A stretch of 64,000 bases of DNA from Edaphobacter lichenicola (GTDB lineage Bacteria > Acidobacteriota > Terriglobia > Terriglobales > Acidobacteriaceae), in assembly GCF_025264645.1 (NCBI RefSeq), contig NZ_CP073696.1:4030001-4094000 (forward strand), written 5' to 3'. The number at the start of each line of letters is the position of its first letter. Within the stretch, counting starts at the first letter, position 1. This document shows positions 1-64,000 of this stretch, piece after piece. The notes below the pieces were generated by a model that was given only the letters and a program-made list of their open reading frames with translations, ran no database searches and was not told the origin of the DNA. Both the position numbers and the translations under genes were made by a program.

Positions 1-617
1 GTCGTGTCATTGAAGTTGAACCGTTTCTTCCACGGGCTATAAAACCGCGTCGTTACCGGCACCGGCTGCCGGTTGCCGCTCTTCACCAGCTCTAACTGCC
101 CCTGGTCCATCGTCTTACGCACAGCGTTGTAAATAAAACCCTCTGAAAACGGCTGCTCCGGAGCCTTCACGATCTCCGCGAACGTCACCGTCATCGACGC
201 CGCCACCTTCGCATGCAGCGGGCTTCCCTCGCCATCCTGCAGATGCACCTCGCCATGCACCAAAAACGTATCCGCACCTGAGGTCGACTCATGGAACGGC
301 CACGTAAACTTCTCAAAGCTCAGCGGCAGCCCGTGCAGCGTCAGGTAGTAGTCCTGGTTCGGATTCTTCAACCGCTTCGCCGCCTCCGCCAGATACGTGC
401 CAACCTCGGCCAGCATGTCCGCGCGGCTGAAATCAAACTTGTCGCTCAGCTCCAATACCTGAGTCTTCGTCTTGTCGGCAACCAGCGCGAGCATAAACCG
501 TGTCGTAGGATTACCCGAAAAATCCTGTCCTACTGAACTCGAAACAATGACCAGCCCAGCAGCCTTCGCCGCTGTTTCAACCTGTCCAGCCAACACTTCT
601 TGCGTTCCCATAACCAT
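1..617 (-). CDS. Hypothetical protein, C-terminus off the left edge
   Basis: An open frame on the minus strand runs from an ATG at 617 to the window edge without a stop (about 205 codons visible). A GAGG element lies about 4 bases before the ATG, and a second ATG follows two codons later. The visible protein starts MVMGTQEVLAGQVE, has no signal peptide or membrane segment, and has a mixed alpha/beta composition with the phrase QDYYLTLHGLPLSFEKF in the middle. I do not recognise the family. Codon use (G/C third positions) matches the neighbours, which supports it being real. The plus-strand frames over the same bases look like shadows. Confidence 0.6.
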   Translation of the reverse strand, partial: MVMGTQEVLAGQVETAAKAAGLVIVSSSVGQDFSGNPTTRFMLALVADKTKTQVLELSDKFDFSRADMLAEVGTYLAEAAKRLKNPNQDYYLTLHGLPLSFEKFTWPFHESTSGADTFLVHGEVHLQDGEGSPLHAKVAASMTVTFAEIVKAPEQPFSEGFIYNAVRKTMDQGQLELVKSGNRQPVPVTTRFYSPWKKRFNFNDT

Positions 618-799
618 CTGCCTCAATCGTCCTTTGCGTTTTGCGTTATCTCTCCTATTTTACGGCTCCAAACCGCAAAATGCCGCGTTTAAGCTCACGA
701 TCTCTCGAAAGCCTCCATCAGCGACAAAAAACGCAGAAACCCACTCACGACAAGCCGTTGAGCCCAACGCAACAATTCTCATCCTGAAAGATCAACCAG

Positions 800-1444
800 C
801 TACGGATTCTTCGCCGCAGCAGCCTTATCCGCTGCAGTCACGGCCTTCCTGAACTCCTCCACCGCTGGAACATTATGGGAATGAAGCCCATCCCTCGCGA
901 TATATCGCCACCCAGGCGAACTGTTCAGTGGATCTTTCATGCTTCCGTCGTAAACAAGAAACGAGTCATCGACCGCACCAACCTCCATTTGCGTATGTGG
1001 AGTAGACGATTGAGAGCTGGCATCGGGAACGCCGGACCCCATTCCGCCGGTTGGCGTGCCATGCTGCGCCCCTACCGACACGCCGCTGTTCGTCGGAATG
1101 ATCACTCCTGGCCGGTTATTCGGTGGCGGCCCGACCACCGTATCGTCCACCATCTTCGCGTGTCCTTTGCGAATCACAACTACCAGATCAGCATTTGGAG
1201 AGACAACAGGCATGAACCGTCCCCAGTTCTGCAGAGCTGTCTCCACATCTTTCCGCGCCACCTCGTTCGCGCGCGGATCGTCCACCGACACTCCCGCATC
1301 CGGATCGATCATCACTGAAACCGTGTGCGCATTAATGATGTACGGCGGCAGACTCTTGTCTTTGTTCTTCGCAAATGAGCCTGTTGCAAACGCACCCACC
1401 AAGACCAGCAGACCTAAACTTAGTGCCGCAGACCCACGCCGCAT
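800..1444 (-). CDS. Exported hypothetical protein
   Basis: The chosen start (ATG at 1444) has a strong Shine-Dalgarno (GGGAGGG) just upstream and begins a textbook signal peptide (MRRGS, hydrophobic core LSLGLLVLVGAFA, then SFA-KNKDK). The frame stays open upstream of it, but that stretch is arginine-rich and looks non-coding. The mature part (about 190 aa) contains a VSVMIDPDAGVSVDDP segment, then an alpha/beta stretch ending in DLVVVIRKGHAK. A glycine/proline/serine-rich middle (PPPNNRPG, GTPTGGMGSG) follows, and the C-terminus is alanine/lysine-rich. The layout (helical N-terminal region, short beta strands, low-complexity linker) fits small periplasmic or lipoprotein-like acidobacterial proteins. 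No catalytic motif is visible and function is unknown. Confidence 0.7.
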   Translation of the reverse strand: MRRGSAALSLGLLVLVGAFATGSFAKNKDKSLPPYIINAHTVSVMIDPDAGVSVDDPRANEVARKDVETALQNWGRFMPVVSPNADLVVVIRKGHAKMVDDTVVGPPPNNRPGVIIPTNSGVSVGAQHGTPTGGMGSGVPDASSQSSTPHTQMEVGAVDDSFLVYDGSMKDPLNSSPGWRYIARDGLHSHNVPAVEEFRKAVTAADKAAAAKNP

Positions 1445-1609
1445 ACTACCCTCCCTCGATCCCGATCGAATTCTACGCCGACCAAAACCAAAAAGGCACG
1501 CAGCTTCGCCAATCCGTAAACGGAGTCTAAAATTCATCAACCTTGAAGGGGGCCGGCAGAAGTAAAACATCACGCAGAACAGCAGGTGAGATCTGGCCGA
1601 AGAGAGGAG

Positions 1610-2263
1610 CTAAACCGTGTACGCAAGCAACGACTTGGTAAGTCCGGCAAACTTCTCTTCCCCAAACTTCGCATCGGGAAAGAGCATCTGAACATCTTTT
1701 TTTGAAATGAGTTGAATGCTTCGGACTTCCTTCTCGGCCTTCTCGCGATCTGGTGTCTTACCAATCCAGCCCAGACTGAAGTGCTGAACCAGAAAAACCT
1801 GCACAGCAAGCGGCAGGAACTGAAACATCGGAAACACAAAGTGCGGTTCGACCGGGAAGTTGCGATTCGGCGTCTGCAAAAAATACCGCTTACCGACTCG
1901 CCGCATCTCGTTCGCCATGCGCTTCATATCCTCGATGTTTCCTACATGCTCGATACACGAGTTCGAATAAACCACATCGAACTGTTTATCGGCGTACTGG
2001 TGCAGGTCCCTCGCGTCACCAATAACACTGGTTATGTTGGTGTGCGATGTCTTGAACTCCGAGATATTCAACAACGTGATCTGAATGTCCGGTTGATCCG
2101 CGAAGTTAATGATCTCCCAAACTGCTGGGGTACCACCAACATCAAGGATAGTCATTGGCCGGGGTAGATTTTCAATCCGGGATCGAAACCACCGATTCCG
2201 TCGTGCTCGCATCCGAGATGCAAGCGAGTTAGGGTCGCGAAAATCTGTAAAGGCGGGAAGCAT
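1610..2263 (-). CDS. Class I SAM-dependent methyltransferase
   Basis: A 217-aa protein with the Rossmann-type methyltransferase signatures in order: motif I ILDVGGTPAVWE (residues 39-50, SAM-binding glycine loop), an acidic strand-2 region, GDARDL (82-87), and the post-I strand VVYSNSCIEHVGN (97-109), which resembles the Methyltransf_11 group. The remaining C-terminal half has the phrase YFLQTPNRNFPVEPHFVFP, common in methyltransferases that sit in cell-surface glycan or lipid gene sets. No signal peptide is present, so it should be cytoplasmic. The substrate cannot be read from sequence. It is divergent from the alcohol dehydrogenase gene, with a 130-base shared upstream region. Confidence 0.85.
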   Translation of the reverse strand: MLPAFTDFRDPNSLASRMRARRNRWFRSRIENLPRPMTILDVGGTPAVWEIINFADQPDIQITLLNISEFKTSHTNITSVIGDARDLHQYADKQFDVVYSNSCIEHVGNIEDMKRMANEMRRVGKRYFLQTPNRNFPVEPHFVFPMFQFLPLAVQVFLVQHFSLGWIGKTPDREKAEKEVRSIQLISKKDVQMLFPDAKFGEEKFAGLTKSLLAYTV

Positions 2264-2393
2264 GGCCCGTACACTAGCACATCTTCATTTTTTTTGAAAG
2301 TTTAAGATCTGGTTCATTCCACGCGAAAACGCAGTCGCAGCAAGCAGATTCAACTACATAGCAACATCATCTTTAATCACTTGTGAGAACCCC

Positions 2394-3386
2394 GTGAAAG
2401 CTGCTGTTCTGCACCGACGTCAATCTCCCGGCGACTCAATCCTTCAAATCGAAACCGCTCCCATGCCCATGCTCACCGAGGGACACGTCGTTCTCCGCGT
2501 CCTCGCCTGCGGTGTCTGTCGCACCGACCTCCACATCCTCGAAGGCGACCTCTGCCTTGTACACCAACCCCTCATCCCCGGCCACCAGATCGTCGGCAAA
2601 GTCGTCAGTGGAGCCACGCCCGAACGCCCCCTCGGCATGCGCGTCGGTGTCTCCTGGATCGGCGGAACTGACGGCACCTGTCCCTTCTGCCTCCGCAACG
2701 AAGAGAACCTTTGCGACGACCCCACCTTCACCGGCTACACCGTCAATGGAGGCTACGCCGAATACGTCCTCGCCCGCGCTGACTTCACCTACCCGCTCCC
2801 CGAAACTCTCAACGACACTGAAGTCGCTCCTCTTCTCTGCGCCGGCATCATCGGCTTCCGCAGCCTCCGAGTCGCTGGCACTCAACCCGGCGAGCGCGTC
2901 GGCCTCTTTGGCTTTGGCTCGTCGGCAAGCCAGGCTATCGAAGTCCTCCGCCACTGGAACTGCGAGGTCTACGTCTCCACGCGTGGCGAACCCCACCGCG
3001 AGCTTGCCCGCTCGCTCGGCGCAACGTGGGTCGGCACAGAAAACGACAAGCCCCCAGTCAAACTCGATCGCGCCATCACCTTCGCTCCCGCTGGAGCAGT
3101 GGTCGTCAGCGCTCTCTCCAGCCTTCGCAAAGGAGGCATCGTCGCCATCAACGCCATCCACCTCGACCAGATGCCCGCCTTCAACTACGACACTCTTCTC
3201 TGGGGCGAGCGCCAGATCCGCAGCGTCGCCAACATGACTCGCCAGGACGCAACAGACTTCCTCCAACTAGCTGGCGAAATAGGCATCCACCCCAAAGTTC
3301 AAGTCTTCCCACTCGATCAAGCTAACGAAGCGCTCCAAGCCGTCAAACACGAGACCGGCCAAGGCTCCGTTGTCATCGTCCCCTAG
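2394..3386 (+). CDS. Zinc-dependent alcohol dehydrogenase (MDR family)
   Basis: A 330-aa medium-chain dehydrogenase that probably starts at GTG 2394 (MKAAVLHR is the family's usual opening). Catalytic zinc ligands are Cys42 (ACGVCRTD), His64 (PGHQIVG) and Cys149 (APLLCAGI). The GroES-like fold is followed by a nucleotide-binding motif GLFGFGSSASQ (170-180). The structural-zinc loop reads GGTDGTCPFC...LC: Cys96, Cys99 and Cys107 are present but the usual first cysteine is Asp93. The closest family type is the Rv1862-like AdhA group oxidising primary alcohols or reducing aldehydes with NAD(P). It appears monocistronic and is followed by murQ on the same strand after about 195 bases. Confidence 0.9.
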   Translation: MKAAVLHRRQSPGDSILQIETAPMPMLTEGHVVLRVLACGVCRTDLHILEGDLCLVHQPLIPGHQIVGKVVSGATPERPLGMRVGVSWIGGTDGTCPFCLRNEENLCDDPTFTGYTVNGGYAEYVLARADFTYPLPETLNDTEVAPLLCAGIIGFRSLRVAGTQPGERVGLFGFGSSASQAIEVLRHWNCEVYVSTRGEPHRELARSLGATWVGTENDKPPVKLDRAITFAPAGAVVVSALSSLRKGGIVAINAIHLDQMPAFNYDTLLWGERQIRSVANMTRQDATDFLQLAGEIGIHPKVQVFPLDQANEALQAVKHETGQGSVVIVP

Positions 3387-3435
3387 ATCTCGAACCACCA
3401 CACAAGACACGACAAATAAATCGACAAGAGAGAAT

Positions 3436-3480
3436 TGGGTGCCCACCAAAATGGGTGGGTTATTCGCGAAGCGAACCGCG
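3436..3480. repeat. Short palindromic repeat element (REP-like)
   Basis: The intergenic stretch holds two adjacent inverted repeats: CCCACC / GGTGGG around an AAAAT loop (3442-3459), then TTCGC-GAA-GCGAA (3463-3475). Such GGGTGCCCAC...TTCGCG modules resemble dispersed intergenic palindromes I know from Terriglobia genomes; the family assignment is from memory, not from a search. No T-run follows, so it is not a convincing terminator. Confidence 0.4.
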
Positions 3481-3581
3481 CTTCACAAATCAATCCAAAA
3501 GTCACAGAAAGGGAGTCTTCAAAACTGGCATCTCCCCACGATCTCAACCATCCATTGCCTCATTCCGTCGCATCCCCCATC

Positions 3582-4490
3582 ATGGAATCACCCATGAATC
3601 TCGCCGCCCTCACCACCGAAGCCCGCAATCCACTCACCGAGCACATCGACCAACTCCCAACCCTCGACATGCTCCGCCTCATCAACGACGAAGACGCAAA
3701 AATAGCTGCCGCCATAGCCGCCGTCCTCCCCGACATCGCCAAAGCCATCGACGCCATCGCCCAGCGCTTCAACAACAACGGCCGCCTCTTCTACATCGGA
3801 GCCGGCACGAGCGGTCGCCTCGGCGTCCTCGACGCCAGTGAGTGCCCACCCACCTTCTCCGTCTCACCCGATCTGTTCCATGCCATCATCGCCGGCGGTG
3901 ACACCGCCCTCCGCAAGTCCAGCGAGCAATCCGAAGACTCACCCGAGCAAGGTGCAGCCGACCTCGCTGCCGCAGGCATCAACGCACAGGACGCACTCAT
4001 TGGCATCGCAGCCAGTGGTCGCACTCCTTACGTCCTCGGAGCCCTCGCGTACGCGCACAAACTGAACGCCCTCACCATCGCCCTCACCTGCGTTCCCAAC
4101 TCGCAGATGGCCGCAGCCGCCGACGTCTCCATCGCTCCCATCACCGGCCCGGAGATTCTCACGGGGAGCACGCGCATGAAGGCCGGGACCGCAACCAAGC
4201 TCGTCCTCAACATGATCTCCACCGGCGTCATGATCAAGACCGGAGCGGTGTACGGCAACCTCATGGTCAACATGCAGACCACCAACGCCAAGCTGGTCGA
4301 CCGCGCCCAACGCATCATCGCCGCTGCCACCGGCGTCGATCAAGCCACCGCCGCAAAGCTCCTCACCGAAGGGGGCACCATCAAAACCGCTATCGTCATG
4401 CAAAAGCTCTCCATCGACCGCCCAACCGCCGAAGCTAAACTAGCCACCCACAAGGGAAACCTCTCCGCACTGCTCAATCAAAATCTGTAA
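3582..4490 (+). CDS. murQ: N-acetylmuramic acid 6-phosphate etherase
   Basis: MurQ cleaves the lactyl ether of MurNAc-6-phosphate to give GlcNAc-6-phosphate, in cell-wall recycling. The protein (302 aa from the ATG at 3582; a second ATG lies at 3594) has the family start NLAALTTEARNP, and the SIS-domain phosphosugar loop GAGTSGRLGVLDASE (residues 73-87) with Glu87 matching the catalytic glutamate. It also has AGGDTALRKSSEQSED, IAASGRTPYVLGAL, and the signature TGSTRMKAGTATKLVLNM. The open frame extends upstream to 3435, but those 49 codons overlap the palindromic repeat and are unlikely to be translated. Length matches the family (about 300 aa). No anmK or nagZ partner lies next to it. Confidence 0.95.
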   Translation: MESPMNLAALTTEARNPLTEHIDQLPTLDMLRLINDEDAKIAAAIAAVLPDIAKAIDAIAQRFNNNGRLFYIGAGTSGRLGVLDASECPPTFSVSPDLFHAIIAGGDTALRKSSEQSEDSPEQGAADLAAAGINAQDALIGIAASGRTPYVLGALAYAHKLNALTIALTCVPNSQMAAAADVSIAPITGPEILTGSTRMKAGTATKLVLNMISTGVMIKTGAVYGNLMVNMQTTNAKLVDRAQRIIAAATGVDQATAAKLLTEGGTIKTAIVMQKLSIDRPTAEAKLATHKGNLSALLNQNL

Positions 4491-4620
4491 ACACTCCCCT
4501 CTGTTCCAAGTGACCGAGGTGGCTTTCGGCTGCTTTTTTTGCGGGATTTTATTTGCTGGCGCGGAGCGTGGTGGAGGGTGCGTTTTTACAGGGGTTTTTT
4601 GAAAAACCGGGTGTCATACC

Positions 4621-4668
4621 GTGGTATTTTGATGGTGAATTTGTGGTGGAATGCATGGTAAACGTGGT
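4621..4668 (+). repeat. Helically phased (G/A)TGGT array
   Basis: Five TGGT cores, four or five of them as GTGGT or ATGGT, begin at 4622, 4633, 4644, 4656 and 4665. The spacing is 11, 11, 12 and 9 bases, close to one helical turn each. The block is AT-rich between the cores and leads straight into a perfect palindrome. It lies in the 400-base gap between murQ and the convergent sugar porter gene. Its role is unknown. Confidence 0.45.
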
Positions 4669-4688
4669 CCGTTAACGGACGCTTTTTT
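4667..4688 (+). terminator. Probable intrinsic terminator downstream of murQ
   Basis: A perfect 14-base palindrome GTCCGTTAACGGAC (4667-4680) can fold as a 5-bp GC-rich stem with a TTAA loop and is followed by GCTTTTTT. That is the shape of a rho-independent terminator on the plus strand, about 180 bases after the murQ stop. The rest of the 4491-4896 gap holds the phased TGGT array and a small ATTCCC-TTC-GGGAAT hairpin (4837-4851). I see no gene there. Confidence 0.5.
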
Positions 4689-4896
4689 GAAGCTGAAAAA
4701 TGCGCCACGGATTCTGGATTTATTTTTGAGGGCTTTCCATTTCGGGAATCGTGACCTCTCGCCGATGAGGATCGTCAACCCGGTCGGCTGTGCCAGCTTT
4801 GGCGATTCCTTAATGGTGTAGAGGCGGCAAACGCAGATTCCCTTCGGGAATGACAAACAATAGCGAACGCGACTCTACACCAACAGTGGCGGTGCT

Positions 4897-6219
4897 TTAG
4901 TGAATGCCTAGATTCGTCTGAATCGCCTCCAGCGTGCTTCCTTTCGTCTCGGGATAGGCCGTGAGAACAATGAAGAACTGCAGGAGCATCATCGCGGCAA
5001 AGAAGACGAACGGCGCCGCCTGCGACCTCGCGGCAACCAGAGGAAAGGCTCCAGCGATCAGTGCGTTCATGATCCAGTGCGATGACGATCCGAGGCTCTG
5101 GCCTTTGGATCGCACGCGGGATGGAAACACCTCTGCGATGTAGACCCATATGACGGATCCCTGCGAGATCGCAAAGAAGATGATGAAGAGCACGAGCAGC
5201 CAGACCAGGAGACCCTGATGCGCGTGGGTGTAGAAGATAGCGGCGACGCCTGATAGCGCCACGGTCATTCCGATTGCTCCGATCAGCAGAAGCGTCTTTC
5301 GGCCGAGTTTGTCGATCAGGCTCATGCCCAGGAATGTCGCGAGCAGGTTCACGAGCCCTACCCCGACTGTCTGAAGAGCGGCGGAGTTCGAACTGAAGCC
5401 GGCGGAGGCGAAGATGTAGTTCGAGTAGTAGAGGATCGCGTTGATGCCGGAGAGTTGATTGAAGAGACCGACGGAGATGGCAAGGAAGATCGGCTTGTTG
5501 TAGCGGCCATTGAAGAGAGGCTCCTGCTTCGCGCCGCGCTCGAGGTGTATCGAATCGATAATCTCCTGCAGCTCGGCTTTGGAGTTGGGTGAACCCATCA
5601 TCTCCAACACTTCACGCGCCTCGTCGGTTTGATTCGTTGTGACGAGCCACCGCGAACTACGTGGTATGCCGTAGAGCATGATCAGGAAGAGAATGGACGG
5701 GATGATGGCGACGCCAAACTCCCAACGCCATTGGAGTGGTCCCAGGTTGCGCGTGGTGATGATGTAGTTGGACAGGTACGCCAGCAGGATGCCGATGACG
5801 ATGTTGATCTGAAACATTCCGACCATGCGGCCCCGGTACTTGGCGGGCGCCAGCTCTGCGATGTAGACGGGACCTAAGACCGACGAACCGCCGATACCGA
5901 GGCCGCCAACAAATCGCGCCACCATCAGAACATCCCAACTCCAGGCAAACGCACAACCGATCGCCGAGATGGTGTAGAGAATCGCCATGATGCGCAGAGC
6001 GTCGCGGCCGCCGATCTTTTGTCCCAGGACACCTGATCCCATCGCACCGACCACGGTGCCTACAAGTCCGATAAAGACTGTGAGGCCAAGAGAAAATGGT
6101 GTCAGATGAAATACGTCGGACAGCTGCTGTGTCGTACCGGCGATAACGGCAGTATCGAAGCCGAAGAGCAAACCACCCAGCGCGCCTACGATCGTTGCTT
6201 TCAATAGATAACGGTTCAA
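4897..6219 (-). CDS. Sugar porter family MFS transporter
   Basis: A 440-aa, 12-segment major facilitator of the sugar porter family, typified by GalP/XylE/AraE. The N-terminus MNRYLLKATIVGALGGLLFGFDTAVI is the family opening. Other signatures are R-F-x-GGLGIGGSS-x6-YIAE, AKYRGRMVGMFQ, NQLSGINAILYYSNYIF (helix 7 sugar-binding region), and the closing PETKG motif. It should import a hexose or pentose with protons across the inner membrane. It begins 21 bases after the stop of the GH32 gene on the same strand, so the two probably form an operon in which the hydrolase releases fructose or glucose and the porter takes it up. Confidence 0.92.
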   Translation of the reverse strand: MNRYLLKATIVGALGGLLFGFDTAVIAGTTQQLSDVFHLTPFSLGLTVFIGLVGTVVGAMGSGVLGQKIGGRDALRIMAILYTISAIGCAFAWSWDVLMVARFVGGLGIGGSSVLGPVYIAELAPAKYRGRMVGMFQINIVIGILLAYLSNYIITTRNLGPLQWRWEFGVAIIPSILFLIMLYGIPRSSRWLVTTNQTDEAREVLEMMGSPNSKAELQEIIDSIHLERGAKQEPLFNGRYNKPIFLAISVGLFNQLSGINAILYYSNYIFASAGFSSNSAALQTVGVGLVNLLATFLGMSLIDKLGRKTLLLIGAIGMTVALSGVAAIFYTHAHQGLLVWLLVLFIIFFAISQGSVIWVYIAEVFPSRVRSKGQSLGSSSHWIMNALIAGAFPLVAARSQAAPFVFFAAMMLLQFFIVLTAYPETKGSTLEAIQTNLGIH

Positions 6220-6240
6220 AATATTCTCCAGAGGCTGGTG

Positions 6241-7782
6241 CTACCCATTGCGCGAGGGCGTTGTAAGTCGGTTATGCGATATCGGCGCAATCTTCCACGC
6301 ATCCATCTTCACTTCGCTCTCGTTTGTCCGCGCCTGAATGTCTGGCGCGATCGATCCAGTGTAATAAAAGCGCTTGGTATAACCAATGCGCTCACTCACG
6401 ATCAACTCGATGACTGATCCATCCACAAACGCGTGCAGGGTCGGGTCGTCGTTTGGCTCGAGCACGATGTTCCTGCCATCCGCGACGAAGGTGTGGCTTT
6501 CGGCGGAGTAACTCACGTGAAGCAGTTCGGAAGAGTCTCTGCTCAAGATGAACTCGAAGCTCTTGCTCCGAGGCCCGGAGCAGATCACCTCGCCAGAGGC
6601 GTTTCGCAGGATTTTGAGTGTTCCACCGCGTGGCCCCTGATGCGGAACGATGCCCGAACGCAACGCCCCTGTCTGCGGGAGTACCTGGATTCGAAGGGTG
6701 CCATCTTTGTCGAGGTTCAAGACGCGCGGCAGACTCATCATGCCTGACCATCCAGCCTCGCGCATTGCGGCTTCGGTTCGGCGCTCCGGAATCCAACCCC
6801 AGAGAATCCTGCGGCCCTGCGCGTCACGTTGCGTCTTCGGAGCGTAGAACGCATCGAGATCCAGCAACCCCGTCTTCGATCCATTGAATTTCATGGTCCT
6901 CTCGTCGAGTACGCCAGATTGCCAGAAGACTTTTCCCAAGGTCGAGTAGATTAGCAGATGGCCACCATCGAGCGCGAAGAATTCGGGACACTCCCACATC
7001 TCGCCGTCGTCGCATGGGTTTGCCGTGTGGATGCCATTCCAGGATCCGCTTGTCAGTTGGTGCAAATACTCCCAACTCTTGAGATCTTTTGAGCGATAGA
7101 GCAGGACGCAACCACCGACCTTCGCAATCCCGGAGCCCACCGTCAGGTAGTACCATTCACCCTGCTTCCAGGCCGATGGATCGCGGAAGCCCGTTATCTT
7201 CATGCCTTCAGGAGGCAGGGGCACGACGGGTTGCGGATCTTTAGTCCAGGTTATGAGATTGGGATCGTCGGACCAGGCCAGACACTGCGACTCCTGCACT
7301 TTGTCTTGTCCGTCACGAATGGTGGCGAGATCGGGAGTGCTCTCCTTTGTGCCTGTGTAGATGACGTACACGCGCTTATCTACCTGAAGGGCCGAACCGG
7401 AAAAGCATCCAAAGGAATCAGGAGTGCCGGGAGTTGGGGTGAGTGCGACTGGAAGATGAGACCAGTGCAGCATGTCGCTGCTTACGGCGTGGTTCCAACT
7501 CATATCGCCCCAGGTTGCAGCGAGAGGGTTGTACTGAAAGAACATGTGATAGCGACCATTGAAGTAGATGGGGCCGTTCGGATCGTTCATCCAGTTTCTG
7601 GCTGGGAGCAGATGAAACTCAGGCCGCATCGGATCGGCCGCCAGCTTCGCCTCGGACACGACCGAGTTGCCGGCGATCTCCTGTGCCGACAGGCCACGCG
7701 AGACCATCGACGACGCTGCGATTGTTGCGGCAGAGGATAAAAACGCTCGACGTGTCATTGGCTTTCTTGAACTTTTTCTCAT
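6241..7782 (-). CDS. Glycoside hydrolase family 32 (levanase/invertase type), Tat-exported
   Basis: GH32 enzymes hydrolyse beta-fructosides (sucrose, levan, inulin). The three catalytic blocks are present: WMNDPNG (64-70, nucleophile Asp67), GFRDP (198-202, transition-state stabiliser Asp201) and MWECPEFF (acid/base Glu264), followed by the C-terminal beta-sandwich. The N-terminus has a twin-arginine signal (SSRKPMTRRAFLSSAATIAASS), so the protein is probably exported folded. The start at 7782 is chosen because it begins just before the Tat signal; an ATG at 7758 (MTRRAF) is also possible, and the open frame back to 7953 is not convincing. It is the first gene of a pair with the sugar porter. 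Confidence 0.93.
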   Translation of the reverse strand: MRKSSRKPMTRRAFLSSAATIAASSMVSRGLSAQEIAGNSVVSEAKLAADPMRPEFHLLPARNWMNDPNGPIYFNGRYHMFFQYNPLAATWGDMSWNHAVSSDMLHWSHLPVALTPTPGTPDSFGCFSGSALQVDKRVYVIYTGTKESTPDLATIRDGQDKVQESQCLAWSDDPNLITWTKDPQPVVPLPPEGMKITGFRDPSAWKQGEWYYLTVGSGIAKVGGCVLLYRSKDLKSWEYLHQLTSGSWNGIHTANPCDDGEMWECPEFFALDGGHLLIYSTLGKVFWQSGVLDERTMKFNGSKTGLLDLDAFYAPKTQRDAQGRRILWGWIPERRTEAAMREAGWSGMMSLPRVLNLDKDGTLRIQVLPQTGALRSGIVPHQGPRGGTLKILRNASGEVICSGPRSKSFEFILSRDSSELLHVSYSAESHTFVADGRNIVLEPNDDPTLHAFVDGSVIELIVSERIGYTKRFYYTGSIAPDIQARTNESEVKMDAWKIAPISHNRLTTPSRNG

Positions 7783-7927
7783 GAGAGATAACCCTATTTT
7801 GTCGAAGCGCGGAGCACACAGATTTAGGAAGAACGCGGTATGGAATGCGGCGCATCGAAATCGTACGCCGATGTGCCTAGGAACAGCGAGTGAGAAGAGA
7901 TCGATTCGGGCAATTAAAGTATGGGTG

Positions 7928-9469
7928 TCAGGTTTCGCGACCGTGTTGACCATCGATTTTTGATGAGAGGAACACGGCGGCGCTTAGCGCGCTGGCCAGT
8001 GCGAGTCCAACTGACATACCTATCACGACGCGATATCCCCGAACGAAAGACTCTGCAACAGCCGCGCTTACGCGCGGGTCGCTGCTCTGTGCCGCGGCAA
8101 GACTTGGCCGTTGCTCGTCGACCTTTCTGCTTTCCGATGGACTGAGCAAGAGAGGTTTCACACGACGATCCAACTCTTTGTTGAAGCTTGTCAGCAGGAC
8201 TAATCCAAAGACGGCGACAGCGAGTAAGCCGGCAATTCGAGAGACAGCATTGTTGACGCCGGAGGCGATCCCCGCTTCGTTCACGGAGCACGAGTTCATG
8301 ACGGTGGTGGTGACCGGCGCGACACAGATCGCCATGCCGACACCAAGAACCACAACCGGCGGGAAGAACGTAGTCCAATAGGCTCCTCCAATTTCGGGTC
8401 TTGCAAAGAGAGCATATCCCGCCGCAGAGACGAGTGATCCGACGACGAGCGGAGCCTTGGATCCGTATCGCGCAACCAGGCCGCCCGACCACCGCGAGAG
8501 TACGAAGATAAGCAGAATGAACGGCAGGAGAGCCCCACCAGCCTGCGTCGCGGAGTAGTGCTGGACTTGAATCAGATCCATCGGAAAGAAGAACAGAACA
8601 CCACTTAATGCACCATAGAGGAAGAGCGTGATCAGGTTGGCTCCGCTGAAGTTTCGAGAGCGAAAGAGCGACAACGAGACCATGGGCGACGACGACCTTG
8701 CTTCAACGAGCAGAAAGCCGGCGAGTGCTGCGATTCCAGTCAAGCCGGTGAGAGTCGACATCCATCTCCCGCGCTGAACCTCAATCAACGCAAATGTGAT
8801 TGCTCCAAGTCCGAAGGTTGCGAGCATAGCTCCAGGCCAGTCGAGCGATCGGCTGGCGCTTTGGTTATGACTCTCTCGAACTTTTCCGAGAGTGACCAGA
8901 AGTACAACGAACGCAATCGGCAGGTTGATAAAGAAGACCCAGCGCCATGAGGCGTGCTCGACGAGCCACCCGCCAAGCACTGGTCCAATCGCAGCCGTGA
9001 TGGCAGAAAAACCTGACCAGGTGCCTATCGCTTTGCCACGGTCTTCGGTTGAAAACGACGCGCTGATAAGGGCCAGGCTGCCAGGGATAAGCATCGCGGC
9101 TCCGATACCCTGTAGAGCACGCGCGACGATCAACGTGGTGATTGAACCTGCGAATCCGCACCACGTCGATCCCAAAGCAAAGACGATGACGCCAAAGAGG
9201 AAGACCTTGCGGCGGCCGTAGAGATCGCCCAGCGATCCGCCTACCAGAAGGAGTGACGCCAGCATGAGCGCATACGATTCCACGACCCACTGAACGCCGC
9301 TCACCGTTGCATGCAATGAGTTTTGCAGCGCAGGCAGGGCGACGTTCACGACGGTTCCGTCGATAAAAGCCATGCTCGAACCGAGGATCGTCGCGACGAG
9401 AACCCAGAGGCCGCTCCGCGAACCAGCCTCGGGAGCAATATCGTCTGGCGGCGAAGTCTTGATAGTCAT
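7928..9469 (-). CDS. DHA2 family MFS drug exporter (EmrB/QacA type)
   Basis: A 513-aa transporter with 14 predicted membrane segments, the hallmark of DHA2 proton-coupled multidrug exporters. Visible signatures: motif D1 SSMAFIDGTVVNVALPALQ near residue 35, motif A GDLYGRRKVFLFG, and antiporter motif C in AITAAIGPVLGGWL. A long cytoplasmic or soluble insert near the C-terminus (LNKELDRRVKPLLLSPSESRKVDEQRP region) is common in this subfamily. It stands upstream of GH32 on the same strand but with a 145-base gap, so co-transcription is uncertain. No TetR or MarR regulator is adjacent. The substrate is not deducible. Confidence 0.9.
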   Translation of the reverse strand: MTIKTSPPDDIAPEAGSRSGLWVLVATILGSSMAFIDGTVVNVALPALQNSLHATVSGVQWVVESYALMLASLLLVGGSLGDLYGRRKVFLFGVIVFALGSTWCGFAGSITTLIVARALQGIGAAMLIPGSLALISASFSTEDRGKAIGTWSGFSAITAAIGPVLGGWLVEHASWRWVFFINLPIAFVVLLVTLGKVRESHNQSASRSLDWPGAMLATFGLGAITFALIEVQRGRWMSTLTGLTGIAALAGFLLVEARSSSPMVSLSLFRSRNFSGANLITLFLYGALSGVLFFFPMDLIQVQHYSATQAGGALLPFILLIFVLSRWSGGLVARYGSKAPLVVGSLVSAAGYALFARPEIGGAYWTTFFPPVVVLGVGMAICVAPVTTTVMNSCSVNEAGIASGVNNAVSRIAGLLAVAVFGLVLLTSFNKELDRRVKPLLLSPSESRKVDEQRPSLAAAQSSDPRVSAAVAESFVRGYRVVIGMSVGLALASALSAAVFLSSKIDGQHGRET

Positions 9470-9574
9470 TCCGAGGTCCTTTGCACTTCATTATCTTCCA
9501 AGAAGCGTCACAGGCTTGGGAATTGGAGTAGGTTTCGAGCGGATAGGCATAAGATTGGAGCTTGAGGTGTTCCG

Positions 9575-9838
9575 ATGCTCTATAAAAAGATTAACGTCGA
9601 ACTGATCGTCGTTGCCGACGAGGCTGAGGCAGTCATTGGGGAATTGAACTCCGCGCTCGATCAGATGGAAGAGAGATACACGCTCTTCGGTGGTGGAATC
9701 GAGACGGTTGCTGTCAAACATCCGGGAGCACGGAAGAGATCGGCACTCGCTCATACGATCGCCGCAGGTGAATCCGTTGCTGATGCCCTCAAGGTGGCAC
9801 GTGAGAGCGTCACTACTGCGCTTCGCGCAGTCATCTGA
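9575..9838 (+). CDS. Small conserved-looking hypothetical protein
   Basis: An 87-aa protein without signal peptide or membrane segment, beginning MLYKKINVELIVVADEAEAV and containing ALDQMEERYTLFGGGIETVAVK. The alternating beta/alpha pattern (about two strands and two helices) looks like a small ferredoxin-like or regulatory fold. I have the impression of similar small proteins in other acidobacteria but cannot name a family. It is divergent from the DHA2 exporter (106-base gap) and 136 bases upstream of the CGNR regulator, whose operator lies between them. No strong Shine-Dalgarno is visible (AGGTGTTCCG before the ATG). Confidence 0.65.
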   Translation: MLYKKINVELIVVADEAEAVIGELNSALDQMEERYTLFGGGIETVAVKHPGARKRSALAHTIAAGESVADALKVARESVTTALRAVI

Positions 9839-9924
9839 GCTAACGCAGCTTTCGGGAGATGCTGTTACGTAAGTCTCTCGGCTAGAGGAGATTTTAGAGT
9901 TTGCGCTCCGCGACTGAGGAATGG

Positions 9925-9956
9925 TGTAACCTGTATCTGGATTCAGTAAGGTTACA
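9925..9956 (+). promoter_or_regulatory. Putative operator, TGTAACC-N18-GGTTACA, before the CGNR gene
   Basis: A perfect 7-bp inverted repeat (9925-9931 and 9950-9956) ends 18 bases before the CGNR start codon. The same element with the same N18 spacer recurs before the SDR gene at 10781-10812. The right half-sites are both followed by GC (GGTTACAGC). The identical geometry suggests one regulator binding both sites; autoregulation by the CGNR protein is an inference. Confidence 0.55.
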
Positions 9957-9974
9957 GCTTTCACAGGGGGCCAA

Positions 9975-10571
9975 ATGAAGACCAAAGCAGTGGAGACAGA
10001 GTACGTAACTTCTCCGATCCCTTCGGTGGGCGATCATCCTGCCATCAATTTCATCAATACCCTTCGTATGATTGGGGGGGAATTGACCGACACGTGGCAG
10101 AGCGATGCAGATGTTGCTGCATGGATCGTTCAGGAGGGATTGCGCGATGCAATTCCTTCAACAACATGGCCGGTTGGCGTCCTGCTTCGCAAGACACGAA
10201 GTTTAAGAGAGCTTGCACTGAGAGCGGTAGAGGCGAGAAAAGCGAAGAAGGCAGTCCCCCTCGATGAACTGAATGGTTTTCTTGAACACTCAGACAGCCA
10301 CTGTGTTCTCCAGGCGAAAACGCGCACGGATATTCAGTTCGAGCGCGTATACGGACAGAAGACGGTTGAACAGTATCTGGCACCTGTTGCCGAGTCAGTA
10401 GCGGAACTGTTGTCGCACGGAGACTTTGATCTGATTCGTCACTGCGAAGGCGCACACTGCGTGCTTTGGTTTTACGACCGCACCAAGGCCCACCGGAGAC
10501 GATGGTGCAGCCCGCAGACCTGCGGCAATCGATCAAAGGTAGCGGCGTTTCGAGCACGTGCCAAGGAGTGA
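9975..10571 (+). CDS. CGNR zinc-finger protein, putative transcriptional regulator
   Basis: A 198-aa protein of the ABATE/CGNR class. The N-terminal half (about 20-140) is helical and contains the DHPAINFINTL motif typical of this family. The C-terminus has the zinc finger: Cys157, Cys162, WFYDRTKAHRRRWC (Cys178), then CGNR (183-186) and a basic tail KVAAFRARAKE. Family members are regarded as putative stress-related regulators with a ligand-sensing N-terminal part; the ligand is unknown. The gene lies 19 bases behind an inverted repeat that is duplicated in front of the following SDR-RidA-nitronate monooxygenase genes, so it probably controls itself and that operon. A GGGGG purine tract sits just before the ATG (ACAGGGGGCCAAATG). 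Confidence 0.88.
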   Translation: MKTKAVETEYVTSPIPSVGDHPAINFINTLRMIGGELTDTWQSDADVAAWIVQEGLRDAIPSTTWPVGVLLRKTRSLRELALRAVEARKAKKAVPLDELNGFLEHSDSHCVLQAKTRTDIQFERVYGQKTVEQYLAPVAESVAELLSHGDFDLIRHCEGAHCVLWFYDRTKAHRRRWCSPQTCGNRSKVAAFRARAKE

Positions 10572-10780
10572 TGGCAGGGTCGAGTTGTACTTGGAGTGCT
10601 GAGCGCCGATCGGTTCTGACGTGGCAATTCTTGCGACGCAGAGGAAGTCTTACCCCGAAGTCTGTGCCTGTGAGCAAGATCCGGTCGTTTGTTGATCGAT
10701 CCAGAGTGGACAGCGGAAAAAACCAAAATCCAATCGGCATTTTTGTGAATCCTAGTAAGCGTTGGGAGAATCTGTTCTTA

Positions 10781-10812
10781 TGTAACGTTTTATTGAGGTT
10801 TTATTGGTTACA
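10781..10812 (+). promoter_or_regulatory. Putative operator, TGTAACG-N18-GGTTACA, before the SDR gene
   Basis: Second copy of the inverted repeat at 9925, with the same 25-base start-to-start distance; 6 of 7 arm positions pair. Inside it, TTTTATTG occurs twice as a direct repeat (10788-10795 and 10799-10806). It lies 54 bases before the SDR start, inside the 295-base gap 10572-10866, which otherwise shows no gene. It probably overlaps the promoter of the SDR-RidA-NMO operon. Confidence 0.55.
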
Positions 10813-10866
10813 GCCAAACACGCAGAGACAGATCTATGGGCTCTGTGAGACGTAAGAGGAGCAATA

Positions 10867-11589
10867 ATGGAAAACAAAAAGACAGTGATCGTAACCGGTG
10901 CGTCCCAAGGTATCGGAGCAGCGATTGTTCAGGCGTTTCTGGACCGCGGCTACAACGTAGTTGCAACGTCACGCAGCGTCTCCAAAGCCGGCTTCGCGCC
11001 GTCGCCTAAACTCGCAATCGTCGACGGAGACATCAGCCAGGCGGCAACGGCAGAGAAGGTCGTAAAGGCTGCGATCGAGAAGTTTGGCTCGGTCGACCAT
11101 GTTGTCAACAATGCAGGCATTTTTGCAGCGAAGCCTTTCACGGATTTCACCATTGAGGATTTCCGCGGTCTCGTCGCCACCAACCTGGAGGGATTCCTCT
11201 TCATTACCCAGGCTGCGGTCAAGCAGATGCTCTCGCAGGGCACCGGTGGCAGCGTGACAAGTATCACGTCCTCGCTGGTCGTAAACCCCATCGCGGGCGT
11301 TTCGGCTTCGATCCCAATGATCACCAAGGGTGGACTTGAGGCGATTACCTTAAGTCTCGCGAGCGAGTATGCGAAGAGTAACATCCGCTTCAACGCGGTT
11401 GCACCTGGTGTCGTCGACACCCCACTCCACACCGGCAACCCGAAGGACTTCATGAAGAGCCTTTCACCCATGGGAACGATCTCCGACGCAAAGGATATTG
11501 CGGAGGCAGTTGTTTATGTGACCGAAGCACGTCACGTCACCGGGGAGGTGCTGCACGTGGACGGCGGTGCGCACGCAGGTAAGTGGTAA
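10867..11589 (+). CDS. SDR-family oxidoreductase lacking the catalytic tyrosine
   Basis: A 240-aa short-chain dehydrogenase/reductase. The cofactor loop is TGASQGIG (10-17), NNAG is at 81-84, and the helix-4 Asn is in LVATNLEG (Asn106). The active-site Lys is in MITKGGLEA (Lys154), but the position four residues before it, normally Tyr of YxxxK, is Pro150. Ser residues of the catalytic region (TSITSS) are present. The C-terminus VLHVDGGAHAG is typical. The Shine-Dalgarno AGAGGAG precedes the ATG. The lack of Tyr suggests altered chemistry, or catalysis by another residue; I recall relatives with a similar ITKGG block. First gene of an operon with RidA and nitronate monooxygenase. Confidence 0.9.
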   Translation: MENKKTVIVTGASQGIGAAIVQAFLDRGYNVVATSRSVSKAGFAPSPKLAIVDGDISQAATAEKVVKAAIEKFGSVDHVVNNAGIFAAKPFTDFTIEDFRGLVATNLEGFLFITQAAVKQMLSQGTGGSVTSITSSLVVNPIAGVSASIPMITKGGLEAITLSLASEYAKSNIRFNAVAPGVVDTPLHTGNPKDFMKSLSPMGTISDAKDIAEAVVYVTEARHVTGEVLHVDGGAHAGKW

Positions 11590-12071
11590 GCAAGAAAGAT
11601 TCGCAGCCGGGCAGAGCAGAACGCCGGCTGCAGGATCTTGGCATTCAGCTGCCGGCCACGCCTACACCGTTAGGTAGTTACGTCGAGACGGTGCAGACGG
11701 GCAACCTGCTCTTCTTTAGCGGAATGCTCCCAGTCGTCGATCACAAGCCGAAGTATATCGGCAGGCTTGGGAAGGAATTCGACGCCGAGGCCGGACGGGA
11801 TGCGACCTACACTGCGGCACTGAATGTGCTCGCTGCGGCCAAGGAGCATTTGGGATCGCTGGATCGAGTGACCCGCGTCGTTCGACTCGGAGTGTTCCTC
11901 GCAACCTTTGGGGATTTCTTCGATCAGCCCAGGGTTGCGGACGCTGCTTCGGATCTGTTCCGAGATGTCTTTGGGATTGAGAAGACATCTGTTCGGCAGG
12001 TAATCGGCATCGCCAGCCTTCCACTTGGCGTGCCTGTAGAACTCGATGTCATCTTCGAAGTTTCAGAGTAG
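11583..12071 (+). CDS. RidA (YjgF/UK114) family protein
   Basis: RidA-type enzymes hydrolyse reactive enamines/imines made by PLP enzymes or oxidases. This 162-aa copy starts at GTG 11583, overlapping the SDR stop by seven bases, which suggests translational coupling. The family pattern is visible: LLFFSGMLP (strand with the G-x-L-P turn), AALNVLAAAKEHLGSLDRVTRVVRLGVFL, the conserved Arg in EKTSVRQVIG (Arg138) and the closing LPLGVPVELDVIFE. Arg138 aligns with the substrate-binding arginine of active RidA. The longer loop around DHKPKYIGRLGKEF places it in the RidA paralogue group rather than the core housekeeping RidA. Confidence 0.9.
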   Translation: MVSKKDSQPGRAERRLQDLGIQLPATPTPLGSYVETVQTGNLLFFSGMLPVVDHKPKYIGRLGKEFDAEAGRDATYTAALNVLAAAKEHLGSLDRVTRVVRLGVFLATFGDFFDQPRVADAASDLFRDVFGIEKTSVRQVIGIASLPLGVPVELDVIFEVSE

Positions 12072-12124
12072 AAGACTTCAGGCAGAGGCGAGATGCTTCA
12101 GCCTTTTGTTTTTGAGGGTTCGTT

Positions 12125-13261
12125 ATGAAACAGGGATTCACCAGTTCATCGCGGCATTGGAATAAGACGCGCCTCTCTGCAACTCTTGGAATTGAGTACC
12201 CGATTATTCAAGGCCCGCTTGGTGGTCTGTCGACGCAGCGGCTGGCTGCAACCGTCTCGAACTTTGGTGGCCTTGGCTCCTTCGGAGCGCATGGCCTGGC
12301 CCCTTCAGCGATTAAGGATGTGATTGCCGAGATTCGTGCCCTCACCCCCAAACCTTTCGCTGTAAATTTGTGGGTCTCGATGGAAGATGAGGGTGCATTC
12401 ACTTCCGGTAGCGAAGCATTTGCACGAAGCCTGAGGCCGATCGCAGAACACATCCAGGCTTTGGGCGGTACACTTCCGACTTACAAGCCTTATGCACCCA
12501 TCAAGTTTGAGGACCAAGTTCGTGTGTTGCTCGATGCAAAGGTTCCCGTCTTCAGCTTCATCGCTGGGATTCCCCCGAAGGAGATCCTCGACGAATGCCG
12601 TGCGCAGGGCATCGTTACGATGGGAACTGTGACGACACCAGACGAAGCTATCGCTCTTGAGCAGGCGGGAGTCAACGTCATCGTCGCTTCCGGCTTTGAA
12701 GCAGGCGGTCACCGCAGTTCTTTCCTGCGTTCCTCCGAGGATTCGCTTACAGGAACGTTCTCGCTCGTGCCTCAGGTTGCAGACGCCGTTGCTGTCCCCG
12801 TGGTTGCCGCAGGAGGTATCGCCGATGCTCGCGGAGTTGTCGCGGCATTCGCTCTTGGTGCTGAGGGCGTACAGATGGGCACAGTCTTTCTGGCGAGTGA
12901 TGAGTCCGGTGCGAGCGTGCATCACCGCAAAGCACTGCTGAGTGGGAACGCTCGCAGAACAACATTGACCAGGGGCTTTACTGGACGGCTGGCCAGAGGA
13001 ATACATAACCAGTTGATCGAAGAGCTCAATCGCCCCGGAGTTGAGATCCTTCCATATCCCTTGCAGCGAGCGCTCGTGAAAAACCTTGTCACGCTTGCCG
13101 AGAAGGCTGCGAAGCCGGAGCTGCTGCAACTTTGGGCTGGACAAAGTGCCAATCTTTCCCGACAGACCGACGCAAAGACGCTGCTACAGACGTTAGTGAC
13201 CGAGGTCTCCGCGGTTGCCGACTCAGTTGTTCGCTGGAACTCCGAACGAGATAACAGATGA
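12125..13261 (+). CDS. Nitronate monooxygenase (2-nitropropane dioxygenase family)
   Basis: An FMN-dependent TIM-barrel protein of 378 aa. Signatures: PIIQGPLGGLSTQRLAA at the N-terminus (FMN site), GGLGSFGAHGL, SFIAGIPP, then the class I motif ASGFEAGGHR with the putative catalytic His196, and the phosphate-binding VVAAGGIADARGV plus GAEGVQMGT. Such enzymes oxidise alkyl nitronates such as propionate-3-nitronate, a plant and fungal toxin. It lies 53 bases after the RidA gene in the same direction, so a detoxification operon (SDR, imine hydrolase, nitronate oxidase) is plausible. Length is slightly above the usual 320-360 aa because of a longer C-terminal helix region. Confidence 0.92.
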   Translation: MKQGFTSSSRHWNKTRLSATLGIEYPIIQGPLGGLSTQRLAATVSNFGGLGSFGAHGLAPSAIKDVIAEIRALTPKPFAVNLWVSMEDEGAFTSGSEAFARSLRPIAEHIQALGGTLPTYKPYAPIKFEDQVRVLLDAKVPVFSFIAGIPPKEILDECRAQGIVTMGTVTTPDEAIALEQAGVNVIVASGFEAGGHRSSFLRSSEDSLTGTFSLVPQVADAVAVPVVAAGGIADARGVVAAFALGAEGVQMGTVFLASDESGASVHHRKALLSGNARRTTLTRGFTGRLARGIHNQLIEELNRPGVEILPYPLQRALVKNLVTLAEKAAKPELLQLWAGQSANLSRQTDAKTLLQTLVTEVSAVADSVVRWNSERDNR

Positions 13262-13417
13262 TCTGCTTCACGCTGAAGGAATTTACACGACAGATGTGCG
13301 GCCGTAGGTCGTGCTGCTGATTAAATCTCTTCTATAACGATCCCTTTGCCATCGGGCGATGAAAACGCTTGATCCGTTTGAGGCAGCATCCTGTTAGACC
13401 GACGAATCGGAGGAAGC

Positions 13418-13540
13418 ATGCATACGATGAAATCAGCGCTTCGAACCATGGCGACACTCGCAGTTATGCTCACCATCAGCGCGGGAGTGGAAGCTCAGAC
13501 AAAGGAAGAGTCATGGAACAGGTGTCTTATCGCACGGTGA
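13418..13540 (+). CDS. Short frame encoding a signal peptide, out of frame with the hydrolase
   Basis: ATG 13418 is preceded by an excellent Shine-Dalgarno (CGGAGGAAGC) and encodes a 40-aa product whose first 28 residues look like a signal peptide (MHTMKSALRTM, hydrophobic ATLAVMLTISAGVEAQ). It ends at TGA 13540 after overlapping the start of the alpha/beta hydrolase by 28 bases. Related hydrolases, as I recall them, carry such a leader in frame; here it is shifted. Either a one-base indel separated leader from enzyme, or this is a coupled leader peptide. Confidence 0.5.
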   Translation: MHTMKSALRTMATLAVMLTISAGVEAQTKEESWNRCLIAR

Positions 13541-14373
13541 AGATCGATGGACTCTCCATCTTCTACAGAGAAGCGGGGCCGAAAGATGCTCCGACCATTC
13601 TGTTACTGCATGGACTTCCGTCGTCGTCGCGGATGTTTCAGCCACTGTTGGCGCGGCTCGCAGACAACTATCATTTGGTTGCGCCCGACTATCCTGGCTT
13701 TGGACATAGCGATTGGCCCGATCCAAAGGTGTTCGATTACACCTTCGACCATATCGCTTCCGTGATGGACGGCTTCACGCAGGCGCTGGGCCTGTCGCGT
13801 TACACACTTTATATGCAGGACTACGGCGGGCCTGTTGGGTTTCGCATGGCATTGGCACATCCGGAGCGGGTGCAGTCCATCATCGTCCAGGACGCCGTCG
13901 CTCACAACGAAGGTCTTGGGGTGAACTGGGTAACACGACGGGCATTCTGGGCAGACCGGCCTGCTCACGATGAGGCGCTGCGCAAAAACCTGCTGTCGCT
14001 TGCAGCCACGAAGACGCGCCATATCGGAGACGACCCGAAAATTGAGCTCTACGACCCGGACCTCTGGACCGATGAATACGCATTTCTGAACGCGCCAGGG
14101 CAGGCGCAGATTCAAAGCGATCTCTTCTATGACTACCGCACAAACGTCGATGCGTATCCAAAGTGGCAGACATGGATGCAGAAGACACAGCCGAAACTTT
14201 TGGTCCTATGGGGCAAGCACGATCTCTCATTCGATATTGGCGAACCGGAACGTTACCGTAAAGACGTGCCGAACGCAGAGGTCTATGTTCTCGATGCGGG
14301 ACACTTCGCACTTGATATCAAAGCGGACGAGATTGCGGCGTTGATCCGTGAATTTATGGAGAAACAAAAGTAA
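13513..14373 (+). CDS. Alpha/beta hydrolase with aspartate nucleophile (haloalkane dehalogenase/epoxide hydrolase-like)
   Basis: A 286-aa alpha/beta fold hydrolase. The oxyanion motif is LLHGLPSSS (33-ish), the nucleophile elbow is MQDYGGPVG with Asp103 rather than Ser (as in haloalkane dehalogenases and epoxide hydrolases), and the catalytic His264 is in DAGHFALD. The strand after the cap, LLVLWGKHDLSF, supplies the acid. The chosen ATG 13513 has GGAAGAG upstream. The frame stays open upstream to 13369, but the strong upstream ribosome site drives a different frame coding a signal peptide, so the original protein may have been exported. It follows the nitronate monooxygenase by about 250 bases. 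Confidence 0.88.
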   Translation: MEQVSYRTVKIDGLSIFYREAGPKDAPTILLLHGLPSSSRMFQPLLARLADNYHLVAPDYPGFGHSDWPDPKVFDYTFDHIASVMDGFTQALGLSRYTLYMQDYGGPVGFRMALAHPERVQSIIVQDAVAHNEGLGVNWVTRRAFWADRPAHDEALRKNLLSLAATKTRHIGDDPKIELYDPDLWTDEYAFLNAPGQAQIQSDLFYDYRTNVDAYPKWQTWMQKTQPKLLVLWGKHDLSFDIGEPERYRKDVPNAEVYVLDAGHFALDIKADEIAALIREFMEKQK

Positions 14374-14867
14374 CCGATTCGTTCGCGCCGTCGCATGTGT
14401 CCATCACCAGATGATCGATGGTGGGCGGGCGATCGACGGGAGCGGGCGCGCGTTCAGTCGACACAAGATTTTCCCGTCGCGGATGAGAGGCTTCAACAAA
14501 CCGACGCGAATCGGTGAAGGTTCTATCGGCGAGGACCTGGTGGCGAGGTCTGTGATTGTCGAAATGGCGGAGGGTTCGTCGAAGCTCACCGATGTCCTAT
14601 GTTTTCGATTGACATCGGAAGTTTTATGAGTAGCTTAGTCATACCTCTCTTTTTAGATTTGTAAAGCATCACGTTACCTGGGCTATGGCCTTAACCGGTT
14701 CCCATCTAATTCCAAACTTCTCAGCATCTGTGAGGAGTACGACCGCTACCTCGAAATTGTTCAGCCTTAGTCGAATTTCGTTGTTTTAGCAGAGCACCGC
14801 TCTACACTGCGCAGTCTTCTTCTACACGCAAGAACCACCTTAGCCGATCGTATCGAAAGGGGTTGTG
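14374..14867. other. Intergenic region before the TonB receptor, no gene supported
   Basis: About 490 bases. A 93-codon plus-strand frame (14348-14629) and a minus-strand frame exist but have no ribosome site, unnatural composition and mutual overlap. The second half is AT-richer and presumably carries the receptor promoter; the receptor's Shine-Dalgarno AAAGGGG is at 14855-14861. Confidence 0.5.
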
Positions 14868-17800
14868 ATGAGACGCATAATGATGAGGGCAGAGTGTCCC
14901 AGCTCTGCGGATGGCCTAGCTAACAAAACTTCGTTCAAACAATATTTTTTTGTCATTGCGTTCGCTCTCGCGTTTGTGATCTGTCCGGCCTTGTACGGCC
15001 AGGCTACCGGAAGTTTTTCCGGCACCGTCCTCGATAAATCTGGATCGAGTGTTCCTGGAGCTAGTGTCACCGTCACCTCTCAGGGAACCGGCCTGACCCG
15101 TACCACAAAGACAGATAACGCTGGTCACTACCTGCTTCCGTTGCTCCCCGTCGGCAATTACAGCGTGCGTGTCGACTTAACCGGCTTTCAAAGCGCCGAA
15201 TCCAAAGATCTCCATCTCGATGGAGACCAAGCCCGCGAACTCGATTTTTCCATCGCACCTGCGACCGTAGTATCTTCCGTGACAGTCTCCGGTGACGCCG
15301 TAACGACCGAGACCACGAACCCTTCTCTCGGCCAGGTCATTACCTCGCGGCAGGTATCGCAACTTCCTTTGAACGGTCGCGACTTCGTCCAACTTGCCAC
15401 GCTGACCGCAGGCGCTACTGCAGAGACTAATCCCAACAGCTTTTTCACCTCCGGCACCGATAGCGAGGTGGCCGCGCGCGGTTCGTTCTCTCTGTCGGTT
15501 GGCGGTTCCCGACCCAACAGCACCGATTGGCTTCTCGATGGAGTCGACAATAACGAACTGACGGCGGGGGGAATTGGCGTCTTTTCTTCGATCGACGATA
15601 TCGCGGAGTTCAAGGTGCTCACCTACTCTTATTCCGCGGAATACGGCTCCCGCGCCGGCCCGACTGTGCTGGTAACAACCAAGTCGGGTACAAATAACTT
15701 CCACGGATCTCTCTTCGAGTTCGTCCGTAATACCGCCTTCGATGCTAAGGGCGATTTTGACACGACAACCCCGAAGTTCAATCTGAACCAATTTGGCGGC
15801 TCTATCGGCGGACCGATCCTTCACGACAAATTGTTCTTCTTCGTGGATGGAGAGCAGAAGTATCAGCGTCAGGGAATCACCTTCACCGGCCTGGTTCCTT
15901 CACTGGCCATGCGCAAAGGGGACTTCTCGGCCGACCCCTTCGGTAACAATGTTTCGACAGGCACCAATGGCAGTTTCAATGCCGCCATCGCTAACCCGAA
16001 TATGTTCGGCTCAGCCAACCCTTACTTCCAGTGCGACGCTTCCGGTACTCCAATACCCGCGAACGCCGACGGCAGCCAGGCCGCGGGAACTCCGTGCAAC
16101 AAAATTCCTTCAAACCTGATCAACAACCCAGGCCAGGGACTGCTCAATATTTATCCTGAGCCCAACGCCTCCGGCGGGAGCTACAACTATGTCAACGAGC
16201 CGGTCCGCATCCTGAACGAAACCAAATTCGATATTCGACTGGACTATACGCTCACGACCAAGGACAACCTGTTTGGCCGCTTCAGCTATGACCAGGCGTT
16301 TTCTTTTGCGCCCGGCGGCGCGCCCGGCCTCGCCGAAGCCAATGCCTTCGGCAGCAATGAAAACCTTATCAATCACGGACGCAATGTCGGCCTCGGCTGG
16401 AGCCACGTGTTCGCGGCTAATACACTCAACCAGGCCACCTTCGGATACGATCGCATCTTCAACTACATTGACTCACAGGGTAACTTCACCTGCGGATCGG
16501 CGCTTCTGGGCATTCCCAATGCCAATACCGGCTGCTCGCCTACCGGTACCCCACTTGCCGGAGGATCGTACAGTCAAGGTGTGGTTTCCATTGAGCCCAC
16601 CAGCGGATATTGGTCACTCGGCGACCGTGGCTACTCTCCCTTTCAAGGTGGCACCAATATCTACTCCTTCAAAGACGATCTCGACCTGATCCGCGGAAAA
16701 CACGATATTCACGTCGGCATCGATCTTCGCGCCAATCAGATGAATGTGGGCACAGAAGCCTTTGGATCTGGCTTTCTGCTCCCTGGTGTGACCGGAAATT
16801 TCAGCGGAGCAGGTGTAGCCGCTGGCAATCCCATGGCAGACCTGCTGATGGGGATTAGCGGAGGCGCCATCCACGACCAGACATTCAATGGCGCAGTCAC
16901 CGGCCGCCGCTGGAAGATCGTAAGGCCCTTTGTTGAGGATGACTGGCGGATCACTCCGTCGCTGACCCTCAATCTGGGGCTGGCGTGGGCCATCACAAGT
17001 CCGATCACCGAGGTCCATGACCGGATGGCGAACTACATTCCTTCGACCCAAGAGCTTCAGATTGCAGGCCAAAACGGAGTAAGCCGATCGGCGGGTATCG
17101 ATAGGTTCGGGGGCGCGTACGAACCTCGCGTAGGCTTCGCCTGGAAGGTTCTCGGCAGCGACAAGACAGTGCTTCGCGGCGGCTTCGGCATTTACCACGA
17201 TTCGGTCTGGAGCCAGGGTGCGCAGGGCCTGTGGCAAAATCCTCCCAACCTCGGCGAGACGGATCAATTCGCCGGTGCTGGCTGCGCCTTTGCGACTTCA
17301 TTCTGCGCTGCTAACGGCCAGACACCTTCGGGAACCTTCTTTCTCTCCGACGGCTTTCCCATTCCGCCCACGCCGGGAACTGTGGCCAATTTCCAAGGCA
17401 CGTTCTACTACCAACCGCCCAACTTCCAGCCTGGCAGGGTTCATCAATATAACGTCAACGTAGAACGCCAGCTACCGGGCGATGTTCTGCTCACCGCTGG
17501 CTATGCGGGCGCGGTCGCCGGCCACATACTTGTCAGCGGCAATGCCATCAACGTCAACAGCCCCGATGGTTGCGGAACCATACCCAGCTATACGATCGGC
17601 TGCCTGCCCGGCGGCGCACCCTACATCTTTCCCTACCCCACCGAGAACTTTAACTCGATCATTCTCTTTGGCGATGTGGGAAAGACCCACTACAACTCGC
17701 TGCAGATTAAACGGCAAGCATCATCTATGACCTGCCATTCGGCAAAGGCAAAGCGTTCGGAAGCGACTGGGGTCCTGTGACCGACACGCTTCTCGGCAAC

Positions 17801-18286
17801 TGGCAGGTTACGCTGATTGAAAGGATCTCTTCCGGGTTCCCGGTTCCACTGATCGACAGCAGCAACCAGTCGGGCTCTACCTTCAATGAAGGCGGCAACA
17901 GCTTCAACTACAACCGGCCCGACCAGATTGCCGGCTGCGATACGCACGCAGCAAATCACGGCCACTTCCAGTGGATCAATGCTGCTTGCTTCGCCCCACC
18001 ACCTGCAGGCCAGCTCGGCAATGCCAATCGTGTCCCCGCCACGGGACCCGACTTCGTCAACTCCGACGCGTCACTCATCAAGCAATTTCGCCTGCCCCGT
18101 GAGATGGGCTTAAACTTCCGCGCTGAATTCTTCAACCTGTTCAATCATCCGCAATACGGATCGCCAATCGCCGACATCAACTTCAACTCACCGGCCGCGG
18201 GCACAGTGTCCCCGTTCTTCGGCTCAGTGAATTCAACCGTGAATAATCCGCGCTTGATACAACTTGCCCTCAAACTAACCTTCTGA
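14868..18286 (+). pseudogene. TonB-dependent receptor (Oar/CarboxypepD_reg type), broken by an out-of-frame deletion
   Basis: The first frame (to stop 17780) encodes a signal peptide ending ALYGQA, a carboxypeptidase-regulatory beta-sandwich (GSFSGTVLDKSGSSVPGASV, about 50-135), the plug (QLPLNGRDFVQLATLTAG) and most of the outer-membrane barrel, up to HYNSLQIK. From 17711 the homologous sequence continues in another frame (TASIIYDLPFGKGKAFGSDW), running to the C-terminal strand LIQLALKLTF at 18286. Intact relatives have roughly 70 more residues between LQIK and TASI, so a segment was lost with a change of frame. The product from the first frame would lack the last strands and the terminal Phe needed for outer-membrane insertion, so the gene is most likely dead. 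It would have imported a glycan or siderophore. Confidence 0.88.
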
Positions 18287-18739
18287 GGTTGAGGACGGAC
18301 ATCTAGAAAAGGTGAAGCCTCCGTAGTGGAGGGGGCTTCATCTGTCTGTTCCGCGTGTCATATGACTATTTCCAGTCGTGCGATTCGACTCACAAACCTT
18401 ACTCGATGAGGCTGGTTGGGGTTATATTTGCTACCATCCGCTTTGTGTGAGTGAGCCCAGTGGCACTGGTCGTCTCATAGCCTTTTTTAAAAGGCGTTTT
18501 GTGATCGTGGATTTGTCAGCGGGGCGGGTTAGTCAACAGAAGTACGGGCCCACGTAGAGCGCTCTCGTGAGAGACGAGCCTTGGCTCAGACGTTGAACGC
18601 ATGGAGGACAGGTTATTGTTATGAGTCGTCTCCCGCGCACTCAGAATACGACGTCTATGTAGCAAAGCTAGAACGGCACGATGACAGCGAATCATTGGTG
18701 TGGCCATCCTGCTGCCCAAATGCGATGCGTGATGCTGCT
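18287..18739. other. Intergenic region between receptor and P460 gene
   Basis: About 450 bases between convergent genes. It holds a terminator-like hairpin near its left end (TGAAGCCTCC at 18313-18322 with GGAGG...GGCTTCA to 18340, two-base bulge) that probably ends receptor transcription. A weaker hairpin CTCTCgtGAGAG lies near 18562-18575. I see no credible gene. Confidence 0.45.
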
Positions 18740-19804
18740 TTACCTTTGCCCGTAGGCTGTGAAAACGTAATCTTTTGTCTTCACTGCCGTGTGGCACGCG
18801 AACCCGCACTTGGCGTCGTTCCCCTGCGGCGGCTTGTCACCTAAGTTGCCGAGCCTGAAGTTGCCGGACGCGGCGTCATACTCGAAGACGCCATAACCCC
18901 ATCCGCCGCTGTCCGCGAACCTCTTGCTGTCCTTCACCATGAAGTCAACGTCATGCTGAACACCTGGCACCGTCGGCGCACCGGGTTCACTCGCATCCAC
19001 CTTCGCGACCCAATGGACCTTCGCCATCTTCGCCCCATCTGGAAAGGGCTTGCCGTTGCCGGGAATGCCCGCCTTATAGGCGCTGATCATCGCAGGATTT
19101 CCGAGGATCGCAGCGACCGCACCTCCGTTATGGCTGATGGCGATCACCGGCCAGCCTTCGTATCCTCTGAACTCAGAGAACGCGAGGCCATTCGGTATTT
19201 TGAGGGCGTACTTGTCCTGCGTGGAAGTGACGGATTGTGCCTGGGACGGGACTGCTGTGGGCGCGGAGGTAGCGTTGGGAAGGTTGTGAATGTAATGCGT
19301 AAGCTTCCAGGTGTCGTTGTCGGAGATGGTCGACTTCCAGGCTGGCATGCCAGTGAGGCGAACTCCGTTCTGGATGATCCAGAATAGTTCCGCGTCGCTC
19401 CAGTGCTGCACGTGGGCTGAGGTCAGGTCCATGGCAGGCGGGGCCATATTGCGCCCGATGTTGGTGTCTCCCCGCGCATCCGCACCGTGGCATTGGGCGC
19501 AGGAACCAAGAAAAACTTCCTGGCCCTGGCTTACGACCTCACCCGTCTCAGGCAGCGGGTTCTTCATCTTCCCTGCCTCCAACGGAATGGTGACATCTTT
19601 AGCCGCATTGGCGAGGCTGGTTTCCCCCTGGGAGGGATGCTGACCCGCTGTGCAACCTTGAAGCAAAGCGCCTAGCATTGCACCGATCACGCCGAGCATC
19701 ACTTTGCGTTTTAGCATCACGCTGCGATCAACTCCGCAGCGCCCGCCAATCCTAGGCAAATTTACAGATTCCTTCACACAAGATTCCCTCACACACTCAG
19801 GCAT
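18740..19804 (-). CDS. Cytochrome c / cytochrome P460 fusion lipoprotein
   Basis: A 354-aa protein with two haem sites. A cytochrome c domain (about 85-180) has CAQCH (102-106) and an axial Met in TGMPAW (Met153). The C-terminal domain resembles cytochrome P460 and ends in KCGFACHTAVKTKDYVFTAYGQR-type sequence, with a CxxxCH haem motif. P460 proteins oxidise hydroxylamine or detoxify NO; that role is an inference here. A lipobox (ALLQGC, Cys51) points to a periplasm-facing lipoprotein. The start at 19804 has AAGGAG upstream; a later ATG at 19717 gives a more usual lipoprotein leader but a poorer ribosome site. It lies downstream of the photolyase gene on the same strand, 400 bases away. Confidence 0.85.
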   Translation of the reverse strand: MPECVRESCVKESVNLPRIGGRCGVDRSVMLKRKVMLGVIGAMLGALLQGCTAGQHPSQGETSLANAAKDVTIPLEAGKMKNPLPETGEVVSQGQEVFLGSCAQCHGADARGDTNIGRNMAPPAMDLTSAHVQHWSDAELFWIIQNGVRLTGMPAWKSTISDNDTWKLTHYIHNLPNATSAPTAVPSQAQSVTSTQDKYALKIPNGLAFSEFRGYEGWPVIAISHNGGAVAAILGNPAMISAYKAGIPGNGKPFPDGAKMAKVHWVAKVDASEPGAPTVPGVQHDVDFMVKDSKRFADSGGWGYGVFEYDAASGNFRLGNLGDKPPQGNDAKCGFACHTAVKTKDYVFTAYGQR

Positions 19805-20205
19805 GGCGTTCTCCTTACAAAGAAAGTTTCTCTAGGCCCGATCTAGCGTGCGTCAATTCTTGGAAGTTTCTGATGTCCCTGGAACTTCGATGCGGCGGTG
19901 GTCTACTTTGACTCGCCACATCACGGCGCTAACGCGGCGCGATGCGATCTATTTTTACTCCGACGATCACCTCTTGAAAAGACGACCGGTTGCGAGTTCT
20001 GCGCGAGCTCTCGGAGCAAACTCCCAAAAAACCAGGTTTACCAGCAATCAGAGCCTTGATACACAACTCAAAAAAAATGGGTCCCAAACCAAGTTCGTCA
20101 GCGCAATTTGGCCCGTCGTTCCCGGGGAGGAAGACATCGCCATCACCTTCGGCACTGACTCCTCTCTCACCGTAACCCGCGGCTGTTCCAAGAAGTGCGT
20201 TCTCG
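19805..20205. other. Intergenic region between photolyase and P460 gene
   Basis: About 400 bases. A 131-codon plus-strand frame and a 97-codon minus-strand frame cross it; neither has a ribosome site or recognisable protein features, and both run into the photolyase gene. It probably contains the P460 gene promoter. Nothing else is supported. Confidence 0.4.
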
Positions 20206-21936
20206 CTACTCCAAAGATCCACGGCTGTAAGCAGGGCGCTTGAAACTTGCGAGGTGAACTATCGTCTCATCGGCTCGTCTGCGTAGTTGCACGAGTTCTT
20301 CTTGTGATTTCTTTCCTAATGATTTGTAAGGCATCTGCATACGAAAGTTACTTGCAAGGGTTGACTGGTTGCGTTCTAGAAAAGTCCAGTAAAGTGCTGT
20401 GAACGGACAGGAGCCAAGGCCGATTGATTTCTTAGGGTCATACTGGCAGTGACCGCAGAAGTTCGACATACGGTTGATGTAGGCAGCTCCGGAGACGTAA
20501 GGCTTTGTAGCAGTAACTCCACCGTCTGCGTACGTTGCCATGCCGAGCACATTGGTCTCAACTACCCAGTCGTAAGCGTCGATGTAAGCGAACCAGAACC
20601 AGTCCGTGAGTTCGCGCGGGGAGAAGCCGCAGAGCGTAGCCAGGTTGGAGAGCACCATAAGACGCGTGATGTGGTGGGACCACCCTTCGTCGATTACCTG
20701 CGCAACAACTGTGTCCACACAGTGCAGCCCGGAGCGCACCCCCCAATATACGGCTGGCAGAGGCAGTGATGCGTGAAGTGCCGACGGGGTAGCACCAGCG
20801 AAAGGATCGTGACCGGCAGCACTCTTATAAGCTCCAGCGGCAAGCTTCGTTTGGTTGGGCGAATGCTCTTGCGGCCTGGGATTCTGTTCCTGCGGGACGT
20901 AATCGGCGAGACGACGATAGCCATCCGTCTGCTCATGCAAGTGACGCATAAATTCACGCCAGCCAAGCAACTGGCGGATGAAGCCCTCGCAGGAAGCAAG
21001 CGGTGCTTGATTTGTTGCAGCGCGCTCTGCCACATCGCGGATTAGGTCGAGAGCCAGTAGGCGGCCTAAATTGAGCAATACGGATGTCTTTGAATGAAAG
21101 AGCTGAAGATGGTCATCACGCATGGCATCTTCGAACCGGCCAAAGTAAGGCAGGAGATGATCAAGGAAGAAGCGCCAGAGGGCATCGCAGTCGCTCTGGG
21201 TACATGGCAGGTCGAAGTTCTTTGAGCTGCCAAAGTGATGTCCGTAGGTAGACTCCACCATGGCGATGACTTCCTGCGTGATGGCGTCCGGCGGGAACAT
21301 GAGCGTTGCAGGAACGCAAACCTCGCCCTTGTACGGACTGCGATTGTCTGCGTCGAACGAGAACTGGCCGCCGACTGGCTTCGCGTTCTTCATCAGGATG
21401 CCGGTTTGCTGACGCATATGGCGGTAGAAGCGATCCATCACATATGATTTGCCGGGGGTGAAGGCTCCATAAGTATCCAGGAAGTCTTTGGAGGTTGAGG
21501 CCCAGGTGGAGTCTTTAACAAAGTCCAAAGTAAGACCATTTGCCTGCGCCATGGAGAGATCGAGGCGCAGTTCTCGCTCTGCAGGTGTCATGCAGGTAAG
21601 AGATGGGAGGCGAAGTTCGCGCTGCAGTTCCAGAAGCGCCTGGCCATGGCTTACAGGAGAGAAGTGATACAGGACGGAGACGCCTTTGCCTTGCTGCTCA
21701 ATCGCGAAATGGCGCATATTCGAGATCAGGACTACAAGCTTCTTCTTATGGTACGGACGCCGGAGTGCCTTTGCAGTTGATTCGACGATTACAACGCCGG
21801 TGTCGGAGGCAGGCTGCTCGGTCAGCGGACCGGTGCGGTCGGTATACCGATCATAGGGGACATAGATCCAGCGGCGATTTCGAAGGTCCGTCGCGGTAGG
21901 CTGAGCAGCTTTGATATCTCTCTCGAATGCGGACAT
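20206..21936 (-). CDS. FeS-containing bacterial photolyase (PhrB-like cryptochrome/photolyase)
   Basis: A 576-aa protein of the deoxyribodipyrimidine photolyase-related group (FeS-BCP), which repairs UV photoproducts, chiefly (6-4) lesions, using blue light. The N-terminal antenna domain begins RNRRWIYVPYDRYTD. The C-terminal FAD domain has FIRQLLGWREFMR and GWSHHITRLMVLSNLATLCGFSP. The four [4Fe-4S] cysteines fit the family pattern: GLHCVD, then NFCGHC and GSCPFTALYW. Motif DWFWFAYIDAYDWVVETNVLGM is diagnostic. ATG 21936 is preferred over GTG 21945. It starts 38 bases after the CrtQ-like gene ends, on the same strand, so it probably belongs to the carotenoid operon as its last gene. Confidence 0.92.
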   Translation of the reverse strand: MSAFERDIKAAQPTATDLRNRRWIYVPYDRYTDRTGPLTEQPASDTGVVIVESTAKALRRPYHKKKLVVLISNMRHFAIEQQGKGVSVLYHFSPVSHGQALLELQRELRLPSLTCMTPAERELRLDLSMAQANGLTLDFVKDSTWASTSKDFLDTYGAFTPGKSYVMDRFYRHMRQQTGILMKNAKPVGGQFSFDADNRSPYKGEVCVPATLMFPPDAITQEVIAMVESTYGHHFGSSKNFDLPCTQSDCDALWRFFLDHLLPYFGRFEDAMRDDHLQLFHSKTSVLLNLGRLLALDLIRDVAERAATNQAPLASCEGFIRQLLGWREFMRHLHEQTDGYRRLADYVPQEQNPRPQEHSPNQTKLAAGAYKSAAGHDPFAGATPSALHASLPLPAVYWGVRSGLHCVDTVVAQVIDEGWSHHITRLMVLSNLATLCGFSPRELTDWFWFAYIDAYDWVVETNVLGMATYADGGVTATKPYVSGAAYINRMSNFCGHCQYDPKKSIGLGSCPFTALYWTFLERNQSTLASNFRMQMPYKSLGKKSQEELVQLRRRADETIVHLASFKRPAYSRGSLE

Positions 21937-21973
21937 GCTCCCCACTCTCTACGGCCTACTTCAGAGGCTTGTT

Positions 21974-23110
21974 TTACAGGCGATGATAGGACCGCTCTTT
22001 CCACCTGACAGTTCCACCGGCTAGTTCTCGGGTGAGGGCGTACCACTGTATTGCGAGCAGTATTACGACACCAAAGGGGTGGAGGCACGCTCCGAGCCAG
22101 TTCTGGCGAAATCGGTATGCCGCCATAAATCGCGGCAGCCATGCTCCACTGATTGCGACCAACACGTAGACAGTCTCGGCAACCGAAGATCCTCCTGACA
22201 TCCATAGCCACGCCGCCAAAAGGAACGGGACTATCTGACCCAAGAATAGAAGCAGGCTAATCGGGAAAATTCGCACTGGCGACGCGAGACCCTCCGTTGC
22301 ATTTTTGGCAAGCCCTTGCCACACTTGCCGGGTGTTGCGATACATCCTGCATGTTGCGAGATCAGTGAGATCTGCTAAATCGGTTCGATATCCATTTTGC
22401 CGGAACAACTTCGGAAGGAGGAGGCCGTCGTGCATCGTTGTCTTGATCTGTGCGTGTCCACCGCATGCGAAGTAGTCTTCTCGACGAACCAGAATGAACT
22501 GTCCGCACCCTGCCGCGAAAGCCGGATCGGTGGTGTTTCTCATTCTTTCAACCGGCAAAAACCCGAGGAGGACGAAGTGAATCAGCGGCAGCAGAAGCCG
22601 TTCAAACCACGTCTCCGTCACCTGCCGTGGGAAACCACTGACTAGTCCCCGTTGGCCTTGTATCAAAAGGACCGCCATACGGGCGAGGCAGTCCGGCTGT
22701 AGTCTTACATCCGCGTCAACAAAACAGAGCAACTCATGGCTAGCAGCCTGTGCCAAGGACCAGCATGCATGCTGCTTACCGTTCCAACCAATTGGCAAAT
22801 TCTGAGTGCGCTCGAGTCTGACCCGCGCATCTTTCTTCGCTATCGCCTCGACCATATCGGCCGTTCTATCTATCGAGCCATCGTCCATCACGATCACTTC
22901 AAAGTGAACGCCTGTGCTAGCGAGAACGCTCTCCACCGCAGCAGCAATCCCATCTTCCTCGTCCCTCGCTGGAATCAGAACCGACAGAGGGGGGAGGCAT
23001 ACGGACCCGGCTTGCGGTGGAGGGAGATATCGCCGCCAGTTTACGCAAAACAGTACTGCGGGTGCCAAAGAGCAAAGCATCACCGCTATCGTGAAAGCCT
23101 CAAGTATCAT
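21974..23110 (-). CDS. crtQ: Family 2 glycosyltransferase, CrtQ-like (carotenoid glucosyltransferase)
   Basis: A GT2 enzyme (about 378 aa) with an N-terminal membrane anchor, then PPLSVLIPARDEEDGI, EVIVMDDGSIDRTADM, KQHACWSLAQAA, the metal-binding ELLCFVDADVRL, and two or three C-terminal membrane helices. The pattern SVLIPARDEE, VMDDGS-DRTA, GK-HAC, FVDADV and EDYFACGGH matches staphylococcal CrtQ, which glucosylates 4,4'-diaponeurosporenoate. Start 23110 has CGGAG at good spacing and overlaps the acyltransferase stop by 11 bases; an upstream ATG at 23146 lacks this. Context (crtN, crtP, aldehyde dehydrogenase) supports the carotenoid role; hopanoid-associated HpnB-like transferases are the main alternative. 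Confidence 0.85.
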   Translation of the reverse strand: MILEAFTIAVMLCSLAPAVLFCVNWRRYLPPPQAGSVCLPPLSVLIPARDEEDGIAAAVESVLASTGVHFEVIVMDDGSIDRTADMVEAIAKKDARVRLERTQNLPIGWNGKQHACWSLAQAASHELLCFVDADVRLQPDCLARMAVLLIQGQRGLVSGFPRQVTETWFERLLLPLIHFVLLGFLPVERMRNTTDPAFAAGCGQFILVRREDYFACGGHAQIKTTMHDGLLLPKLFRQNGYRTDLADLTDLATCRMYRNTRQVWQGLAKNATEGLASPVRIFPISLLLFLGQIVPFLLAAWLWMSGGSSVAETVYVLVAISGAWLPRFMAAYRFRQNWLGACLHPFGVVILLAIQWYALTRELAGGTVRWKERSYHRL

Positions 23111-23936
23111 CGCTATGCTCCGTGCAGGAGGCAGGATCAGACCCACGCGTCGGCATCAAGGTGTGCTCCGCGTGATAAGGCTGACTAGTCAAAGAAGCCT
23201 TCAGCCTTTGCCACCTTCCATAGAAACCGCCCGTGCCTAGCTTCCCACGCGACAAGGTGTCGAAGTTTCGGGCATCGCGTTGCATGGCCATCTCGCGCAA
23301 CGCGTTCATTGACGTCTCCAACAACTTCACCAATTGCTGTTGCACTGTCTCCGAACTCTGCCCCGATTCCACCTTCAGTGGCTCTCCGAAGTGCAGCAAG
23401 CATTCGGGCAACCGCTCGTCCCAGAAGGGATACTCGATCGCCAGCGGGACTACTGTGCAACCTCCACTCCTTGCAGCTACTCGCGACGCCAGAGCGGCCA
23501 AACCCGGTTTGAACTCAAGTGGCCTCGCCCTGCCGTCAACAAAGCGCCCCTGTGGCGTTATCCACACAACACCGCCCGCAAGCAAAATTGCTTCGCTGGT
23601 CTTCAAAAACTTTGCCGCTCCGCGCGCCGAGTTCATCTCGACTCCGAAGATGCCCACTCGCTTTAGAATTGCATACCTCTCTAGAGCTGCTAAATCCATT
23701 GGAGCATAGTGCCGCCGCGTATCCATTAATCTCTCGGCGAGATAGACGGAGATCATCGGATCCCACCATGAACTGTGATTTGCATACACTATCACCGGTC
23801 CGGCATCTGATTTGGCCAGTGTCGAGAATCTCTCCGCTCCGCTTACCCTGATGGCGTGAAAGTGGCGTCGAAAGTACCCCCTCACAATTCTTCGAAAGAA
23901 TTGAAGCGTCATCAGCGAAATAGGCGGCGCATCCAT
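23100..23936 (-). CDS. PlsC-family acyltransferase of the carotenoid operon
   Basis: A 278-aa lysophospholipid acyltransferase-type protein. The HX4D catalytic motif is NHSSWWD near residue 55, block II is in KRVGIFGVEMNSARGA, block III in VVWITPQGRFVDG, and a proline block (VVPLAIEYPFWDERLPE) follows. Start 23936 is chosen because AAGGAG lies four bases before it and overlaps the crtP stop. In staphyloxanthin synthesis the last step, fatty-acyl transfer to the glucose, is done by the unrelated membrane protein CrtO; here a PlsC-type enzyme occupies that place in the operon. That it acylates a glycosyl carotenoid is an inference from position between crtP and crtQ. Confidence 0.88.
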   Translation of the reverse strand: MDAPPISLMTLQFFRRIVRGYFRRHFHAIRVSGAERFSTLAKSDAGPVIVYANHSSWWDPMISVYLAERLMDTRRHYAPMDLAALERYAILKRVGIFGVEMNSARGAAKFLKTSEAILLAGGVVWITPQGRFVDGRARPLEFKPGLAALASRVAARSGGCTVVPLAIEYPFWDERLPECLLHFGEPLKVESGQSSETVQQQLVKLLETSMNALREMAMQRDARNFDTLSRGKLGTGGFYGRWQRLKASLTSQPYHAEHTLMPTRGSDPASCTEHSDDT

Positions 23937-23944
23937 ATGGCTCC

Positions 23945-25495
23945 TTACTTCGTCGTGAGCCAACTTTGAGCATCGTGATCGAGCGAGTCTGCCGCGATCC
24001 ATCCAGACATCATTACCATTGGCATTCCGGGCCCTGGGTGCGCTGCTCCGCCTGCCAGATACATCCCTGACAGCTCCTTGCTCCGATTGGCCGGCTTGAA
24101 TGCGCCTTGAAAGACTCCATGACTTGAGATCCCATAGATAGCCCCGTTCAACACTCGGTAACGTTCGTGAATATCCTGCGGCGTCAGCGCTGCTTCGAAG
24201 ACAATGCGCTCCTCAATATCCTCGAGTCCCGCGGTTCGTTTTAGTTTGTTCAAGATCACCTGCCGATACGAAGGAAGCATTTTGGACCAATCATGATGTT
24301 CGCGCAGGTACGGTGTATGGACAAGTACATATAACGCTTCGCCGCCTTCAGGGGCGCTCTTCGGATCAGTCGCGGCTGTTGCTGCCAGATAGCATGTGGG
24401 ATCGGGAGCAGGCTCGCCCAACTCGTAGATTGAGTGAAACTCCTCATCAGGATCACGCGAAAATACAAAGTCATGATGCGCTAGATGATCGTATCTTTTG
24501 TTCAGCCCAAGGTAGAGCACCACTCCAGAACAAGCGGGCTCGTAATGCCGCTTATGTTCAAACTGCCGGGCCGCCTCTCCACCAACGAGTTCGCGGTGGG
24601 TGCGCACCGCGTCTTCATTCGATACCACAGCGTTGAACTGATGAACTTTACCTATCGTCGTTACGAGTCCAGTCACCTTGCCTCCGGCTCGTCCTCCATG
24701 CCGAGGAACGTCCGTCAGAATCTGAGATACGTCTGTCTCCGTGTGAAACACGACACCAAGCTCTCCAGCCAGTTTCACCAGAGCCTCTGGCACGGCGCGT
24801 GTTCCGCCAAGTGGATACCAAATTCCTTCCTCCATCTGCATGTGCCCGATTGCGCAGAGAATCGCAGGCGAAGCGTCAGGCGAGCTTCCCACATACTGCA
24901 CAAAATGGTCCAGCATCTGCGCGACATTCGCATCTGGAACAAACTCTCGAATCGTGCCCGCAACTGTCTTACCCAGTCTCATCCGCATCACGTCTCGAAG
25001 AACCTTGATGTCAAACGCTCCACCTAAATCCATCGTGTCTTTCATCGATCCGATCGATCGCCAGAAGAAGAATCGGTCGCTGATCGAATGCAGTTGCTTC
25101 GATGTTTCAAGAAACTTGAGGTACCCCGCGCCCATCCTCGGCCAAATCGCCTCCAGTTCCTTCGCCATCGCAGAGGCGTCGTCACGTAGGTCCATTCTTG
25201 TTCCATCGTCAAAGAAGCAGCGCCACTGTGGATCGAGCCTGACCATTGGCACATAGTCTTCCATGCGTCGCCCAGCTTCTTCGAAGATTCTTCTTAGAAC
25301 TGAAGGCTGGATTAAAATTGTCGGTCCCATGTCGAAACGGAAGCCGGCGGCAGTCAGCTGCGCAGCCTTTCCTCCTAGCCATGCATTCTTCTCAAACACC
25401 TCCACCTGGTATCCGCGAGCCGCCAAGGTGCAAGCCGCCGCCAGCCCGGCCAGTCCACTTCCAATCACTCCAACCTTCATTCCGCCGTCACGCAT
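23945..25495 (-). CDS. crtP: CrtP-like 4,4'-diaponeurosporene oxidase (phytoene desaturase family)
   Basis: A 516-aa FAD enzyme with the GSGLAGLAAA dinucleotide motif. Residue patterns match staphylococcal CrtP more than CrtN: DYV-x4-LDPQWRCFFDDGT, FVQYVGSSPDASPA, HMQMEEGIWYPLGG, YEPACSGVVLYLGL, LAHHDFVF, NGAIYGISS and GGAAHPGPGMPMV. CrtP oxidises the terminal methyl of C30 carotenoids to the aldehyde. ATG 25495 has AGAGGAAGAGC before it; the frame is open upstream but without support. It follows the aldehyde dehydrogenase by 13 bases and is followed by the acyltransferase after 8, inside the carotenoid operon. Confidence 0.88.
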   Translation of the reverse strand: MRDGGMKVGVIGSGLAGLAAACTLAARGYQVEVFEKNAWLGGKAAQLTAAGFRFDMGPTILIQPSVLRRIFEEAGRRMEDYVPMVRLDPQWRCFFDDGTRMDLRDDASAMAKELEAIWPRMGAGYLKFLETSKQLHSISDRFFFWRSIGSMKDTMDLGGAFDIKVLRDVMRMRLGKTVAGTIREFVPDANVAQMLDHFVQYVGSSPDASPAILCAIGHMQMEEGIWYPLGGTRAVPEALVKLAGELGVVFHTETDVSQILTDVPRHGGRAGGKVTGLVTTIGKVHQFNAVVSNEDAVRTHRELVGGEAARQFEHKRHYEPACSGVVLYLGLNKRYDHLAHHDFVFSRDPDEEFHSIYELGEPAPDPTCYLAATAATDPKSAPEGGEALYVLVHTPYLREHHDWSKMLPSYRQVILNKLKRTAGLEDIEERIVFEAALTPQDIHERYRVLNGAIYGISSHGVFQGAFKPANRSKELSGMYLAGGAAHPGPGMPMVMMSGWIAADSLDHDAQSWLTTK

Positions 25496-25508
25496 GCTCT
25501 TCCTCTGG

Positions 25509-27008
25509 CTACTTCTGTCTAAGCCGTACAACCGCCCGTATCGCCGTAACCAAGCCTTGCCATCTCTCACGTATCGTTTGCGAGTGTGAGGCCAGGATTA
25601 TTCCGTCGAACAACTCTTTATGCTGCTCTCTCGTCGCGTCAAAATGGCGAAGGCTCTTACTGCGCTGCACGGTTATCGCCTTTGCGACCGTCATCTCAAG
25701 AAGTCCTTCGGTGCCGCGGGTAGTTCCATATCCGCTTTCTTTTCGTCCGCCAAACGGAACCCGCGGATCCGCGGTTCCAATGATCACATCGTTTATTTGC
25801 ACATTGCCCACATTAAGCACCGATGCTAAACGCCTAGCGTCTTTCTCATCGCCAAATACCGATGCCGTCAGCGCGAAAGGGCATGTCTCCTGCGCCGCAA
25901 TCACTTCCGTCTCCTTCGAAACGTCGATAACGGACAGTACAGGAGCGAACAGATCGGCCTGCGCGAGACCCATCTCAGGTCTAACGTCAGTCACCAAAAT
26001 CGGTCGTTGCTCCGCATTGATCGAACCGTGCACACGAGCGCCTAAAAGCTTTGCCTCTTCTAACAGTTCGCACAGATTAGCTCGTGTGGCTTCACTAAGA
26101 CGAGTAGGATCGCACTGATCGAACGCAGTGGACAGCATGCCGATCAGCGTTCGCTTTCGATCCTCGGATGCGTCCAGCAGCAATACTCTTCGCGGCGCCA
26201 TGCACGTTGCCGAGCCGTTCAAGCGCATTCCAAACGTGATAGCTTTCACCACGTGCTTCAAATCAGCAGAAGGCATCACCACGACAGCATCACATCCCGA
26301 GGCTTCTACTACGCACGGGATTATTTTTTCTGCGCATACTCGTAGCACCTTTCGTGCATTCAGAGCGGACCCCGTGAAGATCACCTTGTCTACGAAAGAA
26401 CGTAGAGCTTCCTCTGCTGCCTCTATCGAATCATCCGTCACTTGTAACAAAGCACGTGGAAGTCCCGCAGCATAAAGCGCTTCGGCAAAGAGTTTTGCTA
26501 CTGAACCGCCGCCGCGCCCGGGTTTCAACACAACTGCATTGCCCGCGGCGAGTGCCTGCAACACCTGTACTCCAGGTAAAAAAAGCGGATAGTTTGCTGG
26601 GCCCAGAATAAGAACAACTCCGTAAGGTACACGCTGAACCTCACTGATAACGCCAGTCAGCAAGAACGGAAGCCCTCGCCTACCTAAGCGTCGCACTCTT
26701 AGAATCTTCTCCGCTCTTTGTTCCAGAAAACTGCACGCCGCCAGGAGTGGGAGCACCTCTGCAACTCTCGTATCCGCCGACGTCCGGCACAAATTGGATG
26801 GCATCGCGTCGGAAAATGAATGAGCCATGCGCGACATCGCAAACCTCGCACGATGTAGAACGGCAAGACGCTCTTTTATCGGCAACTTCGCCCATGTGCT
26901 CTGAGCTTCGCGAAGCGAAGAAAGTTCGAGGACATTAATTTTTGCGGCTTTGTCAACGCCCAGCGTTCTATTGTGAGGCGTTTCTTTCCCGAGCGCAGAG
27001 AAGGGCAT
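25509..27008 (-). CDS. Aldehyde dehydrogenase of the C30 carotenoid pathway
   Basis: A 499-aa NAD(P)-dependent aldehyde dehydrogenase. Visible: cofactor region VLILGPANYPLFLPGVQVLQA and VLKPG (Lys), FTGSALNARKV, the general base Glu in CVVEASGCDAVV, and the nucleophile Cys in NGSATCMAPRR (the usual preceding GQ is replaced by GS). The C-terminal PFGGRKESGYGTTRG motif is standard. Between crtN and crtP its likely substrate is a 4,4'-diapocarotenal, giving the carboxylic acid that is then glycosylated, as AldH does in staphyloxanthin synthesis. It starts two bases after the crtN stop, so the pair is translationally coupled. Confidence 0.88.
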   Translation of the reverse strand: MPFSALGKETPHNRTLGVDKAAKINVLELSSLREAQSTWAKLPIKERLAVLHRARFAMSRMAHSFSDAMPSNLCRTSADTRVAEVLPLLAACSFLEQRAEKILRVRRLGRRGLPFLLTGVISEVQRVPYGVVLILGPANYPLFLPGVQVLQALAAGNAVVLKPGRGGGSVAKLFAEALYAAGLPRALLQVTDDSIEAAEEALRSFVDKVIFTGSALNARKVLRVCAEKIIPCVVEASGCDAVVVMPSADLKHVVKAITFGMRLNGSATCMAPRRVLLLDASEDRKRTLIGMLSTAFDQCDPTRLSEATRANLCELLEEAKLLGARVHGSINAEQRPILVTDVRPEMGLAQADLFAPVLSVIDVSKETEVIAAQETCPFALTASVFGDEKDARRLASVLNVGNVQINDVIIGTADPRVPFGGRKESGYGTTRGTEGLLEMTVAKAITVQRSKSLRHFDATREQHKELFDGIILASHSQTIRERWQGLVTAIRAVVRLRQK

Positions 27009-27010
27009 CG

Positions 27011-28594
27011 CTATGATGCCACTCCGACCAGCTCATCATCAGATATCGCAGATACAGGAGTCTCCCACTGAGGCTCGATCTTCATGTCTTGCAGCAGCAG
27101 GCGCGATGTAATTCGAGCTGATTCGAAGATTACAGGCAATCCGCTGCCTGGGTGTGTTCCTCCACCGACAAGGTACATTTGGCCGATATCTTCAAATCTA
27201 TTGTGAGGACGCAGATGAAGCATCTGCTTCAACGAATGCGCCATGCTAAAGGTGGCTCCCTTGTAAAGATTGAATTCGCTGCTCCAACCGGATGGAGTCA
27301 TAATCTTCTCGGTTTGTATCCGTCTCTCAACATCTGTGATTCCGATCTTTTCCAATTGTTCGAACGCCAGCTTTCGGAACCGTAGGGTCTCCTTCTCCCA
27401 ATCCACTGCGTTGCTCCCATCTGATCCAGTTTCATGTGTGACTGGTAACAGTACATAGAGAGTGCTTTTACCTTTGGGAGCCAGCGTCGGGTCGGTGACA
27501 CCCGCATTTTGAACGTAGAACGATGGGTTATCTGAGAGTCGGTGCAGCGTTTCAATATCCTTCAAGTTCTGCCTGTAGTTCTCAGCCAAATAGATCGTGT
27601 GATGTGATACATCGTCGTAGCGTCCATCGATTCCCAGATACATCATGAACGTTGAACAGGAGTAATCCTTCTTCGCCAGCGTTTCATTTGTCCATTTCTT
27701 TCGTAGGTGATTCGGAATCATCTGCCGCATCGCACCTGCGAAGTCTGCATTTACCACGACGGCATCAGCGGGCAAGCTACGGTGCGGTGTCTTTACTCCG
27801 ATTGCTTTTCCATTTTCAACGAACACTCGATCTACCGGCTCGTTGAGTAGAATCTTTACGCCCATCTCTCGAGCGATTCTGGCCATTGCCTGCGTGACTG
27901 CGCCGCACCCGCCTGTTGGATGAAATACCCCATGCTCATATTCGAGAAAGGAAAGAATAGAAAAGAGACTCGGACACTGGAACGGGCTCATTCCCAAGTA
28001 CTTCGACTGAAAGCTGAAGCCTAGCCGAATTCTCTCATCCTTAAAGTGTCGCTGTAGATCTTGATCCAGAGATCTCCACGGCGCCAGCAAAGGGAGCAGC
28101 TTCATCATCTCTGGCTTTGCCAGATCCTTCCAGCTCTCGAAGGGAGATTGCAGAAACGGTATAAAACTGGCGAGCTTTTTTCGATTCTGCGTCATGAACT
28201 TCTCGAGACGGGCCGCGTCCTGCGGTGAGATTGTGGCGATCGCCTGTCTCATGCGCTCAGCATTTGGCGTCGCCAACAACTCGCCTCCTGCACCGAACAC
28301 TAATCTGTACTGCGGATCAAGCCGAGTCATCGGCACTTCGGCATCAAGATCATATCCGGAAGTCTTGAAGATTTCTCTTAGAACTTTTGGATACAAAAAG
28401 AAGGTCGGACCAACATCGAACTTGAAGCCGTCTCGTTCAATCGTCGAGGTCCTACCTCCTACCTGGCTGCGCTTTTCGAGAACAGTGACTTGGACTCCCG
28501 ACTTTGCCAAGAGCATCGCTACTGCCAGTCCCCCCGGTCCAGCCCCGACTATTACTACTTGTGAAGATCTCGTTTTTCCCGTATCTATGCGCAT
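27011..28594 (-). CDS. crtN: CrtN-like 4,4'-diapophytoene desaturase
   Basis: A 527-aa phytoene-desaturase-family FAD enzyme: VVIVGAGPGGLAVAMLLA near the N-terminus, EKRSQVGGRTSTIERDGFKFDVGP, LSFLEYEHGVFHPTGGCGAV, KKDYSCSTFMMYLGID (a close match in pattern to S. aureus CrtN), and GGGTHPGSGLPVIFESA at the C-terminus. It should introduce double bases into the C30 backbone (diapophytoene, or squalene made by HpnCDE). First gene of a six-gene operon running towards 20206. No crtM or hpnCDE lies in the window, so the C30 precursor must be made elsewhere. Confidence 0.9.
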   Translation of the reverse strand: MRIDTGKTRSSQVVIVGAGPGGLAVAMLLAKSGVQVTVLEKRSQVGGRTSTIERDGFKFDVGPTFFLYPKVLREIFKTSGYDLDAEVPMTRLDPQYRLVFGAGGELLATPNAERMRQAIATISPQDAARLEKFMTQNRKKLASFIPFLQSPFESWKDLAKPEMMKLLPLLAPWRSLDQDLQRHFKDERIRLGFSFQSKYLGMSPFQCPSLFSILSFLEYEHGVFHPTGGCGAVTQAMARIAREMGVKILLNEPVDRVFVENGKAIGVKTPHRSLPADAVVVNADFAGAMRQMIPNHLRKKWTNETLAKKDYSCSTFMMYLGIDGRYDDVSHHTIYLAENYRQNLKDIETLHRLSDNPSFYVQNAGVTDPTLAPKGKSTLYVLLPVTHETGSDGSNAVDWEKETLRFRKLAFEQLEKIGITDVERRIQTEKIMTPSGWSSEFNLYKGATFSMAHSLKQMLHLRPHNRFEDIGQMYLVGGGTHPGSGLPVIFESARITSRLLLQDMKIEPQWETPVSAISDDELVGVAS

Positions 28595-29041
28595 AAAGTT
28601 CTGAGCCCAATTCCGCTGTTGTCAGTAGCCTATTCGCAACCGTAGGTTCTAACCGCACCATGCTCTCCGGGTCTTTCGCGGTGTGAATATTTAGCTGCTA
28701 AAAATCCGTGCTATCTAAATGAAGAAGAATTGACTTTTAGACGCACCCTTCGCAAACCGCGTGTCCCGTGACTGTTCATCCTACTTGACTCCCGGCTCGA
28801 GCTGGAAACCAAATAGGGAACTAATAACGGTATTAGGCTTTCTCGGTAAAAGTGCTCTTAGAGGATCGAGGGCAAGTTCAATTGTCCATCTATGATGGGG
28901 AAGCCGCAGATGGAGCAGCGTCAAGCTTCGCTCTGTCGAAAAGGCCCATTAATAGCGGCTAGACATCCGACGCGTGCTATCTGTGTTACAAAACGCAACT
29001 TCCACTAAAGACCCCTGTCTAATGGAAGTAGAGGCGGAATC
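28595..29041. promoter_or_regulatory. Divergent promoter region of the carotenoid operon and DUF1800 gene
   Basis: About 447 bases between divergent genes, AT-richer than the flanks. It must hold the carotenoid operon promoter. I looked for a long inverted repeat of a light-responsive regulator and for a clean -35/-10 pair and found none that I would defend; a TTGACT at 28730 has no good partner. No gene is supported. Confidence 0.35.
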
Positions 29042-31144
29042 ATGCGTAAATTCACAACACTCGCACTGCTGTTCTCCCTCGCCCCTGCCACCTATCCTCA
29101 GAAGAAGACCACGCCGGCCCGCTCTAACAAGTCCACACCTCAAAAACCCGTAGCGCTCGTCCCCCTCAGCCCACAAGAGCGAGCCCAGCAACTCCTTAAC
29201 CGCTTTACCTTCGGCCCCCGTCCCGGCGATCTTGAGCAGGTCCTCGCCGTAACTCCAGAGAAATGGTTCGAGCAGCAGCTCAACCCCGATAGCGTCCGCG
29301 ACGCAGTGCTCGACAAGCGTCTTAACGACTACCCCACCCTCAACATGCAGCCCGATCAGGCCCTGCTAGTATTTCCCGACCGCGGCGCCATCCAGCAGGT
29401 AGCCGAAGGCAAGCGCCCCTATCCCGCCGACCCCAACCTTGCGGCCATGTACGAAGTTCAGGTTGGCAAATACAACAAGGATCTCGACGAAAAAAGGATC
29501 AACGCCAACAGCCAGTCCAACCTAACCGCACCGAGTGAGAGCGAAGCCGCCGCGCAAAAGAAAGCCGCCCAGACCACTGCCGCGCGCATAGCCGGAGACC
29601 TCTTCGCCTTACCGAAAAATCAGCGTATGGCCGCGCTCATTCACCTTCCCGTGTCCGACCGCATCGCCTTCACTGCCTACGTCGCCGGCGATCAAAAAAA
29701 TCTCCTTCTCAACGATTTCACACCCCGCGAACGAGAGATCTTCTATGGTATGGCCGCTAATGTCGGCGCTTCCTACCAGATCATCAACGAGCTCTCGCAG
29801 GGCAAATTCATCCGCGCCATCCTATCCGAGCGCCAACTTCAGGAGGTCATGACCGACTTTTGGTTCAATCACTTCAACATCTATATCGGTAAAGATTCCG
29901 ACCAGTGGTACACCACCACATACGAGCGCGACGCCATCCGTAAGCACGCCCTTGGCAAGTTTCGCGATCTCCTCCTCGCCACCGCCACCAGTCCTGCCAT
30001 GATGGTCTACCTCGACAACTGGCAGTCCATCGGGCCTGACTCCTTAGCCAACGGCGTCAACCCCGCGAATCCAAACTCCAAGAAGGGGAATAAGGGACTT
30101 AACGAGAACTATGGCCGCGAAGTCATGGAACTCCATACTGTCGGCGTGAACGGCGGTTACACCCAGGCCGACGTTACCGCGCTCTCCGCAATTCTCACCG
30201 GCTGGACTGTCGACCGCCCAAATCAAGGCGGCCCTTTTCAGTTCGACTACAAGAGGCATGAACCCGGCACCAAACAGTGGTTCGGCCACACCATCGGAGC
30301 TACCACGAAAGTAGAATTATCGGCCATTCCTTCCAACATCCCCACTGGCATGAATGAAGGCGTCGATGCTCTCACCCTCCTCGCCACAAGCCCTAAAACA
30401 GCGCACTTCATCAGTTATAAGTTGGCTCAGCGTTTCGTCGCCGACGAGCCGCCACCCGCGCTCGTCGACCGCATGGCTGCTACCTACCTCGCCACTGACG
30501 GCGACATCAATGACATCCTCCGCACCCTCATCCAGTCACCCGAGTTTAACTCCAAAAAGTACTTCCGCAACAAGGTCAAAACTCCATTCGAGTTCCTAGT
30601 CTCTGCGTTTCGTACCACGGCCACCGACCCCGTCAACCCCGGTGCTCTGGTCGACACGATCAACAAGATGGGCATGCGCCTTTACTACGCGCTTCCGCCC
30701 ACCGGCTACTACATCACTGCCGACCAGTGGATGAACTCGACTACCCTCGTCGACCGCCTCAACTTCGCCTATGCCCTCACCGGCAGTAAGTTCGCCAATC
30801 AGAAGTTTGACTCCGCCCACGTACTCGCCCTGAGCCTCATGTCGCAACCCGCCGTCGGCCCCACTGCCGCAACGGCGGTGAACCCGGCGCACGCTCTATA
30901 CTCGACGACCGTTCTCAGTAATGAGATCAACACGAACCTCCCCAGCCAGCCGCCGCCCGACACCACCGGTCAGGACATAGCTCTCCATGCTCTCGAGTCG
31001 GCCCTCATCGGTGGTGGCATCTCCGCTCAGACCAACCAGTTAATCCGCAAACAGATCGCACTACTTCCGGCGACCAACTCGACTGACACCCTCAACCTAT
31101 TGACAGCACTTGTCATGGGAAGCCCTGAGTTCCAACTCCGTTGA
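29042..31144 (+). CDS. DUF1800 family exported protein
   Basis: A 700-aa protein with an N-terminal signal sequence (MRKFTTLALLFSLAPATYPQ). Characteristic DUF1800 blocks: LLNRFTFGPRPGDLEQVLAVTPEKWFEQQL, LQEVMTDFWFNHFNIYIGKD, NENYGREVMELHTVGVNGGYTQADV, ILTGWTVD and LAQRFVADEPPP. A lysine/alanine-rich helical insert sits near residues 125-185. DUF1800 proteins are secreted, of unknown activity, and usually paired with a DUF1501 (sulfatase-like) gene directly downstream. Here no DUF1501 gene follows; the next gene is convergent. A signal-peptide lysine/proline linker leads into the domain. Function is not known. Confidence 0.92.
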   Translation: MRKFTTLALLFSLAPATYPQKKTTPARSNKSTPQKPVALVPLSPQERAQQLLNRFTFGPRPGDLEQVLAVTPEKWFEQQLNPDSVRDAVLDKRLNDYPTLNMQPDQALLVFPDRGAIQQVAEGKRPYPADPNLAAMYEVQVGKYNKDLDEKRINANSQSNLTAPSESEAAAQKKAAQTTAARIAGDLFALPKNQRMAALIHLPVSDRIAFTAYVAGDQKNLLLNDFTPREREIFYGMAANVGASYQIINELSQGKFIRAILSERQLQEVMTDFWFNHFNIYIGKDSDQWYTTTYERDAIRKHALGKFRDLLLATATSPAMMVYLDNWQSIGPDSLANGVNPANPNSKKGNKGLNENYGREVMELHTVGVNGGYTQADVTALSAILTGWTVDRPNQGGPFQFDYKRHEPGTKQWFGHTIGATTKVELSAIPSNIPTGMNEGVDALTLLATSPKTAHFISYKLAQRFVADEPPPALVDRMAATYLATDGDINDILRTLIQSPEFNSKKYFRNKVKTPFEFLVSAFRTTATDPVNPGALVDTINKMGMRLYYALPPTGYYITADQWMNSTTLVDRLNFAYALTGSKFANQKFDSAHVLALSLMSQPAVGPTAATAVNPAHALYSTTVLSNEINTNLPSQPPPDTTGQDIALHALESALIGGGISAQTNQLIRKQIALLPATNSTDTLNLLTALVMGSPEFQLR

Positions 31145-31315
31145 CCGCTTCTCCGCCGAGGCATTCAAAGGACATGAGTTTAGCTCCAGGCTTTTATCAA
31201 ATCGATCCTTCCAGAGCTATCGTCACCGATCACGAATGGCAGTAACTTGGCCTTCTCGATGAGTGATAAACGCCTACTTACTTATCGAGGTCTGCGGGGT
31301 TCCTCCGGGCGAGGT

Positions 31316-31353
31316 CCGCATCTTGCCGGCGCCGCGAAGCCGCCAAGATGCGG
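31316..31353. terminator. Inverted repeat between convergent genes
   Basis: CCGCATCTTG (31317-31326) pairs perfectly with CAAGATGCGG (31344-31353), extended by a partly paired GC-rich inner stem. There is no long T-run on either side. Lying between the DUF1800 stop and the convergent hydrolase stop, it may act as a bidirectional terminator or mRNA-stabilising hairpin. Confidence 0.45.
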
Positions 31354-31393
31354 GACATAAGCGATTCGTGGTTGAAGTCCTCACTGCACCAAA

Positions 31394-33310
31394 TCACTGA
31401 ATTGCCGTTGTAGCCGGCACCACTGGCAATAAGACAGCACTGGCACCGGAAGAACCAAATTCGATGGAAACGGTGGCCTTCTGGTAATCCTTTGGTTGTG
31501 CAAAGAAGATGTTCGGCACGTAGGTCTGTGGATTGCGATCGTACAGCGGGAAGAGTGTCGATTGGATCTGGACCATAATCCGATGCCCAGGCTTGAAGAT
31601 GTAGTTCATCGTAGGCAGACGGAACTTATATTCCTCGACCTTCCCTTCAGGAATGGCGCTCGGTTCCGCAAAACTTTTGCGATAGCGCCCACGAAAGATA
31701 TCCATGCTGACCGCCAACTGGTAACCGCCCATCTCGGGCTGCTCGGCGACTGTCGGCGGATACACATCGATGATCTTGACAACGAAGTCCCCGTCAGTGC
31801 CGGTGGTCTTCGCAAAGATATCCGCGAAGGGCGCCCCCTCAACACGTACAGGCTCAGTCAACACTGACGTTTGATACGAGATGACGTCTGGACGAGTGGA
31901 GACAAAGCGCTGGTCCTGGACCAGCCACGTGGCCCAGCGTGGATGAGTATTGAACTGTAACGGAACCTCCAGGAATGGTACTGGCTTAGCTGGATCAGAG
32001 AGGTAACTATCCTCGCCTGCCGATGTGCTGTGGAAGGACAAGCCATTGTTGGACTGGAGATAGAGCGGAGTGAGATGCTGTTCTGTCACTCCCGGCCAGT
32101 CAGAGAATTTATCCCAATGTTTTTCGGCAGGGTTATAGATCAACACCTGCGGGGTTGGTTCGACCGGTCTCCGATCCTTCAGATAGGTATCGAAGAAAGG
32201 AATCAGAACATCTCTGCGGAAGTCAGCAGCGGTGTCACCCTTCCATTTGAGTGGGCCAAGATTCTCCGCTGCGCCGTTGACCTGGCTGTGATACCAGGGG
32301 CCCATCACAAGATGGTTGTTGGCTGCGAACCCCTTGGCCTTCAGCGCCTCCCATGCGTGGATCGCACCGTACATGTCCTCCTGATCCCATAAGCCCTGAA
32401 GCCACATCGTTGGGACGGTCGAAGGGTGGGCAACTACCAGCTTATCGAGCGCCTGACCCTGCCAGAAGGCGTCGTACGCCGGGTGTGTTGATAACCGGTT
32501 CCAAAAGCCAAGCTGTTGAAAGCCGTTTTTGGTCGCCCAATTACCCGCTGAACCAGCATCGAGGAAATTCTGATAATCGTCCGCGCTCCAGCGCGGAACG
32601 GAATCTCCTTTCCCAGTCTTGCTCGTCTGTTCGGTGAAATAGTCGAGGTTCACTTGACGGAACGCGCCATAATGAAACCAATCGTCCCCCATCCAGCCGT
32701 CGATCATCGGGCTCTCTGGTGCAGCAACCTTGAGAGCTGGGTGCGGTCCTAGAAGCGCCATCGTCACCGTCCACCCATCATAGGAAGAGCCGATCATGCC
32801 GACCCGCTGATTCGATTCTGAGATGTTCTTCACGAGCCAATCGATGGTGTCCCAGGCATCAGTGGTGTCGTCTGTCTTCGTTGGATTCAGTGTCCCCATT
32901 GGGGGACGAGTCATCACATAGTCACCTTCGGAGCCATACTTCCCGCGAATGTCCTGATAGACGAAGATGTAGCCGTCGTCGACCCATTCCCGGTTCGCAG
33001 GCCACACGATGTCTTTTAGATGAGGACTGTCCTTGCCGGCAAAGAAGGTTGCGTCGTATGGCGTGCGCTCAAGCAAAATAGGTAGATCGTGCGCCCCCTT
33101 CGGGATGACGATTACCGTGTGAAGCTTTACCCCATCGCGCATCGGTATCATCAGCTCACGTTTGACGTAGTCATAGTCAGCGTCAGGCTTCTGCCATTTG
33201 GCAGGAACATCACTGCCGGTCTGAACCATATCGCCGTTCTGAGACCAAGCGGCCGAGACCGTTAGAGAAACAAGGAGAGTTGCAAAAACGAGACTTTTAC
33301 TGATCCTCAC
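31394..33310 (-). CDS. CocE/NonD family hydrolase (Xaa-Pro dipeptidyl-peptidase S15 type), exported
   Basis: A 638-aa secreted serine hydrolase. Signal peptide MRISKSLVFATLLVSLTVSAAWSQ. The alpha/beta domain has RTPYDATFF, VYQDIRGKYGSEGDY, and the nucleophile motif VGMIGSSYDGWT (G-x-S-Y-x-G). The catalytic Asp lies in WDQEDMYG and the His in GPWYHSQ. The C-terminal jelly-roll (X-Pro dipeptidyl-peptidase C-terminal domain) ends with GHRIMVQIQSTLFP. Close relatives include alpha-amino-acid ester hydrolases and glutaryl-7-ACA acylases; the real substrate may be a peptide or amino-acid ester. Lone gene, divergent from the glucosidase (290-base gap 33311-33600 holding both promoters). Confidence 0.92.
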   Translation of the reverse strand: MRISKSLVFATLLVSLTVSAAWSQNGDMVQTGSDVPAKWQKPDADYDYVKRELMIPMRDGVKLHTVIVIPKGAHDLPILLERTPYDATFFAGKDSPHLKDIVWPANREWVDDGYIFVYQDIRGKYGSEGDYVMTRPPMGTLNPTKTDDTTDAWDTIDWLVKNISESNQRVGMIGSSYDGWTVTMALLGPHPALKVAAPESPMIDGWMGDDWFHYGAFRQVNLDYFTEQTSKTGKGDSVPRWSADDYQNFLDAGSAGNWATKNGFQQLGFWNRLSTHPAYDAFWQGQALDKLVVAHPSTVPTMWLQGLWDQEDMYGAIHAWEALKAKGFAANNHLVMGPWYHSQVNGAAENLGPLKWKGDTAADFRRDVLIPFFDTYLKDRRPVEPTPQVLIYNPAEKHWDKFSDWPGVTEQHLTPLYLQSNNGLSFHSTSAGEDSYLSDPAKPVPFLEVPLQFNTHPRWATWLVQDQRFVSTRPDVISYQTSVLTEPVRVEGAPFADIFAKTTGTDGDFVVKIIDVYPPTVAEQPEMGGYQLAVSMDIFRGRYRKSFAEPSAIPEGKVEEYKFRLPTMNYIFKPGHRIMVQIQSTLFPLYDRNPQTYVPNIFFAQPKDYQKATVSIEFGSSGASAVLLPVVPATTAIQ

Positions 33311-33600
33311 GCAGAAATCCTTTCAAGTTAGAGCCCCAGGGCGATGCTACCCTGCGTCGGTTCTATGTAACGATTCTCGCAAAAAATGAGTGTGTCAGGT
33401 AAGAGATTCGCTGAAACCATCACACGATCACTCTCTGTACCGAGTCTTTATTGGTCACCTAGTCAGCCAGCAATACCATCGTCAACGAGTGCATTAGCTG
33501 TTAGCACCAAATGAAGTTCCAACGGTGAGGCTTTAGCGAATAGCAGTAACATAAGCCGACTTGCTGTTAAGAATCTGGGTCCGTTAAGGTAAGGTCAACT

Positions 33601-36348
33601 ATGCGTGAAACAGCCCCAAAGACTGCTGAAGGCCAACGCCTTGATGAAAATAAGGATCGCACCAAAAACTGGCAACGATGGGGCACCTATCTGCCGGAAC
33701 GCCAGTGGGGCACTGTCCGGGAGGACTACTCGTACAACGGAGACGTGTGGAATTCGTTCCCATATGAGATGTCGCAGTTCCGCGCCTATCGCTGGGGTGA
33801 GGATGGTCTCCTCGGATGGACAGACCGACAGTGCCGTCTTTGCTTCAGCACTGTTCTCTGGAATGGGCAAGATCGCACTTTAAAAGAGCGGCTCTTTGGC
33901 CTCGGCAATCCCGAAGGCAATCACGGCGAAGACGTCAAGGAGCAGTTCTATTACCTGGACGCTCTTCCCACGCATAGCTACTGTAAGGCGTTGTATAAGT
34001 ATCCCCAGAGCGCCTTTCCTTATGATCAGCTTCGTGAGGAAAATAAGCGGCGCGGCTATAGCGAACCTGAGTATGAACTGCTCGATACAGGCATATTCGA
34101 CGATAACCGATACTTCGACATCTTCATTGAGTATGCGAAATCTGACGCGGAAGATATGTTGATCCGCATCACGGCGCATAATCGTGGGCCCGATGCAGCG
34201 CCGCTGACAATCATGCCCCAACTTACGTTACGCAACAATTGGTCATGGAAGAATCTGGAGGCAACGGGGAAGACAAAACCAATCATCTCGCAGACCGGTC
34301 CGTTTCGTGTGCAAGCGGAACACAAGATTCTTGGCGCTTATCTTTTCGAACCCGTAGATGGAAATACCGTTTTGCCGGAGCGCCTTCTCTTCACTGAAAA
34401 CGACAGCAACATGCGCCGCCTGGACCCGAATTACAGCGGCGCGGATCATTTCAGCAAAGACGGCTTTGATCGTTATGTCGTTCATGGAGAACAGAACGCA
34501 GTGAAAGAGGCCAGCGGTACGAAGTGCGCATTTTTGTATCGACTCGTCATTGAGCCTGGCAGCAGTCAGACGATTTACCTTCGTCTCGTACGCATCGACA
34601 GCGAGACGCTACCCGAAGATAGATCAGAAAGCTCACAGCGCGTCGAACCAGCAGCGATTGATGTTGCGAACGCAGAACAGATCTTCGCAACACGCAAGGC
34701 AGAGGCAGACGACTTTTATTCACAGCAGATCCCGCATGAAGCTACGGCAGAAGAGCACAACGTCTCACGGCAAGCGTTTGCCGGCCTGTTGTGGTGTAAG
34801 CAGTTTTATTACTTCATCGCAGAACGGTGGATGACGGGTGATCCCACTCAGATCGCGCCTCCGCCCGAGCGCATGAAAAAGTCTGAAGACTGGAGGCACC
34901 TCTTTTGTCGCGACATACTTTCCATGCCGGACAAGTGGGAGTACCCGTGGTTCGCCGCCTGGGACACTGCATTTCATATGATTCCCATGGCACGAATCGA
35001 TCCTGAGTTTGCGAAGAATCAGCTCCTGTTGCTGCTTCGCGAATGGTACATGCACCCGAACGGGCAGATGCCTGCCTATGAATTTGCCTTTGGCGACGTT
35101 AATCCGCCGGTGCATGGATGGGCAGTGTGGCATGTCTATCGCCTCGGCGCAGATGAGAACGGCGTCGGCGATCTCGACTTCTTGGAACGCGCCTTTCAAA
35201 AGCTCATGCTGAACTTCACCTGGTGGGTCAACCGCAACGATGAAAAGGGACATAACCTCTTCGGCGGCGGCTTCCTAGGGCTCGACAACATCGGAGTCTT
35301 CGATCGCTCCGTCACCTTACCGGACGGCGTGCAATTGCATCAGGCTGACGGCACTGCGTGGATGGGACTGTACTGCTCGGTCATGCTACAGATCGCGCTC
35401 GAGCTCGCACATCATCGTTCCAAGGCGTATGAAGACATCGCCAGCAAGTTTTTCGAGCATTACATCGCTGTCATCGACGCTATCAACTCCATTGGTGGGA
35501 CCGGTCTGTGGGACGAAGAACAGGGATTCTATTTCGACCGGTTGGATCGTGACGACGGACAGAGTATACCGCTGAAGGTGCGTTCTCTTGTTGGTATCGC
35601 CCCGCTCTTCGCCGTCTGCATTATGAAGCGAGGCACGGTAGAGGGATTGAAGGATTTCGAGAAGCGTACGAATTGGTTTTTAGATTACAAGGAGCAGCTC
35701 TCGGAGTATGTCAGTACAGCTGATGGTTCCAGCGATGAAATCAATGGCTCGAAGTGGATTGCCATCGCGCCGCACGACCGATTCCAACGCATTCTGCAGC
35801 GGGTTCTAGATGAGTCAGAGTTTCTCTCCCCTCACGGCATCCGCGCGCTGTCACGGCATCATTATGAGAATCCGTTCGAAGTTAATCTTCGGGGAGAGCA
35901 CTTCAAGGTTCGCTACACGCCGGCGGAAGGAGATAGTGGCATGTTTGGCGGCAACAGTAATTGGCGCGGTCCCGTGTGGTTTCCTATGAATATGCTGCTG
36001 ATCAACGCGTTGGAGCGCTACTCGCTGGTATACGGCGATGATTTTAAGCTTGAGTATCCAACCCGAAGTGGCCAGCAACATACACTTGTCGAAATCGCTG
36101 AGGACATTGCACGTCGCCTGGTAGATCTCTTTCTTCCTGATAAGGATGGCCGCCGGCCCAGTCATGGCGCAGAAGAACGTTACGCTACTGACCCCCATTG
36201 GAAAGACCTGATCATCTTCAACGAGTACTTCGATGGCGACACGGGTCGCGGTCTCGGCGCCTCCCATCAGACGGGCTGGACTGCGCTCGCTGCCACACTC
36301 ATCCAGGCCCTCTACACCCGTCGCGAAATACGCAATCGCGCGCAATGA
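33601..36348 (+). CDS. GH63-like glucosidase (MGH1-type domain)
   Basis: A 915-aa cytosolic (no signal peptide) protein of the bacterial GH63-related group. The N-terminal part has NWQRWGTYLPERQWGTVREDYSYNG and WGEDGLLGWTDRQ; the beta-sandwich carries LPTHSYCKALYKYPQ. The C-terminal (alpha/alpha)6 barrel has FAAWDTAFHMIPMA, PNGQMPAYEFAFGDVNPPVHGWA, and near the end MFGGNSNWRGPVWFPMN plus GASHQTGWTALAA. GH63 enzymes are inverting alpha-glucosidases; members in this subgroup are often near trehalose or glucosylglycerate genes, which are not seen here. Length fits the family (about 880-930 aa). Mannosylglycerate-type hydrolase is the main alternative. Confidence 0.88.
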   Translation: MRETAPKTAEGQRLDENKDRTKNWQRWGTYLPERQWGTVREDYSYNGDVWNSFPYEMSQFRAYRWGEDGLLGWTDRQCRLCFSTVLWNGQDRTLKERLFGLGNPEGNHGEDVKEQFYYLDALPTHSYCKALYKYPQSAFPYDQLREENKRRGYSEPEYELLDTGIFDDNRYFDIFIEYAKSDAEDMLIRITAHNRGPDAAPLTIMPQLTLRNNWSWKNLEATGKTKPIISQTGPFRVQAEHKILGAYLFEPVDGNTVLPERLLFTENDSNMRRLDPNYSGADHFSKDGFDRYVVHGEQNAVKEASGTKCAFLYRLVIEPGSSQTIYLRLVRIDSETLPEDRSESSQRVEPAAIDVANAEQIFATRKAEADDFYSQQIPHEATAEEHNVSRQAFAGLLWCKQFYYFIAERWMTGDPTQIAPPPERMKKSEDWRHLFCRDILSMPDKWEYPWFAAWDTAFHMIPMARIDPEFAKNQLLLLLREWYMHPNGQMPAYEFAFGDVNPPVHGWAVWHVYRLGADENGVGDLDFLERAFQKLMLNFTWWVNRNDEKGHNLFGGGFLGLDNIGVFDRSVTLPDGVQLHQADGTAWMGLYCSVMLQIALELAHHRSKAYEDIASKFFEHYIAVIDAINSIGGTGLWDEEQGFYFDRLDRDDGQSIPLKVRSLVGIAPLFAVCIMKRGTVEGLKDFEKRTNWFLDYKEQLSEYVSTADGSSDEINGSKWIAIAPHDRFQRILQRVLDESEFLSPHGIRALSRHHYENPFEVNLRGEHFKVRYTPAEGDSGMFGGNSNWRGPVWFPMNMLLINALERYSLVYGDDFKLEYPTRSGQQHTLVEIAEDIARRLVDLFLPDKDGRRPSHGAEERYATDPHWKDLIIFNEYFDGDTGRGLGASHQTGWTALAATLIQALYTRREIRNRAQ

Positions 36349-36760
36349 CGCGCATGCCGGTGGCGAGTGTATCGCGCAGAAAGATGTCAGTTCAAGCTGT
36401 CTTCTTGGGTGCTGACGAATGCAGACAGGCTTTCCTCGAAGGAGACGAATGTGAGGCCAGTGTTGTCCTCGTCAACTGCCGAGACGGTTTCCATGAACCT
36501 TTGACATCCCCGATCGTCCGCCGTCAGTCTCTGAATCGATCGGCGCTGGTCCGACAAATTCCCCACGGCTATAAACAACTGATATTTTTGCCAGTATCGG
36601 GGGAATCCTCCGGCACATATTCTTTCTGTAGCTATCAGCCACTTCACGGGACGTCGATTGAAGGCAGATTTCCGCCTTCGGAGAACAACGTTCCGAAATA
36701 GCTTCTAGCGACGATCATTCGATGATCCAGCGTTCGTGATGATGCATCTCGGAGGATGAT
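36349..36760. other. Intergenic region before the peroxidase operon
   Basis: About 410 bases. An 86-codon minus-strand frame (36387-36647) faintly recalls the C-terminal domain of alpha-amylase-type enzymes (a phrase LFIAVGNLSDQ), and might be a decayed remnant; it is too weak to annotate. The right end carries the strong ribosome site CGGAGGATGAT of the peroxidase gene. Confidence 0.35.
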
Positions 36761-38575
36761 ATGGAGCGCAGCAAGAATGCTTTCTGGATCAAGGCTCTAT
36801 TTGCCTTGGCGTCGGTGTTTTCCGTAGCGTGGGCGCTTGAGCATTATTCCCCAAAGACTGTTGCAGCTCAGACTTCGCATGATCCCGTTATCTATCTCAA
36901 TCAGGGATGGTCACAGGAGGTTCGTAACAGTTACTACCATATTTCTCAAGGCTCAACTGTCATGCCGTATGACATCTTCCTGAACCTGGAAGTGGCCGGC
37001 AGTGAGGAGTTATTTCGGTCAGATGCGAATAGCGATCGCTACGGTTTGATACTCGAGGCGGCAAATCCGCAGACCAATCCCGACGGCTTGCCGGTAGGAC
37101 TGAGCAAGACCGTGACCGCGGAAGGGCCGTGGAAAGGCGTGGCTGTCGGCTTGACCTGCGCTGCCTGTCATGAAGCAGAGCTGCATTACCAAGGAAAGCG
37201 AGTTCGCATCGAAGGTGGAGTTGGAAATACTTTTGACATTGAGGGTTATTTGTATGCTCTCGACGATGCCGTTCAGGCAACGTTAACAGACTCATCAAAA
37301 TTTGATCGCCTAGCCGCGCGCCTAGGGGCGTCCAGTTCGAACGCCAAGAGCGAACTGCGTCAACGTTTCCAGAAGTCTGCTGATCGCATCCATAGCTACC
37401 GCACTCGTACCCTGGTCACTCCGTCCCCATGGGGACCGGCGCGAATGGACGCTATCGGCTTGATCGTGAACCGAATGACTTCAATCGAACCAGAGATTCC
37501 TGAGAATTGGTCTACTCCGCTCGCGCCTACTAAACCGCCCTTTCTTTGGAACGCTCCGCAAGGATCGTGGACTCAGTGGCGCGGCACCATCCAGGACCCT
37601 ATCCAACGTAACTCCACCGAGACTTTGGGCGTTTATCTGTCCATGAACCTGACTGCCAAGACGCCGGAGCAAGGTCTTTTCGATTCGAATGCTCGCCTGG
37701 ACAATCTCGAGGAGATCGAGGACTGGTTGGCTCACCTCGCGCCCCCCAAGTGGCCCGAAGAAGTGTTCGGAAAGATCGATCGAACAAAAGCCGCGGAAGG
37801 CAAGAAGCTATTCGAGGCTCACTGTGCACAGTGCCACAATTCCTATCCCTACACGTGGACCGAGGCCAACAAATACGGCAAGCGCTTTCTTGAAGTTGGA
37901 CTAGTTCCGCAAAAATATGTAGGAACAGACCCGGGACAGTTTGAAGACCTGCGGCCGTACGCACTGACCGCACAGCTCAGTCCAAATTTGCCGCCACCGC
38001 TTAAAGATAAAGATCTCGTGCCGACAGGCTATCTCTACGTCGCCTTGCAGGAACTCGTTGTTGATACGGCTCTGAAGAAACTCAATCTGACCGAAGGTGA
38101 GGCGGTTAAGATACACGGATACCGGGAATTTCCGCTTGCTCGTCCTTCGGAAGTGCCCCATTACAAAGCAGCACCACGAGATGGCGTATGGGCGACACCG
38201 CCTTTCATGCATAACGGGTCAGTGCCTAGTCTCTATGAGATGCTCATTCCTGCGAAGGAACGAACTAAGAAGTTTTACCTGGGACGAGAGTTCGACCCGG
38301 TCAAAGTTGGATTGGACACCTCAGGAAAATCCGGAACCTTTCTCATAGACACGACGTTACGCGGCAATTCAAATGCTGGCCACTCGTTCGAAAATGCCCC
38401 GCTTGGGAATGGAGTCATTGGCCCTCTACTGACTGAGGAGCAACGCTGGGCGCTCATTGAATATTTGAAGTCGATTCCGGATGAGGAAGGTCGCGTCACG
38501 CCGTTTGGCGGACCGCCAAATGCGAAAACTGGGCATGCTAAATGGGCACAACAGCCTGAGCCTCCGACAAATTAA
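36761..38575 (+). CDS. Di-haem cytochrome c peroxidase-like protein, exported
   Basis: A 604-aa protein with an N-terminal hydrophobic leader (ALFALASVFSVAWAL) and two CxxCH haem sites: CAACH (Cys133-His137) and CAQCH (Cys355-His359). The region TPPFMHNGSVPSLYEML is the typical closing motif of di-haem peroxidase/MauG-like proteins (usually LHNGSVPTL). It is longer than classical CcpA (about 320 aa), with an extra N-terminal domain before the first haem. It should act in the periplasm as an electron-accepting peroxidase or oxidase. It leads a compact four-gene run: 32 bases before the DUF4331-SRPBCC gene, which overlaps the TPR gene, which overlaps the Tat gene. The Shine-Dalgarno is strong. 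Confidence 0.88.
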   Translation: MERSKNAFWIKALFALASVFSVAWALEHYSPKTVAAQTSHDPVIYLNQGWSQEVRNSYYHISQGSTVMPYDIFLNLEVAGSEELFRSDANSDRYGLILEAANPQTNPDGLPVGLSKTVTAEGPWKGVAVGLTCAACHEAELHYQGKRVRIEGGVGNTFDIEGYLYALDDAVQATLTDSSKFDRLAARLGASSSNAKSELRQRFQKSADRIHSYRTRTLVTPSPWGPARMDAIGLIVNRMTSIEPEIPENWSTPLAPTKPPFLWNAPQGSWTQWRGTIQDPIQRNSTETLGVYLSMNLTAKTPEQGLFDSNARLDNLEEIEDWLAHLAPPKWPEEVFGKIDRTKAAEGKKLFEAHCAQCHNSYPYTWTEANKYGKRFLEVGLVPQKYVGTDPGQFEDLRPYALTAQLSPNLPPPLKDKDLVPTGYLYVALQELVVDTALKKLNLTEGEAVKIHGYREFPLARPSEVPHYKAAPRDGVWATPPFMHNGSVPSLYEMLIPAKERTKKFYLGREFDPVKVGLDTSGKSGTFLIDTTLRGNSNAGHSFENAPLGNGVIGPLLTEEQRWALIEYLKSIPDEEGRVTPFGGPPNAKTGHAKWAQQPEPPTN

Positions 38576-38607
38576 GTGCGCTACAGAGAGCTACAGGAGG
38601 ATGGCAA

Positions 38608-40113
38608 ATGTCAGACCACGTAGATGGGCCGCGGTCGATCGGCGATCCATCGATTGACCTCACCGATCTGTTCGCGTTCACCAGCCCCGAAGATCCTAGC
38701 CGCACCGTGCTTGTCGCGAATGTCTTTCCATCCGCGGGAGCCAGCGCAATGTTTTCAAACGTCGTCAACCATTCCATCGTAGTTCGCCGAATGACGGTTG
38801 CGGGGCTTGGCGAAGCTGCCAAATTCAAGCCTGACGATAAGGAATATCGCTTCAACTGTAAGTTCACCGACCTGCAGCGGGTGGCAAACGGCTCGAAACC
38901 TACACAGAAAGGCACTTGCACCTTTCCAAGCGGCCAGGAACTCACATTTGTCGTGAATGACGAAAGAGGAGCGTCTACTCCGGACGGAGTCTTTCGCGTC
39001 TTCGCGGGCTTGCGCTCGGACCCGTTCTATCTCGCGTGGCTCGTCGCGATCCTGAAGAAATTTCCCAATCTGCTAGAACACGATAACGTTCTCTCGATCG
39101 TCATCGATTTCGATACGAAGCAGGTTCTGAATCCCGATAAAGGCCCTCTGTTCGGCGTCATCGCCGAGACGAGTGCAATACCACAACCTCGTACTCTCAT
39201 CGGACATGAGCCTCCGCGCTTTGATTGGGTAGGTCGGCCGGAACAGACAAACATGCGCCTCAACAATCCGGCAATGGAAGGTGCAGACGACGTGCGGGAT
39301 CTCTGGAACCAGATGACTCCTTTTGCGCTCGCAGAAGAATTTCAGCCCATCTTTCGCAAGCGCTTATTGGATAGCTTGACGAATTGGGATATGCGCGATG
39401 GAAAGGCGGACTGGCCCCCCGCGGCGTTGACAGCCGTCATCAATGTCTACCTGGATGATTTCTTATTGTTTGACGTGTCGAAACCTATCAACGACACCAG
39501 CTTTTTTGAGATAGAAAAGAGCACCCTTCACGGACAGCCCTACCAGACAGGCGGCGGTCGCACCGTCAACGCCAACGTTATCGACATCATGCTTACCTGG
39601 ATGGTGAACAACGACCGCGAGTTCCTGCAAGGGGGAGCCACAGGGGCGACGAAGCCGGGATCCAACTCATTTCCCTATCTTGCTTCGCCCAATACTCAAA
39701 TACAGACCGCTGTCGAAAGCGTTGAACTGGCAGCCTCGCCCGACAAGGTGTGGGCGCTTATCGGGGACTTTGGTGCTGTATGGGAGCCATTAGTCGCCAG
39801 CATCATCACCGTTGGCACTGGCGTCGGACAGTTACGTACGATCGAGACGATCGACGGCAAGCGGATCATTGAAAGACTGGAAGCAATTGACAACTCGCAG
39901 AGGTCATATCGCTACTCGTTGATTAGCGGTATTCAGGCCACCGATTACGTCGGAACACTAACCGTCAGTCCGAAAGAACTCGGCAGCTTAGTCAAGTGGC
40001 AGGTGCAATATTGGGCGGACGGCCAACCCGACATTCTTGTAAAGACGATTATCAGCACTCTGCTCAAGACGAGTCTCGGAAGCCTAAGAGAGCGCTTTGG
40101 TGTAACTCAATGA
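38608..40113 (+). CDS. DUF4331-like domain fused to an SRPBCC domain
   Basis: A 501-aa protein. Residues 1-355 resemble DUF4331: the opening SDHVDGPRSIGDPSIDLTDLFAF, then PSRTVLVANVFPSAG, and the closing GGRTVNANVIDIMLTWMVNN. Residues about 370-500 look like an SRPBCC/polyketide-cyclase (Bet v 1) domain: ESVELAASPDKVWALIGDFGAVWEPLV, GQLRTIETIDGKRIIERLE, SYRYSLISG and YVGTLTV. No signal peptide is visible, which is odd for a DUF4331 protein and for its haem-peroxidase neighbour. SRPBCC domains bind hydrophobic small molecules. A GGAGG ribosome site is present. Function is unknown; the fusion suggests a ligand-binding partner of the peroxidase. Confidence 0.8.
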   Translation: MSDHVDGPRSIGDPSIDLTDLFAFTSPEDPSRTVLVANVFPSAGASAMFSNVVNHSIVVRRMTVAGLGEAAKFKPDDKEYRFNCKFTDLQRVANGSKPTQKGTCTFPSGQELTFVVNDERGASTPDGVFRVFAGLRSDPFYLAWLVAILKKFPNLLEHDNVLSIVIDFDTKQVLNPDKGPLFGVIAETSAIPQPRTLIGHEPPRFDWVGRPEQTNMRLNNPAMEGADDVRDLWNQMTPFALAEEFQPIFRKRLLDSLTNWDMRDGKADWPPAALTAVINVYLDDFLLFDVSKPINDTSFFEIEKSTLHGQPYQTGGGRTVNANVIDIMLTWMVNNDREFLQGGATGATKPGSNSFPYLASPNTQIQTAVESVELAASPDKVWALIGDFGAVWEPLVASIITVGTGVGQLRTIETIDGKRIIERLEAIDNSQRSYRYSLISGIQATDYVGTLTVSPKELGSLVKWQVQYWADGQPDILVKTIISTLLKTSLGSLRERFGVTQ

Positions 40114-41312
40114 CCGAAACTCCGATTCTTGAAACTGCACTTCCGCTGGCTACGTCCGGTGATATTGCCGTCATCAACCTGGAGAGTGCACGCGGGCAGA
40201 GCTGGAACCGTTTCCAACGGTATCCGGAACGTCCCGGAGTAGCAGGATACATCGTTGAACAAGAGCAGATGACTCTGCAGTTTCTAAGCGACGCCCGTGC
40301 GCTTGACCGCCTTGAGAGTTTGATCGAACAGCTCGTTCGGACAGGCATCGAACCAACGCAACTCGCGCTTATCCAGGCTCAGGTTGCGTCGACGGCACAT
40401 CGATTTTCTGAAGCGCGGGACTATTTACGGGCCGCTGAAGACTATGGGCGATTGCCTTCAGCCGCCAACCGACTGCTTTTGAGCATCGACCAGGCATGCG
40501 GAGACAAACTCGATACTCTGTTGGAGAGTCGCCGCCAAATAGCCGCCGAGTCCGGACGATTAGAGGACCTCGTACCACTTGGCTCATTGCTCGCGGATTT
40601 AGGTCAGTTCGATGAGGCCGATAGCATCTATAAACAAGCATTCAGGAGCTATCAAGACGTCTCCCCGTTTGCCTTGGCGTGGGTGTGCTTTCAGCTAGGG
40701 GTGCTGTGGGGTGAACTTGTGCCTGAAGTGCAGTCGAGTCGAGCGGCAGACTGGTATCGTAGGGCCATCGAATATGTGCCCAGCTATGTCAAAGCACGCG
40801 TTCATCTATCGGAGATCTATTTGGAAGACCAGTTGATCGGAGACGCGGAAGCGTTGCTCCTTCCGGCGCTGGCATCCGGCGACCCTGAAGTCGATTGGCG
40901 ACTCGCGGATGTGATGACCGCGCAGGGCAGAGCTTCGGCAGGAAAGAAATACTTGGAAAACGCAGCACGCGGTTTCGAGGCGCTTCTCGACAACTATCTA
41001 CTCGCATTCGCGGATCATGGTGCAGAGTTTTATTCTGGCAGCGGCAATGATCCCGGTAGAGCATTGGAACTTGCCGACCTTAATCTCGCGAATCGCCCGA
41101 CGTTGCGCGCTTTTGAACAAACCTACGAGACGGCAGTAGGCGCCGGCCAGCTACAAGCCGCCTCCGAAATTCTGACTGCCGCCACGCTTCGCTGGGGAGC
41201 TAGCCACGCTTTCAGCTTCTCGCCGCTGGCAGAGTGTGGAACTGCTTCCATGGGCGGTTCTGACGCGTTATTAAACGAGTTGAAAGGAGCAAAAGATGAT
41301 AATCGACCGTAG
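40110..41312 (+). CDS. TPR-like repeat protein in the peroxidase operon
   Basis: A 400-aa protein starting at ATG 40110, which overlaps the previous stop as ATGA. The body is a string of helical hairpins with TPR-like spacing (LALIQAQVASTAHRFSEARDYLRAAEDYG; LGSLLADLGQFDEADSIYKQAF; WYRRAIEYVPSYVKARVHLSEIYLED). No signal peptide or enzyme motif is visible. TPR proteins mediate protein-protein contacts; here it may assemble or chaperone the neighbouring gene products, an inference from strict coupling alone. The end of the frame overlaps the start of the Tat-signal gene by 17 bases. Confidence 0.75.
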   Translation: MTETPILETALPLATSGDIAVINLESARGQSWNRFQRYPERPGVAGYIVEQEQMTLQFLSDARALDRLESLIEQLVRTGIEPTQLALIQAQVASTAHRFSEARDYLRAAEDYGRLPSAANRLLLSIDQACGDKLDTLLESRRQIAAESGRLEDLVPLGSLLADLGQFDEADSIYKQAFRSYQDVSPFALAWVCFQLGVLWGELVPEVQSSRAADWYRRAIEYVPSYVKARVHLSEIYLEDQLIGDAEALLLPALASGDPEVDWRLADVMTAQGRASAGKKYLENAARGFEALLDNYLLAFADHGAEFYSGSGNDPGRALELADLNLANRPTLRAFEQTYETAVGAGQLQAASEILTAATLRWGASHAFSFSPLAECGTASMGGSDALLNELKGAKDDNRP

Positions 41313-41592
41313 GTCATTCATACAGGGCGCATCTCTTCTTGCCGCGGGCAATCTTTTCTTCGAGGTCGCGGATGCGCTGGCGTGTGCATCTCCGAATCCG
41401 AGACTAACAAAGACGCAAATGAGTCACGAGACAGATGCACGGTGTGCTTTCAAGGTCGTTGGATGGGAGGGACGCGATCAAAATTCGGTTGACCGCTCAA
41501 AGGTGTTGCCGTCAAATCTCACACTCGCTGATTTAGCCAGCGATGAAGTGTTCATCCACGTCAACCGCGCATGGCGGACCGCTTGGCGATGA
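41296..41592 (+). CDS. Small Tat-signal protein of unknown function
   Basis: A 98-aa protein, ATG 41296, with GAAAGGAGC as ribosome site inside the preceding gene. The N-terminus MIIDRRSFIQGASLLAAGNLFF is a classical twin-arginine signal (D-R-R-S-F-I), with likely cleavage near ADALA-CA. The mature part is only about 65-70 residues, with two cysteines, and ends FIHVNRAWRTAWR. I do not recognise a family. The Tat signal implies export in a folded or cofactor-bound state, or as a partner hitch-hiking with another protein. Its overlap with the TPR gene marks it as the last member of the peroxidase operon. Confidence 0.7.
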   Translation: MIIDRRSFIQGASLLAAGNLFFEVADALACASPNPRLTKTQMSHETDARCAFKVVGWEGRDQNSVDRSKVLPSNLTLADLASDEVFIHVNRAWRTAWR

Positions 41593-41855
41593 CAAAATGA
41601 GTTCTTCACGGCTGCGGAGCGCATCGGCATGTATCGACTAAGAACCGGTTCACCTACGCATCTGCGAGTGCTTCGAGTATTCAAACGGTTGATGATCGTG
41701 ACCGGGCTTGTCCCGCTGTTAGCCACAGTTCTGTCAATTTAAATCTCTTGCACACATCACCAGTAGCTTCTGGGTTATCGCTGACTACTCGGGCAGTCTA
41801 TTGAATTTCGACAGGCTGGTTGCAAGCGCTCATAAAGGATCGAGGCAAAAGATAC

Positions 41856-42614
41856 ATGAATCGGTCCGTACTCTCTAACGCAAGGATGCCTCGTCAAACG
41901 GCCCGTCTTACGATTGCTCTGATCTCGTTCATGCTGACTGTTCTCTGTTCGGGTGCCAAAGCGCAGCCGCAATCACAAACTACAAAGACAGAGGTGTGGC
42001 CGGAGGTCGATGCTCATGTTCAACTCGCATCAAGTTTACGAATCCTCGCGTTTACCGGGCTCGAGCAGGGAGTTGCCTATCCCTTCCAGCAGTGGTATGC
42101 GGCGGGGGCGCTCGGCTATCAGGTCCTAAGCATTCAAACGCCACACCTGGTAAATATTGACCCCGATAAAGAGCACTACTTTCTCTTTGGTGGTGGCTAT
42201 GAATTTCTTCGAACGGTGCAGTCGGGAAAGACCAAGCATGAAGACCGGATCACTCTCGATGCGACACCCAGCTTCCGTCTGCGCGGAGGATTTCTAGTGA
42301 GGGACAGGAATTGGGTCGAACTCCGTTGGATCGATGGCTCCTATTCAACGACTTACCGTAACAGGATAACCGTTGAACGCGACTTTCTCGTTCGTAAGAT
42401 TCGATTCACCCCCTACGGATCGGTGGAGACCTTCTACGATGGTTCAAGTCATTCTTGGAATCAAGAGTGGTATACGGCAGGCGTTCAATTGCCCTACAAG
42501 CGAATCTGGATGCTGAATACCTATTACCGGCGAGAGAACTGCAATAATTGCACTCCTGGTAGCTGGAACGCAGCGGGAGGGTCGCTGAACTTCTACTTTC
42601 GAAATTTGAAATGA
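41856..42614 (+). CDS. DUF2490-like outer-membrane protein
   Basis: About 252 aa from ATG 41856, with a signal peptide (ARMPRQTARLTIALISFMLTVLCSGAKA-QPQ). The mature protein alternates aromatic and hydrophobic residues in short amphipathic strands (WPEVDAHVQLASSLRILAFTGLEQG; HYFLFGGGYEFLRT; TPYGSVETFYDG; GGSLNFYFRNLK), as in a small outer-membrane barrel of the DUF2490 type. The last residues FYFRNLK lack a terminal aromatic but fit DUF2490. It lies 263 bases after the Tat gene, same strand, so may share the operon's context but is probably separately transcribed. The exact role is unknown. Confidence 0.75.
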   Translation: MNRSVLSNARMPRQTARLTIALISFMLTVLCSGAKAQPQSQTTKTEVWPEVDAHVQLASSLRILAFTGLEQGVAYPFQQWYAAGALGYQVLSIQTPHLVNIDPDKEHYFLFGGGYEFLRTVQSGKTKHEDRITLDATPSFRLRGGFLVRDRNWVELRWIDGSYSTTYRNRITVERDFLVRKIRFTPYGSVETFYDGSSHSWNQEWYTAGVQLPYKRIWMLNTYYRRENCNNCTPGSWNAAGGSLNFYFRNLK

Positions 42615-43276
42615 CTTGGACGACCGTTCACAGTAGCGGTCTGATCGAGTGTCTTTAGAGAGACGAATAACTAACTTATCGCGTCGACTGCCAATAAATA
42701 GCACTTATCGCGGTGCGAGCCCGCACGGTTCCGAGCTCGCGGCAAACATCGTGGTACGGCTACAGCGGGCTGAGATCGTCGAACTTCCGAATCTATATAC
42801 GAATCCCTCAAGTTGAGGAAAAGTTTGCTGCCTGCTTCACAGACTGAAGGGCCAATTCTCGTACGGAAAGCGTTCGCTTAGGACTGCCCGCACCGCCATT
42901 TCGTCTGTCGGGTCTCGGAGCAGCGATTGGCTGCGGAAGCGTTAGGTCATATAACAGGGAATTAATTCTCGATAATCAGGGAATATAAATTGGTCATCTG
43001 GGACGATTGAGGTCGTCTCCAACACTAGATCAGTGCTTCCCTTCCCTGTGATTAAGGACAAGTACTAACCGCTTTCTTGTCCGAACCCTTGCTGATCTAT
43101 ATCTATCGCTTACCGGTCTTGTTTCTAGTTATCTGCAACGCGGGTTTACGCATGGCGGCCCAGTCCACCTACCGTCGTGCACAGCAGCGATTCTCTTCAG
43201 AAACATCTTTGTCCCTGAAGAGCACCTTCTTTTGAGAACTCCCTTAGCTCGCCATAGAATTATTTCGTTCGCTTTG
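42615..43276. other. Long intergenic region with one copy of a dispersed repeat
   Basis: About 660 bases between convergent genes. At 42953-42984 lies a 32-base element (AACAGGGAATT...ATCAGGGAAT) that matches 56290-56321 at 27 of 32 positions; the similarity continues patchily through TCTGGG. A weak hairpin GGACAAG / CTTGTCC lies near 43056-43082. I see no gene; the frames present lack any protein character. Confidence 0.45.
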
Positions 43277-44854
43277 TCAGGGAGTTTTACAGGCAAAACT
43301 CTCAGGTATTTTGGGGTCGCCTTTCCCGTCATACTTGGTCTCTTGAGGATAAGGGCATACCGGACGAACCACGCGCACCGGCGCATCGTGGGTGCCTGTT
43401 GTTTTTACCGCCAAGATAGGTCCGGGCGCTTTGCCTCGCTCTACCCATGTCTGCAACAGATCCATTGCGCCCGTGCCTTCACCCTCTGCACCAGCCAATC
43501 CAAGCTGCCCAAAGATATTAGGGCCGGGGCCACCGACGCAGTGCTCCATTCCTGGCACCATATACAGGCGAACGAAATCATCGCCTTTTGCGGAACCCAT
43601 AGCCCTTTTTACGTCAGCCAGGTATTGGACGGAGTTCAAGGGTGAGATGGCAGGATCATTCCAGCCGTGGTACATGATTAGCTTTCCGCCATGCGCCGCA
43701 AATCTCGATAAATCAGGATCGATCGCATCCACATCCTTCCCAGTACGATCGATGGCAGTCTTGAGGGAAAGATCGACGTCCGCTGTGAGGGGATTCCAAG
43801 TCGGATCATTGAGAACCATGTACCGAAAGTATCCGGAGAGATAGTTCGTGCCACTCGCCCCAGCAGGTGCATTGCCGAGAACCCAGTCGTGCCACGACGG
43901 GTTTTCGTCTCCCGGCATCAAGCCGGGAAAGATTGTCACACCCTTACTGTCCTTTGCGCCGCTGTATATCATGCGCAGTGCGTGTATTTGCGGTTGCGTC
44001 AGACAACTGCTGTCCTCCGCTCTCTTGCATTGCAGAACAGCAGGATCGAATCGGCAGCGCTCCGGGTCACTGATGACCCCATCCTTCAAGCCATCCAATC
44101 CATCACATTCGTTCAGCGCCGCCTGAGTGATCGCAGGCAGCTTTAGCGCCGATATGTACGCGGCAGGATCTCGCGAGGAAGCCTGAGTCAGCACTAGCCC
44201 GTTTACCAGCATGTGCGACCAGTTGTTCGCCGGAGCGCCTGCCAAAATTCCGTCGTAGTCGTCTGGGAAGCGCTGCGCCTCCATCAGAGCCTCTCGGCCT
44301 CCATCGGAGCACGCATCAAAGTATGACTTCTCCTGTGTCTTAGCGTAATACGCCTTTACCACAGCCTTCGACAGCAGCGCGGTAAGATGCACGGCTCGAT
44401 AACCAAAGTCAGCAATCTTTTCAGGATGCCGGTAGGCCCAGCTAGCATCTTCCGCGTCGGCCTGGTGTCCTGCGTCCGACCCCGCTGTTGCGTAGCCCCG
44501 CCTTAGATTGCGTGCCATCTGCCCGTAGCTGATTGAGCCAGCGAAGCCACCATTGCCAACATCTAACAGACGTCCATTCCACGACTGCAGTGGCAGCCAT
44601 GCTTCGAATCGAATCGCTGAGTCAGTAGTGGGATGCAGTGTGACGCGGACCCGACAGAACGCCGGCAGGCTAGTCAGCGGTTCCAATCCTTGTAATTCCA
44701 GCGAGCCTGCAGTCACCGCTTCAGCAGCCGCCACGGTGGCATCTGGGAACGTCATCTTCATAAGCGATGTGCAATCGAACGCCGCAAAGGCGGCGGGGGC
44801 GCCGAGCGCTAAAAGTAGTGCGACAGAAGTGATGAGCAGGACAGTTCGTGACAT
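43277..44854 (-). CDS. Tannase/feruloyl esterase family protein, exported
   Basis: A 525-aa secreted esterase. Signal peptide MSRTVLLITSVALLLALGAPAAFA. Family signatures: LPLQSWNGRLLDVGNGGFAG, GYATAGSDAGHQ, the nucleophile elbow YFDACSDGGREALMEAQRFP (Ser in CSDGG), PDDYDGILAGAPANNW, a calcium-loop-like NECDGLDGLKDGVISDPERC, MYHGWNDPAISP (catalytic Asp) and VPGMEHCVGG (His; the flanking Cys residues form the conserved disulphide with the nucleophile-side Cys). It would hydrolyse galloyl, feruloyl or similar aromatic esters from plant material. It appears monocistronic. Confidence 0.92.
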   Translation of the reverse strand: MSRTVLLITSVALLLALGAPAAFAAFDCTSLMKMTFPDATVAAAEAVTAGSLELQGLEPLTSLPAFCRVRVTLHPTTDSAIRFEAWLPLQSWNGRLLDVGNGGFAGSISYGQMARNLRRGYATAGSDAGHQADAEDASWAYRHPEKIADFGYRAVHLTALLSKAVVKAYYAKTQEKSYFDACSDGGREALMEAQRFPDDYDGILAGAPANNWSHMLVNGLVLTQASSRDPAAYISALKLPAITQAALNECDGLDGLKDGVISDPERCRFDPAVLQCKRAEDSSCLTQPQIHALRMIYSGAKDSKGVTIFPGLMPGDENPSWHDWVLGNAPAGASGTNYLSGYFRYMVLNDPTWNPLTADVDLSLKTAIDRTGKDVDAIDPDLSRFAAHGGKLIMYHGWNDPAISPLNSVQYLADVKRAMGSAKGDDFVRLYMVPGMEHCVGGPGPNIFGQLGLAGAEGEGTGAMDLLQTWVERGKAPGPILAVKTTGTHDAPVRVVRPVCPYPQETKYDGKGDPKIPESFACKTP

Positions 44855-45276
44855 AAGTGACCACTTTACACCGAGCAGAATCCTGGTGTCGGACGGAGAT
44901 GAGAGGCCCGATTCTGAGCCTGCGGGCGTTTATCATCGCTCACTTCCGACAAGACGACTTATCGGTACGAATACCTCGATGAGTGCATTGATGATTTGTC
45001 AACAACTGAGAAGGCGAACGATGGCTCCGCGCTGCCACCCTTCGGGACTAGGTGACGAGAAGCGCAATTGTCGTTATTTATTGAGTTCGACAATGAGTGG
45101 GGGCTTCGGATAGTCCATCGCACGACACAGGTCTTGGCCACAATTCACTTCGTTGCCTACGACTGACGTCCTCCGTTGCGATGCTTGCCTCGGTTTCCAA
45201 TGGTGCCTCGCCGCCGCGGCTATCCAGACGGCACCTGAGATACGCGATTGCATACTCACCGCACAGTACGGATTTC
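44855..45276. other. Intergenic region between tannase and IPT/TIG fragment
   Basis: About 420 bases, holding the tannase promoter and the 3' flank of the IPT/TIG fragment. The string CGACTTATCGGTACGAAT (44955-44972) recurs with one mismatch at 49065-49082 on the other side of the fused fragments; in 64 kb such a match is not improbable by chance. No gene is supported. Confidence 0.35.
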
Positions 45277-46146
45277 TCAGTTAATTGAGAGAGAGATGAT
45301 GTTCGACGCGTTCGCTCCCGGATTGGCTGCTGTTATCGTTGCGCTTCCTGCATTCGTGAGATCGCTGGCTGGGATCGCTACAGTAATGTGTGTCGCATCG
45401 ACGATGGTGGTTGTGCGGTAGCTTCCGTTCCACAACGCCGCCACTCCTGGCAAGAAGTTGCTTCCGGTAAGCGTCAGGATTGTATTGCCCGATCCACGGC
45501 TCAGCGCCGTGCTTGAAGATGAGGTGAGCACTGCAGCGGTATTTGTTTGAAGCAGCTGCGGTACTACAAACGGTCCTCGCAACAGCACGACCTGCCCAGT
45601 GGACGTCAGGAGGGCGAGGCCGTCCTGTCCCCAACGCACAAAATCGATCGGACTGGGCACGCCGTCGGATAAGTCAGCTGTCAGAGCAAGGAGCGTGACC
45701 TGACCTGAGGCCGTGTAGCTGGCCTGGTCAAAGGCCTCGAGCGCGGCGCCGACTATGCCTGTCTGGCTGGCCGTAAGGCTGGCAAAGAAAGAGCATCCGA
45801 GGGAGGGATCTGGCTCAGTTAGCTGGCCATATCCGAAGTCTGACCCAAATTGGCTGGTGGGCGCAACGGTCTGAAAGACGCCGAGTGGCGCAACCGGATT
45901 TACGGTAGGGTCAGCGACCCCGCCTAAGTTGGCGTAGGCACGCCCGTTGCGAATCTTGAATGCGCTGAAGTTGTTGAGAGTGTACTGGGTGTTGTAAGAG
46001 CCAGAGAGCCCCGCAGAGCTCACTACATAAGAGTAGAAGAGGCCTCCACTGGTATCGAGATCGTAGGCAAAGAGTACATTGGCATTGAGGAACTGGAGGC
46101 TCGAGCCTGTATACGTGCCGGTTGCGCTTCCGCGAAGTGCTCCAGT
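45277..46146 (-). pseudogene. IPT/TIG-domain protein, C-terminal fragment
   Basis: On the minus strand the frame ending at 45277 encodes the C-terminal part of an exported IPT/TIG protein. A beta-propeller-like stretch (ATGTYTGSSLQFLNANVLFAYD) is followed by an IPT/TIG immunoglobulin-like domain with the acidobacterial hallmark LTLTGSNFLPGVAALWNGS and AANPGANASNIISLSI. Upstream of about 46146 the frame continues to 46731, but that part is antisense to the DUF3857 gene and has no IPT or propeller character. The N-terminus and the start are therefore missing. The fragment abuts the 5'-truncated DUF3857 gene head to head, pointing to a rearrangement breakpoint near 46140-46150. Confidence 0.75.
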
Positions 46147-46197
46147 CTGCTGCGTAGCCTTGCGTCGGGCGACCGGCTCGATTATCAGTTCCACACC

Positions 46198-49029
46198 GTG
46201 CTTACCAAGGCGCAGGCACCGGGACAATTCTGGGGGGCGGAACATTTCCTGATGCAAGGTGGCGTGGTTCTGGAACAGAGTCTCACGCTTGCCGTGCCGG
46301 AGAAGACCTACGTACAGGTTTGGAGCCCGAACCACAAGACGACGCCGGTGACGCGCGACGGAATGCAGGTGTGGACGTGGACCTCCTCGCAGACCAAGGC
46401 CAGCGCACGTGACGAGAACGACAAGATGACCGCGGCCGAGGTGAAGGATTCTGACGAGGACGCCGACGGACGCAAGCTGCCAAGCGTGGCATGGACCACC
46501 TTCCATAGCTGGGCCGAGGTCGGAGACTGGTACCGAAGTCTGGCAGAGCAGCGCCTCCAGCCTACCGCCAGCGTGCGAGCCAAAGCCGATGAGCTGACCA
46601 AAAATGCGAAGGCACCTCAGGAACAGGCAGAGGTGCTCTATCGCTTCGTTGCGACGCAGATCCGCTACATCTCGCTCTCGTTCGGTGTTGGCCGCTTCCA
46701 GCCACATACACCTGACGAGGTGCTGGACCACGGTTACGGCGATTGCAAGGACAAGGACACTCTGTTGGAGAGCCTGCTGCGCGCGAAAGGGATGACCACG
46801 GCACCCGTGCTGATCGGGGCGGGGATTGCGCCGGTAATGGATGTGCCATCACCCTCGGTCTTCAACCACGCCATCACGACAGTCGAACTGCCTGACGCAG
46901 CAGGCAAGCCGGAGCGAGTCTGGCTCGATTCCACCGCTGAGGTCGCACCCTTCCGCGTGCTCATGCCCGTCATCCGAGACCAGCAGGCGCTCGTCATCCC
47001 GGATAAGGCTCCGGCCGCAATGGAGAAGACTCCGGCGAACCCGCCCTATGCCTATCACGAAGACTTTGTCGCCGAGGGCACGCTGAACAGTGACGGCCTG
47101 CTGAAGAGCCACATGGTATTGACCGCGAGATCTGACACTGAGCTGGAGTTGCGCTCCATGATGCAGCGGCTATCACCTGCGCAATGGGATGACGCGATGC
47201 AGTACCTCTCGGGGGCAATGGGGTTTAGCGGTAAGGTGAGCGGCACGGACATGCGCCAGACCGACGCAGCTGCGCCGGTGAAGATCACCTACGATTACAG
47301 CCGCGAGAAGTACGCTGGGTGGGAGAACAATCAATCGTTGCCTCTTTTTCCCACCGTTGAACTCACTCTTGTGAACGAAGAGAAGGCGCCCGAACACGAT
47401 ATCGACCTTGGCGCACAGCGTACCGTCGAGGCTCACAGTACCATGGCGCTCCCCGCGGGCTATCGTGCAGAGCTGCCCGACGCGGTTCATGTCTCCCGGG
47501 AGTTCGCTAGCTACGACAAGACATATCGTTTTATCGACGGGAAGGTCATCGCGGACCGCAAGCTGGTTGTCAAGGTGCATAAGCTGCCGTGCAACCGATG
47601 GAAGGATTACCTTGCCTTTCAGAAAGCAACTCTGGTGAACGATGGGGAGCCTTATCTGCGGCTCATCCCGCCCGATCACCTCACGATCAACAAGGAGAGC
47701 GCGAAGAGCGCATCCACCACGCCGGCCAAGGATACGACGCCTGCGGCCAAACCCTCGAACCCCTCGGACACGCGACAGCAGCTGGTAGAGATCACCGGTA
47801 TGCTGCAGCGAAGAGATATTAGTGGAGCCCGCAGCCGCCTCGAAGCTTTACGCAAGAGTTCGCCGGATGCGCCTTACGTCCTGGGTATGCTTGGGATCGT
47901 TAAGGCGAGTGACGGGGATCTGGACTCCGGTGCCCGCGATGTCGAAGCAGAGATGAAGGCACATCCCGATGACGACCCCTGGATGGTTCTCGGACTGGCC
48001 CAGGAATACAGCAACAAGCAGCGTTACAGCGATGCTGAGGAATTGCTGAACAGGTGCGGCGGTAGCAGCGAACGGGTTCAGCAGATGCGAGTCTATCTGT
48101 TCGACAAGCAGGGCGACTACACACATGCGCTCGGAGTTCTGCGCGATCTGCAGGCACGCCAGCCTGAAGACCGCGCGGTGGCCTCGCAAGTGGCAAGCAC
48201 GCTGTACGAACTGCATCGCAACGAAGAAGCCGCCATGGCCGCGAAGAAGGCGATGGACGGTAGCGATGATCCAGATGTCATCAACAACAACGTCTACGTG
48301 CTGTCGGAGACGAAGATCGATCTGCCGTTCGCGGAGACGCAGTCGCGCCGTTCGGTCGATCTGCTGGAAAAGGCGACCGCCTCGCACGTTTTGGAAGAGG
48401 CGAATACGAAGGCCTTTGCCGATTCGGCGAACCTGACAGCCTCGTGGGACACGCTGGGCTACATTCTGCTGTTAGAGAGCAAGCCAAAGGAGGCCGAGCC
48501 GTACCTGCGCGCAGCATGGTTCTCACAGCAAAACGTAATCGTCGGCAATCACCTGGCGCAGGCCTTCGAGGGTCTGGACCGCAATGCAGATGCGCTATGG
48601 ATGTACCGGCTTGCGAAGCAAGCGGAGCATGCGGCCGATGCGAAGCAGGACTTTGCCGAAGTGGCTGCGGCCATTACGCGCCTTGAGAAGGCCGGGGTCA
48701 AGGCGGCCAGTGGCGAGCACTTTGCAACGTCGATGCAGGACTTTCGCAGCTACCACGTGGAGAATGGCGCGGGCGCGGAAGGTGGCGGCACGCTACGTCT
48801 CCAGCTGAACGCCGATGGTATCGCGGCAGCCATGCTCGTCTCCGGTGATGCAAAACTGAAGCCTCTGCTGGAGGAGGCAAAGTCGCTGCGTCTGTCCGGC
48901 GCGGAGCCAGCCGGATCGTCTGCGCGTGTTTTGCGCGATGCGGTTGTGTACTGCGGTAAGAAGAGCTCGAACTGCGATTTGGTCTTTATGCTCAACTCTG
49001 GTATCGCAGTGGAAGGTGCGTCAGAGTAG
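46198..49029 (+). CDS. DUF3857/transglutaminase-like TPR protein, N-terminus missing
   Basis: The frame has DUF3857-type sequence from about 46147 (SLASGDRLDYQFHT, just before GTG 46198), then APGQFWGAEHF. A transglutaminase-like domain follows with the triad Cys in HGYGDCKDKDTLLESLL, His in VFNHAITTVELP and Asp in VWLDSTAE. After a DUF3858-like strand-rich region comes a long TPR part (EITGMLQRRDISGARSRLEALRKSSPDAP; YSDAEELLNRCGG; ALGVLRDLQARQPEDRAVASQVAS). Intact relatives carry a signal peptide and about 150 more N-terminal residues of DUF3857; here homology starts in mid-domain, next to an opposite-strand IPT fragment, so the 5' end was lost. GTG 46198 is only the first possible start. 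The product is probably not functional. Confidence 0.82.
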   Translation: MLTKAQAPGQFWGAEHFLMQGGVVLEQSLTLAVPEKTYVQVWSPNHKTTPVTRDGMQVWTWTSSQTKASARDENDKMTAAEVKDSDEDADGRKLPSVAWTTFHSWAEVGDWYRSLAEQRLQPTASVRAKADELTKNAKAPQEQAEVLYRFVATQIRYISLSFGVGRFQPHTPDEVLDHGYGDCKDKDTLLESLLRAKGMTTAPVLIGAGIAPVMDVPSPSVFNHAITTVELPDAAGKPERVWLDSTAEVAPFRVLMPVIRDQQALVIPDKAPAAMEKTPANPPYAYHEDFVAEGTLNSDGLLKSHMVLTARSDTELELRSMMQRLSPAQWDDAMQYLSGAMGFSGKVSGTDMRQTDAAAPVKITYDYSREKYAGWENNQSLPLFPTVELTLVNEEKAPEHDIDLGAQRTVEAHSTMALPAGYRAELPDAVHVSREFASYDKTYRFIDGKVIADRKLVVKVHKLPCNRWKDYLAFQKATLVNDGEPYLRLIPPDHLTINKESAKSASTTPAKDTTPAAKPSNPSDTRQQLVEITGMLQRRDISGARSRLEALRKSSPDAPYVLGMLGIVKASDGDLDSGARDVEAEMKAHPDDDPWMVLGLAQEYSNKQRYSDAEELLNRCGGSSERVQQMRVYLFDKQGDYTHALGVLRDLQARQPEDRAVASQVASTLYELHRNEEAAMAAKKAMDGSDDPDVINNNVYVLSETKIDLPFAETQSRRSVDLLEKATASHVLEEANTKAFADSANLTASWDTLGYILLLESKPKEAEPYLRAAWFSQQNVIVGNHLAQAFEGLDRNADALWMYRLAKQAEHAADAKQDFAEVAAAITRLEKAGVKAASGEHFATSMQDFRSYHVENGAGAEGGGTLRLQLNADGIAAAMLVSGDAKLKPLLEEAKSLRLSGAEPAGSSARVLRDAVVYCGKKSSNCDLVFMLNSGIAVEGASE

Positions 49030-49190
49030 GCGCTTCTCGTCACCGATAGATTGCTTCCTAAAACCGACTTATCGGTATGAATGTATTCTGAGTTTAATCC
49101 TCTGTTTGCTAATTCCACTCTTGATTGGCTTGCCTAGCCTCAATGAAATGAGGATTTCCGTACAGGATCTTGTATGGGTGCTCTGGGTTC

Positions 49191-51567
49191 TTACCTGTTC
49201 ACCGCGTCGAACGGGAGGAATAACGAGAAGACCGTTCCGCTGCGACCGTACCTCTCACTGGTCCGAAAACGCAATGTTCCCCGGTGTCGAAGAACGATCT
49301 CGCTACTTACCCAAAGTCCGAGACCAGTTCCACTGATGCCCTTCGTCGTGTAGAACGGCTCGAATATGCGTCTCGCGACTGAAGCTGACATACCGCTGCC
49401 GGTATCTGCGACGGTGATGACAAGTCCTGGTCGTTCCGTGTGCCAGTCTCTTCCTACGCGACTACGTAGCAGAAGCCGGCCGCCACCCAACGGTTGCATG
49501 GCATCAATCGCGTTGCTAACCAGATTACTGAGTATCTGTCGGATCTCTCCCTCAAAACACCGCACTGCTGGCGCTATGCGTTTGCGCTCTTCGACGCGTA
49601 TGCCATAGTTGATAATGCGACTCTGAAACATGGAGACGATGCTATCGATGAGCTGATCTCCGGAGATCTCCTTGGGGACTGCTCGACTGCTTATGAAATC
49701 GAAGAGTTTGATTGACGATGACTGACACTCGACGCAGCTCGCGTTCCGCAGTCTGGATATATGTCCTGGTCTCCGTCAGGTCCTCGCAACGTTCCGCTAG
49801 ATATAAAAGATTTGTGACAGATTCAAGCGGGTTATTGATTTCGTGCGCAATCGAGGACGCAAGCCGTCCCACGACTGCCAGCTTTTCACTCTGCATCAGA
49901 GCAAGCTCGGCCTTCTTTTGGTGGGTAATCTCGAGCGATGCTGCAGAGATTGCCTGAACGACGCCATCTGCACCGAACACTGGAAAGTAACTCACGGTCC
50001 AGTAACGGTGTTCTCCTGGACGTGTGATCAATTCTCCTTCCAGAGGAAAATTGGCGACCGGCTGTCCCGCAAGAACCTGTTCAAACAACTCTTTAAGTCC
50101 CTCAATCGGAGCCATCTCAGTCAGTGTCCGGCCGACAACTTGCTCCGGCTTCAGTCCGAAAAACTCTGCCTGCCTATCGTTGAGCCTTAGATAACGGAAA
50201 TCCTGTGTATCAAATAAAGCCAAACCGATTGGAGCCGTACGATATACGGTTTCAATCTCTGCAAGCTGGCGTTCTGCTTGTTCAGACTTGCTTTTCAACG
50301 CTTCGCGAGCACTTTTCTCGTCAGTGATATCTCGAGAAAAGGTGACGATACCCTCCGGTGTTGGGTAGACATCGATGTGAAGCCATAAATTAAGGGGCGC
50401 AGGATAATGCGCCTCGAACCCACTCGAAACCCTCTCGTTCATCGCCCGGTGGTAATGTTCGACGTAAGGCGATCCTTCGTAGACCGCGTCTGGGAATGCC
50501 TCCCAAATATTCCGGCCAAGGATCTGCCGATCGGAAGCATAGAGCTCAGTCGCCTTTGGATTGAGATAGGTCATGACCCAGTTACGGTCCACTCCCACAA
50601 TCGCATCCGTCGTCGCCCCCAATACTTGGGTCAGGCGCTCGGTGAGCCGATCTCTCTCCCGCTCAGCGGCTCGTCTTTCTTCAATATCACGGAAGACAAG
50701 AACGATTCCGTTGAGGTCTCCTGCATCATCGAAGATAGGGGCACCGCTGTCATCGATAGGGATATCCCTTCCGTCTTTGGAGATCAAGATAGTGTGGTTA
50801 GCGAGGCCAACGACCGAACCTGTGCTCTTAACTTTGTCTGCGGGACTCTCCACAGGCTGCCGAGTAGTTTCATTTACGATCTGAAAGACATTTGCCAGCA
50901 GTTCGCCCTCGGCTTCTCCAATCTTCCAGCCAGTCAGTCGTTCAGCAACCGAATTCATCTGGGTTATGCGAGTCTTCGGGTCCGTCACAATCACGGCGTC
51001 ACCAATGCTTTGCAGTATCCGCGAAGCGCGAGTTTCGCTCTCTCTGAGGTCTTGGGCTGCATCCACTTCGCGAGTAATGTCCTGGCAGATGACAAGAACA
51101 CCCACAACGGTCCCATCTGAACCAAATATCGGGCTGTAGCTATAGGTCCACCGGATATCCTGCAATCTGCCGTCCCGGATGATCGGAACAATTGCGTTTT
51201 GGTGATAGACCGTCTCTCGATCATCCATGACCCGTCTTAAATTTGGCCCAACGATCTGCCAGGCATCAGACCAGCACTCCTCTGCCCTCTGGCCTAAACC
51301 TGATGGATGACGCTCCGAGAGAAGGGGGATAAACGCATCATTGTAGAGCTGCACCAACTCCTCACCCCAGAACACCAGCGAAGGAAAAGCACAGGCAAGC
51401 ATGAGATTCACGGATGACAGAAGGCCCTCAGTCCATTCCTCGACTCTCCCTAGAGGAGTCGAACTCCATTCATGAGCTCGAATCAGGTCGGCCATTTGAC
51501 TCTTGCCCTGGATCAGATTCCTGTCAATTCTTTCAGTTTCGAATGGCCCTGGGGTTTCGTTTAGCAT
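49191..51567 (-). pseudogene. PAS-rich sensor histidine kinase, frameshifted between HisKA and HATPase
   Basis: The first part (to stop near 49642) holds four PAS-like domains, each closed by a PAC signature (VICQDITRE, LVFRDIEERRAAERE, VTFSRDITDEKSA, SAASLEITHQKKAE). HisKA follows, with the phospho-acceptor His in LASSIAHEINNPLES and then TLRFHKQSSSP. The HATPase part (to 49191) is in another frame: RQILSNLVSNAIDAMQ (N box), VADTGSGMS (G1), FEPFYTTKGISGTGLGL (F and G2). Frame changes at a G4 run on the plus strand (49674-49677): with one base fewer the minus strand reads SPKEISGDQLIDSIVSMFQSR continuously. Either a sequencing or assembly error, a switchable homopolymer, or a dead gene. Start 51567 is uncertain; the frame opens at 51675. 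No receiver or regulator gene is adjacent. Confidence 0.85.
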
Positions 51568-51675
51568 GAGCAAGAGTAAACAACTCAAATAGCTTAGTTG
51601 AAATTTGGACAGCCGACAAAATTTGTTCGGGAGATGCCAGGTGGACACTAGATCACTTAGGTCAAAACTCATCAC

Positions 51676-52085
51676 TTATGCTTGGCACACGATTAGGTGA
51701 CAACTCAACCCACATACTTCCTTAATCTCCAACATTTGAGACGGTTTCCAGAGACAGTTTCGACTTGACTATTCGCCTGATTGGAGCGGAAATGGGACTG
51801 TTGCAGAGAGGGCGAACTCATGGAGGAAGTACTATCGCAGAGTGCCACAACTCAATTGGTTCGTAGTTTGCCGAACGCGTTTTGCGCGATGAAACCACTT
51901 TCCGCCAACCGTAAATCAAATCATAGGCATAACGCCGAGAAAAGGGTCCCTATCTATATTAGACAGCGCCAAAATAATCGATCGAGATTCTATTTGCAGC
52001 AAAATTGAACATAAACGATCTCCAATAGGAGATAGCCTATTGGACACAAGCATTTTGCAAATTTTTGCTATGACTCATCCTCCCC
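51676..52085. other. Intergenic region with a perfect 9-bp inverted repeat
   Basis: About 410 AT-rich bases. A perfect inverted repeat TCCAATAGG / CCTATTGGA (52021-52029 and 52036-52044, six-base loop) lies just beyond the 3' end of the imuB/dnaE2 remnant. It may be the old operon's terminator hairpin, although no T-run follows. A 75-codon plus-strand frame (51781-52008) has no supporting features. Confidence 0.4.
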
Positions 52086-52700
52086 TCAATGAAAATCATG
52101 CGATCTCATATTAACGTCTGTGAGCGTGAGTACACGAACGGCTGACGCTCTCACATTGATAACACCGTCCTGATTCTGAAGCGTTCCTTCTACACGAAGA
52201 AATTTTCCTCTCGTCACCGTGACGCGATTCCGTTCATAGAGATGTGGATTGATAATCGCGTTAGAGATGCCCGTCTCGTCTTCTAGGCTGAGGAAGATGA
52301 ATCCTTCGGCCGTTCCTGGACGCTGTCGAGCAATCACTGCCCCAGCGATGCGCGTGTACATTCCATCCGGCATCCCTCTCAAACTTGCGGCTGAGAGAAC
52401 ACCAGCGGCGTTGAGCTCTGCTCGGTGATACGCCATCGGGTGCGGGCCAAGCGTTACTCCGGTGCTTTCAAAATCAGCTACCAACCGCTCGTCGGTTGTC
52501 ATGAGGCGTAGCGGAGCCGTAGCTTGTTGCTCGTATTCATCTGGAGTGTTTTCGAAGAGCTGCCCGATGGCGTGCGCCTCACGACCTGGCGGCACAATGG
52601 AGATGCCCGGTCTGCCATACGCAAGAGAAGACGCCGCATGGAAGTTTTCGGCAACAGCGACATTGACGAGAAAGCCCGCTGCCATGACGCTCCGTCGCAA
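52086..52700 (-). pseudogene. dnaE2: imuB/dnaE2 chimera: error-prone DNA polymerase C-terminus joined to an ImuB piece
   Basis: This frame begins with an ImuB-like piece (SVMAAGFLVNVAVAENFHAASSLAYG...ISIVPPG) and, at about 52553, passes directly into the last ~150 residues of DnaE2: PLRLMTTDERLVADFESTG, VTLGPHPMAYHRAEL, RIAGAVIARQRPGTAEGF, IFLSLEDETGISNAI, with the family ending RSHDFH. DnaE2 is the ~1050-aa alpha-subunit-like translesion polymerase of the ImuA-ImuB-DnaE2 mutasome. Its PHP and polymerase domains, and the rest of ImuB, are missing: roughly 3.5-4 kb were deleted, leaving an in-frame junction. No polymerase activity can remain. Confidence 0.82.
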
Positions 52701-53074
52701 TTTATCCGCGATTGCCCGCCATCGACGTACAGGCGATCCATCCCGCGAATATCCAATGCATAAGTGCCAGGCCGATCCTCCACCAACTCAATGCGTGGCG
52801 AGAACATGCACGCGACATGGTGAAGAGACGCATTGGCGGCAACCTCATGCTCAATAACACGACGGAGCACGACCACTCCGGAGAAGGCCTCAGCCTGCAG
52901 CCGAGTCATCGCAATCTCGACGCCTAATGAGCACGCTGCCTTATTTGCCGCAAAGACCATCTCCGTCGGTGGCTCTCCATCGAGCACCACGAACGGTCTC
53001 CTGCGCAGCTCCGGGCGCTCATGCACTGCGGCCTGTGCGAAGAAGTTTGGTGGATGGAGAACGGCATACATCAT
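52499..53074 (-). pseudogene. imuB: imuB N-terminal fragment (Y-family polymerase-like), frameshifted
   Basis: From ATG 53074, which overlaps the imuA stop as ATGA, the frame encodes the N-terminus of ImuB, a catalytically inactive Y-family polymerase homologue that organises the mutasome: MYAVLHPPNFFAQAAVHE, RPFVVLDGEPPTEMVFAANKAA, and LDIRGMDRLYVDG. At about 52715-52725 homology leaves this frame and continues in the frame of the downstream chimera (AIADKLRRSVMAAGF). After the shift this frame reads nonsense to 52499. So imuB has both a frameshift and a large 3' deletion. Confidence 0.82.
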
Positions 53075-53844
53075 CGCACCCTTGACCAAAGTGTCTCTGC
53101 CGACCAGCTCACACGTTGCGCAGTCTTCCGCTGCATGAAAGCGCTTGCGTCATTGCGATTGCGCTCACGTTCCATCCGGTACTGTTGTCCCTCGAACAGC
53201 GGCGTTTCGCCATTGCTGCTGAACGGCATTGCCTCCCCTGACTCGCAACGGAGCGCTAATGACGCGCAGCTACTAGCGCAGGGCGACTGCGTCAGAAAGA
53301 TCAACGCCGTGCGCGCCTGCTCTGCAGCCAGCCGAAAGCGATACCATGTAGCTAACGGAATGCGTCTTGCATACTGAGGCAGCACATCGCTCATATCGAG
53401 CACGATGGCTCCGAATCCTCCCGTTTGCAGTAATAGATCAGTCGCTTTCAAACCTTGCTCCAACCGCGACCACGGTTTGTCGGCTACTCTCTTTCCACGC
53501 TCGGCAGAGACACGAAGCCAAAGCAAACGTCTCAACTCCACCCCCGCCGCAGCGGCTGTTTCCGGCGAGAGCGCATCATTCACATCAACCCAACCACAGG
53601 CGTTGCCGAGTCGCGTAATCGAAGCGATAGCCGACAGAGCAAAGGAAGTCTTCCCGGTCGAAGCTCCTCCGCTGACCTCGGTAATGCACCCACGCGGAAT
53701 GCCGCCGCCCAGAATCTCATCGACTGCAGTCACACCGGTGGCGAACAGCTCAGGAGCATGCTTGATCTTGAGCGTCAGCGCAGCGGGCACACGCTCAGCC
53801 AGCTTGGTTTCGATCTGAAGACGAATTGCATGAGCGGCGGCCAT
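53071..53844 (-). CDS. imuA: ImuA, RecA-like mutasome protein
   Basis: A 257-aa RecA-related protein, first gene of the SOS mutagenesis cassette. Walker A is GGASTGKTS near residue 60; the family phrases TGVTAVDEILGGGIPRGCITEVSG and AIVLDMSDVLPQYARRIPLATWYRFRLAAEQARTAL are present, the last corresponding to the RecA core strand with Walker B (VLDMSD). ImuA interacts with ImuB and the beta clamp-dependent mutasome in organisms with imuA-imuB-dnaE2. It looks intact, but both partners downstream are destroyed, so it may be an orphan. A direct repeat with 11-base period lies just upstream of the start. Confidence 0.9.
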   Translation of the reverse strand: MAAAHAIRLQIETKLAERVPAALTLKIKHAPELFATGVTAVDEILGGGIPRGCITEVSGGASTGKTSFALSAIASITRLGNACGWVDVNDALSPETAAAAGVELRRLLWLRVSAERGKRVADKPWSRLEQGLKATDLLLQTGGFGAIVLDMSDVLPQYARRIPLATWYRFRLAAEQARTALIFLTQSPCASSCASLALRCESGEAMPFSSNGETPLFEGQQYRMERERNRNDASAFMQRKTAQRVSWSAETLWSRVR

Positions 53845-53850
53845 TAGGAT

Positions 53851-53869
53851 ATTCGCCTTATATTCGCCT
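53851..53869 (-). promoter_or_regulatory. Direct repeat before imuA, candidate SOS operator
   Basis: ATTCGCCT occurs at 53851-53858 and 53862-53869, a period of 11 bases, six bases upstream of the imuA ATG (read on the minus strand as AGGCGAAT-ATA-AGGCGAAT). A direct repeat with 11-base period is the architecture of the alphaproteobacterial LexA box (GTTC-N7-GTTC), though the sequence differs. That LexA binds here is inference from position before a classic SOS cassette. Confidence 0.4.
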
Positions 53870-53953
53870 AAATCGGCTCCATTACGCCAACCGCCATTGC
53901 CTCATAAGTGGTGCATTTCCTTGTAAGTAGATGTAATATAAAGAAAAAATAAA

Positions 53954-54415
53954 GTGCTCCACTCCTCTTTCATGTTCCCGCTAAATCCATTTCACCCGGC
54001 AAGCGCACAAGGCGCAGTCAAGCTCAAGGAGATCTCCTGCATCCACGCCGAAGGCTACCCCGCCGGCGAGAGGAAGCACGGCCCCAACGCCCTCATCGAC
54101 GAATCCCTCCCCGTCGTCTGCATCGCCACCAAGGACCCCAACGATCCCTCCAGCGTCCTCAAGTACGAAAAAACCCTCAGCAACATACAAGAGGTCACCG
54201 CCCGCTCTGGCCGCGTCATCGCCATCGCCATCGAAGGCGACACCGAGATCAGCCAGCTCGTCGAGCAAACCATCTACATCCCCCAGGCCCCCGAACTACT
54301 CCTACCCATCCTCGAAGTAGTCCCCCTCCAGCTCCTCGCCTACCACATAGCCGTCCGCCGAGGCTGCGACGTAGACCAACCCAGAAACTTAGCCAAGAGC
54401 GTAACGGTGGAATAA
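53954..54415 (+). pseudogene. glmS: glmS 3' fragment (glutamine-fructose-6-phosphate transaminase, second SIS domain)
   Basis: GlmS makes glucosamine-6-phosphate; the enzyme is about 600 aa. Only the last ~135 residues are here: [76 protein letters not shown], and the invariant ending NLAKSVTVE. The isomerase residues of this domain (Glu in HAEGY, His in KHGP, Lys in LAKSV) remain, but the glutaminase and the first SIS domain are absent. The few residues before the homology ([15 protein letters not shown]) look random, and the preceding bases are AT-rich. It is certainly not the cell's main glmS. The stop is three bases before the OLD nuclease start. Confidence 0.88.
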
Positions 54416-54418
54416 ACG

Positions 54419-56104
54419 ATGTTTGAACGACTTCTCATCACTGAGATGATGCTTGGCTCTGGCAGATCATCGTCTTCAAATGCTCAGCGTGTTGAACTTT
54501 CCAGCCTCACTGTCTTTGTCGGGCCAAATAACTCAGGCAAAAGCATGGCGCTTAACGAGATATATAGATGGACGCAATTTCAAAGAAGCCCCCATCGACT
54601 AATTGTTAAAGAAATCAAGCTTACCCCGTTAACGCAAGAAGAGGCTGAGTACACCATCAGTGTTTACGCCCGCAAACCTGGACCGGAAGAGTCAAACGTC
54701 CCACGGGGAAACCTCCTCTTTCTGAAAAGAGGAGGTCAGGATAGCAACACAAGGGAAGGATTTCTTAATATACTCACGAATCCCGATAGACAACTACTAC
54801 AGTTCGGCACCCTCTACCTTAACAATGTCACATTGAATCTCGGGATAGAGAATCGGGCACAAATAACGCAGCCAAAGCCATTTGGGGATTTGCGCAATCC
54901 AGATCCTCTAAACACTCTTCAAAATTTATTTCTTGACGACTTCCTCAAGAAGCGTGTTCAAAATATATTACTTAGGGCATTCAAGAAATACTTTGTCATC
55001 GATCCAAGCAGTGGACAATTCAGGATAAGCTTTGCGGATCAACCACCGGAAAACCCTGACGACGAAAAAGGACTTCACGCGACAGCGCTTGATTATTACA
55101 AGAAAGCGCAGAGTATTGAAACACTCAGCGGAGGAGTTAAGGCCTATACCGGGATTATTGTAGAGGTTTTTGCCGGAAATACGCGCGTCGTTCTAATCGA
55201 TGAGCCGGAGGCGTTCCTTCATCCACCCCTTGCACAAGAATTAGGATCGGAGATCGCGTCTCTCGCAGATGAAAAGAAGAAAAGTGTTTTCGTTGCCACC
55301 CACAGCGCACATTTTGTTATGGGCTGTCTTCAATCAGCTGCCTCAGTAGACATAGTCAGGCTAACTTACCAGAACGGAGTCGCAACCTCCCGTGTTCTTA
55401 AAAACGCTGACCTTATGAAAATGATGCGTGACCCATTGCTTAGATCAACAGGTGTAATAAACGCATTGTTCTATGAATTTGTTGTTGTTACAGAATCAGA
55501 TAGCGATAGGGCATTTTATCAAGAAATAAATCAACGCTTAGTCAAGGAAGGCGCCGTAAGAGGCATACCGAATTGTCTTTTCTTGAATGCGCAAAACAAG
55601 CAAACAACTAGGAGAATTGTGAAGCCTCTTCGCGAGCTAGGCATACCTACGATATCAATCGTTGATATAGATATCCTCAAGGAAGGTGGCAAGATTTGGT
55701 CGAATTATTTAGAAAGTGGTTTCATCCCGGCAATTGACAGGCAAACCTTTGCGACAACGAGAGAAGCTTTGCATTCCTACTGCAAGAAAAACGGCCTCGA
55801 GCTGAAAAGTAGTGGAGGGATTGAAGCTTTTGACCAGTTCGAAAAGGAATCGGCTCGTAATTTACTCAATCGTCTAGCAGAATACGGTTTATTCGTAGTC
55901 CAAAATGGTGAGCTTGAATCGTGGCTCAAAGACCTGAATGTGACTTCGCATAAATCAGATTGGCTAGTTGATATGTTTGAAAAACTCGGCGAAGACTACA
56001 GTACTTCCCACTATGTGAAGCCCGGGATCAACGACGTGTGGGCATTTATAACCGCGATCCGCGGGTGGTTCTCAGACACAGAACGAAGAGGAATGCCCGA
56101 ATAG
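54419..56104 (+). CDS. OLD-family ATP-dependent nuclease (AAA ATPase plus TOPRIM)
   Basis: A 561-aa protein. The ABC-like ATPase has Walker A GPNNSGKS (35-42), a signature LSGGVKAY near 235-242, Walker B VVLIDEPEAFLHP (Asp261-Glu262) and the H-loop VATHSAHF. The C-terminal TOPRIM nuclease part has VVVTESDSDRAFY (Glu near 359) and SIVDIDILKEGG. OLD proteins are phage-defence nucleases, alone or with a GajB/UvrD-like helicase. No helicase gene is beside it. Base use is visibly AT-richer than all neighbours (many AAA, ATA, TTT codons), suggesting recent transfer. It starts three bases after the glmS-fragment stop, using GTGGA as ribosome site, so it may be read from whatever promoter drives that fragment. 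Confidence 0.88.
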   Translation: MFERLLITEMMLGSGRSSSSNAQRVELSSLTVFVGPNNSGKSMALNEIYRWTQFQRSPHRLIVKEIKLTPLTQEEAEYTISVYARKPGPEESNVPRGNLLFLKRGGQDSNTREGFLNILTNPDRQLLQFGTLYLNNVTLNLGIENRAQITQPKPFGDLRNPDPLNTLQNLFLDDFLKKRVQNILLRAFKKYFVIDPSSGQFRISFADQPPENPDDEKGLHATALDYYKKAQSIETLSGGVKAYTGIIVEVFAGNTRVVLIDEPEAFLHPPLAQELGSEIASLADEKKKSVFVATHSAHFVMGCLQSAASVDIVRLTYQNGVATSRVLKNADLMKMMRDPLLRSTGVINALFYEFVVVTESDSDRAFYQEINQRLVKEGAVRGIPNCLFLNAQNKQTTRRIVKPLRELGIPTISIVDIDILKEGGKIWSNYLESGFIPAIDRQTFATTREALHSYCKKNGLELKSSGGIEAFDQFEKESARNLLNRLAEYGLFVVQNGELESWLKDLNVTSHKSDWLVDMFEKLGEDYSTSHYVKPGINDVWAFITAIRGWFSDTERRGMPE

Positions 56105-56750
56105 AGGTATACCTGGCAGGGCGGGTGGCCCAGATCTGATTTCGGATGGCGGGTGGCCCACATCTACCCTCGGGTGCCCCATATCTCGATTCTGAGATGT
56201 AGGCATTCGTGCAAAAGCACGAACCGCCTTCCCTCCCGAGCCAATAAAATCCAACCATGCCGCTGGGTTTAGAACGACTGATCTGACGGAACAGGGAATT
56301 TATTTTCAACTATCAGGGAATCGCAATTGTCTGTCTGGGTAAAGGGAGGCGAATATCAGAGCTTCGGAATCCATAAGGAGCGAAAAGAACGATTGAGAAA
56401 TAGAACTGACAGCGCTTCGGTTTTTCAATAAAGATGACTTTGTTCGAAGCGTATCCCGATCGGTTCTCCCAACTCAGCGATGATCACAGAAATCAGAGAG
56501 AGCTAGAGTGGTCCTTATGCCTACGCACACGCGGCGGGGTCGCCGCTCTCGCTGTAGCGATGGTTCTGATCCAACTTGTTCGATGGGATTATTGGATTTC
56601 GTCTCAACCATCCTGGTAAGCATACGGGCCTATTGCTTTGCAGTCATAACCTTGCGCTGCTTTTATGGATGAACTGGGCTGCTGTGACACCCGGTTCACG
56701 GGTACTATGATCGCCATAGCAGATCAGTTTTCCTTCTACCGCTGTGTACG
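56105..56750. repeat. Intergenic repeat block: three GGGTG-CCC copies, hairpin, and a dispersed repeat copy
   Basis: About 645 bases after the OLD gene. Three diverged copies of GCGGGTGGCCCAGATCT start at 56121, 56149 and 56171 (the last CGGGTGCCCCATATCT). Then ATCTC...GAGAT and the perfect hairpin TTCGTGC-AAAA-GCACGAA (56206-56223) follow. From 56290 a 32-base element matches 42953-42984 at 27 of 32 positions. This resembles intergenic palindromic repeat clusters of Terriglobia. A 61-codon frame (56434-56619) is not convincing. Confidence 0.5.
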
Positions 56751-58634
56751 CTACTCAGCTTTTCCTATCAAATGCTCTTTGTATATCTTTTGAAAGTATA
56801 GGAACGCCTGTTTTTTTTCGCCGGCTTCCGAGATGAGACCTTTGCGATTGAAGCCATCTTGAAGTTTTGGGATATTCCGGGTGGTTGAACGAAAGTCCAT
56901 AAGCACCCATGGAGTTATGCCGCGGAGTTGAGGAATTTTGTTGAGCATGACGAGTTGATGCTTGAAAACATCGACTTGTTGTTCTTCGGTCCAGCGCTGG
57001 TTGATGGCACCGTGGTTACCGAACTTCGCTTCGGCGCCGAACTCGCTCATGACAACTGGCTTTTGTGGAAAGATCCACTGAATTTTGTCAGCGTCTTCGG
57101 GAGTAAGTTCATACCAACCGATATATTCATTCTGGCCAATGACGTCGAGCGCATCGCAGAGTGGATCGTTAACAACTCTCTCATTGCCGTTGGGCTTCGG
57201 TCCGAGCACTGCTGAAGTGATCAGGCGGGTCGGGTCAAGCTTGCGCGCTTCATTGGCGAGGTCGGTGAGGAACTTGGTGCGGGTGGGATTGTTAGGCGTC
57301 TCATTGGAGACGGACCAGAGGATGACGGATGCCTTGTTGCGGTCACGGCGGATCATTTCTCTGAGCATTGTGACGTCTTTGGCATAGACCTCTGGCTTGT
57401 CGAAGGAGATGTGCTGCCAGTTCGGAATTTCAGACCAGATCATGATGCCGTCGCGATCGGCGGCACGTTCCATGCGTTCGTCGTGCGGATAGTGTGCTAA
57501 GCGAGCGAAGTTGGCGTTGAGGTCTTTGAGGTAGCTGAAGAGGGTTGCGACGTCCTGGTCGGTGTTGACGCGGCCTCCGCGGATGGGCGCCTCAGCATGT
57601 ACGTTGACGCCCTGGAGGAAGATAGCCTTCCCGTTGAGGAGGATGCGAGTGCCATCGACACGGATGTCGCGGAAGCCAATGTCGTCGCTAAGCCTGTCAT
57701 CTCCTGAGGAGAGGTTGACCTTGTAGAGCTTTGGCGTTTCGGGCGACCAGAGGGTGAGCTTTGCGGCCTTAACGGTGAAGGCGGCGTTCCCGTCGGCATC
57801 CGTCTTGGCGATAGTCTTTGCGCCTGCTTCAGGAATGTCGATTGTTACCGATGTGCCAGCAGGCGCGTCGAGCACGTGGACATATCCGGTGAGTTCGGTG
57901 TCGCCAGGCTCGAACTGGGCTTTGTGAGCGAGGTGGACGTCGTAGTCGTCGATGAAGGTCGCGGGCACGGTCACAAGTGAAACATCGCGCGTGAGGCCCC
58001 CATAGTTGAACCAGTCATAGCCGACGGAAGGGATGCCATCGACGAGCCGTGTGGCATCGACAGCGATGACGACAAAGTTGGATCCGGCACGGAGAACGGA
58101 GGTGACCTCGCAGTCGAACGGCGTGAATCCACCCTCGTGATCACAGATTCGTTTCTGATTGACCCAGACGTGAGAGCGGTAGTTGGCTGCCCCAATATGG
58201 AGGAAGGTACGCGTGCCTGGCTTCGGCTGGGCGTCGAAGTCTCGCTGATACCAGAGCACACCCTCGTAGTTGAAAAGTTGGGGGACCTGGGTGTTCCAAT
58301 CGCCTGGAACTTTGATGGTGGGTGCGGTAGCGAAGTCGTATTCCTCGTTGTGCTTGCCAACGATGTTGGGATGTTCATTCAGGGCGTAGGACCTATCATT
58401 GATCTCGCCACTTCCGGTGTACAAGGCGCGTCCCGGAGCCTGGTCGACGAGGTAGTGCCAGTCTCCGTTTAGACTGGTGACGGTCCTGTGGTCGATGCCT
58501 ACGAGAAGCGTTTTTAGTGGTTGTTGCCCCTGAGCGGGCAGCATCGGTCCCAGGCAGAGTAGCAGGGTCGCAATGTTACGGGGGATTAGGCACAATGCGG
58601 CGGAGCGTTTCGACAACTGAATCATTCCAATCAT
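56751..58634 (-). CDS. Glycoside hydrolase family 2 (beta-glucuronidase/galactosidase type), exported
   Basis: A 627-aa GH2 enzyme. Leader IATLLLCLGPMLPAQGQ; sugar-binding domain with SLNGDWHYLVDQ, VPGDWNTQ, LWYQRDFDA and SHVWVNQKRI; an immunoglobulin-like domain with LWSPETPKLYKV; and the TIM barrel. In the barrel the acid/base Glu is in ILWSVSNETPNN, the nucleophile Glu is in KPVVMSEFGAEA, and GITPWVLMDFRS follows. The pattern is nearest to beta-glucuronidases. The first ATG (58634) is adjacent to the GAGGA site; an ATG at 58625 has better spacing and may be the true start. Divergent from the PQQ-like gene with a 160-base gap. Confidence 0.92.
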   Translation of the reverse strand: MIGMIQLSKRSAALCLIPRNIATLLLCLGPMLPAQGQQPLKTLLVGIDHRTVTSLNGDWHYLVDQAPGRALYTGSGEINDRSYALNEHPNIVGKHNEEYDFATAPTIKVPGDWNTQVPQLFNYEGVLWYQRDFDAQPKPGTRTFLHIGAANYRSHVWVNQKRICDHEGGFTPFDCEVTSVLRAGSNFVVIAVDATRLVDGIPSVGYDWFNYGGLTRDVSLVTVPATFIDDYDVHLAHKAQFEPGDTELTGYVHVLDAPAGTSVTIDIPEAGAKTIAKTDADGNAAFTVKAAKLTLWSPETPKLYKVNLSSGDDRLSDDIGFRDIRVDGTRILLNGKAIFLQGVNVHAEAPIRGGRVNTDQDVATLFSYLKDLNANFARLAHYPHDERMERAADRDGIMIWSEIPNWQHISFDKPEVYAKDVTMLREMIRRDRNKASVILWSVSNETPNNPTRTKFLTDLANEARKLDPTRLITSAVLGPKPNGNERVVNDPLCDALDVIGQNEYIGWYELTPEDADKIQWIFPQKPVVMSEFGAEAKFGNHGAINQRWTEEQQVDVFKHQLVMLNKIPQLRGITPWVLMDFRSTTRNIPKLQDGFNRKGLISEAGEKKQAFLYFQKIYKEHLIGKAE

Positions 58635-58794
58635 TCCTCGAAAGCGAGCATATAGGTTTCTGGGTGAGCCACGCGAATACTAATTAATATGGTGACATCG
58701 GCTGACGTGAGTTGCTCTCTGAATCGTAGAGTCTTGCCCTCATAGTTCCTAATTATCACAGTGGCCTGAGAATGGCTGGCTCGGAGTTTGAAGA

Positions 58795-60666
58795 ATGCGA
58801 TTGTCCGGCGGTACCCTGAAGCACATTTCGAACTTAGTTTTGCCCTGCCTGTCTTTATTTGCGATTAGCGCTTGCGTCCATGCACAAGTCGATGTTCTGA
58901 CGCAGCACAACGACAATTCGCGGACGGGTGTAAATCTGCGGGAGACGATGCTGACCCCAGCAAATGTAAATCAGGCCCAATTCGGAATGCTATTCAAGCG
59001 AGTCGTGGACGACCAGATCTATTCGCAGCCGCTGGTGGTGACTGGAGTAGCGGTCGACGGAGGCGCACGCGATCTGGTGTATGTGACCACGGTGAACAAC
59101 AGCGTCTATGCCTTCGACGCCAACGATGCGGCAGCCCCGGCGCCCGTGTGGCATGTGAACTTCGGAACGCCGGCAAACCTGCACAGCGAAGATTTTGGTT
59201 GCCTCGACATCAATGGACAGATGGGCATCATTGGAACGCCCGTAATCGACAAGGCGCGCGGAGTGTTGTACGTGGTCGCGCTGACGCGGGCGGGCGCGGC
59301 GAATGGTCCGCGGACCGGATTTCTGCAAAGACTTCATGCTCTGGATCTAGCGACAGGTGCTGATCTGCCGGAGAGCCCAGTGACGATCAGCGCGCCTGAC
59401 TTCAATGCGCTCATGCAAAATCAGAGGCCTGCGCTGATGCTGGCGAACGGCATGGTGTACATAGGCTACGCGTCGCATTGCGACAAGGATCCGTATCACG
59501 GATTTCTGATGGCGTACGATGCGAAGACGCTGGCACAGATTAGCGTCTTCAATACATCGCCGACGGGCTCTGAGGCAAGTATCTGGCAATCCGGCCAGGG
59601 ACCCGCGGCAGATGCAGAAGGGAACGTATACGTAGTGTCTGGCAACGGCAGTTGGGACGGCGTTAAGAACTTCAGCGAGAGTTTTTTGAAGTTGACGCCA
59701 CGCCTCAAGCTACTGGACTGGTTTACCCCGACGAACCATCTCAAACTTGACAAGGATGATGCTGACCTTAACTCGTCGGGTGCGACTCTCATCCCCGGCA
59801 CGCATCTGGTTCTCGGCGGCGGTAAGGAGGGCGTGCTCTACACCCTGGATACGAGAAACCTCGGACATCTCGGCGATGAACATGCGTTGCAGCACTTTCA
59901 GGCCACGGCTTCGCATCTGCATAGCCTTGTCTACTGGCAGAGTGCACATAACGGCGACCTACTGTACGTATGGGGGCAGAGGGACAAAGCGAAAGTCTAC
60001 AAGCTCGAAGGAGAGAAGCTTGGAGAGACACCGTTAATGATGCGGGATATACGGAATGAAGGTCATCCCGGCGCGATGCTGTCGCTGTCGGCAAATGGAG
60101 ACAAAGACGGCATTCTGTGGGCAGCAATTCATGCAACCGGAGATTCTTGGCATGAGTCACGACCGGGTATTCTGCATGCCTATGATGGAGACGACATTCG
60201 CCATGAACTATGGAATTCGCTGGAGGTTCCCACGCGCGACGATTGCGGAGAGTACTCCAAAATGGCGCCGCCAACAATCGCGAATGGGATGGTTTACCTT
60301 GCGAGTTTTGGCACCGAAAATGTGGGAACGGGTCAGTTCTGCGTCTATGGGTTGCTGCCGGCAAAAGATGCAATCAAGCCGGCCGCTCCGACTGGCGTAA
60401 GAGCAGCGATTCTCAACGGCGTTCTGGCACTTACCTGGGATGTTGCACCAGGGGCCAGGGATTACCGCGTCTTGAGGACGAGCACACTTGAGCCTGAGCC
60501 GAAGCTGGTAGGGGTTGGGTTGACTACCGGGAAGTTCACCGAACCGGCGCCTGAAAGAGGCGAGTCTGCAACGTACACCGTCGTTGCGGTCGGAACGGAT
60601 GGCGTGAGCGAAAGGTCCGATGCCGTGAAGGTGACGTCGCCGAAACCGAAACAGATGGAAGATTGA
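58795..60666 (+). CDS. PQQ-like beta-propeller protein with C-terminal FN3 domain, exported
   Basis: A 623-aa secreted protein. Leader LVLPCLSLFAISACVHAQ. A long run of PQQ/WD-like blades follows: QHNDNSRTGVNLRETMLTPANV, DDQIYSQPLVV, DLVYVTTVNNSVYAFDAND, GIIGTPVIDKARGVLYVVAL, FLQRLHALDLATG, GNVYVVSGNGSWDG and GTHLVLGGGKEGVLYTLD. Residues about 535-615 form a fibronectin type III domain (PTGVRAAILNGVLALTWDVAPGARDYRV). Such proteins are common in acidobacteria; there is no dehydrogenase cofactor site visible, so a binding or structural role is likely rather than quinoprotein catalysis. Confidence 0.88.
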   Translation: MRLSGGTLKHISNLVLPCLSLFAISACVHAQVDVLTQHNDNSRTGVNLRETMLTPANVNQAQFGMLFKRVVDDQIYSQPLVVTGVAVDGGARDLVYVTTVNNSVYAFDANDAAAPAPVWHVNFGTPANLHSEDFGCLDINGQMGIIGTPVIDKARGVLYVVALTRAGAANGPRTGFLQRLHALDLATGADLPESPVTISAPDFNALMQNQRPALMLANGMVYIGYASHCDKDPYHGFLMAYDAKTLAQISVFNTSPTGSEASIWQSGQGPAADAEGNVYVVSGNGSWDGVKNFSESFLKLTPRLKLLDWFTPTNHLKLDKDDADLNSSGATLIPGTHLVLGGGKEGVLYTLDTRNLGHLGDEHALQHFQATASHLHSLVYWQSAHNGDLLYVWGQRDKAKVYKLEGEKLGETPLMMRDIRNEGHPGAMLSLSANGDKDGILWAAIHATGDSWHESRPGILHAYDGDDIRHELWNSLEVPTRDDCGEYSKMAPPTIANGMVYLASFGTENVGTGQFCVYGLLPAKDAIKPAAPTGVRAAILNGVLALTWDVAPGARDYRVLRTSTLEPEPKLVGVGLTTGKFTEPAPERGESATYTVVAVGTDGVSERSDAVKVTSPKPKQMED

Positions 60667-60871
60667 GGAACACGGTATTGAAGTTAATAGTTCGTGCGAG
60701 CTTGCTGTGTGCGGCTTCTGTTTACTGATGATTGAGCTTCTTCAGCCCTCAGCTGGAGATAACAGCCCGAGTCACTCATTTAGTCCTTTGGCGATTACGC
60801 ACTCGTTGACTCTTTCGGGAATCGAGAAAGAGAAATCCCTGTTTTTTCATGCTGGTTTCAGGGGAAGCCTG

Positions 60872-62501
60872 CTACCGCGTCAGAATAGGAAGCTGCAAGT
60901 AAGACGGATGTGCGCCGCCCGTGTGGAGGACATGTTGCCCCCTGTTGGCGCCGACGTACTCTTCGATCGCAGGCATGAGCGATCCCAGAAGGTTTCTTGA
61001 GCTAATCACAAAGCGGAGTTGCTCGCCTGGGTGAAATACGAGACCGATCGGCATCAGCTCGATCTCGATTTCGGCGATCTCGCCCGGCGACAGCTTCTCA
61101 ACACGGTCGAAGCTATGCGCAGGCACCTCATCGGTCGATAGCGTCTCGTCGAGGTGGCGAGCGGACACGCGCAACCGGCCGTCTGAGCCCTTGTAGCGGA
61201 GGATGGTTGCGCCATGATCCGTAAGGTCGTGATTCACGGCGCTGTGGTTGGGCACTGTGAACGCCTGGAGAGGCGTGCCGTGGGCATCAAGTTTCTGCAC
61301 TAGGACGAACAGATCCATGTCATCTGCGTCGCGTGCTTCGACCCAGAGCCGAGCCTTCGGATACCCGACCATCACCGTCTCCCGGTCGAATCGCGTGACG
61401 AACGACACCGCGTTTTGGTTGGACGCGACGACGTACGATGCTGCGACCTCGCCTGAAGGCGCTTCGGTGGTCAGGGCTCGCGTGCGACCGTCGAGGTAGG
61501 ACTTCGTCAGTAAGACATCGCTCGGAGGGAACTGGTCCGCAGCGATGTTGACCGTGTCGCCACCTTCAAGATCGAGCAAGGAGTAGCGAACGCGAGTGGT
61601 CTGTTCCCAACCGTTCTCTTCGCCCTTCAGGTAGCGGTCAAAGAAACGATGCAGGTGCAATGTGTTCGAGTAGCTCGCCACAACATATGCCGGTACGGTG
61701 ATCTTGTCGAAGTCCGGAATCTTGTTCTCCCACAAGTCGTTCATAAGCGGGTAGCGCTCGACCTCCGATAGGATGTCCTCCTTCAGATTCTTGCCGAAGA
61801 AGCTGCCATCCTGAAGTTGGCGGGGAAACCCAATGTCAGGCATACCGCCCCGCATCACCAGATCGCGGTAGACGTCACTCACGCCCTCCCACGGATTGAT
61901 GGCGACGAGATGCGGAGGCTGTTCGGCAGCGGTGAACCACTGCGAGACGGCCAGATAAGAAGTTCCACTCATTCCGACCTTGCCGCTGCACCACTCCTGC
62001 TTGGCGAGCCACTCGATGAGGTCGTAGCAATCGCGGCCATCCTGGCGGTCCCACAACACGCTGTTGCCTTCGCAGTCCAGCACGCCACGGATGTCCGGAT
62101 TGCAGATCGCGTAACCCTGAGCGCACCAGTAGGCGGGGTCTGCCCCCTCCGAACTTTTCCAAGCCAGAGACGATCCCATTGGACAGGCCCACCAGGGCGA
62201 ACACACCCATCACGCTAAGCGACGTTCCCTGGCCTTTGCCGTACGGGCTCCACGCCACGATGACCGGCACCTTCTCGACGCCAACCGGACGGAACACGTC
62301 GACATAGATCGTCACGCCGTCACGCAATGTCACGGCGACATCCTTCTCGAAGACAATATCGACCGGCAGTGAGAGGAACTGAGGCGCGATCCTAAAACCC
62401 TTCTCCAGCATGCGAGTGCCTGGATCGAACTTCGTCAACAAGCCAGACCTTGGACCGGGCAGTGGGTGCGATGGTACATAGATTTTCTTGTCGTCGCTCA
62501 C
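60872..62501 (-). pseudogene. CocE/NonD family hydrolase, one-base frameshift
   Basis: From ATG 62501 the N-terminal part (EKDVAVTLRDGVTIYVDVFRP, VIVAWSPYGKG) is in one frame up to GLEKF. From about 62150 the homologous sequence runs in another frame: EGADPAYWCAQGYAICNPDIRG, the Ser elbow VGMSGTSYLAVSQW, RGGMPDIGF, and the C-terminal jelly-roll ending HTGGAHPSYLQLPIL. Removing one G from the GGAGGGGGC tract (62143-62151) joins the frames perfectly. No signal peptide is present, unlike the copy at 31394. Either a sequencing error or a dead gene. It is followed upstream in the operon sense by the amidohydrolase. Confidence 0.88.
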
Positions 62502-62596
62502 TGGGAAGCTCCTTCTATCTTTTGGTTCGAAGACTACTCTCGCTTCATTACGAGCCTACGTCACCAAATGATGATGTGCCACAAGCCATAGGTCTG

Positions 62597-63630
62597 TTAT
62601 GTGATCTGAAACAGGTCTTCGGCATTCTTATATGCAATCTTCTCTTTGTCTTCCTGGCTGATGGGTAGCGACTCCAGAAAGCGCCGCGCGCCCGCCATAG
62701 TCAAATACGGGTAATCGACGGAATACAGGATTCGATCCGCGCCCAAAACCGAATGAATAAATTGAAAGTGAGGCAGGCTCATCATGCCGCTCGGGCTGAC
62801 GTAGACGTGCTGTCTAAACGTGTCTGTGATTGATCTCGATAATCCTGTCATTCCTGCGGCATCGTGTCGTCGAGCCGCTGCAAGTAGAACGGGACCATCT
62901 CTCCCCAATGGCCGCTGATCACTTGCAGGTTTGGAAACAGGTCAAACTTTTTTGAGAGTAGCACTCGAAGCAGGTGAACACCCGCTTCGTTGTGCCAGCC
63001 CCATCCAAAAAGAGATAGTCGAGCCGTCACCTCCGTGTCGAGGCCTCCATAGTAAGGGAGTTGGACTTGCGGCAATGGGTATCCATTGTGCATATAGATT
63101 GGGACGCGAAGCTCGTTCAATTTAGCCAGAATCGGCTCAAACTGTACATCATCCAGAAACACCCCCGCCGGACGGCCGAGCAGCAGGGTACCAACAAACC
63201 CAAGATCTTTCACCGCACGCTCGAGTTCGGCAGCAGCGGCTTCCGGGTGTTGCCAGGGTAACGCCGCAAATCCGCGGAATCGTGAAGGAGCCGCCTGAAC
63301 CATCCCCGCGAGTTTGTCGTTTGCTCTTCGCGTAAGATCGATTGCTTCCTCGGCTGGCGCGTCCTGTGAGGGATTGCTGTACGAGAGAACCTGCATATCC
63401 ATTCCATGCTTGTCCATCTGCGCGATGCGCTCTTCGCCTGACTCCAGCAAGAGCCCACTCGTGACACGGAAATCGAGGCCCATGGGAAGCTTGTCGTCCC
63501 CGTCATCAAGACTTCCTCGGAAGCAGGTGCCGACCAGGGTGAAGTAGTCGGCGTTCGCCTTCTGCTTTGCCTGACCTGCCTTGAACAATCCCAGATCGCC
63601 GATATGCTCTTCGACAGTGATAATCTTCAT
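62597..63630 (-). pseudogene. Amidohydrolase family 2 protein (gamma-resorcylate decarboxylase-like), frameshifted
   Basis: ATG 63630 opens MKIITVEEHIGD; the metal ligands E-x-H are Glu7 and His9. Other ligands fit: His in VPIYMHNGYPLP and in VISGHWGEMVPFYLQRLDD. The frame stops at 62848, but homology continues in a second frame from about 62862 (TGLSRSITDTFRQHVYVSPSG) with the catalytic Asp in ILYSVDYPYLT, ending at 62597. One missing or two extra bases near 62850-62865 explain it. The family includes aromatic-acid decarboxylases and hydrolases. It directly precedes the CocE-type gene (about 95 bases) and may share its operon. Confidence 0.87.
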
Positions 63631-63904
63631 CGTTCTCTCCTGAACCGCTTCGCTTTCTCACATAACGTATGTTGCTGTTTCCAGGTTGCTCAACTGGCGA
63701 TAACAGGCCAATGCACTCATTGAGTACGGCATTCACGAGTCGTTCGCTGAATAAGCCGTCGGTAAATGCGATGCGCGACGTCAATCTGATTGACAAACAC
63801 AGGCCGTGCTCAATAAGTTGTTGCGCAGCGCATTGAAGCCTTCCACGCTCGTCGGAAGGTGGCGATTGCACGCGCGCTCATGAACACAACTCAGGAGGCT
63901 CCCC

Positions 63905-64000
63905 ATGCGTCACCGCTTCATCCGTAGCATCACCATGAGAGCGCTCGTAGCAGCCGCTCTGCTATCGAGTACTTTCCTTGCAATCAAGGCAACCGCGCAA
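63905..64000 (+). CDS. Exported protein, N-terminus only (runs off the right edge)
   Basis: ATG 63905 has an excellent ribosome site (CAGGAGGCT, 63889-63897 region) and opens a typical signal peptide: MRHRFIRSITMR, hydrophobic ALVAAALLSSTFLA, then ATAQ near the window end. The frame is open to base 64000. The region 63631-63904 between it and the divergent amidohydrolase carries no supported gene. Nothing beyond the leader is visible. Confidence 0.65.
   Translation, partial: MRHRFIRSITMRALVAAALLSSTFLAIKATAQ

Follow-up and report, generated by a model that had tools for sequence, protein, structure and literature searches.

A conserved four-gene operon joining a di-heme peroxidase, a DUF4331–SRPBCC fusion, a TPR protein and a Tat-signal microprotein points to an undescribed oxidation system

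The operon and its products

The window analysed here (the whole stretch of 64,000 nucleotides from Edaphobacter lichenicola) carries four consecutive genes encoding a di-heme peroxidase, a DUF4331–SRPBCC fusion, a TPR protein and a Tat-signal microprotein (Table 1). The tight coupling claimed in the sequence-only reading was re-found throughout: a 32-base gap between genes 1 and 2, an ATGA overlap (4 bases) in which the start of gene 3 overlaps the stop of gene 2, and a 17-base overlap between genes 3 and 4. Ribosome-binding-like stretches lie 5–8 bases ahead of the ATG of gene 1 (36751–36755), gene 2 (38595–38599) and gene 4 (41284–41289); for gene 3 we used the ATG, the mechanical ORF list beginning at a GTG that gives 438 aa. 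Promoter and terminator scans returned matches at chance level. Composition gave no sign of recent transfer, the G+C content of the operon (54.2%) being within the spread of 4.8-kb pieces of the window (54.8 ± 1.7%), although gene 2 is scarce among the other genomes searched (see below). The neighbouring GH63-like and DUF2490 genes were rejected as parts of the system, being absent beside the other loci.

Table 1. Positions of the genes, sites and domains of the operon in the window
Feature	Position	Strand	Remarks
Gene 1 (di-heme peroxidase)	36761..38575	+	604 aa
Heme 1 site C-A-A-C-H, residues 133–137	37157..37171	+	Invariant in 8/8 aligned rows
Heme 2 site C-A-Q-C-H, residues 355–359	37823..37837	+	Cys355, Cys358 and His359 invariant in 8/8 rows
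Gene 2 (DUF4331–SRPBCC fusion)	38608..40113	+	501 aa
Codons 2–4 of gene 2, Ser-Asp-His	38611..38619	+	X-X-His (ATCUN-like) if Met is removed
SRPBCC/Polyketide_cyc2 domain of gene 2, residues 368–496	39709..40095	+	Pfam; PDB relative 3cnw, E 7e-11
Gene 3 (TPR protein)	40110..41312	+	400 aa, counted from ATG at 40110
Gene 4 (Tat-signal microprotein)	41296..41592	+	98 aa

Gene 1 matches the full model (1–524) of NF040606, a di-heme-cytochrome C peroxidase subfamily, at 484.5 bits (cut-off 150), and the Pfam family RoxA-like_Cyt-c at 50.6 bits (cut-off 26.7). Its PDB relative by sequence search is RoxA (4b2n); a match to 6cfe, an apolipoprotein E3 mutant, was taken as spurious. Homologues are 65–70% identical in six loci and 42% in Zwartia. 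Together with the two CXXCH sites and an export signal or anchor seen by eye at the N-terminus, the NF040606 match bears out the earlier description of an exported di-haem peroxidase. Among the eight gene 1 rows the middle residues of the second CXXCH vary; no change is seen in the HNGSVP-type motif or in GNxNxGH with its C-terminal axial His, except at Val488 (Ile in Zwartia).

PA2077/PA2078 (FadCcp) are oleate-diol synthases, and we regard it as quite unlikely that gene 1 oxygenates fatty acids or isoprenoids in the manner of FadCcp or RoxA, with genes 2–4 as its accessories. With RoxA, gene 1 has in common two c-type hemes, an HNGSVP-type motif and GNxNxGH near the C-terminus, and PMC4496055 lists the hemes and the HNGSVP motif for PA2077/PA2078. 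However, the RoxA, RoxB and RoxC models score 49.4, 54.4 and 59.9 bits on gene 1 against NCBIfam cut-offs of 900–1000, so that membership of the rubber oxygenases was rejected, and an equivalent of the catalytic distal F317 of RoxA could not be placed. By eye, W273 of gene 1, which follows a Gln as is reported for PA2077, would fit the inter-heme W302 of RoxA, and F317 falls on Leu/Met289 or Tyr/Phe292, but the weak HMMER alignment differs. Moreover, the DUF4331 and TPR core is paired with a DyP peroxidase elsewhere (see below).

Gene 2 combines DUF4331 (PF14224; 102.5 bits, gathering score 27) with an SRPBCC domain (Polyketide_cyc2, PF10604; 52.2 bits, gathering score 27.4). Its product starts MSDH, with no in-frame start upstream and no signal peptide (by eye), in keeping with the cytosolic-looking ligand-binding fusion first proposed. 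Full-length homologues are 59–69% identical (49% in Zwartia). Full-length gene 2 was found in none of 99 other genomes, the SRPBCC part alone being matched in two, and a DUF4331-only relative was found in one of 296. In the 5.39 million open-licence papers searched, outside which most subscription papers lie, DUF4331, PF14224 and IPR025566 are named nowhere, and we found neither a paper on such a cluster nor a description of a rhizobial NIPSNAP/DyP/molybdopterin cluster, for which an unrelated review was the one match.

The product of gene 3 starts MTET, has no signal peptide (by eye) and matches Pfam TPR_19 marginally (25.5 bits, cut-off 25); its homologues are 52–60% identical (41% in Zwartia), and, as a TPR protein conserved together with genes 1, 2 and 4, it is the repeat-protein partner that had been proposed. 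Gene 4 had been called a tiny Tat substrate, and this assignment holds in that RR-x-F is found near the N-terminus in all eight homologues, although the Pfam TAT_signal match of the window copy (12.5 bits) is under the cut-off of 22.7; TAT_signal matches six of the eight microproteins at E≤1. These proteins measure 78–101 aa, signal included, and are poorly conserved (20–36% identity to the window copy), with a C-terminal W-R-x-x-W-R in the window and W-R-x-x-W in seven of the eight homologues. A profile built from the eight found no further member at E≤1 among the loci searched, and a search against plasmids gave no match; against the PDB the profile gave seven weak matches, none better than E 0.027 and every one in the N-terminal part; we take the proteins matched to be Tat-type precursors.

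Recurrence of the gene set and exchange of the peroxidase

Failure of the four genes to co-occur in other genomes had been named beforehand as the refuting outcome; they recur together in eight loci, namely the window, Caballeronia, three Variovorax, Xenophilus, Zwartia (the Burkholderiales thus contributing four genera) and a Verrucomicrobiota MAG, with identical order and strand in seven of the eight. Since the set recurs in other phyla, the linkage is more than chance. Sixteen loci came from a scan for exact matches to the peptides WDMRDGK or MSDHVDGP, which is not exhaustive. L012 and L017, whose gene 2 has an in-frame stop and a frameshift respectively, were both kept in the counts; L012 was left out of alignment A4, and of L017 the downstream part of gene 2 was aligned. 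A contig end truncates L021, L023 of Bradyrhizobium tropiciagri is a second copy in decay, and plasmid matches H4 and H6 were left out. All signal-peptide assignments were made by eye; the −3/−1 test applied to the DUF4331 N-termini permitted A, V, S, T, G, I, L or C at −3.

In seven alphaproteobacterial loci, rhizobial ones among them (L005, L006 and L014–L018), the DUF4331–SRPBCC and TPR core is accompanied by a DyP peroxidase that is unrelated to gene 1 and has no export signal (by eye). A heme peroxidase gene is present in 16 of 18 loci (L005, L006 and L009–L024) and in all four distant loci, and in no locus do the di-heme and DyP enzymes occur together; beside the broken gene 2 copies of L022 and L024 neither peroxidase nor TPR gene was found. 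The TPR tree unites the di-heme loci in one group (support 91/99) with the DyP loci outside, subject to a long-branch warning, and in the gene 2 tree the di-heme loci are not resolved. Genes for 2Fe-2S and molybdopterin proteins accompany L005, L006, L016 and L017 (77–90% identity to L006) as well as L014 and L020 (molybdopterin gene at 30–33%), and CoA- or aldehyde-metabolism genes lie near some DyP loci. At the level of sequence, then, the operon is conserved and its stable core is DUF4331 plus TPR, with an exchangeable peroxidase, di-heme or DyP. Plain peroxide defence, in which an exported peroxidase would share its transcript with genes unrelated to it, is highly improbable: gene 1 does belong to a heme peroxidase family, and NF040606 enzymes also exist without genes 2–4 in other genomes, but the gene set is kept across phyla and the enzyme is swapped while the core remains.

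The microprotein is present in all eight di-heme loci and in none of the seven DyP loci, their genomes or plasmid records included, and therefore tracks the exported peroxidase. It may serve that enzyme as an accessory subunit or as an assembly factor, the products of genes 2 and 3 being cytosolic and handling the substrate or product after uptake, which we hold to be possible, though short of probable. The microprotein follows the di-heme enzyme, each has its own export signal, and in the DyP loci, some of them near the CoA- or aldehyde-metabolism genes, DUF4331–SRPBCC and TPR look cytosolic. Against this, no microprotein was found in eight Variovorax-family genomes that have NF040606 but no gene 2 match (best 17 candidates per genome scored), and an exported DUF4331–TPR pair is the usual state in classical DUF4331 loci, because DUF4331 has a signal in 23 of the 26 sampled and several TPR neighbours begin with signal-like stretches.

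The X-X-His start and permease neighbours of DUF4331

Among 33 DUF4331 proteins drawn from Pfam, tblastn or profile searches, the N-termini of the 16 pattern-found loci being excluded, the likely mature N-terminus reads X-X-His in all 33, removal of Met or signal being assumed. Ten are signal-less; a single possible start exists for the window, L007, L008, L101, L103 and L104, and for L004, L005, L006 and L146, which have an upstream alternative, the start was chosen by alignment (RefSeq starts L005 later). Secreted members often adjoin HupE/NicO nickel-type permeases: as raw counts without chance expectation, in 22 DUF4331-selected genomes (of the 25 other genomes with DUF4331 matches), a DUF4331 gene is no more than about 3 kb away from eight of 18 HupE_UreJ_2 matches and from four of 13 NicO genes. 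DUF4198 and HupE_UreJ_2 both adjoin DUF4331 in L097, and a HupE gene lies within 10 kb in six of 15 peroxidase-type loci. The DUF4331 regions taken were 20 (L085–L104), with G173, G107, G171, G125:C357 and the window left out.

A second reading of DUF4331, one linked to metals, is suggested by its X-X-His start together with the permeases that neighbour it in other genomes. In EfeUOB the peroxidase adjusts the redox state; by analogy, the operon would belong to a metal-handling system, DUF4331 chelating Ni, Cu or Co at X-X-His, like the N-terminal His of DUF4198 and anglerases, and the peroxidase tuning redox, a reading that we consider unlikely for the window operon. The invariant X-X-His and the permease counts argue for it, as does the binding of Ni or Cu by DUF4198 and anglerases reported in PMC12537917. 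On the other hand, a search of the window at E≤1e-4 revealed no HupE, HupE_UreJ_2 or NicO homologue, the genomes of the window (G000), L009, L013, L014 and L016 gave no PF04955 gene, and it would be odd for a metal trap to sit in the cytosol next to a DyP enzyme. Since no such permease was found in the window, metal transport by its operon is unproven.

Proposed function

Tentatively, we suggest that the operon is a peroxidase-driven oxidation module of the cell envelope, in which the microprotein escorts DUF4331–SRPBCC via Tat. The heme peroxidase, using peroxide or O2, would oxidize a small, probably hydrophobic molecule bound by the SRPBCC pocket of the fusion, which probably also binds a metal ion through the X-X-His at its start, and the TPR protein may keep the partners together. 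We infer that the DyP loci, in which peroxidase, DUF4331–SRPBCC and TPR all look cytosolic, represent the older layout, and that on the window's branch the peroxidase role passed from DyP to an exported di-heme enzyme of the RoxA type, the Tat microprotein arriving with it. By analogy with PaoABC, the microprotein may deliver the folded, signal-less fusion to the di-heme enzyme by way of the Tat pore, perhaps together with the TPR protein. In favour of this proposal stand the recurrence of the four-gene set, the heme peroxidase gene in 16 of 18 and four of four loci, the distribution of export signals by eye (on gene 1, but not on gene 2, gene 3 or DyP), the link of the microprotein to the di-heme enzyme, the grouping of the di-heme loci in the TPR tree, the PaoABC precedent, the X-X-His start and the oxidative neighbours (2Fe-2S and molybdopterin genes).

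Several observations count against the escort by the microprotein and the module built on it. AlphaFold2 models are too poor for use (pLDDT 39 for gene 1, from eight sequences, and 53 for gene 2, from 11); neither peroxidase was found beside the broken gene 2 copies of L022 and L024; the two trees carry the weaknesses given above; sequence conservation among the microproteins is low; their distribution is accounted for just as well by an accessory role for the di-heme enzyme; and the GH63-like and DUF2490 neighbours, which the other loci do not share, indicate no substrate. A broader proposal, which we judge rather unlikely, is that DUF4331 is a widespread family with an X-X-His metal site and a TPR partner that either feeds a Ni/Cu-type permease or arms a heme peroxidase, and that carriage of the fusion (with or without TPR) through Tat by the microprotein enabled the swap from DyP to the di-heme enzyme.

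Considering that the four-gene set recurs and that DyP stands in the place of the di-heme enzyme elsewhere, the data point to an undescribed oxidation system, and what looked like an isolated operon becomes one branch of a module that spans several phyla. Two unrelated heme peroxidases around one core, with the microprotein only beside the exported enzyme, offer a natural test of how location and enzyme choice co-evolve, and the X-X-His start with the permease neighbours provides a first, directly testable chemistry for DUF4331.

Comparison with known systems

RoxA, RoxB, RoxC and FadCcp are, like gene 1, exported di-heme c-type proteins of 600–680 aa with an HNGSVP-type motif, RoxA also sharing the GNxNxGH axial ligand; gene 1 is far below the Rox cut-offs, and the partners in the window (DUF4331, TPR and the Tat microprotein) set its operon apart. 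The DyP loci have the same fusion and TPR gene beside a heme peroxidase but differ in their signal-less DyP, their c5 genes (NIPSNAP in L006) and the lack of a Tat microprotein; in two of them, L015 and L018, gene 2 and the TPR gene are separated by other genes. Secreted DUF4331 loci of the classical kind share the X-X-His start and TPR neighbour with the window but export DUF4331, some with a HupE_UreJ_2 (anglerase type) or NicO permease, and no NF040606- or DyP-like gene was found in the 20 classical regions L085–L104 (L111–L116 left out). The EfeUOB iron-uptake system unites a DyP peroxidase, a metal-binding protein and a permease, but these are of other families and the window has no HupE/NicO-type permease. 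Finally, Tat hitchhiker export, of which MelC1–tyrosinase is an example, has a precedent in E. coli PaoABC, where PaoA escorts PaoB and PaoC (PMC4273604). As in genes 2–4, PaoABC and hydrogenase 2 of E. coli combine proteins that have no signal of their own with a co-encoded Tat-signal partner, whereas the putative window-type carrier would be only 78–101 aa including its signal. The window operon is an undescribed variant rather than a named system.

Results

A RoxA-like di-heme peroxidase with DUF4331, TPR and Tat partners is a real, conserved arrangement that is undescribed in the papers searched, and no description of the window operon was found in that literature. The four ORFs are present with the spacing reported by the sequence-only reading, and its assignments held: gene 1 (604 aa), proposed as an exported di-haem peroxidase, scores 484.5 bits against NCBIfam NF040606 (cut-off 150), with the whole model aligned, and also matches Pfam RoxA-like_Cyt-c; it has two CXXCH motifs and, by eye, an N-terminal export signal; gene 2 (501 aa) encodes the fusion of DUF4331 with a following Polyketide_cyc2/SRPBCC domain (Pfam); gene 3 (400 aa) encodes a TPR protein matched at the Pfam threshold; and gene 4 encodes a 98 aa microprotein with a Tat-type start.

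That reading had staked itself on co-occurrence of the genes in other genomes, and tblastn with ORF checks found the set in eight loci, the window included. Against plasmids, gene 2 gave two homologues covering at least 80 % of its length (62–63 % identity; Bradyrhizobium and Sinorhizobium), each with a TPR homologue directly 3′, that of Sinorhizobium (58 % identity) having a 4-base overlap with gene 2 as in the window; a scan of species genomes with two peptide patterns gave 16 loci. Gene order and strand are the same in seven of the eight four-gene loci, the exception being Zwartia (gene 1 downstream, opposite strand); the contig start truncates gene 1 in L013, and L012 is counted with a stop in gene 2. 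L021, at a contig end, has gene 1 and the beginning of gene 2. Full-length gene 2 was found in none of 99 other genomes near the window, so the operon is rare there. The broken gene 2 copies of L012, L017 and L023 perhaps reflect recent loss or draft errors.

Features at the window and at homologous loci from other genomes or plasmids (L-numbers)
Feature	Locus	Position
Four-gene operon	Window	36761–41592 (+)
Four-gene set	L009, Caballeronia glathei	
Four-gene set	L010–L012, three Variovorax	
Four-gene set	L013, Verrucomicrobiota MAG	
Four-gene set	L019, Zwartia	
Four-gene set	L020, Xenophilus	
Gene 2 with stop	L012	near 11306
Gene 2 with frameshift	L017	near 10117–10186
Gene 2, decayed second copy	L023	
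c5, no Pfam match	L006	6944–7561
c5, no Pfam match	L006	9435–9950
hemA	L006	4579–5808
hemA	L006	17878–19107
Cytochrome P460 (Pfam 113.8 bits), signal-less DUF4331 gene directly 3′, then alpha/beta hydrolase	L101	5905–8396
Putative heavy-metal RND efflux genes (czcCBA type)	L115	about 11250–15000

At seven loci (L005, L006, L014–L018) the same genes 2 and 3 stand with a DyP-type peroxidase and an unnamed family, here c5. The two peroxidases occur together in no locus examined, and one of them is present in 16 of 18 loci (L005, L006, L009–L024); neither was found in L022 and L024, which have c5. The L006 enzyme scores over the Pfam cut-off for DyP_N (33.2/27.5) and under that for Dyp_perox_C (17/20), and a GxxDG-type motif, which we take to be a DyP-peroxidase motif, is present in the homologues of L005, L006 and others. 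L023 is a decayed DyP-type locus. Gene 2 and the TPR gene are not adjacent in L015 and L018, where other genes intervene, and the DyP gene of L018 is some 5 kb downstream. Distant DUF4331 genes lacking SRPBCC share their locus with DyP and TPR genes in four of four cases (L008, Streptomyces; L007, Rhizobium; L004, the window's phylum; L146, the Variovorax family). No export signal was seen by eye in the DyP, gene 2 or gene 3 homologues.

Family c5 (about 170–210 aa) occurs in one to three copies per DyP-type locus with fused gene 2 (L005, L006, L014–L018, L023) and adjoins gene 2 in L022 and L024. Two 5-aminolevulinate synthase (hemA) genes, 93 % identical, flank the Sinorhizobium locus L006, and a fragmented hemA lies near the Mesorhizobium locus L017.

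The di-heme loci group together in the TPR tree (91/99), which places the DyP loci outside that group; in the gene 2 tree it is the DyP loci that cluster (99/96), and the branching of the di-heme loci is unresolved. Zwartia is a long branch, and the TPR tree carries a long-branch warning. The peroxidase label changes once and twice, respectively. Given that the distant loci carry DyP as well, the trees are most simply read as one gain of the di-heme enzyme together with the microprotein, though this is not proven.

All eight microprotein homologues (78–101 aa) have RR-x-F, and seven have W-R-x-x-W near the C-terminal end; by the starts chosen for them, their genes overlap the TPR gene by 4–17 bases in six loci, whereas in L009 and L013 a gap lies between the two. 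The profile made from the eight sequences, which it matches by construction, had no further match at E≤1 across the searched loci. On whole genomes and records it matched the seven other di-heme loci (7/19) and, weakly and in the signal part only, genomes G383 and G392; G393, with its truncated locus, gave no match, and neither did any of the seven DyP genomes or plasmid records. Among 299 genomes of the Variovorax family it matched only Variovorax (best 17 candidates scored per genome), and NF040606 matched nine, Variovorax itself and eight others; these eight have no gene 2 match, and no homologue of gene 2, gene 3 or the microprotein lies in their NF040606 surroundings (L047–L054). This genome distribution of NF040606, gene 2 and the microprotein indicates that the microprotein accompanies the di-heme and DUF4331 combination.

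Within the DUF4331 family, PF14224 has matches in 20 of the 119 genomes from the window's phylum, the window's own among them. For the Variovorax phylum the count is 6 of 200 genomes, at a threshold that misses the fused form. The likely mature N terminus is X-X-His in 33 of 33 proteins (26 sampled loci, L085–L104 and L111–L116, with the window, L004–L008 and L146): 23 have a signal-like start with cleavage expected two residues before His (loose −3/−1 rule satisfied in 22), and ten start M/V-[SA]-[DH]-His, six having no other possible start and four being placed by alignment. All 26 sampled proteins, secreted or not, are predicted to begin X-X-His after processing. In sequence terms, an ATCUN Cu/Ni site requires an N terminus of this kind, and DUF4331 should have an ATCUN-like start family-wide once processed. 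The cytochrome P460 of L101 is a third kind of heme protein adjoining DUF4331.

Of the 26 loci, about 15 have a TPR-like gene next to DUF4331, several of these genes being recognised only by our own TPR profile or under Pfam cut-offs. Across 22 DUF4331-bearing genomes, 8 of 18 HupE_UreJ_2 matches and 4 of 13 NicO genes have a DUF4331 gene no more than about 3 kb away, and L097 has DUF4331, DUF4198 and HupE_UreJ_2 side by side. DUF4331, mostly with TPR, clusters with HupE_UreJ_2 or NicO permeases at L111, L113–L116, L092 and L097, and at L087 and L098–L100; the HupE_UreJ_2 permeases there have His first after the signal, and the L115 efflux genes, assigned from sequence starts only, follow DUF4331–TPR–HupE_UreJ_2. 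PMC12537917 gives the name anglerases to HupE_UreJ_2 proteins in which His directly follows the signal, and shows that DUF4198 binds nickel; DUF4331 is not mentioned in its main text. Of 15 peroxidase-type loci (window, L005, L006, L009–L020), 6 have a HupE gene no further than 10 kb away, some contigs ending sooner. The permease link does not extend to the window operon, since no homologue of HupE, HupE_UreJ_2 or NicO was found in the window and no PF04955 gene in its genome.

Discussion

Since the DUF4331–TPR core is stable while the heme enzymes interchange, our data suggest that the core requires peroxidase chemistry. SRPBCC domains are known to bind hydrophobic ligands. A 2Fe-2S/molybdopterin pair lies at L005, L006, L016 and L017 (77–90 % identity to L006), at L014 and L020 (molybdopterin gene at 30–33 %) and, as weaker matches further off, at L010 and L011; CoA-transferase, hydratase or aldehyde dehydrogenase genes stand near some DyP loci. 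These neighbours fit oxidation of an organic compound. We favour the operon as a putative oxidation module in which, as the boldest part, the Tat microprotein would escort the signal-less gene 2 product, perhaps with the TPR protein, through the Tat pore, a proposal that we put forward tentatively and consider rather doubtful as a whole. PaoABC is a precedent: there, two partners that lack signals can be exported by the Tat signal of a single subunit (PMC4273604). It is equally probable that the microprotein, which accompanies the di-heme combination, serves the di-heme enzyme instead.

No residue equivalent to the catalytic Phe of RoxA could be placed in gene 1, and its scores fall under the family thresholds of RoxA, RoxB and RoxC alike; the enzyme is nevertheless related to RoxA and to FadCcp (PMC4496055).
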